Below are positions 1-64,000 of a DNA stretch of 64,000 nucleotides, one piece after another. Source of the stretch: Ascidia mentula (Eukaryota; Chordata; Ascidiacea; Phlebobranchia; Ascidiidae). How positions within the stretch are numbered: the first letter of the stretch is position 1; every line of letters begins with the position of its first letter. The position numbers were made by a program, and so were the translations under genes. The notes below the pieces were generated by a model. The model searched no databases. It had not been told where the DNA came from and saw nothing but the letters and a program-made list of their open reading frames with translations. The stretch lies in the NCBI GenBank assembly GCA_947561715.1, contig OX387197.1, forward strand, positions 10,785,001 through 10,849,000. The letters are read 5' to 3'.

Positions 1-198
1 GTAAAATTTTGGTCACTTGTAACAACAACATAGTACTTTTTTCCTGTTGTTCTAATATCACACAGTATTTCAATGCCAGAATACTGAGTCATTTCTCTGT
101 GATAGATTCTTACATGCAAAATGTTTTAAGCACATACCATGCTAGTATTCATCATTATTGTGTTGAAAGTAGGTCCTAAATGAAATGTTTATTTTCAG

Positions 199-1714
199 CT
201 GGCGTTCCTTCCTACATAATTGCCGCAGCCGTACTTGGTTCGATCATTCTCATCCTATTTTTAACGGTGGTCATCATCTACGCACTATACAGAAGTCGCA
301 CTGGAAAATACAGAGTGCGGGAGCAACGAGACAGGTGGAACAAAACGGTACACGTCCATCATATTGTCGCATGCTGCTTGCTTGTAAAATAGTCTTGTCT
401 GTACTTCTGTCTTACATGATTTCTGCGAATATTTCCACGTTAAGTTGTGTCTAATTGGCAAAATAGACGTTTGGTATTCACAACATAAAGCGGTTTAAAC
501 AGAAGAAACATGAAACGTATCTTAAACATTTATTGTACGAATGCGAACTAAACGGTTATTGCGAAAAGTATTTACATCTTATCAAGGCTAATGTTTGTAG
601 GTAGGTAAGGTTGATGCAGCAAATTAAGTCATATCTGACTTATTCCGTTAGCTGAGTGCAAAAACGCGTCGTGGATTATTACAAATGGTGGCCAAAAAAG
701 GCTATGTGTAAACCCGCCAACTGTGACGTCATGGTTTTGGAAATTCGTTTAAAACGATCGCAGGTTTCGAACACGACGTAATACGCCATAAACAAATAAA
801 CTTGTCGTCGTTTAACCCACGCCGGGGGATGTGGAGTCTTGTAAGCACAACGAAATTAATTACCTTTAAATGCTACCCACACAAGCGCTCATTGCCCTGG
901 GTTTACCCGACCACCACGTTCCGGCTATAATTTGCGCTTCTCTCGCTGCATAGCTCAGTCACCATTGACATATAGCGTGAGTTATTTGCTGTAGGCGTTC
1001 AGATAACAAGACTGGACTATCTTAAGAGGCCATCTCGTAGACTTAGTTTTGTAAATCCTCCACACCACGCGTATTGATAAGTTCAGGAAATACCAGGAGT
1101 GTGTTTGGTGTCGACATTCTATTGTCTTCTCGTGTTATGCCCCAAAGCAGTGCTTACAATGGGCGATAATTCTTGCATATACCGCTTCCGCAGTCAGTCG
1201 CGCAGACGGGTAAGGCTGTACAGACTTTCCAATCCGTAAGCCCCTTATGTGTAGATTACATTTCCTTTACCGAATCGAATCGTTGTTATTGTCGCGTTAT
1301 ACTTTATAATTTGCAATGCGAAAATGCGAAAAAAAGTCAGAATAATGCAGTTCATACATACAAAGCTGATACGGCACTTGTCATAATATCAAATTTTTCG
1401 TTATTGTGTATTTCTCCAAATTCTTACGTAATAATTAGAATTGCACGCATTCTTTAAAAACAAATGCAGCAATCGTGGAATCAAGAAGGCAATGCAAACA
1501 TAGCTATAAATTTTTAAATACGTAGTTTATGTGGCAAAACCTTCGAATAAATTGAGATTTACCAGATATGTCACTTCTGCGTTATTTACAGACATCAGCA
1601 CGCAGAACCCAGAGTTTCAACTCCATGAACCAGCGGTCACCTGTTGGAAGTGAACTCAGCGTTCCCGGTTCCGTCAATTCGACCACAACCAGGTCCACTG
1701 CCACATCGGTGTGA
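199..1714 (+). CDS. C-terminal two exons of a single-pass membrane protein (5' part outside window)
   Basis: Exons 199-347 and 1592-1714. The first exon follows a tttcag acceptor, starts in phase 1 and encodes a strongly hydrophobic segment (AAAVLGSIILILFLTVVIIY) followed by a basic stop-transfer stretch (RSRTGKYRVREQR). It ends at an ACG|GTACAC donor in phase 0. The second exon starts after ttatttacag, also in phase 0, and encodes a Ser/Thr-rich cytoplasmic tail ending in ATSV and a TGA stop. The last four residues fit a class I PDZ ligand (S/T-X-V), which suggests anchoring to a scaffold protein; that is inference. The ectodomain lies upstream of the window, so the family cannot be named. 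The 1.2-kb intron between them shows no other exon. Convergent with the kelch gene downstream. Confidence 0.6.
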
Positions 1715-2594
1715 TTTCCACTGCGAAAAACTTAAAGCGCCCTATAAGTTCCAAATATTGGGTGGTCGGACATGGCTGGCAAAGTAGCAGCTAAATCATT
1801 CCCGGCCAATGTTTTTGTTTCCTCTTTTACGCCGATTTCATCTTTACTTTCTGTGTTCCAATGCGTTTTTTAATGAAGCCTGACGCCATTAGTTATTTTT
1901 TGCGCTTACATATCACGTACTAGACAGTCGCTGTATATGTTTTTGGCCAGCCTTTGTAGTGTTTAATGTACATATCTCTGCATTTGGATTTGTTTGGAAA
2001 AACAAAAGAATCGTTTGGCTCCACGTTATACAACCGCCTTAAAACTAAATAGCTTGCTTAAAGTGAGTTACAGGTAAATGGCCTGGAGTCACTGTGAGAG
2101 TAATTGTTTGTACATACGAAGAGCTGTCCCAAAGTTCAGGGAACAAATAATGCTATTGGTCAGGTGTAACCATAAAGGTGCCATTTTAATTACTTCCGCC
2201 TATGGCTTTGCAACCCTAAAATTTGCAGTGATGAAATTTTTAAATACCTGTCGATGTCAATGCTTTCGAATCAACAAGAAACTAAACGATACCTTATTTT
2301 TTTGTAGCAATTCTTTTCTGTACATTGTATTTTATAAAGCCTGTTTTAGCGCAACAACTAGCACAAAGATAAAAACGCTGCCACGAATCTTATTGTACTA
2401 CACGCATGCTACTATGTATCCATACCCTCCATATGTCTTATTGCATATATTTCTTGTGTTTATTCGTTTCTTTGTGTTTATTCGTCACTTGAACCGCGTG
2501 CCTTTTGCCTGCTTTGTACTCGAATCAAGCCATCTACTGGATCAAGGACTGAGCGATTGTATATAGCAACGCTTTCGCGAATCCCGTTTTTCCA

Positions 2595-2600
2595 AATAAA
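2595..2600 (+). terminator. Poly(A) signal of the membrane-protein gene
   Basis: AATAAA lies about 880 bases after the TGA at 1712-1714. No other good signal is nearer the expected end, and the neighbouring minus-strand gene has its own signal (2698-2703), so the two transcripts would end tail to tail about 100 bases apart. Confidence 0.4.
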
Positions 2601-2835
2601 ACTATTTCAACAAATCTGGACTTTTTTACATTTGGTTTTAACATGTAGCCTACGGTTTCACAAATGACAGACTTGACATACGTTGATAGAAAAGCAATTT
2701 ATTGCAAGGTCTTTCTGGTTAGTACGGAAAATGTACAAAAACAAGCCAAATATATTCAGCGCTTCAAATATCATAAAAATATTTCCAAATCCAATAAAGG
2801 GAAAAGGCACAGGCAATGTCGAGATAGATCAAACG

Positions 2836-5800
2836 TCATCTTGTGACGTCGAACACGTAGCAAAGCCCTGCATTTCTTGAGTGTTCCGATAATCTTGCAC
2901 TTAATATCGACCAGGTATCGTTTTCTTTGTCATAAGCTTCAACAGTGTTAAAAAACGTTCCTGAAAACAATACTCCCATTGTTAAAACGTCTTGAAAGGT
3001 TGCCCAAGATTCAAATGCAGACTGCAGTATAGAAATGGTAAGTTATTGGTATGTGGTGGAAACCTTGTGCTTTCCATGTACCGATTTTTTCGCATGTAAT
3101 TCTTATGTGCCACAACTTTCATCCCATTTTATTCTTTAAAAATATTCGGATTTTAGGTCCGACTAAATTTCAGTAAAAACTCACTGCTGGCAGCAAGTTA
3201 CAGCATGTTATAGTTTATAATGGAAATCAGTTTACTATCTTTTCATGCGCGGACAAGGTTTTTGCTTCTGTCATCTCTGGAGTATAATGCTCCACTTGCA
3301 ATCGTGCGATACGCCACTGTATGCGCTCTCACCTTATGATTAGGCAAAAATGCAATATCTACTAAAATTAAAAGTCCTTTACCACGGTCGTAGTCGTAAC
3401 CACCAGCAGCCAAAAGTCTTCCTCTGTAAACTGTCACGTGCGTTCCCACTCTTCTGTTCAGCATGTTGGATAGTCTGGTCGACAAGCAAAGTTTAGTTGA
3501 CAACGTACAGATATAGGCTGATTGTTATACGCTGCTGAAATAAGGTTTTCACCTTTTCCACTCTCCGGTTTTAACATTGTAACAATCGACGCGAACAGTT
3601 TGTCCACCAACAACGTAGAGAACGTCTTCAATCGTTCCGCAACTCATACCGTACTCGGATAGGGGGTGAAACACTGTTTGCGGAAAATAGTTTGTTGTTG
3701 TTGTAACGCTGTCGGGTGGATTTTATCTGTGTTAAACTTATACCTGGGGAGACGTATTCTGTGGGTAAACTCCATTGCCGAGCGGTCGTATTATATTGCT
3801 GCACTTGACTTGTAGTTTTGATTGAAGTTGTACCAAACTGACCACACACCACGTATACACTTTCACGAAGTGAAGCACAAGCAGCATTCCCAACTCCTGT
3901 AGGGAAACGGCTGGTGTAATACAACTTTACTTAATTTATTGTTTGAAGTAAATGAAAGCACGGAAGCATTACATATAAGTAAAACTGTGATAAACTTCAA
4001 GATTGTTGTTCTTTAAAAAATTGTTATGACAACAATGTGTTTTTTTACCGTGAAGAATAAATTGAAAGGTTTGAGTATTAATTGTACCACTTCTGATATA
4101 ATTTCTCACAAACAATTAGCCCTTCCACTCGTGTTCTTCAAACAAAAACTTCTACCTATTGGCATCTTGGGTTCCTCGATCCAGACGTCCTTGTTCGTAT
4201 CGTACTTTTCTGTTGAGTTGTGAACGAGTACTCCGTCATACCCACCGCAAACGTAGATTCGCTCGTCGACAACAGCGGTACAGTGCATCATCCTACAAAC
4301 GTTTATGGGACAACACGTCAAACGCATGTCGGAAATGAGCTATAAAACAGCTATTTGTACGAAATGGTATATTTTCTATTACAACTCTTTTTTATGTCAA
4401 GTCGCGACAATACAAATTGCCAATCCCAAATAACATTTGGAATTACCCATTCGAAAGCTCATTAAACACTATTTAAAACGTATTTAAAAGTGCAACAGAA
4501 TAATTTTTTGTCTAATTTTATATGTAAACCTTAAATCCATCTTATTAAAGTTAATTAAAGTGAACACAACTGTTGTTTGGACCAACCTTTTGTGCTTCAT
4601 CTCGCTCACTTTTATCCACTCATCCGTTCTGGTGTCGTATCGCCATGTAGCGCCAGACGGCAAAAGTTTGTCATAATAAAATCCACCCATGATATATATG
4701 TTTGTGCCAACAGAGGCGATTGTGTAGTCCTCGATCACGTGATCAGGAAAAGTAGCGATTGGTTGAAAATTAGCCACGTATTTCTCAGGTTGGATGAGAC
4801 CTTGCGAATCCGACGGTAAGTCGTCAGAGTCAGAACCACTGCTTACATTACCGGCAAAAATGTCAGATTCCGCCCAACATTCAACGAACTTGACAAGATC
4901 ATCGCATTCCACTACGTGGCAATCGGTAATTGGACGCAGCGCATAACCGCCGATGTGATAGAACTTGTGTGTGAAGCTGAAATGAGCCATAGCTGGTATC
5001 GTAGAACAATTTGCTAATGATTTGCAAGGAGTATCCACTTCCTGAACTTCCAATATTTCGGAGTGTTGTTTGCGGTATACTTTATTCCTCTTTACGAAGT
5101 TAAAGCTGGAACATTCTTGCACGTTTTTTGCGCTCCTATAACAAAGCTCTTAATTATTGTATATTTTCTCACAGTATTTTATTTGTTACCGATAGATTTT
5201 ATAACCATTCGGCAAGTATAGCGCTAAACACACCTTCGTAGCGCCATCTCCCGGGCGGTTGATTTGAGGATAGTTTCCCGACTGTAAGTGTCCGCGAGGG
5301 CGTATGTCTCGTCAAGGTTAAATGGTGTTATCTTGCTGCATATGTAACGGTCCAACGCACTTGATCCCGCTGCAAATCCCAGCATATCCGCTATTTCTGT
5401 CAGTTCCCATGCTTCTTCCAAATTTTTCACAATATGGTGGAGTCTTTGCATGTAACAGTGTTGTTACATTCTCGTAATGTTAATCATATTAATAAAGTCT
5501 CGTAAAATAAAATATTTAAAAAGAATAGTTTATACACAAATCCACACGCAACACAAAACACAGCACTGTAGACGAACAGGGTGTGTGTTAAAAACGTTAG
5601 CAACATCAAAATGGCATTTAGTAAATAGTGAAAAAATTTAGTGAAAAAAAAGGTTCTTCTGCTTGTATTACTAGTAAGATATTGCGTTGAGTTGCATGCA
5701 CCTTGCAAGGCAAGAAGTAATAGTTAGCAAATGTGGGACATGTTGGCGTTCCTTTAGAAAAGTTACGATAGCAGATCACAAAACAATTAAACACATTTGT

Positions 5801-6003
5801 TACCTTGTTGTTGGTTTGCTCTCGCCAAGGGCAATAACTTTTTGTAGCTGATTTCGAGAAATGTGCGCCAGATTAACATGTCTATGGTTTCGCTCCATAA
5901 AACTTCCGTCAAGCAGTCCCCGCACATAATCGCTCGCTCCCGTCAGCGCAGATTTCGAACAGTTGAATTCCCCGTCAGAGCATATTACTACATGTAAAAC
6001 CAT
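2836..6003 (-). CDS. BTB-BACK-kelch (KLHL-like) protein
   Basis: Eight exons, read right to left: 6003-5804, 5443-5234, 5135-4587, 4292-4156, 3896-3744, 3673-3553, 3474-3333, 3021-2836. The lengths sum to 1698 bases (565 aa) and every junction agrees in phase. Exon 1 gives the BTB core (SDGEFNCSKSALTGASDYVRGLL). Exon 2 completes BTB (AADMLGF-like ADMLGF) and begins BACK. Later exons carry kelch blades with the GG signature: IYIMGGFYYD, IYVCGGYDG, LYVVGGQT, LLAAGGYDYD. KLHL proteins usually act as substrate adaptors for cullin-3 ubiquitin ligases. The chosen ATG leaves out the first helix of a typical BTB domain, and an in-frame stop sits just upstream, so either the start is real or a weak acceptor (acaag) joins another 5' exon. 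A polyadenylation signal for this strand lies at 2698-2703. The exact orthologue is not recognised. Confidence 0.8.
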
Positions 6004-7012
6004 AGCTTGTCAGATGTCTGTGCTGTAAATGCATTGCTAACAAAGTTACGATACACACCAGCGATGACGTCTCCATCTGTAGTAAACTTCTCTGGACCAT
6101 TAACCACATCACCGCAATCTGACTCGTCTCCCATGCTTGCATTAAGCCTAGGAAATCACCATCCAAGATCTACCACAAAAATCCAAAGTTCTATCTGGAA
6201 CTACAAAACAATTCTCACCCCAACCAAAAAGCCTAAAAGACACAGTTCACGTTGAATGTATACAAGTTGACTATCAGGCGGTTTCTTAAATGTGGCGAAC
6301 AGAAGCAGTTGATAACGATGTGCACTGGACTCACCATTAACCTCGATTTAGGCTTCATCATATCTTCGCTCAAGTAGCGCTGCGCGACAGCTGTCTGTGG
6401 TACGTCACATCTACGCCATAGATGCATTTGTTTGTGCGTGCTGTGCTCGACGAAAATGAACCAAACCCTGATGAAATGCAACGTTTTTGGTTTTCTCGCA
6501 ATAGTATTGGAATCAAGAAGAAAGATTTAAGTTTTTAACATGAGCCTAATTGTGAACAACTGAAAAACCTCTCAGGAGAGGGCGTACTTTATACAATAGT
6601 ATGACCAAAATGTTGTACTTTGTGTGACATTTACACCCAGTATGGGAACAGGATTTTAAAACTTGATTTCGGAAGTTGCTGTTTGAATAGATTAGTTTTA
6701 TTAATATTTTCCAAAAAGCTTACTGGTAGGCTACCTGAAAAAGCATACTGGCAGAACCAGTTATTTTATCAACTCAACAAACATTCACGTTCGTCAAAAG
6801 ATTGTCAAAAGTATACGCGGGATTTTGCTACTGAGTTTCTGACAATATTTATGATGTAATTAAATGAATAAATTCATGTTTTTTTGCAAACTTTACGGTT
6901 GATTGCAAAGGCAGTAAAGCGAAGCAGAAATTGCGGTACTGCATTGGTTGCACGTGAGCGCCATGAGGTGTTTCGAGGTGGTTGAAAGGTTTGCTCCTGT
7001 AGCTAAGACAAT
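6004..7012. other. Intergenic region between the kelch and CARF genes
   Basis: Divergent promoter region. Short open stretches occur at 6007-6255 (+) and 6233-6481 (-), but neither shows splice sites or a recognisable protein. It could hold a 5' exon of the kelch gene near 6010-6160. No repeat or RNA gene was seen. Confidence 0.4.
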
Positions 7013-8322
7013 ATGGGACATGACAACATCATTGAAAAGAACCCTGAAGTTAATGAAAGAACAACGGCTGCATTGAACCTAATAAAAGCTAAATTGCAAG
7101 ATGTGCGGTCGCTCAACGACGGAAATACCATCACCGGCTATGTGGATGGCAAAGAAACCTTAAACGATTTTCTGAAACAATATGATCAAGTGTGTTCTAC
7201 TTCGTATAGTGTACGATCATCCGGGAAAAAATCGATGCCCTCATTAAAGAAAGCACAAAGATATGGTAACCAAGGTACCGGTATCCTTGTTGTAACATTA
7301 TGAATATTTAAAATAAAAGACAGTTAATCATGACAGACCGAATATACTGGGAATTATCCAACGGGCAACCCAAAATTCCATTCATGGGCATTCCATTTGT
7401 TGTTCGCTCTTCAGTTATCAAAGATTGCCAATATGGCCCACGTTACTACAAGCCAAAGGTACCCTACCAGTGCTTTCAAATTGTTTGTTTTAACCAACTT
7501 TTTTCATGGCAGAGGAAAAAAGACAGAGTGGCTGCATCAAAAAAGAGAACTGTTACCTCTCATTCTAAGAAAAACAATTGTCCAGCTAAAATAGCCTTTA
7601 GGGAAATTGTTGTGTTCAAGGATTACACTCTTCCGTCAGTTTCTGAAGGCGTTTACCACAGGCAAAGAAAAAAGGAATTAATTAAAGAGTTACGAAACAA
7701 AATAAACATTGAAAACATTTTAACCGTAACCCGTTTCTATGTTCAAGTGCCCATGCCCAATGTTCATCATTTTCATCCAAGTTGTGCAAAACCACTGAAA
7801 ATTCTTTCAAACTCTGATTTTTTACCTACACAGAAAAACCTTCATAAAACATTCAAGGATGTTTTGTTGGAATTGACTAATTTGGACCATTCTTCAGCTA
7901 AAAATGAATCATTGGAAAGTGCAACTATACTGTTGCAACAAGCAGTTAATGTGTTAAAATATGATGGTGTTTCTTCCAACCATGAAAATATATTTCCTGG
8001 TTTTAATGAAAATTGGAGCCAACAACGAAAGAGACCCAAATTAACATCTGTTCAACATGCAGCACAAGAACAGAATGGCTTTTCTACTTTGATGAAAGTT
8101 CCACAAAATTCATATCCTACAAATATTGTGCACCTCTACAGCACAACAAGGCAAACTGCTTTGGCTCAATTGCCATCATGGCCAAGAAACAGTGATGTAA
8201 ATTGTGTGATCCCATTGCCTAGTTTACCCACACAGACCAAAGGTCAATTCTTTCACACTCCGTTGCAGATGGTAAAACTGCACTCATTGAAGGACCAAAT
8301 ATGTTGTGATGAAAACGTTTGA
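7013..8322 (+). CDS. CARF (ALS2CR8)-domain transcription-factor-like protein
   Basis: Exon 1 is 7013-7265, ending ATATG|GTAACC in phase 1. Exon 2 starts at 7337 after catgacag and completes a GAC codon. The joined frame gives 412 aa. N-terminal residues resemble the start of the CARF domain (NTITGYVDGKETLNDFL). The following block has IPFVVRSSVIKDCQYGPRYY and then KKNNCPAKIAFREIVVF, typical of the CARF/ALS2CR8 DNA-binding region with its conserved CxxG and NCPAKI. The C-terminal half is low in recognisable domains. A further 54-base stretch, 7459-7512, has good splice ends (AAAG|GTACCC, catggcag|AGG), is in frame and free of stops; if spliced the protein is 394 aa and the CARF block is more compact. 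Human CARF is a calcium-responsive activator; the same role here is inference. Confidence 0.65.
7459..7512 (+). other. Probable 54-base in-frame intron in the CARF-like gene
   Basis: The segment begins gtaccc and ends catggcag, lies on codon boundaries, contains no stop codon, and encodes a cysteine- and phenylalanine-rich insert that interrupts the CARF core between YYKPK and RKKDRV. Removing it preserves the frame. Either it is spliced, as I favour, or it is retained in some transcripts. Confidence 0.55.
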
Positions 8323-9343
8323 GAGTACGATCAGAGAAATGTTCTTTCAGTGAAATGAAATGTCACATATTGTTTTTTCCCCCGTTTATTGTAATATGGT
8401 GCTTAACAGCTATGCATGTGTAACACACCATACTATTACTGTCTGTAACTAATTTTATCAATTTTTATACAACAACCACTGCTTTATATTTTCATGTGTG
8501 TTGGTTTCTCCTTGTGTGGCACTTTATGATTGGCCCTGCCTGATATTTTTGACATTAAAATACCTTAAAACAAGGTAATCTTTAAACAATTTGTTGCTGA
8601 CACTACCAGGCATAATATTCAAAGCTCTAATGGTAAAATTTATTTATTTGGTTGACATTTCAAAAGTTTTGCCAGAAGATCTTTGAATTTGTTCAAGGTA
8701 CTCTGCTTGATATTAGATAAACACGTTAATAGTTGGTTAGTAAACATATGTTTAGTACTATGGAAATTTACAAATTGTTGGCCTGGAAAAACGGCACAAA
8801 TTTGTTTCTATATATCTTACCATGTCAGTTTATTTAATATCTATGATGGGACGCCCATGTCGAAAAATTTTGCAGCACGTGGATATTTTTCAACCGTTTT
8901 CCTTGCATCCATTTCCCCCCCACTGTTCTTCCTTCTTTTATCAGCGAATTTAAAGGCTGGTCGACAAACGAGACCAGCCAGAACCAACAACCACAGTGTG
9001 TGGAGCACACTATGGTCAAAAAGCAATTGCTTGTATACAGAGCTCTGCGCAAGAAAGTCGTCAAATTGTTGTTTTGACATTTCAAAACCCCAAAATAAGT
9101 AACGATAATGATGTCAGTACGACTGTTTCATGAGAACAAAAAAACATTCTCTCAACCAAATCTTTACCATATCTATCTATAGACTTTTTGTGACATCATA
9201 ATTTGCCAGTGACAAGCGCCTTACTTTTTGTGACATCACAAATTGTTGTTGCAAATACGTTTATGCTCCGTCATTGTTGTTTTTTGCAAAGGCATAAGAG
9301 CAACATTTTGATTAGTGTGCCGTGTGCTTACTGAAAGTGTGAC
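8323..9343. other. Intergenic region with the CARF 3' UTR and the fucosyltransferase A promoter
   Basis: AT-rich DNA. A stretch near 8603-8690 has wording (accaggcata, ttttgccagaaga) seen in the ends of the repeat family at 42.5 and 56.6 kb, so it may be a worn copy. A candidate small gene on the minus strand (8841-9080) is listed separately. Confidence 0.35.
8841..9080 (-). CDS. Candidate 79-aa membrane microprotein
   Basis: An intronless ORF begins with ATG in the context GAAATGT and ends at a TAG. The predicted protein has a polar N-terminus (MSKQQFDDFLAQSS), one hydrophobic helix (LHTLWLLVLAGLVC) and a strongly basic then amphipathic tail (FADKRRKNSGGEMDARKTVE). This layout is common for small mitochondrial or ER membrane proteins. 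I do not recognise the family. Overlapping open stretches in two other frames weaken the case, so this may be chance. Confidence 0.3.
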   Translation of the reverse strand: MSKQQFDDFLAQSSVYKQLLFDHSVLHTLWLLVLAGLVCRPAFKFADKRRKNSGGEMDARKTVEKYPRAAKFFDMGVPS

Positions 9344-11188
9344 ATGAGTGGAAGCGGTAAAGTAAGCAGCCAAATACTGTTTTTGTTTGTGTTAGCCATT
9401 GGCTTTCTGCTGTTAATTTATACAAACGTCAAAATCGCCAATGGGACAGCTTTTGATATGACACACGAACATAATATGTGGAAATCCATCTTCAAAGGAA
9501 ACGATGCTTCAGTGGACGAGGTGTGGGCTTTAAATACGCAAGATGCGTTGACTGACAACTCTACAGTGCTGTCCCCATATAAGGTAAGCTATTGGTTAAG
9601 TAGATTTGGCTAATTTTGCATTGGACACAGATAAATTGTGTCAACACCAGAAACCGTACTTCCTTTGCAGCAGTGGTGTTGGAGAAAAGTGTCATGTCTT
9701 AATCACATCCCCATATATATCAAAAATTACTAAAATATGTCATAAAGATTTCATTTTTGACCTTTATTGCTTGCAAATCGTTGTTTCGGTGTTACATTTT
9801 TCAGAATATTCTTCTGTGGGATAGTGTTTCGTGGTTTGCTCTGAAAACTGCTGGAAATGTTGATGCGTGCGGAAAGTGCTACATAACAAGAGATAAGAAA
9901 AAGGTCCAACTGCAAATTGCATAGCATTTGCATTATTTGTAAATTGTAACACTTGACTGAACCTAGTAGATTGCTGAGATAAACACTGGGGCAGTTCTTG
10001 TTGAGTGGAGTTCTAATCCCCAAAAACCACCTGGCAAAACCCAAAGGTAGGGGAAGGCAGATTCTATCTGCTAAAATATGTACAAAGGATTTGCTCGTTG
10101 TTACCAGCAATAGATGTATAACCATTATGGGAACTTTTCCATGCAGGCGGCAAGATCAGTTGTACGTTTGGTGGAGTATGGAGGGACCTTCCATTGCCAA
10201 GGGTGGCGACCCACAACGGTTTAAGCTTTATCCAAATGGTTTCTTCAATGCTACTCTTAGCTTCAGGTGACTGTATAGGTAATACATGATCCGCAATTTC
10301 CATGAACGCTGTAGATTTTGTGATCCAGAGTTATTTCTTCCATTGATTTGTTTCATAGCTTATATATCCGATTTATTTTATTCACTAATAAAAATTCAGT
10401 GATTACATAGACGAGACTCGACATTTTACAATCCTGTGTGGATATGGTTCGGCAACATCAGCATCGTCAATCTAGTAAAAACACGTTTTGGAGGTATTGA
10501 AAATAATCTTGATAAACTCCTGCTGCGCAAAAGCAAAGTTGCCGCCTGGATGGTAAGCAACTGCGGGACAGGTTCAAACGCAAAAAGAAGAATAACTTTT
10601 GCCCAAGAACTTGTCGACAACGGATTAAAACTGGAGCGATTTGGTAGATGTTTTCCAAAATCCGGATCAACTCCTAAGCGGAATACACCGGAGTTCTTCC
10701 GGTTTCTCGAACCCTACAAGTTTTACATGTCGTTTGAAAACGCCATCCACTGCACCGACTACATCACCGAAAAGTTCGAAATTAATGCATTGGCGGCAGG
10801 CGTGGTTCCTGTGGTCATGGGCGCGGCCAGAGAAGAATACGAAGCAATCGCCCCTCCACATTCCTTTATTCACGTGGATGATTTCCCGACGGCGAAGAAA
10901 CTAGTAGAATATCTCGATTATTTAGATAAAAACGCAACTGCGTACGCCGCATATTTGGCGTGGAGGACTATGGACCCTTATGAATTGTTTCCGTACGGCC
11001 GACATATTGGCTTTTGTCAACTTTGTCGGACAATGTACGGTGTATCGCCTGACGATCACCGACCTTTTGCTGAAATATATAACACCCGCAATGCCAGCTA
11101 TCCGAGTAATAGACCGATCAAGCAATACCGATTCGAATCGATATACGACTGGTGGCACGCATCCCAAACTCAGGAGTGCTTGGGATAA
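9344..11188 (+). CDS. GT10 alpha-1,3-fucosyltransferase, copy A
   Basis: Five exons: 9344-9583, 9805-9903, 9970-10046, 10147-10266, 10411-11188; 1314 bases, 437 aa, all phases consistent. It is a type II Golgi enzyme: a short cytoplasmic tail, an uncleaved signal anchor (QILFLFVLAIGFLLLIYTNV), a stem, and the GT10 catalytic domain. Exon 2 carries ILLWDSVSW, exon 4 VWWSMEGPS, exon 5 the donor-binding signature FYMSFENAIHCTDYITEKF followed by NALAAGVVPVVMG. Such enzymes move fucose from GDP-fucose onto GlcNAc of N-acetyllactosamine or related glycans. The C-terminal half carries several cysteines as in animal family members. It faces copy B tail to tail; exons 4 and 5 are nearly identical between them, exons 1-3 are not. 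Acceptor specificity cannot be told from sequence. Confidence 0.9.
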
Positions 11189-12275
11189 TTAAAACTGCGT
11201 CTTTATCTTTTCATTTTGAGAATGAACTCCTTGGTGCGAAGTCACGTTTACGTCAACCTAAAATTTAATGTAATATTGGCACCGATTTACCACTAGGCAC
11301 TCTAACAATCGTTTACTGATTGGATTAGAAGTGTCCTTCAAAGAAAATGACGCACAGCACAAAGAAGTTGAGCATTGCATTGCACGTTTAGTGTTCAATG
11401 CACCATTATGCGTAAGAGCGTCATGTATATGTGTCAATTGCAACCAACATATTTACCTCGTTGAACTTGTGCAACTTGACTGAGAAATCGCGTTCAACCA
11501 CTGCCATCAGAAGGTTACACAAATCCCGGATGTTGACCAGGATGTATTTCAACATCGCTGCTTTGTCCCTACTTTGTCCAATATCGTTTACAAGCACTTC
11601 CTCGGTTGTAATACCAAGCGTTACTGCGACTATCGAAATCTGCTTCTCGTGGTTCAATATTGATGTGGTTTTGTAGTGTCATTAGTCCGTGTATGACCTG
11701 TATGGTACCTATAGGCGCTCTTTATGTTTTCAGGACGGTTCACCAGTCTGCCACTGTCCACTTTTTCCATTGTATATAAATGTAAGTGCATGTGCGATCT
11801 TGTCATGGTTTTGTTTGTAAAATGATAAAACCATGCAAAGTTTGTTGATAAAACCATGCAAAACACAGCCGCAATATTTTTGCAGTCGTGACTGAGCTTC
11901 AATATGTCTTCGTTTGTGTATTTCCCGTTTCTTCATTTCGATTTTGATTTGGTTTACTTCTTCCGATAAACTGACTGCTACAGATTCACGTTTATTTGAT
12001 TCACAACACAAGTACCAAAATTGCTACTAGTTTCAAGTACAGTATAAGAACATGCATAGCTATATTTGTTAGAACGTTTGGCAGTAAGTTTCAAAAAAGT
12101 ACATAAAGCAGCACCTCTGTGAACGGTTAGCGCGCACAAACCAGCAGAACCTTTCACAAACTTTGCGTTTGGGCAAATGAGCATTTTTCGTTCTTGCAAG
12201 TGATACATTGGCACCTAACAGTTACAAGAAGTGATAAAGGTCATTGAAAAAGCGAATTTGCGCCTCATTTTTACA
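11189..12275. other. Spacer between the tail-to-tail fucosyltransferases
   Basis: About 1.1 kb. Sequence identity between the two copies stops at the stop codons, so the spacer is not a simple palindrome centre. It holds possible exons of another minus-strand gene at 11457-11960, listed separately. Nothing else was recognised. Confidence 0.5.
11457..11990 (-). pseudogene. Possible exons of a coiled-coil (CCDC42-like) protein
   Basis: Two stretches look coding. One, about 11830-11985, reads as a charged helix (NQIKIEMKKREIHKRRHIEAQ) after a tctgtag acceptor. The other ends at a CAACGAG|GTAAAT donor at 11457 and reads SRDKAAMLKYILVNIRDLCN. The order and spacing recall flagellar CCDC42/CFAP73-type coiled coils, but this is only resemblance. 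No start, stop or complete splice chain was found, so it may be a fragment left by the duplication that made the fucosyltransferase pair, or part of a larger gene interrupted here. Confidence 0.25.
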
Positions 12276-14834
12276 TCATCCTAAACATTCTTTGGTTTGG
12301 GAGGCGTGCCACCAGTCGTATATCGATTCGAATCGGTATTGCTTGATCGGTCTATTACTCGGATAGCTGGCATTGCGGGTGTTATATATTTCAGCAAAAG
12401 GTCGGTGATCGTCAGGCGATACACCGTACATTGTTCGACAAAGTTGACAAAAGCCAATATGTCGGCCGTACGGAAACAAATCATAGGGGTCCATAGTCCT
12501 CCACGCCAGATATGCGGCGTACGCAGTTGCGTTTTTATCTAAATAATCGAGATATTCTACTAGTTTCTTCGCCGTCGGGAAATCATCCACGTGAATAAAG
12601 GAATGTGGAGGGGCGATTGCTTCGTATTCTTCTTTGGCCGCGCCCATGACCACAGGAACCACGCCTGCCGCCAATGCATTAATTTCGAACTTTTCGGTGA
12701 TGTAGTCGGTGCAGTGGATGGCGTTTTCAAACGACATGTAAAACTTGTAGGGTTCGAGAAACCGGAAGAACTCCGGTGTATTCCGCTTAGGAGTTGATCC
12801 GGATTTTGGAAAACATCTACCAAATCGCTCCAGTTTTAATCCGTTGTCGACAAGTTCTTGGGCAAAAGTTATTCTTCTTTTTGCGTTTGAACCTGTCCCG
12901 CAGTTGCTTACCATCCAGGCGGCAACTTTGCTTTTACGCAGCAGGAGTTTATCAAGATTATTTTCAATACCTCCAAAACGTGTTTTTACTAGATTGACGA
13001 TGCTGATGTTGCCGAACCATATCCACACAGGATTGTAAAATGTCGAGTCTCGTCTATGTAATCACTGAATTTTTATTGTTGGATAAAATAAATCGAATAT
13101 ATAAGCTATAAAATAAAAAACACGATTTTGCCATAAAAACCATTAAAAAAATCCACAGCGGTCATGGAAATGGCGGATCACGTATTACATAACAGTCACC
13201 TGAAGCTAAGAGTAGCATTGAAGAAACCATTTGGATAAAGCTTAAACCGTTGTGGGTCGCCACCCTTGGCAATGGAAGGTCCCTCCATACTCCACCAAAC
13301 GTACAACTGATCTTCTCTCCTAGTTAAAGGAAAAGCAAAATGCAATCAAGATACTCGTTTGTTAATTTGATTACTTGCCGTTGAATTTAAATACATTAAT
13401 TTTTTGCGTTACCTTTGGTCTTGGGTTGGTGCGTTTTTTGGATGAGATGGCCATTCAATGAGAACCGATCCTGTGTTTGGGTCAGTAATCTGAAAAGTTT
13501 GGAAAGAAAATAACGTAAAGTGGATGACATCAAAATAACACCTTCCATAGGTGCAGAAAGCACAATGGAAGCCACATATGTGTCAACCTATAAGCACGGT
13601 TTCGTCATTTCGAAAGGTGATATTTTGTGAGGAAAGTGACTTAGTTGAATCTTGTTTTAGCTTCAAATTTACTCTTTTTCGTTGTTGATTTTGTTACAAC
13701 TTTTTGACAACAAAAGACTTGTTTATTACAAGTAAGTTTTTGTGATAACTGGTAAAAATATATTTGCGTAACATAAGCCCAATTTAGCAATGCATTAGGA
13801 AGCACTATGTCAGGGTTTCTCAACTGGGAGTTCATTAAACCCTAAGGATCCACAACCACTCTATAGAAATGGGCACAATACTTCTCCAAACAATGATACT
13901 TTCAAGGATGAAGTGCATTTTGTGTAGGGTCACTACTAACGCAAAGGTCTTTGCATATTTTTCAGTGGTAATGGGGTCCACAGAGTTAAAAAATTCCCAA
14001 TAGGTCGTGGACCCGAAGGAGTTAAAAAACCCTGCACTAAATCGTGTGGCAAACTTTTTGTTTGTCTCTTGTGATGTGGCAGTCTCCGCAAACGTTGGCA
14101 GGTCCTGCAGTCTTCCTACTAAACCATGAAACGCTGTCCCACAAAAGAATGTGCTGTTGAAAAAACAACGCGGATAATAATACGCCGAAGCAAAAAACAC
14201 TTTAGTACTGTTGTTGGAGCTTTTGATTTAAAAATATTACATCAGCTTTTGCAACTCAACGTTACTTGGGAAAATAAAAAGGCGGTAAGAATTCAATATG
14301 TTAATTCATTTGATGCGATAAATGTGCATTCAGTAGGGCAATGACTACACTACCCTGTTAGGTTACATAAAAGGTAAATGTATACTGCCTTTTACCCGAC
14401 TGCTGATGCCGAAATGATTAACGAACTGCTGTCCAAACAAACCCTTTGAGACTGGTCGTTACAGCAAGACTACAATTCATTGGCCTATATATTTATCGTT
14501 ACAAAATACACGAATGGAAGTTACATGAAAGATTGAATATAGGTTTATCAGCTTTGCTCGCGTTGCTTACTTTGGCTGAAAGCTGTGGAAGCTGCTCTTT
14601 GCTTGAAGATAGCGTGACCAATGATGTAACCACGTCAGTTGTAATTGTCATGTCCACTTTCACCATTTCGGTGGTAGGATGTTGTTCAACTGATGTATGA
14701 GCTAATTTCTTTACTCCATACCTGTCTGTTTGGTAGCTTGCATAGATAACTAATAATAAACAAGCCCCAAACAGCAAGTAAAGAACTAAGTGGAGGTTTA
14801 TGCCAGTACTACTGCCTGAAGGGCCGTTGGCCAT
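12276..14834 (-). CDS. GT10 alpha-1,3-fucosyltransferase, copy B
   Basis: Five exons, read right to left: 14834-14571, 14153-14055, 13489-13413, 13319-13200, 13053-12276; 1338 bases, 445 aa. Exons 2-5 have exactly the lengths of copy A (99, 77, 120, 778). Exon 1 is unrelated in sequence but has the same role: MANGPSGSS, then a signal anchor (LHLVLYLLFGACLLLVIYAS) and a Thr/Ser-rich stem ending at AAA|GTAAGC. Exon 2 carries ILLWDSVSW, exon 5 the GT10 signature FYMSFENAIHCTDYITEKF. In exon 5 the protein differs from copy A at only a few residues (for example GAAK versus GAAR, PYD versus PYE). Exon 1 to 3 divergence implies an old duplication, with later homogenisation of the 3' half. An upstream in-frame start at 14906 is possible but would place a long stretch before the anchor. 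Confidence 0.88.
13809..14036. mobile_element. hAT-type non-autonomous element (MITE) in an intron of fucosyltransferase B
   Basis: About 230 bases with imperfect terminal inverted repeats: cagggtttctcaactggg at the left and its counterpart ending aaaaaaccctg at the right. CAGGG...CCCTG ends with CTCAA-type wording are usual for hAT elements. The flanks cactatgt and cactaaat resemble a worn 8-bp target duplication, the length hAT elements make. It holds no coding capacity. Confidence 0.5.
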
Positions 14835-15340
14835 TTTGTATCCTAAATGTATCAAACTGGTAAGTACGTCTGCTGACTGAACTACTCTTAGGAAACATAT
14901 GCCCAATCAACAAACAAAACACACTTTGTTACAAATTGTATCAACTGACTGGTTGCTGTAAGCACAGTATTTTGCAGCATGGGCTCTAATGCGGCTACGC
15001 TACCTCCCACTTCTCCTACATTTCCTGAAACGACCACCGTCATTTCGGCGATATGGATATTGGTAAAGACAGAAATTATTTCATGCAATAGTGAACACGA
15101 CTTCAAACGATTGTGTTCACACAAATTATGCATTAAATCATTACAAAAAAACAAAAATCAGTTGTGAAAACAAACATTTTAATCAACAAGGTCTCCAATA
15201 TTTTCAAAACAATATCTATATGCTCACGGCGCGGCAAGCGCCAAAAATACGCGAATGCTGGGATTCACACAGCGTGACCGCTGTCAAAAACCCATTTCGT
15301 TAGGATATACTTTATAGGTGTTCAAAGAACGCAATGGCAA

Positions 15341-15787
15341 TGTAGATTCTCGCCGCCATTTTTGGTTACGGGTGTTGGCCTTAACTACGTAATAATGCGT
15401 ACGTATATCACTGCCTTTGTGCGCCATTACAGTGCCATTGTCTTGGTCTGATGGCGGGCTTTCATTTCGTTAGTTGAGTTGTTGTGTTTGGTTGTGCTGC
15501 ATGTGCTTTGTTTAATGTTCTGTTTTTGTAGATTATTTTTGAATAGGGAGGCGGTTAACATAATTAACGCTCATTATTTGAATGCACAAAGAAGTTAAGG
15601 CTTGCCTTACGTCACAGATCGGTAAGTTTGCTGGCTAGTTGTGTGGCGCTGTGTTGTAAGTCGTGACATGTACAAATCTTGTGTTACAGAAAACCGCGTT
15701 ATTTTGCGTGACGCGCGTCTTTTGATTTGACAATAAACAACGAGCACTGGCAGTTTGACAAGTGTTGCCCGAGGGTCCGGCGTAACA
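15341..15787 (+). repeat. 5' LTR of the BEL/Pao fossil
   Basis: 447 bases, TG...CA ends, near-identical to 18441-18890. Confidence 0.85.
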
Positions 15788-18440
15788 TCGTATTCGAACC
15801 TTCCTTGACGGTGAGTCTTTTGTCAACTCGACATTTGCGAACTCTTTGGTCGTTCGGTGGATGAAAACATGGATCCTGCCGAGGACAAACCGAACCCTGA
15901 CGATAGAGTGAATCAATGGGTGGAAATCATGGATGCAAACATCCGAGGCCGTTCACTGTAGTACGTCGGCTCCAGTATTAATGGGCCCGAGTTCGTATCA
16001 CCGAACATCTGGACCCAGCAGCATTGCTTCAACAACGAGCTCTCTTCGCATGCTTAGATTTAAAGAGAGCAAAGTGAAGCTGCAGCTCGCTTAAGTCGAG
16101 GCTCGACAAGAGCGAGGGCGTAGAGATGAAGAAGAAGCGAGAAAAAAAGCTAGAACGAGAGCTCGAGGAAAGAGAATTACGTGCGAAGAGAGAGCTGGAA
16201 GAAAAAAAATCCGCACTCGAGCGCGAACTAGCCGAGAGGGAATCCAACCGAAAACTTGAACTTGCTTAGGTCGAATTCGAGGCTTGGGAAGAAGCATCCA
16301 ATGATAGGAGATCATGTCCTGGGATTCAACACCCTGGCTTTTCTGGATCTCCGGCGCCTCTTATAGACAGTTCTGGAACTAGCAAACCAGAGGGAGTCGT
16401 AAAAGCACAGCCGACCACCAACCCTCAGGTGGATTGCGGTGATCTTCGATGGCCTACAGCCGGGCAACCATGGAAACCGAGCCAATATCATGAACCTGCA
16501 CGAGCTGGACCATCACCATACAACGGACTACCCAACTTGACAGATGAACGACCTGTTCAACGTAACTGACGTGGTCAACCGGAGGTTGGTGAGCGATTTC
16601 TTCCAAAACCTCTTGTCGAGAAATTTGACGGGGATCCTATGGATTATTGAGGTTTTGTTAATCGTTACCAACTTCATAAAGCGGACAGGGTCGGTTCGTA
16701 CGGCCTAAAACTCATTTATTTGTTGCAACACTGAACCGATGCCTGGGATCGCAACACATGGTTCGCGATTGCGGAAGTGCAACGCATTGCGGCAAGGACG
16801 GATGTCGTAGCATCAATCTCCACGCGGTACTTCTCAACTCGAAGTGGACTGAAAAGTCTCAAATGGAAGAGAAACCAAACGTTACACAGTATGAGCGCCG
16901 ACTGTACGTACTCCTCGTCGGTGCCGGAAATGTTAAAACGTGCTCCCGCTTATCTCTATATTGTACCCGTACGCGTCAGTAACGGGAAATGCGAAGTTGA
17001 AACGTATATGCTCTACTCCAGGGGTTCCCTATCGGGGGTGCTCGTACCTCTTGGGGGTACGAGATTGAACATCAAGGGGTACGAAGATGGCCGGGCGGGG
17101 ACATGTCCAAGACGCCGACAGCCCATCGGAACGAAAGTACATTTATTCGGAGCGCGATCGTCACCGAGCTGTGCAACGTTTTGTTTGCGTCAAACCGCCA
17201 AAGAGCACGGGAAGTTCTTTGATCCGCGAGTGGCAAGTGTCGTCCGAAACAACTTCTACCCGCGGATGACACGGCCGGGATAAGATTGATCGAGGACCTG
17301 CGAAACCTGTTGACAGCGGGTGGTTTTAAATTGACAAAATGGATATCAACAAAGCAGTAGTGGAATCGGTGCCACACGAAGAAAGGGCTAAAGCTGTACA
17401 GGACGTCACGCTTCTTGGTCAAGTGCAGGAAAGAGTCTTCGGGATCGGTTGGAACGTTGCTAACGATGATATCAGGTTTAATGCCGATTTGCCTGACAAA
17501 CCTCTGTCCCGCCGCGGAATGCTTGCCATAACAAATTCACTGTTCGACCCACTAGGGTTTGTTGCCCCGGTGGTTGTACTTAAAGCTCGACTGGTTTACC
17601 GAGATCTGTGCCAACAGAAGCTCGATTGGGACGAGGAAGTCCATTGAACAATTCGCTCGCGTTGGAAAAGGTGGAGCGACAGCTTGGTTCGACTCCACGA
17701 CATGAAGATCCCCGTTCGTTGCAACGTGTTTTGGACGGATTCCTCAATCCTCCTGCAGTCATTGAACGCCGACAGCAAATGTTTTGGGAACGGATGATAC
17801 GCTCCGTTTGAAGAATTTTGGCGATACTCCTCCCCAAGAAGCCTTTGGATGACAGTATTCTCCATACGCTGTTACTGGAGGCCGAAAACATCGTGAATTC
17901 GAGGCCACTGACCGACGTTCCACTGGAAGCTGAAGAGGGTCTGCCCCTCACCCCGAATCATTTGCTGAAGATCAATCCGAGCGTTGGACTGCCACCTACC
18001 GTGACAGCGCCAACCGACTGTTACATTCGCCGCCGTTATAGGGCTGTACAATTTCTAGCCGACGAGTTTTGGCGTCGCTGGGTGCGAGAATACCCACGTT
18101 CAATCATGTCGAGGCAAAAGTGGCATGACAAAAGGAAAACCTTTCTATAAACGACATCGTTCTAGTGATGAATCACAACACTCCCCGGGAGCAATGGCCT
18201 CTGGGTCGAGTTCGAAGCTTGTTTCATGAAAAGCACGAAGTTGTCAGGAGTGTGGAGGTGACTACGATGGCTGGGGTTGTACGACGACCAATGCCAAACT
18301 TTGCGTGATTATGCGCGCAGACGGAGATGAACACGACGGAGAAGGACTCTAAAGAAATGTACGCCTCGCTGGAATCTTTTGTGAATGTAAAAAATTGGAT
18401 TCGCATTTTATGATGCTCCTTCCATTTTGCCGGAGGAGGA

Positions 18441-18890
18441 TGTAGATTCTCGCCGCCATTTTTGGTTATGGGTGTTGGCCTTAACTACGTAATAATGCGT
18501 ACGTACGTCACTGCCTTTGTGTGTCATTACAGTGCCGTTGTCTTGGTCTGATGGCGGGCTTTCTTTTCGTTAGTTGAGTTGTTGTGTTTGGTTGTGCTGC
18601 ATGTGCTTTGTTTAATCTTCTGTTTTTGTAGATTATTTTTGAGTAGGGAGCGGTTAACATAATTAACGCTCATTATTTGAATGCACAAAGAAGTCAAGGC
18701 TTGCCTTACGTCACAGTTCGGTAAGTTTGCTGGCTAGTTGTGTGGCGCTGTGTTGTAAGTCGTGACATGTACAAATCTTGTGTTGCAGAAAACCGCGTTA
18801 TTTTGCGTGACGCGCGTCTTTTGACTTTGACAATAAACTGTACGAGCACTGGCAGTTGGGCAAGCGTTGCCCGAGGTTGCGGCGTTAACA
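18441..18890 (+). repeat. 3' LTR of the BEL/Pao fossil
   Basis: 450 bases, followed directly by the GGCAA target duplication. Confidence 0.85.
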
Positions 18891-19344
18891 GGCAATGTGA
18901 TCTACATGTTCTAAGCCTACTCTACGTCAATTTTTTAAAAAATTCTATGGCCCGGAACATTTTCAAGTTGGTCCTTGTATGCAGCGCCGCAAGACCTTGT
19001 TGATTGTCATATCGCAACCAAATGGGTTTGACGGTGGTCACGCTGTGTAAATTCCAGCATGTGCGTTGTTCGTCAAAGCGTAGACAGCGAGCAATTGCGG
19101 CGCTGCACACAAGGACCAACTTGAAAATGTTCCGATCCAAATAATTTTTTTGCCGCGCCGTGAGTATAGATATTGTTTTAAAAATATTGGAGACCTTGTT
19201 GATTGAAATGTTTATTTGTACAACTGATTTTTGTAATGAGTTAATGCATAATTTGTGTGAACACAATCGTTTGAAGTCGTGTTCATTGATGTGTGAAACA
19301 GTTTCTGTCTTTACCAACATCCATATCGCCGAAATGACAGTGGT

Positions 19345-21755
19345 TTGTTACGGTTAAACAAACATCACTGTGAAGCAGATAAAAAAACGCGATATGGCAG
19401 ACAAGCTCGGTGGGGGATTGACGAAATCGTTCATTTCAGGAACTTCGCTTTGCTGTTCTCGAAACTCGCGTCGCTGAAATTCTAAGCAATAAAAACGTTT
19501 CCGCGTAACTTTACGTCCGAGAGTTTGTAAATATGTTCGGCTTTTGACTGAGAATGCTGCCTTTTGTCGTTTGTTAATTGATTACTATTAGATTGGTCAT
19601 ATTGTGCATTGGAATAACCGCGCAACAAACCACAAAGTGACTGAAATTTGGATAGTTTGAATACTTTCTAGCTTTTGTATGGACAGATAAATGTGCTGTC
19701 AAAGGATAAAGTTTTGTACCGCTCAGAAGTCCTGCATCGAATATCCTTTCCAACATAAAAGCAAGTTTAATCCAAAGTGAAATATAGGACAACGTGTGGG
19801 CGCTCCTATACAGAAACTCGCCAGATACCTGAGTACACAAAGGCTGTACGATGTGACGCAATTGCCGTAGGCCTAAGTGGAAACGAAAAAGTGATTTTGT
19901 AAATGCTTAAGGCAAAGGTTTTTCCGAAGATCTACGTGTTTCCTTTAAAAGTGGGTGGCACTTGCATTGAAAATTTTCTTCGTTTGGGTTCCATGTTTGC
20001 CAGAAATAAAGGTTTATCTTTCATAGCCTGTTACCTATAGCATGTTAACAATTTCGAGGAAGTGTGTGTGTCGGTATTATTCGAATAACAAATGAGGTTA
20101 TTGGTTAAATAACAATACTAGCAATGTGTGCAAAAGTGCCACCGGCAGTGCTCAGTGAGGTTTACTAGCGGGGGGGTTAAAGTGCATATGACACGTAAAA
20201 ATTAAACATGGTAATAATCAAACTAAGAGATGTTCATAACTTTAGAACATTTCTGGCGAATAAAGTAGCTTGATACGACGACTGGTTTCTGAGATACAGC
20301 TGATCAAAGTCGCACTTTTACCGCTGCGAACGAAATCGTGCGAAAGCGAGATATTGTTGCATGACGTCATAGAAGGCGTTTCTGTCGTGCGCGAGTGCTG
20401 GCAGCAAGCCTTATGCGTAGGAATGGAAGACATTGCAAAACTGGTTTAAGCATATTATTGCAATAAACAGGGGACAAAAAGTGAACAAGTGCAATAAACG
20501 GATTTTGATGTTAATTTAAGCTGAAGACAGACGGCCGCTGTTCGACCCATTATGTCTTATTTAGTTGTGTAATAATAAAACAGTTACTGGGACAGGATGT
20601 TCTTGTTGTTACAGCGTTTATGATCGCTAACGTGATACATGAACTTTTGAAAACACGACAGAGACAAACCGTTAGTTTAGCATTGTCGTTTTGTCCACTC
20701 ACAGTAATGTCATGTGGTCTTCCTTTAATTAGGAACAAATAACCCTTTGATTCGTGACGTCACAATGAAAAATTGTGTCTAACTCATTGGTCATAACAGA
20801 ACAATTCCCCCAACAATGTTAAAAAGTAGCCTACAATAATTGTAGCGTACATGTGAACATGCCCTGAGATTTATCTGTAATATTCTCTTGTTCTACGTAC
20901 TAAGTATATACCTCGGAATTTGTAAAATATGTTTTGTATTGCTGAAAAGAGTTTTTATTGAGCTTTGTAACGGTGACAGTTGCTTTTCCTATTGACATGT
21001 GGAAAGTTGAGACAATTTACAATTCATAAGTTTTATTTATATTAGCATCAATCCAAGTGATTAAATAGTGGAAATTTGACAGTGACTTTTTTGGAAGTTT
21101 CCGAAATTGACAATACATTGTGATGTTTCGTGTGTAGTGTAGTTTTCTGAAATAGAACACGCATCTATACGTGCGTTTAAAGTTTTGTCGTCTTAAAAAA
21201 GGTTTGTGGAACATATGTTTAAATAGAGATCAGTTAGGTTTCAAAAGTTAATCCCGGAACATTAGCATTAACATGAATTACGCCACCAACTACACAAATA
21301 TTATATTTAAGCTTAATTTGTCAATAAAAACATAATAACCATTCTTTTGCATTTCAAACAATTTACTTCAAATGTTTGTCGTATTCATAAAAGGAATATT
21401 TTGCAGTTTTCGTTTAAATTTATCGACAGACATTTGTTATTTAAAAAGGAATGTTTCACCGTTACCTTTTGGCTAAAAGAGCGTTCCATTTGTGGTCAGT
21501 AAAATGTATGACGTAATTCCTTGTTTCAGGACACTTGACGTAAAATTCTATTCTCTCTGCTGCAGTCCAAAGGGGGTAAGTTTTGGGGGATTTACCTTTG
21601 TTATTTTCTAGAACGTGATTACGTGACGTCTTGCACGATGTTGCCCAATTTGACCCCACTTATATAACAGTTCCGCATTAAGAGTTGCGACAAGTTTCTG
21701 TGTTCTTTAAGGCATTTGTATGATTCTTATGTGTCAACGTGGACTTTAGGGCACC
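19345..21755. other. Gene-free region with a dispersed repeat
   Basis: No exon with splice sites was recognised on either strand. It contains the TTAA-type repeat copy at 20177-20775 and, near the right edge, the promoter of the D-aspartate oxidase gene with a TATA-like stretch (ttatataacag) around 21659-21669. Confidence 0.45.
20177..20775 (-). repeat. Dispersed repeat copy 1 (TTAA-type element)
   Basis: Most of 20242-20775 matches 62690-63215 in the opposite orientation (for example tgctgccagcactcgcgcacgac on the minus strand and the run around gtttgtctctgtcgt). The left end TTAAAGTGCATATGACACG also starts copy 2 at 62367 but on the same strand, so that motif behaves as a terminal inverted repeat. 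No coding capacity. The TTAA start suggests a piggyBac-like MITE; inference. Confidence 0.5.
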
Positions 21756-21914
21756 ATGTCTAGCGAGCTATGTAAAGTTGGCATAAATCTTTCCTTGAAA
21801 GTTGTTAATAATTTACCAGCATGCTTGGGCAAACAAAGTTGGCCAAACTTTGCCAATGTTTTTCCGACCAGTAAGCAAGTTAACTTTGTCACAACTAGTA
21901 CATGCAACACAGGT

Positions 21915-23463
21915 ATGAAGCCAAAGATTTGTGTTGTTGGGGGAGGAGTTATTGGATTGTCAAGTGCTTATAAAATCTTGCAAGATACTCCCAATGCATC
22001 TGTGAGTACTTTTCCACAGAAAATTATCAATCTAACATCCAGTTGTTTGTATAGCTAAAGTAATGGCTGCCTATCACACTTTATTTAATTTTAGTGTTAT
22101 TTTAAGGTCTAGGTCTAATTGATTTTAATAAGCCTACACTAAAACAACTATTATTATTGTGCAGGTAACTGTCTTTTCGGAAAAGTTTTCACCGAATACA
22201 ACTGCAGACATATCTGCTGGATTTATATTTCCATATGCCTGTGGTGGAGATCAAAAATTGCTTGGTCATTGGTTTAAACTGACATTAGATCGACTTTGTC
22301 AACTTTTTAAGAGGGATGATGCATTTGAAATCGGTTAGTGAAAAAAATTACACTTATTCATTTTTCTAATTTGCCAAACAAAAGGGTTTTTAAAATATTT
22401 ATCAAATATTTTACCAATTTGTCTTTATTTGTTTGTGTGATGCAGGAATTGCCCCACTCCCAGGTTATTTGGTGGAGGCAGAAATTCCTGAATCAGTTCC
22501 AGACAACTTTCCTGATTTTAGACTTGTGAGTGAACAAGAAAAAGACTTATATGTGCACCGCAATGAGGTTACGCATCATTTGACCACCTACACTTGCGAG
22601 TGTTCCAAGTACCTGCCTTGGTTAATGAAACAAATAGAAGATCTTGGTAAGTTTGGAGATATTGATTGGTACGTAGCTGTTATTATTGAGGATGCCAACT
22701 TTTTCCAAGGTGGAAGTTTAATCCAGAAGCGGATAAACAGCTTTGATGATGTTTCTGAATTTGACATTGTGGTGAACTGCACAGGCATTGAGGCAAATAA
22801 ATTAATTTCCAATGATGACATGATTCCTGATCGTGGACAGGTACCTTTAGTCTCTTAAGTGGTAACCAGACCTTGGATTAGCTCCCTTTTTTGACAGATC
22901 ATACTTGTCAAGGCTCCTTGGGTAAAAAACTTTCTACTGTATGGAGATGACACATACATTTTACCCCGTCTCACAGATGTTGTGCTTGGGGGCACTCATC
23001 AAATGGGTAAGATGGTGATTGTAATAGTGTCATGTGTTGTTGAGTAACCACAGAGTGACTTATATCTTATGACACACCTGTCGCTTGTTGTCAGGCAACT
23101 ACAGCTTGGAAGTAGATGAGTTTGACAGAAAAGATATCTTTGCAAGATGTTGTAAACTGATGCCCAGTCTAAAGTATAGTGAAGTGATAGGGTCCGAGGT
23201 TGGTCTTCGCCCAAGGCGTTCAAGTGTCAGGTAAGTGGTGTCAACTAATACTGTTTTGTAAGGTGTTTTTGTCGCTTTCACCATCCATCTTTTTCCAATG
23301 CAGACTTGAACTTGTCAAAACAAATATCGGAAATAAATCTGTGGCAATAGTTCACAATTACGGCCATGGGGGTTCTGGTGTCACTATACATTGGGGTTGT
23401 GCCATTCAAACAAGTGACCTTGTGAAAGATTACCTTGCTAAAGATTTCTCACCAAAGTTGTAG
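21915..23463 (+). CDS. DDO: D-aspartate oxidase (D-amino-acid oxidase family)
   Basis: Seven exons: 21915-22001, 22165-22333, 22446-22646, 22710-22840, 22898-23006, 23095-23230, 23304-23463; 993 bases, 330 aa, the usual size. FAD-dependent flavoenzyme that deaminates D-aspartate or other D-amino acids in peroxisomes. The N-terminus has the dinucleotide-binding GxGxxG ([13 protein letters not shown]). Then come the family's VVNCTG block, [10 protein letters not shown] with the substrate-carboxylate arginine, and the C-terminal [18 protein letters not shown] signature. The C-terminus is PKL, near but not identical to the peroxisomal SKL signal. An ATG at 21756 would add 53 residues with no counterpart in the family, so I chose 21915; an acceptor-like acacag two bases before this ATG would also suit SL trans-splicing, known in tunicates. 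DAO rather than DDO cannot be fully excluded. Confidence 0.85.
22647..22709 (+). other. 63-base in-frame, stop-free intron in DDO
   Basis: Begins gtaagt and ends ttttccaag. The flanks join as IEDLG|GSLIQ to give the usual family sequence, while reading through adds 21 foreign residues without a stop. It is therefore an intron that would stay hidden in a plain ORF scan. Confidence 0.7.
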
Positions 23464-23743
23464 TTGCAATTTACTTCGCGTGTTCTAAAAAGCCTTCAAT
23501 CAATGTGTTTAACCAAACGTTAATCTGTGCAATAGTTTTTGCCATATTTGTGCAAAGGCAAGTGTGAAAGAATAACTATTAATAGAAAACCAAAAGTGTC
23601 TCCCAAATTGTTTTCTAAAACTGTAGATTGTTTGTCATTTTAACGTGTCTGTAATGGGTAAAGGAGATCCAAACAGTTATAATATTGTTCCCCGTTTTGA
23701 AATGTTTCAGATATATCGATGTTACCTTGTGTTGCAAAAAAAG

Positions 23744-23749
23744 CAATAA
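23744..23749 (+). terminator. Poly(A) signal of DDO
   Basis: AATAAA about 280 bases after the stop codon at 23461-23463. Confidence 0.45.
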
Positions 23750-25918
23750 AGCTTCTACTGCATTTTTTTATGAAATTTGTTGACATATTTTCAGTAACAT
23801 TTGCTCATGCCATAGTATGTTTGTAAATTTGCCTAGCTTTAATTAAAAATGTTTCTATCCTTTGTGTTTGCTTCTAGATTTTAATTTTTTTTAAAGCAGC
23901 AATTGATGTAGAGTTTTATTCGTTAATCTTTAATGAGCAAATTTTTTGTACATGTCATATGGACCTTTCAGTATTTTCTGCATTTGTTATAACAACATAA
24001 TTGCTACAAATAGAAAGTTTGGAACAATTTACGATTTCAGGATAATGTATTGTGTGTTTTCTTTCGTGCCTAATAATTATTGCATCACATTCATGGCTGA
24101 AATCGAATCTTTTCTTTGTGTGTGGCACACATCGACAGGTATTAGCACCAATCACAATGATTCATGCCAAAAGCATCAACGTTGTCATCTTGTTCAGTTT
24201 CAAGTTGTAAATTCAGCTGTTCAAGACAAGCACTAGAACCACAATTGCTTGATGGTCCTAACACACAAAAGTCTATCACACTCGTCAAGCTCCGGACAGG
24301 CAAACATTTTTTTTACAGAATTTTAATCATTTTGGCAGGGGTTCTTAACTACCAAAGAGATGCTAGTCGACAAAACTTCAAACGCACATATCTCTGCCGT
24401 TACCAATGATGAGAGCTGTTTGGTAAAGTTGGGTGCATAAATACTTTGATACGCTTATATCAGGGGATTGCAAGTACTGCATGGTTGGTGATTTCAAAGG
24501 GGATGTCGACAAGGAAAATTGATAAGAATCACTGCTTTATTCTTCTCATGTTTGACGAGTATTAACCATACTCTTATGCGGCCTTTAAAACTCTTCTCAC
24601 GGACCAAACACATTTCGGCCATAAAACCGTGAAGGAACAAAAGATTAAATGATACAAACAATGTTTTTGTCACAGAAAAACACCACACTTTTTGCAATTA
24701 ATAATTACTGAACATGCGTTTTACACAAGAAAATACGGCCACAACGGGCGCTTATCAAGTTTTTTTGACCTGCGTGTTTTAGCGGCCAACAATCCAGTTT
24801 TATGGAGTCACTACAAAACAACCCGTGGTACAAAGCCACCAATCAACGTTATATGCACACTAGCTCACAGGCTATGCAGGCCAACACTGTAACCACTAGA
24901 CGGTTTTTGGTGTTGTAAGGGTTTAGCCTACCTACTTCACCAACAAACGGTTGAATATTGAATAATAAAAAAGCGGTTGAATCCGAATAAACAGTTTATT
25001 ATCAGAATAACTTTATTTTCAGAATAGCTTGTAGAGTCTCAGTAATAATAGTAGTGTCATGTCACCGAATAGAAGATCAAAGAAAGAACGATGATTCCGA
25101 ATAGAGTAGTGTCGAGCCGAATGCAAAGAGTCGCGTGCCGTCATACATCACTTGGGTTAATATAATACAAGAACAAAGGTGTGGTGTGACATAAGCATAG
25201 GAGATCATTTTATGTGGTAAACAGGATGTTGTATGGATCACTTTACTCGAAATCATTCGATGGATAAATCATTTGGGTCACATTATGGGATTATGTTTAT
25301 AATTTTTGTATTTGCTTTTGCAGAGCTTGTAATTGCTTTTGCAATGCTGGAAACGAAATGAATTTTTCTCTGAGGTAGGTCCTAATACAAATATGTCCTA
25401 ATACAAATACTGGTTTCTGTGACGTATGTTACAGTGGTCCGTGGCTGGATTATACTTATATTAGGACCAGGAATTTGTACTTTCTGCCTGAACTGATGAC
25501 TTACAGACCGTTATTGCCCGCGGCATGGTGGTTGGGAAGTTGGCGACCCCTGCCTGATTAACCCAATTCTAGTCTACCACCAACCTAATCTAAACTGTAA
25601 TCCTGTCACAACAGAAAAAAACGTTGGACAACGCTGGAAACAAAACCCCGACAACCTGAAAACAAAATTAAGGACAAGTTAATTTACTCGAAGTTTTACG
25701 TGTCAATAAATTTTATCGGTATTGTTTAATTTCACATCGCTTCAGTTGTAAGGTTGAAACTGTGTTAAAATAGTTGCTACAACTTGAAGCGCCGCACCAA
25801 AATGCAAAACGGCATTTATTGCTATCGAACACAGTGCAGCAGGTGTAATGTCGCAAGCCAATGTGTGCTCTTTACTTAAATACATGACATTGTAAAGTTG
25901 GTTACATGGTGTTTGGTG
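23750..25918. other. Intergenic region between DDO and the EF-hand gene
   Basis: AT-rich. Open stretches such as 23946-24236 lack splice sites or recognisable protein. Short tandem wording (cctaatacaaata twice at about 25380-25410) was seen. No RNA gene or clear element was recognised. Confidence 0.4.
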
Positions 25919-28900
25919 ATGAATTGGGTCACGCAAAATGCTCCTTTTGGGACTGACAACACACCAGTTTTGGAGGTTAAGATAGTGGGCGGAAAACGTG
26001 TGGAAGTGTTGGCTGACAGTGATAATGATCCCAATGCAGGGTGGGTGCACGCAGTAAAAATAGTTGTGTTTGCATCTTTTCTTTGTGACATGTATTTACA
26101 TTTGTAACTACTGAGAAGCATCTATATATGCTGCTATGCCTTCAAGTATTGTATTTTACGTATATACACAAAGTGTCATGCAATGCCCAGCTTATAGGCG
26201 CAACTTTTTTTCGTAATTATGTACTCATTAACAAAAACTTATTCCAATCTGTTTTACATGTGATTTGATTCACAAAAAAACATTTATCGCTTGCTAGAAC
26301 CCGCACGACCACTTATTGCTATTATAGTTAGTGTGAACAGTACAACGCACAGCGGTCAGGTTGCCAATGTAAAGTTTGCACAAACATGAAAATACTCAAC
26401 ATACAAAAGTAAACGAAATACACAATAGAATACTGAAGCTATGTTACACATGACAAGATTTTGTGTGCACAAGTGCAAATACGAATTCTAAATGCAATCA
26501 CGAAAGCCAGGCACTTTTCCATAAATAAATTTGTAGAAACACTGCTGTTGACATCAGGCAGGTTAGGAAGTCAGGATTTTAGTCAAAGTCCTAAATATTC
26601 AAGTTGTTTCCAATCCAATGGATAAAAAGTGATTCAGAAATATTGGAAAGTTGTATTTCTAGTTTATTGGAAATGTAGACTTGATCTAATTTACACTTTT
26701 AAAAACGAAAGTCTAAAACTTTAGTTTCAGTATTGTAATTTCTAACAATTGTTTGATTTTATTAACTGTTCCTATTCTAAACATGCTTTGTCTGTCAGAT
26801 TTCAACACAAAGAGACTATTTCCCCACCCAGAGGACCACATGGGACACCATCAATGCTTACACAGCCCATGTTTAGAAGTTATGCTTTTTCAGACCAGCA
26901 GCATGGTTTCAATACAGCCAAGCAGCACCAAATTGCAAGAGAGGTTGCCAACAGCACTACTTTCTAATAAAAACAACTCCTATGTTAAAGAAATTGTTAT
27001 AATAACAGTTTTACTGTTATCCGTGTTTGTTGCAAATAGAAAACTTCTTGCTAAAATAATCAGGAATGGACCAAATGTAACAAGTTTTGGTGTCAGACTT
27101 TTTTGCAAATTTTGCCACATTATTTTAAGTCAAATATAGAAGTAGAATTATAACGAATATTTTTTATTACTGTTATTATGAGAATCATTAAATTATTGAC
27201 TAATATTTCAGGTGACTTCATACACATCTCCCAATGGTGATCGCAGCAGATCTTTCCGACATGGTGCACCACTTCTCAATAAACACCCTGTGTTACCACC
27301 GATTGGAGCATCCCAACCTCCTGGTATGTTTGTTTTGTGGTTCACATTTTGCCATGTTATATTCAAGCATACGCATGTGTTTTTTAGGAAATACAGCAGC
27401 ACATCCAGATGAGTTTTTCAAACAGGATTTTTACCCAAATTCACAGCATATTGATAATCAACATAATGATGATGTTTCTTTAGATGCACTTGTTGCGCAT
27501 CAGCTAAATGGATTTAGACATGATAAGCTAAAGTATGTTTGTTCATTTGTGTGCAGCACTTTAAAAGTATTTTTGAACCATTTAACTATTATCTGTACAT
27601 TACTGCAACATTTTATTATCTGAAAGTATTTTATTGTTTTATGCTTAACCTTTATTTGTAGAGACATGTACATTGAGTTGACTGGATTTGATCGACACCT
27701 CACGGGTTCAGTTAATGAGGCCCAGCTTAATTTGGTTGCTATGAGATATGACCTTCCAATTAAAATGTCCACACTTAAAATGCTTTTGCACAAATTTAGA
27801 GGTACTGGAACTGTCTGTCACCCTTTCATAGTGAAATTTTGCAATTAAAATGTCATTTTGCTGTTCAGACAGGAATGAAAGCAGATCAGTCAAGTACGAA
27901 AAACTGCTTCAGTTTTTGTCTCAGTGCTTGTCATCGTCACCACAAAAACTTAAAGCTACAGAGTAAGTAAATGTTAATTCTTAGCTAATTGTAGTCGTGT
28001 AATGTGGTATGATGCATACTTTAGCCATAATCATCAATAGATACTTTAAGTGGTTTGTGGAGCCATAAACTGAATAGGCAAAAGCATTGTGAATGGTGCT
28101 TATGTCTTAAATTGTATACAATTAGGTTTAGCAATGGCATCGCCAACTCAACTCATCATTTATTAATGTCACAAAAATTTGGGTTTAAATATGTCCACTG
28201 CATTCATACAAAATAATGGCAATTATGACATGGTTCATGCGGGTTTGTAACAATGTGGCAGTAAATAGTTTGTGTAATGTTTTTGTGCCAAGAAATATTG
28301 TGGTAACGCACACAAAGCAAAAATCACTTGTTTTAATACAGCATCAGCCTTGCATAATATAGGAAAATATATTTTGCCCTATGGGCATCATCAATTTCGT
28401 ACTCAAATAGAACCACCAAAAAGCGCAGTGATCCCCAGATCCCCCTCTGGAGTTGGTGGTTCAGATCCTCGTGTTCCACACTAGAAGTCATTTGTGAAAC
28501 AAACACTTTTCATTGTGTAAACCTACCCACACACTATTTGTAACCAACGAAGCATTTTAAGTATCATTCTGTCACACAAAAATGTGGACTGTTACCAACG
28601 CCCACCAAAAGTTAACAAAGCACGCTAATTAGTAATTAAAAGCATGCCCACGTGTAGTGTTGCACCGTCTGTGGAACGCAAATCGAGCGTGAAAAAGAGC
28701 GCGACGCCCCTTCCAGCTCCTGGTAGCGAAAAGGATGAAAAGCTTCTGAGTCTGCTTCGTGTCCAACTTAGTGGTTCGGAAGAAATCAACGTTCGAGACC
28801 TGAACGCTGCGTTTACCACTGCAGACAGGTAGACCATTGTTCGTTGTCAAATGTTACAAATGTTATCGCACCGAAACAACTGCTAATTTATAAACGATCA

Positions 28901-31900
28901 GCCCAAAGCATATTCAGCTGACTTCGTTTGGATATTTTCACAATAGCTGGGAAAATTTTGCTGTAAATTCCCTTATTTTCGATCAAACTAGGTTTTAAAA
29001 TTTGATAAAAATGTGTGAATGCTTTTACAGACTGGCGAACGGAGAGCTTCCCTCGTACACAGTTGAAAAAATCTGCGTTGAGCAACGACTTCCACTGACC
29101 AGTTCCGTTATCTTGAAGATGTTGCAATACACAGAAACGTCCCACGGAAATATAAAGTAAGCCTGGTTACAAAATTGTGGTGTTTCGCTTAAGTGCTTTC
29201 CTGTCTGTGAAAATTTTGCAATTTTGCACCTGGTAAAGAGTTTACAAACACTAAACATTTAAAATTAGAAGTAAAAAAAAACACCAGACTAAACTGTGCT
29301 GGTTTGCTAAAACTTTCCGAACAGTATTGTCAAGTGAACTATGCCATTGTGTTAAATGAGAAGGTACATTTAACGAATAATGTAAACTACTTTTAGGTAC
29401 ACTTATCCTTGACCAACCTCTAATTGAAAGATTTTCGTACAAACCCATTTAGATAGAAAACATACCAAGTAGCAAAAATCAGATACATAATATTAAAATT
29501 CGAGTTTTTTGTGGCTCCTTGTAGTGTAACAGTTCAATAATTACATGTCCCCACAATGAAAACTATCATAACTAAATAGTTAACTTATCAGCTAACCTAT
29601 AGGAACTTTGTGCAGTAACCTTTTTAATGGTGATTGTCAGGAAGCTAGATGGCGCTATTGAGGCAAAACATTGTATTGTAGTTGGAGAGAGTTCGTTGAT
29701 CTTCTGATGCGAGCCGATGAGCGAATCGAACACGGGGAAGTGAAGAAGCACGCCACTCCGACCCGAACACCTTCACAACGTATGGTGGAAAAGCATGAGA
29801 GCGGAATGTGGAAAAATGGTCAAACTGAGGCTTCTTTACCAAGTATGCTTTGGCCATTGATGTTTGATTTTTTTAATACTGCGTGGTGTGCTCTTACATC
29901 GAACACTGATGTAGTATTTAGAGTACAACGATTTAGTAATAAGTGATGACAAACGCGTATGAAACAATTTTTATTTCAATTCGGAGAAAAGTTGATTCAG
30001 CTTCATGTAAAACATTCGTTGGTTGAAGACCGGAAAACCTTTTTTCGAAAACACCTCTGTGTACGTGATTTACAGAAATCGAAAAAACGCAAGGGCACAC
30101 TAACCCTCGCGTCATGTGGGTAAATAACTCGCCGGCGTGGCCGTGCCCACATGATTTACGCGTGTTTGGTGAGAACAAACAGCTTTACACAGTTGGTGGC
30201 GTGGTGCTAGCGTGGTGGCGTGGTGCCGGCATGGGGATGCGGCTACAATACCCACATGCTTACAACACCCCTACAAATTCCTCGGGTTATTCGGGGTTAA
30301 AACCTACTTGACAAACCCATCATGCTTGTTTTCCGCTAAAATTGTCACCCAAGCTTGTGTTTACATATGTAGCTAATTTGTACGACTATCGCCTTGTGTA
30401 CCAAACAGCCACCGGAATGCTGTAAAAAACGGTTTCGCAAATAAAAGTTTTAAAAAACAGTTTTAAAAACAGTTTTGTACAAGTTGGATTGCACATACAA
30501 TGACTTCATACATTTGCTGCGTCTTCATCAATGTTGGAACCCCAGCAAAACTCGAAAAAACGCTGTTTCGATTTGATGTGTCTCGCTTGCCACTGTTCTC
30601 TAAATGCGTTTTAACCGTTTCGTTTCAATTTATAAGACCAATTCCACTTACAAGCTGTTACTGTTGATTAGGCGATTAAACAGCAACTCTAATATGTGCT
30701 CAGAAAGGCAAAATAGGCGCATAAGCTTATAACTTTCAACAGAAAAGACAAGGCTAAGGTGGTGCACGCTTTTAACACAATCTTAGCTTTGACTTTTCTA
30801 TTCAGAGGTAAAATAAAATTATGCTAAAATAAAATTATGCTTTGTCAAAAAAAGTGTATTATGTAGATTAGTTGCTCGTTATTAAAACGTTTTGCTTATG
30901 TTTAAAGATGGGGTCACAGGGAGGTCAACGGAAATTGACGGAAACTTTTCGAAAACCTATGAAGGGTTTCATTCGTCGCGTCACGGAGGTGAGGTAACCG
31001 CCTCTCCTACTTCGTCCAAGCAGAGCCGCAACATGTCTACAGGTAAACTGGCAACTCCTTTCAGGAATGTTAATTAAATAGATACGGAGTAGGATTAGCG
31101 TAACGGCTTGCTACCGAGTCTAATTGTTACGTAGGTAATAGTTAGCATTCTTTACCTTTCTGAAGGCTTGAATAAAAATGATTAAAAAATTTTAAACAAA
31201 CCGTTTCAAAATGCGTAAAGTCGATTTTTAGTGTTACGTGATCACGCAGGTTGTATTTGGTATCACCATTGCACAATTTAATCCCCTAATAGTATTCAAG
31301 GGCAACCAAAGAGGCTGTTGTTAAAAATAAGTCATGTCACCCAGCAGTGCTTTTGCCATCAAACACAGGTTGGGATGAGCGTGAACCAAGACCTTTAGAC
31401 GTCAAGGATCAACAAAAACTGATGGACGCAGAAGTCAGAAAAACTGAAACTTGGATTAGAAATTTTACCCGTCTCGCCCACGCCCTCCGTAACTACCACC
31501 CTTACAAAAATGGTGAGAAGAATATAATCAAAACATTGAAAATACTACTAAACCAGCGTGTTTTAAATTTTGGTTTGTATTTACTTGGGTCAATTCCTGC
31601 GTTTTTTATCCGCTCGGTGTTGCTATTGAGCTAATTTTATCCTTAACGGTGATAATACCTCGAGGCGTATGACCTTGCGTTGACGACAAAGAAACGTGAA
31701 ACCATGCGAGCGCGCTGTTGTGTTGTGTTACCGTTCCAAATATGGATCATGCCAATAGAGGCCCTTCGCGATGGTACGCAGTCTGTCAACAAACACAACG
31801 GCATGTAGTAGATGTTTTGTTGTGCCTAAGAATGGCACGCCACGCTGTGTGTGCTGATTTGTTTGAACGTGGAAGCCTTGAAACTTACGGATACTTTGCA

Positions 31901-32089
31901 GATGCTCTGCCGCGCGGCGAAGTTGCGCGAATGGCGAATAACTACAACCTGATATACGGCCTCGGTTTCTCCAAACGTCACTTGAGCGAAGCCATCAGCC
32001 GGGCAGTGACGTCACACAGCAAAGATATCACCGATCAAACGGTATCTGTCGACAAACTGCTTGAACACCTCGCAGGCATGGCTGAGTGA
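25919..32089 (+). CDS. EF-hand-like protein resembling C1orf87 (CREF)
   Basis: Twelve exons: 25919-26040, 26799-26943, 27212-27323, 27388-27532, 27662-27801, 27869-27962, 28643-28828, 29031-29156, 29682-29818, 30908-31042, 31369-31512, 31761-32089. They sum to 1815 bases, 604 aa, and every junction agrees in phase. The first third is low-complexity (ISPPRGPHGTPSML). The middle has two EF-hand-like pairs: LTGFDRHLTGSVNEAQ with KYEKLLQFLSQCL, and LLRVQLSGSEEINVRDLN with NWREFVDLLMRAD. The calcium-ligand positions are poorly kept, so calcium binding is doubtful. This arrangement recalls human C1orf87, a little-studied EF-hand protein of ciliated and other epithelia; I recognise it by layout only. 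The C-terminal exon (SRWYAVCQQTQRHVVD) is helical. An alternative last exon at 33279-33444 is possible. Confidence 0.7.
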
Positions 32090-34879
32090 TTGACAGCCCG
32101 AAGGACGACCGACCCATATTGTCGATATGTTTGTCGTAGTATTAGAGCAAGCATAAAGTCGAGTAGTTGTTTGGTATTCTTCTGATCGACCTATTATCAG
32201 ATACACATGACATGCAGTAACCGTGTTTGCATTTTTCTTTCTCTCAAAAGCGAACGCGCAAAAGCAAGATTTTACAGCTAGCGCGTTTTTTAGACTTGCA
32301 GCTTATTTTATGCGTGCGACAATCCTTTTAGGCTTCCAATCCTATAGTAGCGTTATCACTGTGTTATGTATAAGTTGCGTATCTCAATTGCCTCGCATTT
32401 CCGCTACCTGTACACAAATAATGTAATGTGCCTTACTTTATAGATAGCACTTGCGATAATAAACTTCTTGCAAACAACATTTCCTGTTATGGCAAAAATT
32501 ACAGCTGGTCATTTTGTCCATTCGCCACCATTTGGCAACTGATTAGACTAAACAGCGTTGTGTACAGAATTTTGCAATTGTTGTACAACATTAACAGCAT
32601 TCGAATTTACGGTCTGCAGAGATCGAAATCCACATTAATGATTTTTCAATCAATGTTAGATGAATGAACCCCAAAGTAGCAAACCTCTGAAGTACTCGGT
32701 TGGTGACTTAACTTCAACTTTTTTGATTAAAATTGCGGCAAAATTTTCGGTTACAAACGTTAACTGCATAAGCTTTAAAACCGATATTGCAGACCGTTTT
32801 TCCGCAAAACCTATAGGAAATTTAATATTTACCGAAAAAATCTTTTCGTATATTTCGTCTGTCAAACAGTTTTTTCAAAAAATTTCCAGGTGGGGCGTAT
32901 ATAGATTGGCAACAAAGCCATTGCGCATAAATTCCTTCTCATAAAGGTCTAGTGTGTTGTCATGGAATGTAAACATGGGACAACAAAGAATTTATGAAAA
33001 CTTCCTCCTACTCGGTGGGGGAAGCACAATTGGATTTTTATCAAAGAAATGCAGCGTAATTCACCCTCCCACTGGACACACCGCTTTGGGGGCGTTGCCG
33101 GTTCTATTTTGGTTACAACACAATATTATTATTTTAGTTGCGGGGTAGTCCATACATCACATCCAACGATACAGGTACGCACAAAGCGTGTGGCGAAATC
33201 AATGCTGTCTACACCCCCCTAAGTTACTGTTCTCCCTTTCTTGGTTAAGCAGTTCATTTTTTTATTTAATCCCAACAGCCGTGATGGCGCGCATGATCGT
33301 CGTATTCATCAGGGTCAGACTGCGACTGTCTCCGATTTGAAGCAGATGAATAGCGGACCAAGCATTAATGAATTGCTTCGGACGACCAGCCATATGCCAC
33401 GTTTCGATACAAACGGGATATCTCGACCTCGGCCGTCAGAATAAATCAATGGAAAGCTCCTGATCAATTAAAACTAAATCCTTCGCAGGTCGTTGCTTAG
33501 AAGAACTTTTTTATTTGCATTTGTTCGTGCGAGCCACGGGGTTTGAACAAAATCGAAACACAATTTTTTAACCCAATATAAATCGTGATGAAAGTCCAGT
33601 GCAAGACATTTTTTCCAACTGGCGTGCCGAACATTCAACGCCCACCATCCACCCTGGGCAAAGTCGACCCACATAAACGATTGGAAGAGGCAAAAATCGA
33701 CTTTGCTCTCTTGGGCATGGGGGTGTGAGTGTAATATCAGCCCTACATAATGTGTTCACCCAAATGAAAACAAAAGCTCGATATCCTGCTACTCTCAGTG
33801 AGAGGTCGACTATTTTGAAACCTAATCCTTGTAACTTACATAACATCTCGTTATTTAGGCACAAGGTGAAGCTGGGTATTCCATTCTGCAACGTCAGCTC
33901 TCGAAATGAAAACAATGCCCTTTTAACCATGCGTGGGTGATTTATGGCTGCTACATGGGCTTCAGACAAAACAGACAACCTTATTCTTTTTCATCAGTTT
34001 TTTTTTGTCATACAGAAAACACGGTAATCACCATAAACGAAAAATCGCGATAACCAAAAGAAGTTTCACAGTGAACGAAACGCTAATATTGAACAATTTT
34101 GTGCCGCTGAACATTCCTCGTACACAGCACAGAGAATCAAATCAAAACGCAGAGTGGCGAAAGCACGACATTCTTGTTGATAAACGACGGTTTGCAATAT
34201 TTGAAAGCGTCTTTCCTTCGTCAGTGGAGCGGCCATCTATTGCACAAATTTAGTTACAGGGGCCGGGTCAACATACATGTGTGTGAAATTGGTAATCACG
34301 TCATAGAAGGAGAGGCAGTCGGCGTGTTGTGTTTTTTTCGGTTTTCTATAAGGCACTTGTGCGAGAACAAGCCGAAATTGGAGAGCAAGTCGAAACGGAT
34401 GTATGCACGTCCACCGGAAAACAGCGCATGAAAACTGTTGCTGATTCATTTCACAAAGCGCGGTTGCTTAGATACAAGAGAGGTAACGTCAAAGAAGAGT
34501 GTTACGTCACTGGTCGGTTAGGGTTCGGGCCAGCAGCAGCGAACACGTCAGGCGAAATACATACGCAGGGGAGAAACAACAGCAGGTATGGACGCACAGT
34601 GGTGGATAAACGGATGTTGTTTCGTACTTCACATCACACGCGGCACCAAATTGTCTCAGCGGGCGCGTGTTGTACAGAACGATTCTGTACGTGGCGACAA
34701 TAAATAATTTTAGCAATATGAATATAAATATAAATAAAATAAATACTAAACTTTGTTTTTGTGGCGTTGAAAGAAACGAAATGGGACAAATGGTACCACT
34801 ATGTGCAATGCAACTGTTTCGGCCTTGAGCGTGAAGCTCGGCCACCATCTCATCTGCACTCACTTGATGCTGAGACACT
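32090..34879. other. Intergenic region between the EF-hand and lipase genes
   Basis: Contains the possible alternative exon at 33279-33444. An exon-like piece at 34355-34482 (after ctataag, ending AGAGAG|GTAACG, reading LVREQAEIGEQVETDV) could not be linked to any partner. The lipase 3' end enters from the right. Confidence 0.35.
33279..33444 (+). CDS. Possible alternative terminal exon of the EF-hand gene
   Basis: The piece follows a pyrimidine-rich acceptor (atcccaacag), reads RDGAHDRRIHQGQTATVSD and onward to a TAA inside AATAAAT, which could double as polyadenylation signal. It needs a donor in phase 2. The last codons of the main terminal exon offer GCTGA|GTGATT at 32085, which has that phase; using it would swap the final residue and stop for 54 more residues. 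The donor is weak. It may instead end an unrecognised gene. Confidence 0.3.
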
Positions 34880-34885
34880 TTTATT
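34880..34885 (-). terminator. Poly(A) signal of the lipase gene
   Basis: AATAAA on the minus strand, about 100 bases past the stop codon at 34983. Confidence 0.4.
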
Positions 34886-34982
34886 TGGCGTGCATCTTTA
34901 CTCCGAAACGGCGCGCTATGGCCTCCCGAAGGCCGGTATTTCAGCTCGCGTCTTGTCCTTGGCGTGCGCGTCAAAGCTCCTC

Positions 34983-37900
34983 TTAATCTGTTGTGTGTTC
35001 CGTCTTCGCCATGGGCGACGATACAAGCTCACTTGAAGGTTTTGAAGTGTCGGATTCGGAAGCAATTTCCGTTAATTTGGGGTTGACGATTGGCGGGTGA
35101 ACAACGAGACCGTTACGCGGCGCTGGTTCTTTGTATTGGCGACGTATCAGTTCGAGCGGTGTGTCGGGGAGAACTTCTTTGGTTTTCGAGCGTCCTTTGC
35201 TGCTTCCAGCCATCGGTGTGTACATGTAACTGCAATGAGGACACGAATTTACAATGTTGGCCACGTGTGTTATATTTGTGTTCAAATTTCTGATTATTCT
35301 TTGTAAGGCGTTTCCTGTCATAAAATTTCGGTGTCTTTAAGTGTCCGAAACCGGATACACAAAAAAACGACAAAATTGAGAAATGTGCGAAAAACCCACC
35401 GGTGTTGCTCTGATGCGTCGAAGATTTTGATGCGCTTCAGTCTCACGTTCTCTCGGTGACAGTTGAAGAAGAGGTTCCAACAGGAAGGCTGCTCCCAGCG
35501 AAACGTAATGCTCTCGATGCGTCCGACGTCCTCCTCACTGTCTTGTGTAACCAGGAACCTTGTAGTTTGGCCGGCAACAACGTGGAAGGTGGTACCGCTG
35601 CAATTAGAAAACAACCTAAGTTACGCTGAAAATAGGGCCATTGCAGGTATTTTAGGCGCCATTGACGATGGTCCCAAGTCACGCGTCCGTTTGAAGTACA
35701 TGAAGAAGGGGAATTTAAATCGTGATCATCCGGCAAACTTACTCGTTTAACGATATTTCCGAAGAACTTCCACGTTCGCCGTGCAACGTCAAAAACAGTT
35801 TTGCCTTGAAGCCGCTTGGCGAAGCATCCGTGTGATTCCACCAGTGAATTTGAACCTGGTAGTGTTTCACTAAAAAAAACACACACATGGTTACGAATTT
35901 GAGAACAAAAAATTGGTGTTGAATTAAAACAATTACCAACCTGTGAACGGGGCCTGCGCGCCTGTAACGAGATAATACTGAACTTGGTTTTTCTTTCCGC
36001 GAAGGGGTGTTGCCCAGTATCCCATCAGCCGACACCGGTTTCCGCCTTTGTATCGGCCACCGCGGCCCCTACATCTAAGACAGTTGCCACGCTGAAAACG
36101 CAAACAAAACTCCCATTAATTTTATTAAATACAATGAACTTGCGGATTTCTAAGATAAATACGCATTGTGTGAACAAACTACACTCAGTCGCCGCACTTA
36201 CTTTGAATTTTTCGAAACTTTCACATTTGTATCCGTCCATTGTGTGTTGTGGGTCTACGGCGTTAATGCTGTCCTTGAACAACTTGGTGGCCCGCAAGTG
36301 ATCGCACATTGTTGCGTCGGTGACAGCTGTAATAAAATAGCGTCGTAAAAAAGCCGATCATTAAACCACTTCGTGCATGATCCAAATGTTTGCTTCTATA
36401 ACGGATTCAACCGTGGTATTTTAGGTTTATAAAGTAGATTCTGGTGTTGTTACCGAACAACAATGCATTGTATTGTTTTTGCATTGTACAAGTTTTTGTT
36501 GCTGACTACCAAACAAACAATTGCTGAACCACCAAACCCAATGCGTTTTGATCTTAAAAAAACTAAATCGCGTTTACTCTGAAACTTTTCCGTCGAAGGA
36601 GCGAAAAGCGGAAGGTCGCCCACGCGAAGGCAAAACATAGAATCCCCGCGGGCGTATGTTGTTTCACGTTTCGCGGCGCAAGTTCAGCTCGTGTCAAAAT
36701 GCGGTGCTGACTGTTTATTCCAGGCAAGCCAAGATTTACCAGCGACAAGTAAACGGTTCGCAAGCAAGGCGCCGAAGGATTTTTATGCAAGTGTGCTTAA
36801 CAGGTCGATACCTCGCGATTTTCACGCGTCACATCATCGACCTAAACATCTTGCGATGGTTCCCATACGTGACACACAATAACCCCGACAAAACGGCAGC
36901 CCGACGTGACGTGTTGCGGTTAATGCGCAGTATTTTCCGCTTGGTTGGCGGTGATCTCGAGTAACCCGCCGCCGTAAACTGCCTCAATCGGATGTTTGTG
37001 CTACGCTTAATACAGTGCAAGCTACCCATATGGCACAAAGTAACTACGCGCCACGCGCATAAAAAAAGTCGTCAATCCATTCGTTCAACGAACAAAGTCG
37101 CCGGTTGATTTTACTACACGTAACCAACTGGAACCGGCGAAAGCGATGAATCAATAGGTCACTCTAGGGCAATGTGACGCGGCATCCAATGCGCTTTTCC
37201 TATTGGCTAAAGGACATTCCTCAATGGCATAGTCGAGTGGACGAAACAATCGGACGATGGGCGTCGTCGCTACGCAACGTGTCATCACGGGGTGCCCATG
37301 ACGGCAGAGTCACGTGCGACACAGATTCAGGGGTTACTGAATTCGCGGACGTTGTAGAGATTTTTATGTCCCAATGTACACACAGATTTCCGCGTCTTAA
37401 GAGAGAAACAACTTGTGCTCGACAAATGTTTGACATCTTATTGACGTCACTGAATGGAATACGCCCGATTGACTGGAAAAATTCAGTGCGGAAGTGTGAC
37501 GAAGTGATGGCAAAAGCGACGCGATCCATATTTGTAAAAGAATTATTCGCCACAGATAAGCACGAAACACGTAATATCCGCCGGAATTCTTTACATCGCG
37601 GAAGCTCGTTGGACCACAACCGACTGACTGAAAGTCACTACTCTGACGCCGACGTGACAGAGAAGTGCATGTCATGTCACCATTAATTAGCACTGACAAT
37701 GGAAGTGCACGTGCTGAAAATGCGCGTTCCAGCCGTATACTGCAATGTTTGTGCACTATGTATGTTTTGCACTCGAGTGGCCACTTGTAATATGTAGCTT
37801 GCACACACTTTACAACAGACCGATCAACGAAAGAAAAACTGAAACTTCTGCGCCTAAAACAACACAAGCAATTGCGATAACATACGCTTCATAATATGCC

Positions 37901-39713
37901 ATGGCAGAGGAAGAATCGATATTTCTGCCTAAACTTAACAACCTAGGCTCCCTAAGCTCCTAGCATCCTGCCACGCCCCTCGCGCTTCGCGAATCACTTT
38001 CCCTCTGTGCGATGACGTGGGAATGCGTACTAGTGCCTTCCATGACGTCATATATAGGTCTAAGATTAGACGTGAATACTTGGCGGCAAGGTCACGCGTT
38101 AATTCCCACGTGACAACGTCCATACAGACTGACGGCGTCAAACTTACAATAGTTACCCGCTGAAAAATGGCGGACTGCGCTGTGGTTATTACCAATAAGA
38201 TGGAAAACGAAAATACCTTTGATCCAGTGCTTTGAGCCATCATGACATCCAGTTTGGTCAGCACCTCCATTGGGGTAAAAGTCAACGTGCCCGAGGTTTC
38301 GGTTGATTCCATTAGCTGCAAAAGTTATTAATTGCATGATCCGATTTAATTGATAAAAAGGGCTCTAAAACAGAGACGACATTTCCGGTGAGCCACAGTT
38401 CAAAAGCGCCGAATCAACAGTCCCGTGACTAACTTCGTAGGGTTAATTGAACGGCGCAAACGCCCTACGCATATCATATTACACTGCCAACGTGTTCGCG
38501 CGTGGCCCACTGTGAGTACATACCATTATGGGCACGGCACAAAACGAAAACGGCTGAAAGGAACGCACCAAAGCGGAGATGCTAAATGTGTGGACATAAA
38601 AGAGCAACATTTGGGCAACATGCTAGTCTAGCAGCTAGAGTAATGAAACCGTGTCAGTAAATAGAAAAGATATATCGATTAGGTATAATACTGGTACTTA
38701 CCCATGCCAAACAATGTGCTTGTGTCTGTGTGTATAACATCGACAAACTTCGCATCCGTCCTATCTAGTCGTACGGTGGAGTTGTCGTAGTTAAAACCGG
38801 GGTTGGCTGGGTCGAGACCGCTGATACGTCCCACCATCAGGCGTTTACCACTTTCCTGAACCTTTTTTCCAGCGAAACCGGCGACGTGGGCGCCAAGACT
38901 GAACCCAATCAAGTGAAAATCGTTGGCGTTCGCGTTTTGTTCCGCCTGTGCGACCAACATCATAGATTTAGTATTTATGACTTGGCGAAAATAACCGTCG
39001 AAGTACAACAATCCTTACCAGTAGAGTTTTGATGAGGTAGGCGACTTGGGCACCCACCACCCTCGTATTCGAAACGGCGTTGTCGTAAGCCACATGCGCC
39101 CCAACCACCCAGTTAACTTGTATCACGTTTACGTCCTCTTTGTACAGAATGGCTTCCGTCACTTCGGGAACCCATTTTGCAAGTCGTGCTTCGATAAACT
39201 AAAAGATAAATGAGTTTAGGCGACGCAATCGTCAAGCCATCATATTCATGTCTATAGCGTTTTCGCCAACTCACTGCATATCCGTGAATGATGATCTTGG
39301 TCGGTTTCGATGGGTCGAAATGCGAGTTAGTGAGATTTTTCCGTTCTGGTATAATTTCTTGGCCGTCTTTCGAATTATTGCGGGTGTACAGAAAGTATTT
39401 GGTTTGTATTTGCTCCGGTGACATAGGCAATGGCATTTTAGGCGAAAAAGGTGGTAGGACGCTGAAACATCCGAGGTGCTGGTAACACACAGTCTGCTTG
39501 TTCTCGATTCCAATCGAACGTTTGTGCTTCAGGCCTAAAATCAAAGAATTACGGGTTTATGTTTTTCAACTTTCGAGCAATCAGACAAATATAGGTACCT
39601 GAAGTTTTTTCTGTGTGGAATGCAATGGCCAGGTAAAAGAGCAGTAGTTTTACGCATGTCTTCCCTTGCGCCACTGAAGATGTGTCAAATTTAAATGAAG
39701 CTCCACTATGCAT
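34983..39713 (-). CDS. Secreted pancreatic-type lipase with PLAT domain
   Basis: Ten exons, right to left: 39713-39599, 39534-39275, 39198-39019, 38945-38702, 38315-38217, 36326-36202, 36091-35941, 35869-35743, 35597-35400, 35229-34983; 1746 bases, 581 aa, phases consistent. A hydrophobic signal (KLLLFYLAIAF) is followed by the pancreatic-lipase N-terminus (VCYQHLGCFS), the oxyanion HGYA block, nucleophile elbow HLIGFSLGAHVAG (Ser), SGLDPANPGF (Asp) and MCDHLRA (His): a complete catalytic triad. A cysteine-rich MGYW block leads to a PLAT domain (VQIHWWNHTD... DVGRIESITFRW). The lid loop between its two cysteines is about 16 residues, shorter than the 23 of human pancreatic lipase, which may favour phospholipid substrates. 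About 85 residues rich in Pro, Lys and Ser follow PLAT, which is unusual. Exons 5 and 6 are separated by a 1.9-kb intron. Confidence 0.85.
36327..38216 (-). other. Large lipase intron with a multi-frame open stretch
   Basis: The intron is 1.9 kb, far longer than its neighbours (most under 350 bases). On the plus strand 37189-37686 is open for 165 aa from an ATG, and overlapping open frames exist on the minus strand (37221-37619, 37397-37867). The region is less AT-rich, which alone could explain the open frames. I do not recognise any protein, so a nested gene is only possible. Confidence 0.3.
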
Positions 39714-39773
39714 GTCCGATGCGTACGGATACTTTGAATAGTGAGCAAATGATGGTGTGTATTCTCTAAGCAA

Positions 39774-41930
39774 AAGTTAGGAAAACTGAACAACACAATG
39801 AAACTAGAATCTGAAACAAAAAATAGGCTACATTATATATGTTTCCATATTTTAAACATTAGGCATATTTTGTATTATCTGCGCTGCTCATTTACATTTT
39901 ATATAGTAGGCAACATACAAAAATGTTTCGTACTAACTAATTTATCATTGACATTCAGTATGTAAGAAAGCTATAAACACGACATTTCATCTTTATCTAA
40001 TAGTATTAAATAGTCCACCAAAAAAATACTATTTACTTCTTTCTAAACCCAGATCCTCTGCGTTTCACAGCCTGCCTGCAGACAATTGACAGTTGACATA
40101 CCTATAAGTGCCTCATGCATACTACTCAAACGAAGTCAAAGCATGTCTGTACAGACTGTCCGACATCACAGCCTCTCAACCGGCTTTTACGCTCTGATGA
40201 CCCCGTAGTACGTTCTTTCCAATTCACGACACGGGGTCAGGCGATGCATTGTCAGCCAATCAGAAGGCCGGAGAACAACTACGCCTGAGTTCGTAGTGGA
40301 ATGATACGCTGTCCTTGCATTCTTGGTGTTTAAATGTGATATTTCTTGACTGACAGCAAGATAAACTATTAAAATCATGTATGTAATGTTTACTAAAGTT
40401 TCAGGATTACAAAAGTGCGCAGTAGTTTTTGATATGCGCAACGACACAAGGTTAATCACCGAAAGTTTTAACTATGGTCGTTTAGGCCAAAGAACAAGAA
40501 ATAACTCAACTTAGTCAAGTATAAGCTTACACACTTCTAGAAGGGACTTCATAGATCGATATACAAATGGCAGTGCTGTGTTTGAACGAATGTTACAGTA
40601 AATTTGTATGGAATGACCTAAGGTAACCTCGAATAGCAAACCGCAGTATGTCCTGGAGTAAACTCCATCGACGTTTTTCTAAATGGCTCTGCCATTACTT
40701 TAATTCATGCCCGATTGCCCGTCACTGTAGTCACTCCTGAGAAATGTATAGCGGTGGTTTTGGTAATGCTGTGAAGTACTTTTATGGGTGTTGTGGAAAA
40801 CTGAGACTACTTCAAACGAAAAGAATGTAAATCTTTGCGGTCCATAAACTAACTGAACTAACCTGTTTGTGCGAAAACAATTGTGGTTGTAACACAACAA
40901 TCAATTCAAAACAATCTGAAATATACGTTTTGGGGAAAGCATTTGTTGCCACTGACGCTTCTTTGACATCAGTGAAGCCGTATTCTTATCAGAAGCTGAC
41001 AGATGTTGTTCTAGAAGTAATTTCAATCACTTTTTATGTGTTAACCAACACAATTAGCGTTAAACAATATCTTAATATTGTCCCCACTGCGTTTTAGAAT
41101 AACGTTTCGAGATATTTCCGAGATTTTTCACAAATGTTTCTGCGCAGCCTTGAGATTATTTGCCTGCAACTTAGCTACCACATAAACATTGAGTGGCGCT
41201 CTACTAACAGAAGCAGTACGTTTAAAGGTACTGCAGTATTCAGGTCAATAAGACATTACATGATGAAAATAAATGTTCGTCCGTACGTTGACATTGTTAT
41301 ATCATTAAAGTTTTGGGAGAAAGTCCGGGGAGAAAATAAAACAACTTTGTATATGCATGGATTGGCGGTAAGATCAGCGCATTGCATTTTTTGCTCAACA
41401 CCGCTATCTAACGGAGTGTTTCCCAACCATTTTGAGGTCACGAACCAACACTTGGAGGCAACGCAACGACTGGCTGCCAGTTTTTGTTCTGAATGTAACT
41501 TTTGCTTGTACAAATGTACAGTAAACCTCAGTGAAGCCGGATTCGATTTGACGGACAGATTCGTCCGGATTAAGCGAAGTTTCTGATTATCGGAGGACGT
41601 TTGTTTTATGCTTGACGTTGGGAAGATAGTATGACTTTTGACTTGGTGACAGAATTTTTCTTTTCTTTCAGTAACAATATATACAGGAAGAATATAACCT
41701 TTTGGCTTTTGTGGCAGAGCAAAAGGTTTATAAAACCAATAACTTACATAAAATGCAAGTTAGTTATCATACATTACTCCAAACTCGCTATAAAGAGAGG
41801 CCTAACATGTGGTTTTTGTTCCATCTGTACCATTATCCAGCTATACATTATTTTAGTCGTAAACACGTTAATTTCGCGTGTTTTACCCACAAAAACATTG
41901 CATGCACTCTTGTTTACCATGCCGAAAAAC
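39774..41930. other. Intergenic region upstream of the lipase
   Basis: No exon recognised. A stretch at about 40110-40205 (caaagcatgt, gacatcacag, ttttacgctctgatga) matches 61170-61262, so it is a dispersed repeat. The right part (from about 41600) begins to match the kinase gene's first intron. Confidence 0.35.
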
Positions 41931-41939
41931 GCGTCCCAA

Positions 41940-42345
41940 CCAATGATTGTTTCATTTCTTAAAAGAATCACAGCGGGTTTTTACCAGGAAGTTGGTTACG
42001 TTTAATCATAAAAGATTGAAGTGGTGACAAAATGTTACAACCTTATTGACCAAAGAGTTAAGCTCGTAACTGTTCCATCTCATTTGTTTTAGTGCTTTTC
42101 TGCAATCGTATCAGGCCATGTCTGATGCCATCGATCTGAAACCGAAACTAGGACGATAATGTCTAAAAATAAGGAAGCATGCACAGTCACAAATCAGGAC
42201 AAATATTAGATATATGCCTTAAACAATTCATATTTAATAGTTAGGTAGAATTGCGTGAAATTGCATCGCCATCATTAAATACATAGATGGTGGGTTGTTG
42301 CAAGAACTTACTTTATCCTGAACAATATCGGAGGTTTCATTTGAA
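41940..42345 (+). pseudogene. Decayed partial copy of the neighbouring kinase gene
   Basis: Two blocks match the intact kinase gene: gtttttaccaggaagttg and agtggtgacaaaatgttacaacc correspond to exon 2 (43812-43980), and attgcatcgccatcattaaatacatagatggtgg corresponds to exon 3 (44305-44340). The glycine loop is missing between the two exon-2 blocks and stops interrupt the exon-3 block. Upstream, 41620-41680 resembles the intron after exon 1 (43330-43390). So a stretch holding exons 2-3 and introns was duplicated in tandem and then decayed. Confidence 0.65.
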
Positions 42346-42539
42346 TTATGGCTGTGAGTTCGTTCCCATAATACCGCAAAAAATAGAGTTGATTTAATTT
42401 CGCCTTTATAACGTTTTATGATTATTCTTTATGATTAGTTTTAATTAACATATAAACGTATATAAGCAAATAAATTGTTACTGATGCTGCCAGGCATATT
42501 TATTGCTTAATACTGCTCTTCTGGCAAACTTTATTGTAT

Positions 42540-42595
42540 TTACGTTTCTCGACGTTTCGGCTATTATGCAACAGCCTTCATCAGGAGGAAGTATC
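42540..42595 (-). ncRNA. Hammerhead ribozyme-like motif, left arm
   Basis: Reading the minus strand: CTGATGA, a pairing stem (AGGCT with AGCC), GAAAC, then GTC at the cleavage position. This fits the conserved CUGANGA/GAAA/NUH core. Stem III is only the two pairs within ACGU, as in dimeric hammerheads of retroelements. Confidence 0.5.
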
Positions 42596-42734
42596 TATAA
42601 AAACCGTGCGGTTAGTGATAAGTATACTGTGCAGGTGTGTTCGCCCTTATCGCTTTTTCGTTGTTTCACTTTTTCTTTCTTTTGTAGCGTTTTTGTTTAT
42701 GTGCCTCAAATTGTCCACTGTGGTAGACTTAGAT

Positions 42735-42790
42735 ACTTCCTCCTGATGAAGGCTGTTGCATAATAGCCGAAACGTCGAGAAACGTAAATA
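42735..42790 (+). ncRNA. Hammerhead ribozyme-like motif, right arm
   Basis: CTGATGA at 42743-42749, stem II from GGCT with AGCC, GAAAC at 42769-42773, GTC at 42774-42776. Flanks (ttcctc before, gagaaa after) can form an imperfect stem I. Confidence 0.5.
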
Positions 42791-43295
42791 CAATAAAGTT
42801 TGCCAGAAGAGCAGTATTAAGCAACAGTATATAAGCAAGCCAAATCCGCGGGACATTGACGTTTTACCGTTCTAATCCGCAGTGCATTTGTATTTCTAAA
42901 CGATTGAACTGGCCCGACTATAAAAATTTTTATAATTTTTGTCGTTAGTGGAAAAGTTTGCCCACCCCGGCGATGAAAGTTTGCATACGTTACCTTTCCG
43001 TGTAGTGAACACAAAATACTGCAAGAAAATAACGACGGATCGAATTCTACTAAAAAGAAGTGTCGTATGTTTTTCGATATTTATCCAATTTTAAAACGAA
43101 ACGATGCAGCCTCATTGGTCACGATCTAACAAAAAGATGTTTAGGTGTTTTTTAAACGAATTTACGTTGTCGGTTGTTTCAAAGAGAAAACAGAAGCGGA
43201 ACAGACTGTTTTATTTCAGCCAGAAAGTCCCAAACAGTGCGGACTGGCTGCTTACTTTTTGTGAATGTAAGTTTTTTCGGTCCAGACGCACGTTC

Positions 43296-46200
43296 ATGGA
43301 TCAACCAAAAAATCCAGAAACGGACAAGGTAACTTTATTATTGTTGACTTAGCGACAGAACAATCAAGGGAAATTCTTCCAGTAGCAATATACTTACATA
43401 AAAGCGAGTTTTGACTGCAGTGCGGTGAGAACGTTTTTTACTTCTGGGTTTCCCTAGCTAGACCGTCTGAGGCTAAACCGATATCTAAAATGCATGTAAA
43501 TTATATTACACTCGCTTAACAGCTGTTATAGTCAGTAGTCTAACAAGTAAGTTATTATTGCATCAACTTATTGTAAATCTTACTTTTTTGACATCATAAT
43601 AGATGGATTGCAGTAAATGCAACTTGTTTTAATTCATTCAGTCATTATAATAATATTCAGTTCTCCAAACAAAATGAACTTTGTAGCAAAAGTGTTGATT
43701 CATATGATGAAAGATTATGGGCTCCCTGAGCAGTCGACCTGAAGGTGTCCCCTATAAACTCGATGAGTCATCACTGACGATTTTTTATTCCCTAAACTAG
43801 AAATACCATCGGTTTTTTACGAGGAAGTTGCCCACGCTTAGTCCCAAAACATTTAAGACAAGTTACAACAAAGACGATTACTTGGGTTGTGGTTCGTATG
43901 GTCATGTTCGGCGGTGTTACCATGAAGAGTACGATACAGTGGTGGCCAAATGTTACAACCTTACTGGAAACAGCAGTAAGCAAAAATGTAGACTGGAGAG
44001 GTAAGCTTGAACAGTTGAATTGGTCCTTTGTTTTATAGTTCTTTGTTGCAAACTTACATGCATCCACTTTCTGTGATTAGGATATAGAATTATACGTGAA
44101 TGAGTCTAACAAGGTTAAATTCTTTGTGTTTGTGATCTGTGTGTTCATACTTTAGAAATAAATAGTTTGCTACACATCGTTATTTATCAAAAAATTATTT
44201 CTTTGTCTCCGTGTTTGTTTCAGCTTATCAGGAGAAGCAAACATTCTCAGCAAATTATATCATGACAACATCGTTAAAGTTCTTGGCGTCACGAGTTGGG
44301 GGAATTGCATCGCCATCATAATGGAATACATCGATGGTGGATCATTGCAAGAACTTATTTTCTCCGGAAAAAATCCGGAGATATCACCTGATATTTGGCT
44401 GTGTGTCGTCCGCCAAATCACTTGTGCGTTGGATTACTTGCATACTTACCTTGTTGAAACCGTTATTTGCCACGGCGACCTTAAACCTCCCAACGTTTTA
44501 TTCACTAATAATTTCGTGATAAAACTAGCCGATTTTGGTTCGGCCAACGTTCGTAACTCAATTGGTAATAGGGGCGGATCAATCTTGTTCGAATCCGTAG
44601 ATTTCAAGCAGTCAACACAATATACCCTGGCATACGTCGCTCCTGAATTTTTAAGAAATGTGTCCAATAGCAAACTCCCGTCGATGGACATGTTCGGGTA
44701 TGCGTTGACATTGGCGTTGTTGAATTTTGTCTTTACACAGGGTTTCACAATTTCAGTTTATCCATGAATATTTACGAAATGTTGACCAGAAAACCTGTTT
44801 ATGATGGGGCAAACAGCATCCGCCTTCACAGCCATATACTTGCAGGAAGGTTGAGACCCGACTTAAATGTAGTCGAGAATATATACACTCACCGTCTCTA
44901 TCAAAACAATATTATTTCATTTTTAAAACAAACGATGATCCAATGTTGGAATGAAGAACCTTGCATGCGGCCGACCAGCGGGGAAGGTGAGTTTACAGTC
45001 TTTAAAATCAAGGCTTCCCTGTTTTCAATTGTTTGCAGTTTTCCGAGAGGCTTCTTTGCAATTGAAATCATGCAGCGGTCTCCAAATACACTGCGAGTGG
45101 AAAAAAATATGTAGAATTCTCAAAGGAAGACCTCTTGAACTTTCTCCAAATCACGCATGTGTTGACTTGACGGAGTTCCGCAACCAGTTCATTGAGATGC
45201 AATCAAACGGTATTACGAGCAAACTGCAAGCACTAAATACAATAATTGTCATCATGAGATTTGTATCCACTGATATTTGTAGAAAGTGCATCCAGCAGTT
45301 TTGCACGTCAACGCAATGCAACTATTTCATCCCGGACAGTTGACAGTTCGGTTGGAAGTCGACTACGCGGATCTTTACAACACTCGAGTAACAATGCAGT
45401 TTAAACACAGTACCGAACTTTTTTTATTCAGAAAAAATTTATATTACGCTTGTTTTTAGAATCGTTCGGTTCGTACACTTTCGTTTCAACTGCTGCATTC
45501 AAAACAACTGACGATCCACAATACCTAGGTAAGTAAATTGTGACTGAGTTTCATTTATAATTGAAGGCGATTACATAGAACTTATATATTTAAAAATAAT
45601 AATAAGGCCGAATATTCTTTAAGATTTGAAGCAAAATTAAAGAAACAAATGACTGTGCGTTGACTCGTAGAAATTGAATGTTGATATTTTCTCTTGTAAG
45701 TATCGTACATCACACACACGCATGTAGTCCACATTTAATCAAAACATTAAAAAAGGTAAATGTACAAATTCCGTGTATGAAAGATTTAGAAAAACAAATA
45801 GGCATGGTTAAAATTATAGTGACTCAATTGGGATATATTCTGGGTTTAGTTCCACGCCAGTTGCATCGTACCGACAGAAACATTGAGCCAAACATAATGA
45901 TATTGTTATTTCCACAGACTATTTGGAACAGATCGCCCGAGAAATAACCGAGATTGCGAAAGTCCCAGACGATAATAAACAACTGGAGAAAAACTGCTCC
46001 AAACTGTTAAAAGCACTTGACAAAAAAATGCCAACAAGAAATCAATTTTCCCTTACGATGAGTTGCATTGCGCTGTCGAATTGGAAAAAAGAGCTGAGTT
46101 TTCCAAAGCCATTGACTTTTTGAATGCATCAACAAAACTTTATGACAAACTTGCAATTGGATGCACCAATCGTCGGTTCTGGTTTGCAAACATGTCGTCT

Positions 46201-46737
46201 ACTTGCAAAATCCTGTCGAATGCAATGGTGAAAGACTTTAAGTACGATGACATTCGCGACAAAATTATGCCAATATTCGTGGGTATCATGAATAAGATGG
46301 TGGACAGCAATGTTGAATACACGGAGAAAGTTATTTCTTGCCACAATGTGCTCAATCATATTTTGAGTGTAATCAAGTCCATCGAAGACTACTCTTGGGC
46401 AGAAAGGATCGCGGACGTGTGTTACGACATAGCGACAAAACATAATTCTGCTTTAAAGATCAAGCCCTGTCCAGTAGCTAAAGTGATTGATAAAGCTGGT
46501 GACCTTTATCAGAAGGCGAACTACTATAGTCGTGCGAAATTGGCATATGAAGAGGCCATTAAAGTCGTGAATGCATCACACGAATGGACCTCAAAAACAC
46601 AGACAAAAAGAGACTTTGTAGCAACCATCGAACAAAAAATGGAAAACCTGCCTCGTTTGTTTGAAACAGTGGACGAGGAAGTTTACGTGTCATGCAATGA
46701 CGTTAGTGTATCATGCGGAGGTATTGTTGATAAATAA
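43296..46737 (+). CDS. TKL/RIPK-like protein kinase with a C-terminal helical region (one frame break)
   Basis: Seven exons: 43296-43328, 43801-44000, 44224-44697, 44757-44986, 45039-45209, 45460-45528, 45918-46737. The kinase domain has the glycine loop (LGCGSYGHV), the VAK lysine (TVVAKCYN), helix-C glutamate region (SGEANILSKL), a hinge MEYIDGGSL, catalytic loop CHGDLKPPNVL, ADFG, an APE-type VAPEF, and CWNEEPCMRP. HGD replaces the usual HRD, which suggests altered control but keeps the catalytic Asp. After the kinase comes about 340 residues, mostly helical, with TPR-like wording (DLYQKANYYSRAKLAYEEAIKVV). In the last exon the frame changes by one base at a run of seven A (46022-46028): one extra A joins the two open parts. 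It could be an assembly error, slippage, or a real break. Otherwise 665 aa. Confidence 0.7.
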
Positions 46738-47863
46738 CTTGCAACTTCCGCGTTGGAAATGAAGCATTTTATAGACCACATTTAGCTATAGATATGGCGC
46801 ATCTGCCAACAAATATAGAACAATTTCATGAACAACAAACTTGATGGGTGTTTTGCACCACAGCAACGAGTCGTAAAAGATTATTGTTTATTACGACAGT
46901 AGTCGATTCGTGACAATATTGCACACATTGTATTTATTATTTTCCTTGTCAATTTGACACCGCTATCTAAACTGTTTATTCGGGTTAATCTACTTGCTAA
47001 TGACACAGAGATGCAAAGAGACAGTTTGAGGAGACAATTTGCAGATAAGTATTTGGCCTCCCACAGAATGCGTCATCAGGGACGTTGCAAGTATTGGTGA
47101 CAACCCAATAACTGCATGCACAGCCCAGAGCTGCCACTATCTTGCGATTGTGATCGTACCTTTACAGAACAAAACCTCTGCTGTCTTCTTTTTAATGATT
47201 GGGGTCAGAACAAAATACACATTACATGATTTTATTCGTTGTCAAAATCCTTCTATTGGTTTTTGTGCTCATCATACACTGCCCGTCGCGAAAGAATCAC
47301 GGAGATATAGACTACGTTATAACGTTGCCAAGCATGTTACTCATACACGGGCTCTTTAGAAAAAACTAATTGTAACCTCGTCAAATAAATGATTAGCTTC
47401 ACTGCGGGGCCTTTATATGAATATCACATGAGATGACATTTAGAACCAAGCCTTTGCGGGTTCACAGAAAACAATGGTGTTATTCATGGCCTTAGACTCG
47501 TGGGGGCTAGACATTTATGTGCCCCGTTAACAGACAAACTGTTAAAAAAACGATACGCCAAGAGATTTTGTTTGATGCTGCATCGTGATATGATAAATAA
47601 CGTGTGTCTTTCGCCCAGACTAAGGACAGACGTCTAAAATAAATTTAAGTAATGGAACTTTCAAGCTTAGTTTCATACTCCTATCTGGTCACGATCTGAC
47701 CAAAGTTTATCCGTACTTAGCATGTTTACCATAACACCACGTGGCCAAGCCTCTATTGCGCTACTTCTCCAAGTTAGATGCCCCCGACAACGTACACTAA
47801 CTTGCAGATTATTTTGAAATATTGTTTTTAAAAAAAAAAGTGTTTGGTCCGGAAGGTACTACT

Positions 47864-47930
47864 ACACCGGGTCACAAAGTTTTCGTCAAACTTGATCCAC
47901 ATATGAGTGTGTGTAAAACAGAAAGTACTA
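47864..47930 (+). repeat. Solo arm of the CACCGGGT MITE family
   Basis: acaccgggtcacaaagtttt followed by aaacttgatccacatatgag repeats the left arm of the element at 48001. Confidence 0.6.
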
Positions 47931-48000
47931 AGTACTTAGTAGTCTCTGGTCTACTGATCTCTATGTTCTATAGAGATTAGTGGTTTGGGAAGATACTTTT

Positions 48001-48231
48001 ACACCGGGTCACAAAGTTTTTTCCAAACTTGATCCACATATAAGCCTATGTAACATAGAAATCTGTGCGAATATTAACGCTACGATTTCGTGTAGTATTT
48101 CACTTCAAATTTATAAACAAAAATAACAGGCGGTGGCCCTGTTCACGCCTAATCATTAAAATTCGCACAGATTTCTGTTTACACATACTTATATGTAGAT
48201 CAAGTTTGGAAAAAACTTTGTGACCCGGTGT
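48001..48231. mobile_element. 231-base MITE with long terminal inverted repeats
   Basis: Starts ACACCGGGTCACAAAG and ends CTTTGTGACCCGGTGT; the arms pair for about 75 bases (to aatctgtgcgaat) around a short central loop. No coding capacity. Confidence 0.7.
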
Positions 48232-48784
48232 AGTAGTTTTCCTGTGGTTTGGTCTCACGAGATAACGTAAGTGAGTTCGCGTCATTGATGTTTTACCGGT
48301 TCCACATGATCGAATTTTATCGATGTTTCATTTTATTTGCGTTTTTTGCCTTGGAAAACAATCATCTGCAGTAACATATCTAAACTGTCAAAACTACTTA
48401 TTAATAATAATCCATAATTGGGTATCTTATACAAATACCGACCTGCATAAAATATGCTCGTATTAGACTCACTTGCACGAATTTGTAACCTTTGACCCTT
48501 TGTTTGTTATTTTCTTTGTCGCCACTTATTGTTGTTCTATTTTATTTTGTAATTGGTAAAACTGAATTGAATAGGTGACCTGCTGAACTTTTACTGTTTT
48601 TTTCCCTGGAAAGCAGTAGTTTATGTGTCGTATAGGACGCTAAAACAGAGATATAAATATAGCCTATTATATTGCTGTTCTGATCTTGTTAATTTTTTTT
48701 CCAGATATTTTGTGTAAATCCTATGTATATATAGCGATCTTGTTTCTGATACAACAATATTAAATACCAAACCTCATAAGCTGC

Positions 48785-51539
48785 ATGGCAATGTTTGCCA
48801 ACCAGATGGCAGTGTACTGTATGTTTCTCTTAAATTTCCTGTTTGTCTCTACATGTGCAATGGGATTGAGTGGTTTCCGATCAGATCCCAATGCATGCCA
48901 AACAAATTGTACACACAGCAATGTACGTTGGTTTGGCAATGATTTGTTGCTTTTGATTTTGTGTTACAACTGTGTAAAACTTAGGTGTATAGTTAAAATC
49001 CAGACTGGAAAAAATGTCGTGTGCGGAGGATTTACCCGAAAATTTACTGATAATCTGTGCAATATTATTGAGCTAATGCATTACCATATGAAAAAACGTT
49101 GTGATCTACCGCGCAATTAACGATCACCGAATCAAAATCTTCTGGCAAAAAACAAACTTTCTAATCTGGGTTAAAATCAAACATGTTGTAGAAGTGCAAA
49201 ATTGTAAGTTTGAAAAAATGGTGTGATAAATCCTCCACGCACTTTTACGAAAATTTACCGATAGCCTTGTCTTGAGTTAAATTTGTCCCACCAGTCTGGT
49301 TATTTATACCAAAGTATTATATTTGTTTAGGATCGCAGAACTGAAGCTTGCATGAAAGGGTGCAGACTTTACAGCATTTGTCAATGGGTGACTGAACCAG
49401 GAAACAGTACCCAGACTTTACAAGAATGCCATTCTGGTATGTTGTTGGGCCAACAATTTGGTCTGGGCCAAACTTTAAAAACTTACTGTTTTGTGTAGCT
49501 TGTTCGGAAGCATATGAAAAACAAGACTTGTTGAAATCCTGTCAAGATGGCTGTGCAATCTCTAAGTCATCCAATGAAGCCTTAAATGTAAGGGATGTAT
49601 TTTTACATTGTAATAAATACCATGGTTTTGTGACAGATTAACTAACACAAAATTTTTGTCTGTGAGACAGAGAGTTTTTGATCCCTTCAACCAAAACAAC
49701 AATGATGATGTCTTTGGCACTGGTATTTTTGATTATGTAAGTTGGGCAATATCTTTTGTGACAATATTTATTTGCATATTAAATGTCAATTTCTTCCCAA
49801 TCCCGGTAGATATTGACTACCTTTAATATTTTCAGTTTTTATTTCCTTTTGCTGTTTATGCCATGTACTTGTATAAAATCAGTTCTTGTTGCTTTTATTT
49901 AAGAAATGTAAATATGACAGATTGTTTTTATAACAGGTAAATTTAAATTTTGTTTTAATGACAGGTGAATTTTAAAGTTTCTCATTACTTGTATACTCTG
50001 ATGTTTTTCTTCCACTAATCTTTGTTAAATTTGGTGTTTTTTTTTGGCCCTTTACAAACTTGTTTTTTTTGCATTTTGTTCTTATCATAAAAAAGGGTAA
50101 GAACCACCAGTTTTGATACTTGGATGCTTGAGTCGGGTAATTTCTACTAGAGTTCAGTGCATATTGAGAGCAGCTGCACTAATGAGACCTTACATGTTGA
50201 AATACTGTGTGTACACCCTGTCTGCAGCTCTCAATTAATATGGCCTTTTTTGCACATTCATTGCATATTTTTATTGCAGGCTGACAGTTTAATGAATGAT
50301 TTCATGAACTCTGCATGGCAATCCTTATCTATGATGCAGTCATTCATGCCTTTTGCAGCGGATACGGAGATAATTGACATTTCTGATGGTACACACCATG
50401 ACATAATAATCATACAGGTATTGACTCATTAAGATATTGCGGAAATGTTTTTTTGATAAAATTAAATATATTTTTTAATTTGATATGCCTATTGTTTAGC
50501 ATCATCAACCAGAAATAAACACAGAATATCCCAACAAAAAGTTAAGCATAAATACTGAAAATGACAAATCCAAGTCGACAGAAAAAGAAAATATTGAAAC
50601 AAATCTTCAAACCAATGCCAACAGGTAATATGATTTCCATGTGTAATGTTTGTTATTATTTGGTGAAAATGGTAGGTTACAATTTTATGCAAGCACACAA
50701 CCACACTGTATGTAGTTTGCTGCATACGTGCTATTTAACATAATGTACATAATATATAATGTGTAAAATTATGCAAGTAATGCAACATTTAATATATTTT
50801 CAGCTAAGTAGGTTTCAAACAAAACATGTGCCTGCTGTGTGATTGTGAATTGTTTCCTGTATGTTGTCTAACTTACATCCATGTTCTATTCTGCTTGTAT
50901 TGTTTGTAGGTCGATAACATTTAACCTGATAATATGCAGCTTTTAAGCAGACATTGCCAATGTATCTTCTAAATAAAATGTGTATACAAGTTTATAAATA
51001 AATAATCTCTTCAGTAAACTGCTTTAAAGCTACATTTGTAAATTGTACTGGCCAAGAATATGTGGAAACAAGGAACATTGTATTTTCATAATACTGTTGC
51101 ATTGTTTACTTTTTAGCCCTGGATCATTTGGGGTGTTTAGCTTGTACAGAAGAAATGACGAACCTGATCTAGCTGATACTGCATATGACCATTACTGGCA
51201 AAAACTTCATAAAAGCTGGTGGTCATGCTTTACAAAGTATGAAAATATTTGGTTGTTTTTTGTCTTTAAATTGTTTTTTTTTAATGGATTACTAAATTTC
51301 TGAAGGTGGCAGCCTGTCAGGGACAGCAAAATAATGTAACCATTAATAATAGACTACATTACCAATCATTAACTCATTTGCTTTCTTGTACATGTTGTAT
51401 TGTTCTATGTTTCAGAAAACAGGGTCTTCCTGAGTTGGTATTCACACTTTTTTGGATTTCCACCTTTTTGCTTCTTCTCCTCAGTTGCTGCATTCAGTTT
51501 GGACCAAAACCACAGGTTACTTTAGAGCAAACATATTAA
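48785..51539 (+). CDS. TMEM59: TMEM59-like type I membrane protein
   Basis: Eight exons: 48785-48922, 49331-49436, 49499-49587, 49671-49736, 50280-50417, 50500-50624, 51117-51236, 51416-51539; 906 bases, 301 aa, phases consistent. A signal peptide (YCMFLLNFLFVSTCAMG) is followed by the family's cysteine-rich region: CMKGCRLYSICQWV, ACSEAYEKQDLLKSCQDGC. Then comes the conserved MNSAWQSLSMMQSF segment, an acidic loop, and one transmembrane helix (LVFTLFWISTFLLLLLSCC). Vertebrate TMEM59 sits in Golgi and endosomes, affects APP trafficking and promotes LC3 lipidation through a long cytoplasmic tail. Here the cytoplasmic tail is only about 16 residues (FGPKPQVTLEQTY end), so the known ATG16L1-binding tail motif appears to be absent. 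Confidence 0.8.
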
Positions 51540-53639
51540 GAAAAAGGCATAACTGACCTTGGCTATAAAAATTGAACATATGGCACAGTTCGTTGTTATC
51601 AGCCTCTGTTATAATAAGTGGTTTGATATTTGTAGTTTTTTTGCATAAGGCATCTCCTGGTGTAAATATTATACAAATACATTTGCATAGCTGTGTCCTT
51701 CCCGAATTTGTAAGTCAAAGATTCATAAGCAGATCCTTCTCAAATATCAGAAATGTGGCTTAGCTTTAATAAAACTGGATGTAATTATGTAGACTTTACG
51801 TTTTCAGCATGTGAGCGATATATTAATCCAAACACCCACCAGCATTTTGAGCAGGTTCTGTACTTCCAAAAACATTGCCAAAACTCCGAATTGCTAAAAA
51901 TCGTGAAAATGTTTTTGTAGATTCGTGTTGATGAAAAATGTGCTTTGCATGTCATATATTATTTTTATAGTTGAGCGTCAACGGCGACCTGGCTTTCATA
52001 CGGGATAGCGAGGGTAAGCTTCCCACCTATATGAAGACCTACCCCGCACCAGATGGCGCAAAGGTTTCCCCATATTTTTCTGCTTCCGTCGTCAGCTGTC
52101 AAGACAAGAAGCCGCTCTTGTGTGCCCAGCAATATTAGTGAAGCGGTGCTGCTAGCACTGAAAATATAGACTCGTAATTTGCTTTGCACTTAAACTTGTA
52201 CAAAACTATCCTATCGTTGCGACTCTGTTGACTGGTATGCTATCTTCCGTAAACAGCATGCCTTGGGGCCAAGCATGCTTGGTTAATAGATGTGGTGGTT
52301 GGCGTTGCTCAAATATTATAAACAAGCTTTACTGATATGGCTGTCGGAAAACATCTGTGATGGTCACATTGTCAGTTTAGTGTCATACAAAATACAATCG
52401 CAACACGGCGATTAACCTGAGACGAAGCCAGGTAGGCGTGATATAAAGTTTTTGCAAGAAAACCCCTATTGAAGTTGGGTCATTTACATGGCAGCGTCAG
52501 CAATATACCGTTATCCAAAACTTACTCTGTAACTATATCTTCATGAGGAACGGCCTTTTAGTAAGTTAAGTTTTATTTAAATATGAGGGATTTTCTTCCA
52601 ACTTTTAATTCATGAGGAACGACGACGCCAAAGATGTGCGAGGAATGTAGCAAGATTATTGGCCATAAGACTGCGTCAATTCTGGTTAATAGGGTATAAA
52701 TGGTCTAATTACTTGTACAAGAAATATATATTCTGTGAGCTGCATTGTGCAGCTTGGTGTGACCTTGGACGATCTTGCTGGTCTAACGGCCAGGGCAAAA
52801 AATCCACTTTGTGGTGACTATACAATCACCATCATTCTTTGGGCACTGTAGCACCACGCATGTTTCCCGACAGACCTTTTTTCATCGTAAAACTTGTAAT
52901 ATACGTGCTACCGCACTTCATTCTCTGATTCACTATATTCACTGTGTTCGCTACACCACCCAACTAACTAACAGGCACGTGGTAGAAGTTACTCGCACAG
53001 TCACTAACGCGCTTGGAACAATTTAAGGTTACGCCACCTAATATTGCAACGTGTCTTTCTATTCAATAAAGTAAGTTTGCTCACGGAGTCAAACTTAGTA
53101 GCTAGCCTATATTAAAGAACGTGCAAGCAGACTTAGTTTCAGTCATAGCAGCATACAAGCAAAACATGCAAAAGCCGCAGCACCAACAAGATGGAAACAA
53201 TATGATAAAGCAAAAGCTAAGACAATAGTGCCATTATGCCCCGTGTAACTTCAAATCATATTCTGTGAACTAAATTCATATTATTGGATCCGTGCTTATT
53301 TTTAAGAAAATTAACTAGAAGACAGAAGTGACGTAGTTGGCCTACATTTAAACTTTTCGCGACCCAAAATGGACAGGCGACCCACCAATTTGCGGACCCC
53401 TACACTACAATACAGGATGAAATTTTTTTAATATTCGATTCACAAAAATCTAAAAACGTAACACGTAGGCCTATAAACAAATCGAAAATACAGATACACA
53501 GATCCTCCTTTCGGAGAGCTGGGTTGTGTGCGTACAAGTATCCTGTAATTCTATTCTCGTTTGTTGTGATTTGTACAAATTGCAAGAAGATGCGCGTGTT
53601 GACCGTTGTGTTGTTTTTTGCGTAATATTTCGACGCAGT
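51540..53639. other. Intergenic region between TMEM59 and NADK2
   Basis: Holds the TMEM59 polyadenylation signal (AATAAA, 51768-51773). 51965-52189 is open on the minus strand and less AT-rich, but no protein or RNA family was recognised. 53340-53400 has hAT-end-like wording (gcgacccacc). Nothing else seen. Confidence 0.4.
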
Positions 53640-56334
53640 ATGTCTGCGCGCATTGTAATTCGTCGCAAAATTGCGCAGCATTTTTCAAGGTGTTTGTCAC
53701 GAATGAATCTGTCGTATTCGGTTCGTTCATCGACCTACTGCAAACATTTTTGCGTCAAACGGAATCTAACAAAGTTTGATGCCTCGTCGAGACTCTTATT
53801 GAATTTTCTGCGTAAGTACCTTGGTCTTTGTTTTTCCTATATACTTAACTATCTATATTATTCTAAAAAATTATTTCTCCAAGCTAATAGACTATTAGAC
53901 CCGATCAATGCACTTATTTTTTCATTTCAAAATATCTTAAATACAACTGTGTCAATTAAGTGCAGTTTATATTGTACTATTTCCCCAATTTTGTCAAAAA
54001 CTCCATAAATTTTATCCTGAATGACTTTTGCATTGTTTGCTGCCATTGATTTGAATAATATTTAGGAACTAAAGGCAATTTGATTGCAATGGCAACCTCG
54101 CATTCATCTACCTACTGCAAGCATTGGGAAACATCATGTGATGATGGTGATGAAAACAATCAATCAAACCATGGCCTGAATCTGAGTTTAAAAAAAGTTG
54201 CTGTGATTGGAAAAATGACCAGATATGAGTTTGAAAAACAGCGATATGAAAGTTATACAGAAGACCAATTTAAAGAAGTGGTATAGTGCCATGTAGTTTT
54301 ATGTTACCTGTAGTGTGTTTGGTAATATAGTATTTGTTGTACAGTTGAAACTGCGTGGCTCAAACCATGGAGCACTTTTATCAAAACACAGAAAGCATTT
54401 GAAAAATTTAGAGCTCCTTAAACAAGTACTTTTAAGGCGAGGTATCGAATTTAGGATGAGTACAAGAGGAGATACATCATTCACAAAGGTTTGTAAACAG
54501 TTATGTTGTGGAGATATTTTATTTGCTCGATATTAATGTATGTTGTGTTTGACCAACAGGAATGTGTCGAGTGGGCTGATGCAATTATAACTGCTGGAGG
54601 TGATGGAACTTTTTTGTCAACAGCAACTAAAATAAAGAATAGTAATAAGCCACTGATCGGTATAAACACTGCACCAGACAGGTTGGTTTGGTTATATTGT
54701 GTGGAGTAAGTTAATTTCGGAAAAGAATTTGAAACCATGTGACAAACACAAATTGTTCACTTATATTTTTATCAAAATTTGGCCAACAAAAATGCAGTAG
54801 TTGTAACTGTACTATGGGCAACTGGTAATGCTTTCTGCAAACCATATTTAACTGTGAGTTTACACAATGTTTTTGATATCCTTAAATTACTGCTTAGAAA
54901 ATAATGACAAATGAAAGTTTGTATGCTTTGTATCCCCTGTTTTCTTTATGGTCTGCAAAACTTATAATCCATGTCATGCAAAATGTGCTGAAAATGAAAA
55001 TTTAATTGAGGAAACCTTAGTATTTGTATAATTTTAAGTTCACTATTTGTAGGTCAGAAGGGCATCTCTGCTTACCAGCAAAATATACGACAAACTTAGA
55101 TGAGGCCCTTGACAAACTCATGAACGGCAAGTTCAAGTAAGTGGATTCAATCAAGACAGTTGGCAATGACAAGTTCAAGTGAAAAATAATACATGAATAA
55201 TGTGCATAAAAGTTGTTGCATTTAATAATCTTGTTGTCCAACATGTTTAGATGGCTGTTTAGGCAAAGAATTCGCATAACACTTTCTGGCTGTGATACTG
55301 ATCACAAGCCTATCAACAACAGTACCATGTTAAGAGATAGAATGCTTGGAAATTATGAGCAAACACCATCCCCTAATTACAGTGATGATGATTCTGATGA
55401 CTCAAGCTGTTCATCTTTGCATGGTTACATATTAATTTATGTAAAAGGTAAAAACATCTGACTGACTTTATGAAACCTTTGCAGATTCCTTAAATGACAG
55501 TGTTCTTACGAAAAAGAGATTCAACCAAGCACTACCAGTTCTTGCACTAAATGAAATTTTTATTGGGGAGTCCATTGCCTCTGTGTAAGGTCTTGGTACT
55601 TTTCTCATTGTACCACTAGTCTTTATAACCTGTTGCTTACTAGACCTTCCTTGTATGTGATTCAATCTGATGACAAGGAGCCAGAAAAACAAAAGAGCTC
55701 TGGTGTTTGCATTTCCACTGGCACCGGTTCCACTGCGTGGTCTTACAACATATGTCGTTTACATTCTTCATCGGTGAACACATTACTGAAAATTGCACAA
55801 AACCTCCAGACTGCAAAGTATCCACTTGACACAGTGCAGAAATTAGAGGACTCGATAATAAATGAAGGTAAATGTGTAGTTTTTGGTATTTTTTTTGATT
55901 TAAAACAATCATTTATATTTGTAGCCACTGAGAGGTTTGCGCATTCTTTTGTTTTTGAACCAAGCGAACCCAAAATGTTGTTCTCTGTGAGAGATCCAAT
56001 GCAAAATAAAGTTTACTCTTGTGCTCAGCCTTATGGTTGGGCTGAAAGTATCGTCATCAGGTAACTTGTGTTTATTTCTCACATTTATTGAAAAACATGG
56101 ACCCAAGTACAATGTACAAACACAAAACACTGTGTTATTACTTGTTTAAACATGTTGAATAATTAAAAGTGCAATCTTTGATATTTGAACGTTTTGCGCA
56201 GGTCCCGTTGTTGGGATGCAACTTTATGCATTGATGGAGACACCTCGTTTGCCTTCAACGATGGAGCAATTGCTCGCTTTGAGATTGTCCCGAAAGACGC
56301 ATTAAGAACAGTAATATTAGACGAAGATGAATAG
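53640..56334 (+). CDS. NADK2: Mitochondrial NAD kinase 2
   Basis: Ten exons: 53640-53811, 54066-54280, 54345-54488, 54560-54681, 55053-55136, 55251-55423, 55485-55584, 55644-55867, 55925-56060, 56202-56334; 1503 bases, 500 aa, all phases consistent. It makes NADP from NAD and ATP in the mitochondrial matrix. The N-terminus is rich in Arg and Ser and lacks acids (MSARIVIRRKIAQHFSR), as in a mitochondrial presequence. The NAD-kinase core shows GGDGTFLSTA, the NADK2-type INTAPDRSEGHLCLP, STGTGSTAWSYNI, and the C-terminal SRCWDATLCIDGDTSFAFN. NADK2 is longer than bacterial NadK owing to inserts such as the acidic loop here (SDDDSDDSS). It lies about 2.1 kb downstream of TMEM59 in the same direction. 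Confidence 0.88.
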
Positions 56335-56493
56335 CAGACACACGCAATATGTGTTTACTCCACGTAGATCGACGAACCGCTACCGACTGTGTCACGTCAT
56401 CCCCTTTTTTGTTTGATTTTGCCTATTTTTATTTTATTTCGTATTTTTATGCAGGTCAGTGTGCATTGTGCGTTTTGTTATTGCTTGTCGAAA

Positions 56494-56499
56494 AATAAA
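56494..56499 (+). terminator. Poly(A) signal of NADK2
   Basis: AATAAA about 160 bases after the stop codon. Confidence 0.5.
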
Positions 56500-56529
56500 G
56501 GTTTATGTGTTGGTTGTAAAGCTGTACAA

Positions 56530-56645
56530 GTACCATTATCCTGAGGAAGCCTTGCTGGATTGCAGGCGAAACGTCGGTTAATAAAAGATACGTTTTAATT
56601 TGCCAGAAGAACAGAGTATTAAAATACAATATGCCTGACAACAAC
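56530..56645 (+). repeat. Hammerhead-bearing repeat end
   Basis: CTGAGGA at 56541-56547, stem II (GCCT with AGGC), GAAAC at 56568-56572, GTC at 56573-56575, followed by atttgccagaagaacagagtatt, which matches the outer part of the arms at 42.5 kb. CTGAGGA fits the CUGANGA consensus since position 7 is free. It lies just past the NADK2 polyadenylation signal. Confidence 0.5.
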
Positions 56646-57065
56646 AGAAACATTATATTTGGTTGTAAAAATTCGCATTTTCGTTGCTAGACTTCGCACC
56701 CAGACCTGCCAAGGGTCACAACTTGAATTTTCTGAATCTCCTCTCGCGTGAACCACAGTGACGGACGACTTGGTTTTCTGCACTTATTAATCGTATTGCT
56801 GTGGATCAAAGCAGTCAGATGAAACACTTCCTGTCACCGCTTTTTTTAAGTATTTTTTATGGGAAAAGCGGCAAATAACGGTTAAAAGTGGCTACATGTA
56901 AAAAAATAAACTATTTATTGATTTATTTCTTGCCTGCATTTCGTGGCCAACGTGCTGCGCTCCTTTAAATTTCTTCTAAAGCCTAAAGAAGTCAATATCA
57001 ATTTCAAAAATTTGCGGTACAGATTCAACACATAAATTTTGCTGAGTAAAACGTACTGAAAGAAC

Positions 57066-57179
57066 CTGCTTGTGGTCCTTCTGGGCCATGCGAATTTTCA
57101 CCGTCCTCTTCACGGACAAACTGTTCGTCTTCAACAGCTGCCAATTTCGGGTTTGTTACGTCCGAATTATGGTGTTGGC
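57066..57179 (-). pseudogene. Orphan exon related to the unrecognised gene at 58.9-61.1 kb
   Basis: The piece starts after aaccag, reads NSDVTNPKLAAVEDEQFV and ends GCAG|GTTCTT. It resembles exon 10 of the neighbouring gene (GSDATRPKLTADAADNG) in sequence, acidity and length (114 against 120 bases). No partner exons were found, so it is either a relic of a tandem copy or an exon of a gene I cannot see. Confidence 0.35.
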
Positions 57180-58183
57180 CTGGTTAAAAGAGAGGAGGCA
57201 TATTTAAAACGTGCCTAACCTGAAATCGTACTCAATCAACATCATTGTTTGAGTACGATTGCATATAAAAGTAATCTATTCGTTATTGTGCCACATTTTA
57301 TGCAATCCCTACAGAAGGTTTTTCGTTCGTTTTAGCTTACTAAAAGTGACCATTTAGCTCGGTACCGGGGTAACATCGGACGTGACTGGGAATATCCCTA
57401 TATAGCTCGGATAGCAAGTTTTAACAGACGTTTTGTTGTTTATTTAACAAACACCTGAAATTAAAGTCGGCGCAATATCGGCATTGGGGCATTAGCGCAT
57501 AAAATATCATTCAAGCTTTCTGGAATCGTTGCGTGGCCACTTGCCGTTTCGACCCTTCCGCACGTACAGGATTTCCAATGTTGGGTTTAACTCGTGTACA
57601 CTTCGTGGCAGCATGGCTATCCTAGATTTTAGGGTCAACAAACGAATTTTTGTCTTTGGGCTCCTTTTACTGCCAAAATTCGATCATTTCATCCAACCTC
57701 TGTTTATTCTCCTCTATGACCTGATAATTTTGCCTAAAACTCAGAAAGTGTTGTCTTCTCACCATGATTTCCGAAGTATCCCCGATCACGTGACGACATA
57801 TAAATTACAAAAATGTGGTCGTATTTTGGACGTTGGACAAAATCATCATTGGTTCATCCAAGTAAACGTAGTTGATATAATTCTAAACTTCATGTTAACG
57901 TGTGATAGCGACATAAAGCGTTTACAAGTGTTTTAACAAATCCTAATTGTGACGTAAAATACCTTGTCCGAGGTATCCCCGGTATTCCCTAAGTTACTTT
58001 TTATATTGATGTAAACCAGCGGTGCTTATAATAACCCTTTTTCTTATCGACAACTCTTTGAAATAAAAAACTACTTTCCTACATCGGCGCAATATCATAT
58101 CAACATGTCATTTTTCCCGTAACGCACCCCAAGAGCTCATAGTGATTTGAAAACTCCCATTGGAGAAAACCTAAACAAATGCG

Positions 58184-58222
58184 ACTCACTCGAGTGAGTT
58201 TGTATCAGGATCCTGATACAAA
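58184..58222. repeat. Two abutting perfect palindromes
   Basis: ACTCACTCGAGTGAGT (58184-58199) is a perfect 16-base palindrome. TTTGTATCAGGATCCTGATACAAA (58199-58222, given here as halves TTTGTATCAGGA and TCCTGATACAAA) is a perfect 24-base palindrome and shares one base with the first. Confidence 0.85.
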
Positions 58223-58856
58223 ACAGTACTTTATTCGCCGAATCAAGGATAATATTAGAAAAATACAAGACATAAAAACCACGAATTATGTATAAATGTA
58301 CCGAATTATTTTTACGCAAAAATGACGAATTATAGCCTATTGACAGAAAGATATGTTTGAAACACCACCAAACTGACTGCAAATGCAGACTTTGTAGCCA
58401 CAAGACAGGATGGCACTTATTATTACTCGAAATTACTTTGGCAGTTTAATACCTTGTTGCTTGTTGCAGCACGCCATTATGCGATTATATAGTTTTTATA
58501 CACGATTTTGGTTTGTGTTGCGTGGAATCACCTAGTTTCATGTAACAGCTATTTGAATCAGCAACTGCAGCATACACGCTGCCTTAAGTTCATTTGTTAC
58601 CACTATAAAATTAGGTGTCATACCAACATCCAATAAACCCAACCCACGAACGATTGCATCTTCATAGATACATATAACAATTCACATTCGACACAACTGA
58701 CTAAAAATGCCGACAGAATAGCTACACAAGGACAACGATTTGAGGATCGTTGAAAAATAAATAAATAAGAGTCCCTCGTTAATAAAGGGGAGTGTTAAAT
58801 TGTTAATACAAATCCAACGTGAGATGCAAAACATAGTTTGACCTCAAGAACTGGGT

Positions 58857-61071
58857 TCAGTTTTTGCTACGCAACTTCTTCAATATTTTCTTTGTTTTTT
58901 TAAGATTTTTTGGTCCAGTCTTCTTGTTTGCCGGTTTACGACCATCTGCAATGCCTATAAACATGAATAAATTTAACATCTTGGCCATGCTTTTGTTTGG
59001 AGAACAGTTTTACCTGAAGTTGTTGCATTCGATTGCTTTTCTGCTGCTAGTGGGTCCTGTGGTAAATCTAAAAACAAGTTCGTTGTTTCAATATCTATAA
59101 CTCGCATTTAGTGCTTGCTTCCACTATTTATTCAGTGTAAGAATATCGTACAGAAGCGCACGAACATAATAACGGTTCACTTTTGCGATAAAATGTCAAG
59201 TAATTTCTCAAATATAGCTTTGCTAATATTCTGCTTTCCAAATAATTTGAATTGCAATGGGAGTTACCAAATGATTCCGGAGTAATGTCATTTTCAGATG
59301 AGGAACTTCGCTCATCTGATGCCAAATGTCCACCATTATCTGCAGCATCAGCGGTAAGCTTCGGTCGTGTTGCGTCGGAACCATCACCTATAACCACACA
59401 CCGCATGTTGGCTTGTAAGGTATAGTGTGGGGTTAACCAGACTTTTGTCACTCGAACTATTGTTTAGATTTTGGCAATGCTGCATTACATGACGAGAAGT
59501 TTGTGTCGCTGGAACTTGGTTGTCGGTCGCCGTCTGGAATGGGAATAGGAAGTCTTCTTTGTCTGTTGTTAATACAGATGTTACGTTTTACAAATATTTC
59601 AACATAATGGCCTTCGTTTAGTCTCAAGGAGAATAGCAAACAAAATTTTTTTGTTGGCAAAAACGGCAATGGGCCTGCATTGAAAGGTTTGTTGATGTCA
59701 AAACAAACTGCAGCCGCTTGTGGATAAAACAACTAAAAATACGTTAAAAGACAAGGACGCCCAGTCACAAAATGTTTTAGGGTCTCTCGTGTGTTCCAAG
59801 ACGCCAACCTTTAAAATAAAGTCAAATTTAGACAATGGGACGATATAAAAACCTGTAAGTGCGCTCTGTTGTTGACTTTTTTTTGAAAGTTTATGATAAA
59901 ATTTAAGAAACTTGGACTCACTGGTGGTTGGTCTCTGCTGGAATGCTCTCATCTGTGTCCCATTGAGCTGGATCAGCATATATCGGGTCTTCATTGGTTG
60001 GTGCTTCCCATTCGACGTAGCCATTGTTGGGGTTACTTTTCTAATAGTTCTGTTGTTAACATTAAGACAATAGTTTATATTTTAACCTCTTACCATTTTT
60101 TTCATTTCGTCGACGAGCATTTTCACCTGCGTCAAAAAATTTATGTTCTAGTTAATTACCTTATATGTCTTCATATTCCAGTCGTAAAATTGTAAAAGTC
60201 CATCTCTAGTATGCAAATTATAAACAATTGACTTTTTATCATTTATGTTACCTGGTTATTGTGTTCATCGAGATCCTGAAAAACATAATCAGAAACAAAT
60301 GATAAAAAATACTATGATAATCACAGGCTATAACGTATCAAGGTCTAACTAAGGTAACAAGAACAATAATTTTTACCTTTACAATAGATTCCAACCTCTG
60401 CTCTGTACCCATTCTGAGTTTTAGATCCTAAACAAAGTAAATGAGGTTTCATCTTTAGTGTAATTAGTATATTCCTACCTTGATTTCCTTTTGTAATTCC
60501 TCGTTCTCTCGGCATTTGTCCTGAATTGCAAAAACATTTGGTTTGCACCACACAGAAACGTGTGTTTTTTTTTGCACGCGTTGGTATTGAGGTTTTTTGG
60601 TATAGGAAGCCAAAATCCGGCCATGTTTCTTTTTCTCATAAACTTAAAACGACTACCAACGAAATTAAAAATATCTGACCAACAAGCTATCGTTACCTCA
60701 TACATTTTCTCCTTGTTTCTCAATTCTCGAATCATGCTAGAATTTTTGTCCTGCAAAAGCAACGTTTTAATTTAGATTTTTTTGTTGAAAGAAGTGTTTT
60801 CGAAAAATGTAAGAAGAGCGAACAAAACAGATTAAAATTGTAACATGCGAATCTACTTAGTTTAAGAACTCAGTCAAGTAGATGGAAATAAAAATAATAT
60901 TGACTACTGTATGCAAGTAAATTATTTTTTTTTATTGCCACCCTAAATGCATTATTTTAACTTTCACTTTCAGTGACATACCAATACATTTCTTATTAAG
61001 CTTTCACACATTTGCGGATTATCCAAAATTTTTGCTTCGAGAAGTTCTGGGATCGTCATTGAGCACTGCAT
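58857..61071 (-). CDS. Unrecognised 12-exon protein: coiled coil, acidic middle, basic tail
   Basis: Exons right to left: 61071-60982, 60750-60697, 60520-60479, 60427-60377, 60275-60252, 60126-60094, 60040-59922, 59808-59743, 59562-59489, 59387-59268, 59067-59014, 58954-58857. They sum to 825 bases (274 aa); every junction has GT-AG ends and agrees in phase. Exon 1 starts MQCSMTIPELLEAKIL. Exons 2-6 are micro-exons of 24-54 bases, all phase 0, four of them beginning with Asp, together a charged helix (SMIRELRNKEKMYE, CRENEELQKEIK, LEEHNN-like DLDEHNNQ, VKMLVDEMKKM). Exon 7 is acidic and Pro/Trp-rich (VEWEAPTNEDPIYADPAQW). Exons 9-11 are Ser/Asp-rich. The last exon is very basic (KKTGPKNLKKTKKILKKLRS), which could bind nucleic acid or act as a nuclear signal. 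No signal peptide. No family recognised; exon 8 is the least certain. No long ORF marks this gene. Confidence 0.65.
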
Positions 61072-61285
61072 GATCTTCTATTAACACCTCCTTTATTAAC
61101 CGAAATACATATCTCTTCCAAAATCAATAAAACTATTTAAACTGATTAACACCTCAAACTCACTTCGCAACGCAAGCTACTCAAACGAGTCAAAGCATGT
61201 TTGCACAAAGCGCCGACATCACAGTCGATTTTACGCTCTGATGATCGTCCCCGAATGGTACGCTGCCCTTCCCTTTTCTAGTTTT

Positions 61286-61340
61286 CAACTTTTGCTTCGC
61301 GAAGTTTTGGAATATCATTGAACACTGCGTAATTCTTAGT
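61286..61340 (-). pseudogene. Decayed duplicate of exon 1 of the unrecognised gene
   Basis: ttttgcttcgcgaagttttgg and atcattgaacactgcgtaattctt match 61027-61080 (ttttgcttcgagaagttctgg, gtcattgagcactgcatgatctt). The start codon is lost (ACG in place of ATG), so it is not a second start. Confidence 0.55.
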
Positions 61341-62366
61341 ATGGGGGCGCGTGCAGATGCGGCTCTATATCATACCACCCCACAAAACCAAAGTATATGT
61401 CTTTGCCAATTATGCAAAATTTATTGTGACACTTCACTATTATCTATTTAGCTATTATCGAACATTATTGTGACATCCATTTGACAAATTCCCAATGCCA
61501 CAAAGCAGCAACGAAACCACGACAAAATAAATAACATCATTACGAAGAAATATTGTACAATTTTGAAGAAACTGTGCCCTGACAGAGATACGTTATCGAG
61601 GACTTTTTGACATATGCTACGGGAAAAAAGTTTTTTATAGAATCCACACAAAATGACGAAACGAATCTTATTTAAATATGCCGATTTCAACAATTTTCCT
61701 TTATTCTCAATCGCACCAACCCTTTTCAGGCACATTCTCTAAATGCAACTACACCAAGTCAGTACAGTAGCTAAGTAACTGCTCTGTATTAGTTCCCTGT
61801 ACTTGTGATGAAACTGAAAAATATTTCATCGCTGACATATACCCACAAAAACTTTTGGGGGTAACCCCTGGTATTTTTACCTGTGGGATTGTATTAACCA
61901 CACGATTGTCTTCAGGTTCATTGGGCGTGGAGTTATTTCAACGATTGCACCACCGCTCTGTAAAACATTAACTTTTGAGGACACTCGACATGAATAGTTT
62001 GCTCAAGCGAAGTATGTCAAAACATTGGCCACGCATAGGAACCGGTTGGTTTCGCATGAGTCCCTTCTGTTCTTCGATCAAAGTAAAATTATGTCGCTAC
62101 AGCCGAAGTTCTTTTGTCACCATGCATGACAACCGTTAATAAGTTTAAGGTCATACACAGGAGGTTGGATGTATAATTAATTTGTGCATGTTTATTCCTG
62201 AGTCTTCTGACCATCTCGTATCGAACCACAGTCATAGATTTTTCTCACAAATTTAATTACTTTTTCATGGTATGTTTGCGGTCCAATTTCATCCCCAGGT
62301 ATGATATTACTGTTGCTTACTTAATGAGCGGTGTTTTGTTGTATTTATTTTTGAACGTATTAACCC

Positions 62367-63207
62367 TTAAAGTGCATATGACACGGCCATGACAACTTTG
62401 CGTAAAACTAAAGGTACATCTACAACAAACATATATCCAAAGTTGCACGGTTCTGCGTCAACTAAACAATGTAGAAAACTGCACGAAAAGTAACGGCGAC
62501 CAAAAATCGTAAACCTTTTGCGCTGAGGAGAAAAGGACATCACATAAGGCGCTTGCGTCGAAAAAATGCATTGTTTAGATAGGAGAAGGCGCCTTTTTTT
62601 GCAGATATCGAATAGTTTCAAACATAGGAGAATTCACAGATTACGTTACCGTAAAGGTCAGGACAGGGTTTTTCATCACACAAAAATTTGTCATTGTGGC
62701 GTCACGATTCAAAGGCTTATTTGTTCCTAATTAGCGGAAGACCATAGGGTATAGCAGAAACGACATAACTGTGAGTGGACAAAACGACAATGCTAAACTA
62801 ACGGTTTGTCTCTGTCGTATTTTCAAAAGTCCATGTATCACGTTAGCGATCATAAATGCTGTAACAACAAGAACACCCTGTCCCAGTAACTAATTTATTA
62901 TTACACAACTAAATAAGACACAATAGGTCGAACAGCGGCCATCTGTCTTCAGCATAAATTAACATCAAAATCCGTTTATTGCACTTGTTCACTTTTTATC
63001 CCCTGTTTAATGCAATATTATGCTTAAACCAGTCTTGCAATGTTTTCCATTCCTACGCATAAGGGTTGCTGCCAGCACTCGCGCACGACCGAAGCGCCTT
63101 CTATGACGTCACGCAAGAATATCTCGCTTTCGCACGATTTCGTTCGCAGCGGCAAAATTGCGACTTTGATCAGCTGTATCTCAGAAACCAGTCGCTCGTA
63201 TCAACTT
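62367..63207 (+). repeat. Dispersed repeat copy 2 (TTAA-type element)
   Basis: Starts TTAAAGTGCATATGACACG like copy 1; 62690-63207 matches 20242-20775 in reverse. It is flanked by direct repeats of about 45 bases (around 62322-62366 and 63207-63250, both with gttttgttgtatt and ctaaccc/ttaaccc wording). Confidence 0.5.
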
Positions 63208-63607
63208 AATGAGAGAAGTTTTGTTGTATTCAATTTTTAACGTACTAACCCCTAACTATACTTTTTCATCCAGAGGAAAAGAAACAAAACATGTCAATCC
63301 AATTCACCTTCATCCAGGGGATGAGGTTAACGCTTCATTGATTAACGAAAGGCCAAGAAGATGAACGGCTGGCGAGTGTAATAAGCAGTAATTGGTAGCA
63401 CGTTACATCGTTGACCCGGAAACCGAACTGACAGTCAACCAGATTTTTAGACGAAATCGACTGATGATTTTATTTGTACAGAAGAATCGAACACATATCA
63501 ATATTATGTACAACCTTAAATACAAAACAACAAACCACAAGTATTTGCTCCATTCTAAACATTAGCCTTGCTACATGTCAAATAAATAACAAGGTGGAAA
63601 AATAGTA

Positions 63608-64000
63608 TCAAAAATAACCTTCTACATCAAAGTGGGGTCCCTTACCTGGGATTTGTGGAGTCAAATTCGTATTTTGAATGAATTTTGGTTGTTGATCATT
63701 CCTCTTCACAATGCGACAGCATGGCCGCGTGACATATTTTAACATCAAACTGAGAAAAACTTTCGTTTTTTTTCTAAGCTCGCTGCAGTAAAAACACACA
63801 AACAAACAACACGTAAAAAATGTGCACCTGCATAGCATGCAGTAACAATGTGAAGAAAGGGACCGAAATATAAATGACGAATGTAGAATGCGCGTGCACA
63901 ACAATGTACATTTGCCTGCATTTTGTTACCTGGATGCAATGTTGTAGAAGACAGGATTCAAACATTCGCTGATACGAAGACAAATATAAACTGCAATTCG
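63608..64000 (-). CDS. C-terminal part of a class A G-protein-coupled receptor (5' part outside window)
   Basis: Exon 64000-63930 (open to the right) encodes the end of helix 7: RISECLNPVFYNIAS, with the class A NPxxY motif as NPVFY. It ends CCAG|GTAACA in phase 2. The next exon, 63782-63608, starts after tttttactgcag and encodes helix 8 and the cytoplasmic tail: SELRKKTKVFLSLMLKYV, then PCCR, a likely palmitoylation pair. It either reads to a stop at 63608 or splices out at CCCAG|GTAAGG near 63649. Ligand class cannot be judged from this part. Confidence 0.65.

What the first reader, a model, noticed from the sequence alone, without database searches (positions are those of the whole stretch)
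58857..61071. A 12-exon gene of no recognised family, built from phase-0 micro-exons
The chain of twelve GT-AG exons gives one 274-aa frame with no phase error, which is very unlikely by chance. Five consecutive exons of 24-54 bases, four starting with Asp, make a coiled coil whose length could be tuned exon by exon. The basic tail and acidic middle match no family I know. A plain ORF scan sees nothing here. This is my best candidate for an undescribed gene.
Basis: partly seen in the sequence, partly recalled or inferred. Interest (0 to 1): 0.7.

Follow-up and report, generated by a model that had tools for sequence, protein, structure and literature searches.

The report
Orphan coiled-coil gene with tiny exons
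A sea squirt chromosome carries what looks like a genuine, single-copy gene cut into eleven small pieces that encodes a rod-shaped (coiled-coil) protein of no recognised family; it is an ordinary kind of gene whose identity and job are still unknown.

Summary
The gene is very probably real. On the minus strand, 61071-58857, a simple splice-plus-codon chain finder picks 11 coding exons (252 aa) scoring 58.8 bits; 0 of 1000 dinucleotide shuffles reach it (maximum 15.8) and the antisense strand gives 5.4. Exons 1-6 (all phase 0; exons 2-6 of 54, 42, 51, 24, 33 nt) are the secure part and survive removal of the codon term. The genome matches Ascidia mentula; the searches found no second copy there. 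Pfam and PDB give only coiled-coil noise. Likeliest: a dimeric coiled-coil adaptor with an acidic linker bearing linear motifs (VEWE, IYADP, QWD); that mechanism is inferred from sequence alone. No other tunicate genome or transcript could be searched here, so 'undescribed family' remains untested. Interest is modest.

The parts
60982..61071 (-). Exon 1, 90 nt, ATG at 61071 (a second Met at 61059), phase 0 out; MQCSMTIPELLEAKILDNPQMCESLIRNVL
   Evidence: chain finder; no second copy found
60697..60750 (-). Exon 2, 54 nt, phase 0-0; DKNSSMIRELRNKEKMYE
   Evidence: best acceptor of exons 2-11
60479..60520 (-). Exon 3, 42 nt (two heptads), phase 0-0; DKCRENEELQKEIK
60377..60427 (-). Exon 4, 51 nt, phase 0-0; DLKLRMGTEQRLESIVK
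   Evidence: dropped only at the harshest of four penalties
60252..60275 (-). Exon 5, 24 nt, phase 0-0; DLDEHNNQ
60094..60126 (-). Exon 6, 33 nt, phase 0-0; VKMLVDEMKKM
59922..60040 (-). Exon 7, 119 nt, phase 0 in, 2 out; acidic, motifs VEWE, IYADP, QWD; an in-frame TGA overlaps its donor CA|GTGAGT
   Evidence: strong coding score but weak acceptor (-6.2); absent from the splice-only optimum
59489..59562 (-). Exon 8, 74 nt, phase 2 in, 1 out; QRRLPIPIPDGDRQPSSSDTNFSSC
   Evidence: moderate; absent from the splice-only optimum
59268..59387 (-). Exon 9, 120 nt, phase 1-1; DGSDATRPKLTADAADNGGHLASDERSSSSENDITPESF (called E10 in scripts and notes)
   Evidence: high coding score, weak splice sites; absent from the splice-only optimum
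59014..59067 (-). Exon 10, 54 nt, phase 1-1; DLPQDPLAAEKQSNATTS (called E11 in scripts and notes)
   Evidence: dropped at the harshest penalty, and begun at 59056 in the splice-only optimum
58857..58954 (-). Exon 11, basic last exon (net charge +12), TGA ending at 58857 (called E12 in scripts and notes)
   Evidence: extension score 5.0, reached by 17 of 1000 shuffles; nearest AATAAA downstream 58235, an ATTAAA at 58450
57025..57179 (-). Alternative last exon (E13 in scripts and notes), phase 1 in, acidic tail (net charge -6); gives 271 aa
   Evidence: extension score 12.8, reached by 17 of 1000 shuffles; no second copy found
56914..56927 (-). Two neighbouring AATAAA signals (starting at 56927 and 56919) about 100 nt after the alternative stop
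59743..59808 (-). The extra exon of the only 274-aa solution; judged not an exon
   Evidence: costs 9.6 bits
61287..61328 (-). Decayed copy of exon 1 DNA (about 84%, one-base deletion, first ATG lost)
57311..57992 (.). Interspersed repeat inside the last long intron or 3' flank
   Evidence: 102 matching pieces including the window itself; 40 of 256 candidates scored

Best explanation
A real, single-copy, protein-coding gene of Ascidia mentula chromosome 1 with 11 coding exons on the minus strand. It encodes an intracellular protein of about 252 aa (or 271 aa with the other 3' end): an N-terminal coiled coil of about 70-90 residues spread over exons 1-6, then a long, probably disordered acidic segment, then a basic or an acidic tail depending on the last exon. 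Most likely mechanism (inferred, about 0.3 on its own): the coil makes it a dimer and the acidic segment carries short binding motifs, so that it works as a dimeric adaptor or scaffold. Shown here: chain, strand, no second copy found, coil periodicity. Inferred: intracellular location, dimerisation, disorder, adaptor role, use of either tail.
For: Chain score 58.8 against at most 15.8 in 1000 shuffles and 5.4 antisense; robust to penalties, and for exons 1-6 to removing the codon term. The same finder gave chains with a Pfam family in 7 of 7 other chains submitted, out of 10 printed (NAD kinase, DAO, Kelch, fucosyltransferase, kinase, lipase, DUF5580). No second copy found in the 195.8-Mb assembly. 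Coil register score reached by 1 of 2000 shuffles. Net charges by region: tails +12 and -6, exon 7 -8.
Against: No transcript and no relative from another species was available. Splice matrices were generic values set from general knowledge, not trained on this genome. Exons 7-10 depend on the codon term; exon 7 has a poor acceptor. Neither 3' end is decisive (17 of 1000 shuffles reach each). The motifs were picked after reading the sequence; the Leu/Met usual in W-acidic motifs is absent.
Confidence: 0.55

Rival explanations
1. It is the Ascidia ortholog of a known animal coiled-coil gene that has diverged beyond Pfam and PDB sequence search; the 'no family' reading is then an artefact of sensitivity. 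This is compatible with the gene being real.
For: Only weak coil-type hits (Lebercilin 16.7 bits for the first 138 aa and 14.8 for the whole, cut-off 34.3; HAUS6_N 12.6 against 26.4), the usual picture for diverged coiled-coil proteins; tunicate sequences evolve fast (general knowledge).
Against: No hit reaches a curated cut-off; the 90-aa C-terminal query has no hit at all.
Confidence: 0.45
2. The gene normally ends in the acidic exon 57179-57025, and the basic exon 58954-58857 is an alternative last exon or not used.
For: Full chain scores 66.5 with this end against 58.8; strongest acceptor of the chain; AATAAA at 56927 and 56919, against none until 58235 (an ATTAAA at 58450) for the basic end.
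Against: 17 of 1000 shuffles of the 2.45-kb stretch give as good a last exon; the same number holds for the basic exon in its own, much shorter stretch.
Confidence: 0.5
3. Two transcription units or isoforms: a 138-aa protein of exons 1-7 that stops at the TGA overlapping the exon-7 donor, and something separate downstream.
For: Exon 7 reads straight into TGA; the middle exons have the weakest splice sites.
Against: Exon 7 ends in a near-consensus donor CCA|GTGAGT; the downstream exons continue in frame and add score; the first AATAAA or ATTAAA after that TGA is at 59132, about 790 nt on.
Confidence: 0.1
4. A decaying copy (pseudogene) of a gene lost elsewhere.
For: A broken copy of exon 1 lies 200 bp upstream; a repeat sits in the 3' part.
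Against: The chain itself is open over 252 codons, and no other copy was found in the assembly.
Confidence: 0.05
5. Chance chain of GT-AG sites.
For: Exons of 24-54 nt are easily open by chance.
Against: 0 of 1000 shuffles, antisense 5.4, plain reversed 1.8; also 0 of 300 shuffles when the codon term is removed.
Confidence: 0.02

Closest known systems
Schistosome micro-exon genes (MEGs)
   Same: Runs of very small symmetric exons (passages of PMC4350168).
   Different: MEG products are said to carry a signal peptide and most of their coding region is very small exons; here no signal peptide is evident by eye and exons 2-6 make 204 of 759 coding nt.
Aphid bicycle genes
   Same: Many small exons of one phase, found by gene structure rather than sequence (passages of PMC9168663).
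   Different: Bicycle internal exons are almost all phase 2, about 17 exons per gene, in a large family; here phases 0, 2 and 1, eleven exons, one gene.
W-acidic kinesin-1 adaptors such as SKIP and calsyntenin
   Same: Two tryptophans followed by an acidic residue in an acidic segment (VEWE, QWD) (passages of PMC5450233).
   Different: The Leu/Met often found at W-2 is absent (Val and Ala); no binding data; no homology.
CRK SH2 ligands with YxxP such as BCAR1
   Same: One YADP site after acidic residues (YxxP consensus, passages of PMC5043372).
   Different: A single site, not an array; no SH3 or FAT domain found by Pfam; phosphorylation unknown.
Coiled-coil families in Pfam: Lebercilin, HAUS6_N
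   Same: Weak score over the coil only.
   Different: Far below the curated cut-offs; nothing outside the coil.

Membership tests
Schistosome micro-exon genes | Most of the coding region in very small symmetric exons | tested here: not met
   204 of 759 coding nt in exons 2-6; definition from PMC4350168 passages
Schistosome micro-exon genes | Signal peptide | tested here: inconclusive
   none evident by eye in MQCSMTIPELLEAKILDNPQMCESLIRNVL; no predictor was run
Aphid bicycle genes | Almost all internal exons in phase 2 | tested here: not met
   of nine internal exons six start in phase 0, one in 2, two in 1; definition
Lebercilin (PF15619) | Score above Pfam's curated cut-off | tested here: not met
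   16.7 bits (first 138 aa) and 14.8 bits (whole) against 34.3
HAUS6_N (PF14661) | Score above Pfam's curated cut-off | tested here: not met
   14.4 bits and 12.6 bits against 26.4
W-acidic kinesin-1 adaptors | Trp flanked by Asp or Glu | tested here: met
   VEWE on both sides, QWDTDE on one side only, in exon 7; post hoc; 1025 of 20000 shuffles of exon 7 also have two W[DE]
W-acidic kinesin-1 adaptors | Leu or Met at W-2 (often present) | tested here: not met
   Val and Ala
W-acidic kinesin-1 adaptors | Binds the KLC TPR domain | not testable with these tools
   needs a binding assay
Y-acidic KLC1 ligands | Y-acidic core at the protein's C-terminus (free carboxylate critical in JIP1) | tested here: not met
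   the Tyr is internal; requirement from PMC6214655 passages
CRK SH2 ligands | Tyr-x-x-Pro, phosphorylated | tested here: inconclusive
   YADP present; phosphorylation not testable

The most novel reading that the evidence does not exclude
A tunicate-restricted gene, born or rebuilt in that lineage, whose micro-exon coiled coil feeds a docking segment (W-acidic-like and YxxP motifs) and whose C-terminal charge is switched between about +12 and -6 by choice of last exon, giving two adaptor isoforms with opposite tails.
Probability: 0.07. Interest if true: 0.5.

Novelty: new member of a known kind. Interest (0 to 1): 0.25.

Why it matters
It shows how genes built of very small exons escape an ORF scan yet are recoverable from splice and codon signals together, and it supplies a tested exon model, with two candidate 3' ends, for a gene that profile libraries do not name. 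If relatives exist only in tunicates it would add one lineage-specific cytoskeletal or signalling adaptor; otherwise it is an ordinary diverged coiled-coil gene.

Tried and rejected
The extra exon 59808-59743: enumerated with alternatives and rejected. Exons upstream of exon 1: extending the search to 64 kb adds none; extending to 72 kb fuses the chain with an upstream 7TM-like pair while skipping exon 1, which I take as an artefact. Likeness between exons: 59387-59268 against 57179-57025, 39 of 5000 shuffles reach the score, suggestive only; the basic exon against a second basic reading at 56982-56915, 50 of 2000, not used; exon 9 against exon 8, 356 of 2000, and exon 8 against 57179, 1537 of 2000, no likeness. 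Relatives in viral contigs: none (first 138 aa only); genome contigs (prokaryotes) was not scanned. Rfam: no match in the window at gathering score, none in 61080-61400 at E up to 1. Papers: none on this gene was among the titles listed by 'genome sequence / sea squirt / chromosomal pseudomolecules' (4 of 5 listed), 'ascidian / coiled-coil / micro-exon' (15 of 121), 'tunicate / orphan genes / ascidian / lineage-specific genes' (8 of 14) and 'Ascidia mentula / coiled-coil / gene model' (8 of 774), which is weak evidence of absence. Structure prediction was not run: its stated rule admits proteins that the DNA gives letter for letter, which I read as excluding a spliced chain.

Method limits: splice matrices are generic values recalled, not trained here; the codon table comes from kinase matches, 4567 codons, 19 of 30 fetched kinase loci (11 dropped; 127 matches in all), with amino-acid frequencies set from general knowledge. 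One search read minus-strand loci in the wrong orientation and was replaced. For the positive control 7 of the 10 chains printed were submitted, one cut to its first 370 residues; left out were the second fucosyltransferase copy, the retroelement-like chain and the 6.6-8.6 kb chain. Several controls begin with implausibly tiny exons, so their 5' ends are unreliable. The sliding scan gave 190 window-strands, of which I saw the best 40; this region ranked second. Genome searches score only the best candidates and look exon by exon, so 'no second copy' means none found at that sensitivity.

Full report
Where it is. The window is C1:10785001-10849000 of an assembly of 195.84 Mb in 79 contigs. Totals differ slightly (197.0 Mb, 95 scaffolds in the paper).

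The observation. The gene lies on the minus strand. I wrote a chain finder that scores start codon, donors, acceptors, codon usage and stop, with generic splice matrices and a codon table from 19 kinase loci of this genome. For 58750-61350 its best chain has 11 exons: 61071-60982, 60750-60697, 60520-60479, 60427-60377, 60275-60252, 60126-60094, 60040-59922, 59562-59489, 59387-59268, 59067-59014, 58954-58857; 252 aa; score 58.8. The best of 1000 dinucleotide shuffles is 15.8, and no shuffle's best chain has more than six exons; the antisense gives 5.4 and the plain reversed sequence 1.8. Changing the splice penalty from -5 to -9 leaves the same chain three times and a 9-exon subset once, each above 200 shuffles. 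Without any codon term the score is 7.9 against a maximum of 4.6 in 300 shuffles, and exons 1-6 and the last exon stay, but the middle is rerouted through 59533-59402 and 59056-59014. So exons 1-6 are firm and the middle is a best guess.

Enumerating one or two exons between exon 7 and 59387 gave 140 in-frame solutions. The only one of 274 aa has an added exon 59808-59743; it scores 55.4 against 65.0 for the 11-exon solution.

The small exons. Exons 2-6 are 54, 42, 51, 24 and 33 nt, all symmetric in phase 0. In seven other predicted genes of the window, 7 of 52 internal exons are 54 nt or shorter and none are adjacent, so a run of five is unusual locally; some of those seven are probably prediction errors. 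The repeated Asp at exon starts is expected in part: the acceptor consensus CAG|G forces a GNN first codon in phase 0, and donors favour AAG, GAG or CAG at the end (inference). Of the lengths 18, 14, 17, 8 and 11 residues only 14 is a multiple of seven, so exon skipping would in most cases shift the coil register; tuning by exon has no support here.

The protein. A heptad-register score of my own finds a nearly continuous register over residues 11-98 with two breaks; 1 of 2000 shuffles reaches it. Net charges: coil -3, exon 7 -8, exon 59387-59268 -6, basic tail +12. For the whole protein Pfam at E up to 1 lists Lebercilin, DUF484, HAUS6_N, Csm2 and TMEM120, all far below cut-off; the first 138 aa at E up to 10 list 17 families, best Lebercilin at E 0.0056 and 16.7 bits against 34.3. 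PDB gives mostly natural and designed coiled coils, best E 0.21 for the whole protein and 0.0093, a designed coil, for the first 138 aa. No second copy was found in the assembly.

A second 3' end. Extending the search downstream, the best chain ends instead in 57179-57025 (score 66.5, 271 aa). That exon has the best acceptor of the chain, an acidic tail (-6) and two AATAAA signals about 100 nt beyond its stop, whereas the basic exon has no AATAAA before 58235, only an ATTAAA at 58450. As last exons the two are equally surprising against shuffles of their own stretches: 17 of 1000 each. Between them lies an interspersed repeat at 57311-57992 with many genomic copies (102 matching pieces including the window; 40 of 256 candidates scored). 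Both ends are in phase 1 and could be alternatives. A further AATAAA at 59132 lies just after a stop reached if exon 9 runs on without splicing, a third possible end that I did not score.

Surroundings. Downstream, tail to tail, is a gene whose predicted protein hits NAD_kinase. Upstream at 64-69 kb on the same strand the finder sees a tandem 7TM-like pair (no Pfam hit for the one tested; '7TM-like' is by eye). A decayed copy of exon 1 lies at 61287-61328, and 61177-61244 shares about 70 bp with 40122-40200 near the predicted start of a lipase gene, also on the minus strand.

How it may work. Exon 7 reads KSNPNNGYVEWEAPTNEDPIYADPAQWDTDESIPAETNH. It contains VEWE and QWD, which recall the W-acidic motifs by which adaptors bind kinesin light chains (passages of PMC5450233), although the Leu or Met often found at W-2 is missing; and IYADP, a YxxP of the kind CRK SH2 binds when phosphorylated (passages of PMC5043372), close to an Abl substrate peptide that begins IYAAP (passage of PMC546003). 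A Y-acidic reading fails, since in JIP1 that needs the free C-terminus (passages of PMC6214655). Only 2 of 20000 shuffles of exon 7 hold all three loose patterns, while singly they occur in 1025, 131 and 351; they were chosen after the fact, so this is no test. I therefore commit to 'dimeric coiled-coil adaptor with an acidic docking segment' at about 0.3 for the mechanism, while the existence of the gene stands at about 0.95.

Known kinds. It is neither a schistosome MEG (most of the coding region in very small exons, signal peptide) nor a bicycle-type gene (phase-2 exons). It is an ordinary intron-rich animal gene of unassigned family. Whether the family is new needs other ascidian genomes, which were not available here. 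Interest 0.25.

Noticed in passing
window 57179-57025 (-) and 56927-56914: Alternative acidic last exon with two AATAAA signals, possibly the true 3' end of the gene.
   Followed up: partly
window 59132 (-): AATAAA just after the stop reached if exon 9 is read on without splicing: a possible third, intron-retained 3' end.
   Followed up: no
window 57311-57992: Interspersed repeat with many copies in the genome (102 matching pieces including the window; 40 of 256 candidates scored), in the 3' part of the gene.
   Followed up: partly
window 61287-61328: Short decayed duplicate of exon 1 including its 5' flank, one-base deletion and the first ATG lost.
   Followed up: partly
window 61177-61244 and 40122-40200: About 70 bp shared, same orientation, upstream of this gene and near the predicted start of a lipase gene; only these two places found in the genome, no Rfam match for the first.
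   Followed up: partly
window 9458-11188 (+) and 15043-12276 (-): Two fucosyltransferase (GT10) genes in inverted orientation whose large exon ORFs differ at 3 of 262 positions (Pfam for the first).
   Followed up: partly
window about 15.9-18.4 kb: Higher-GC stretch whose translations recall a BEL/Pao-type retroelement (recalled, not searched).
   Followed up: no
G000 C1:2.0-2.8 Mb and C2:0.4-3.3 Mb: Clusters of kinase-domain matches, mostly in open frames and many covering profile positions 44-259, among 127 PF00069 matches: a lineage expansion or mobile family.
   Followed up: no
L048 (window coordinates 64136-69087, -): Tandem pair of predictions that look like 7TM receptors by eye, with near-identical segments; no Pfam hit for the one tested.
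   Followed up: no
window 25919-33444 (+): Predicted gene with DUF5580 domains, family of unknown function.
   Followed up: no
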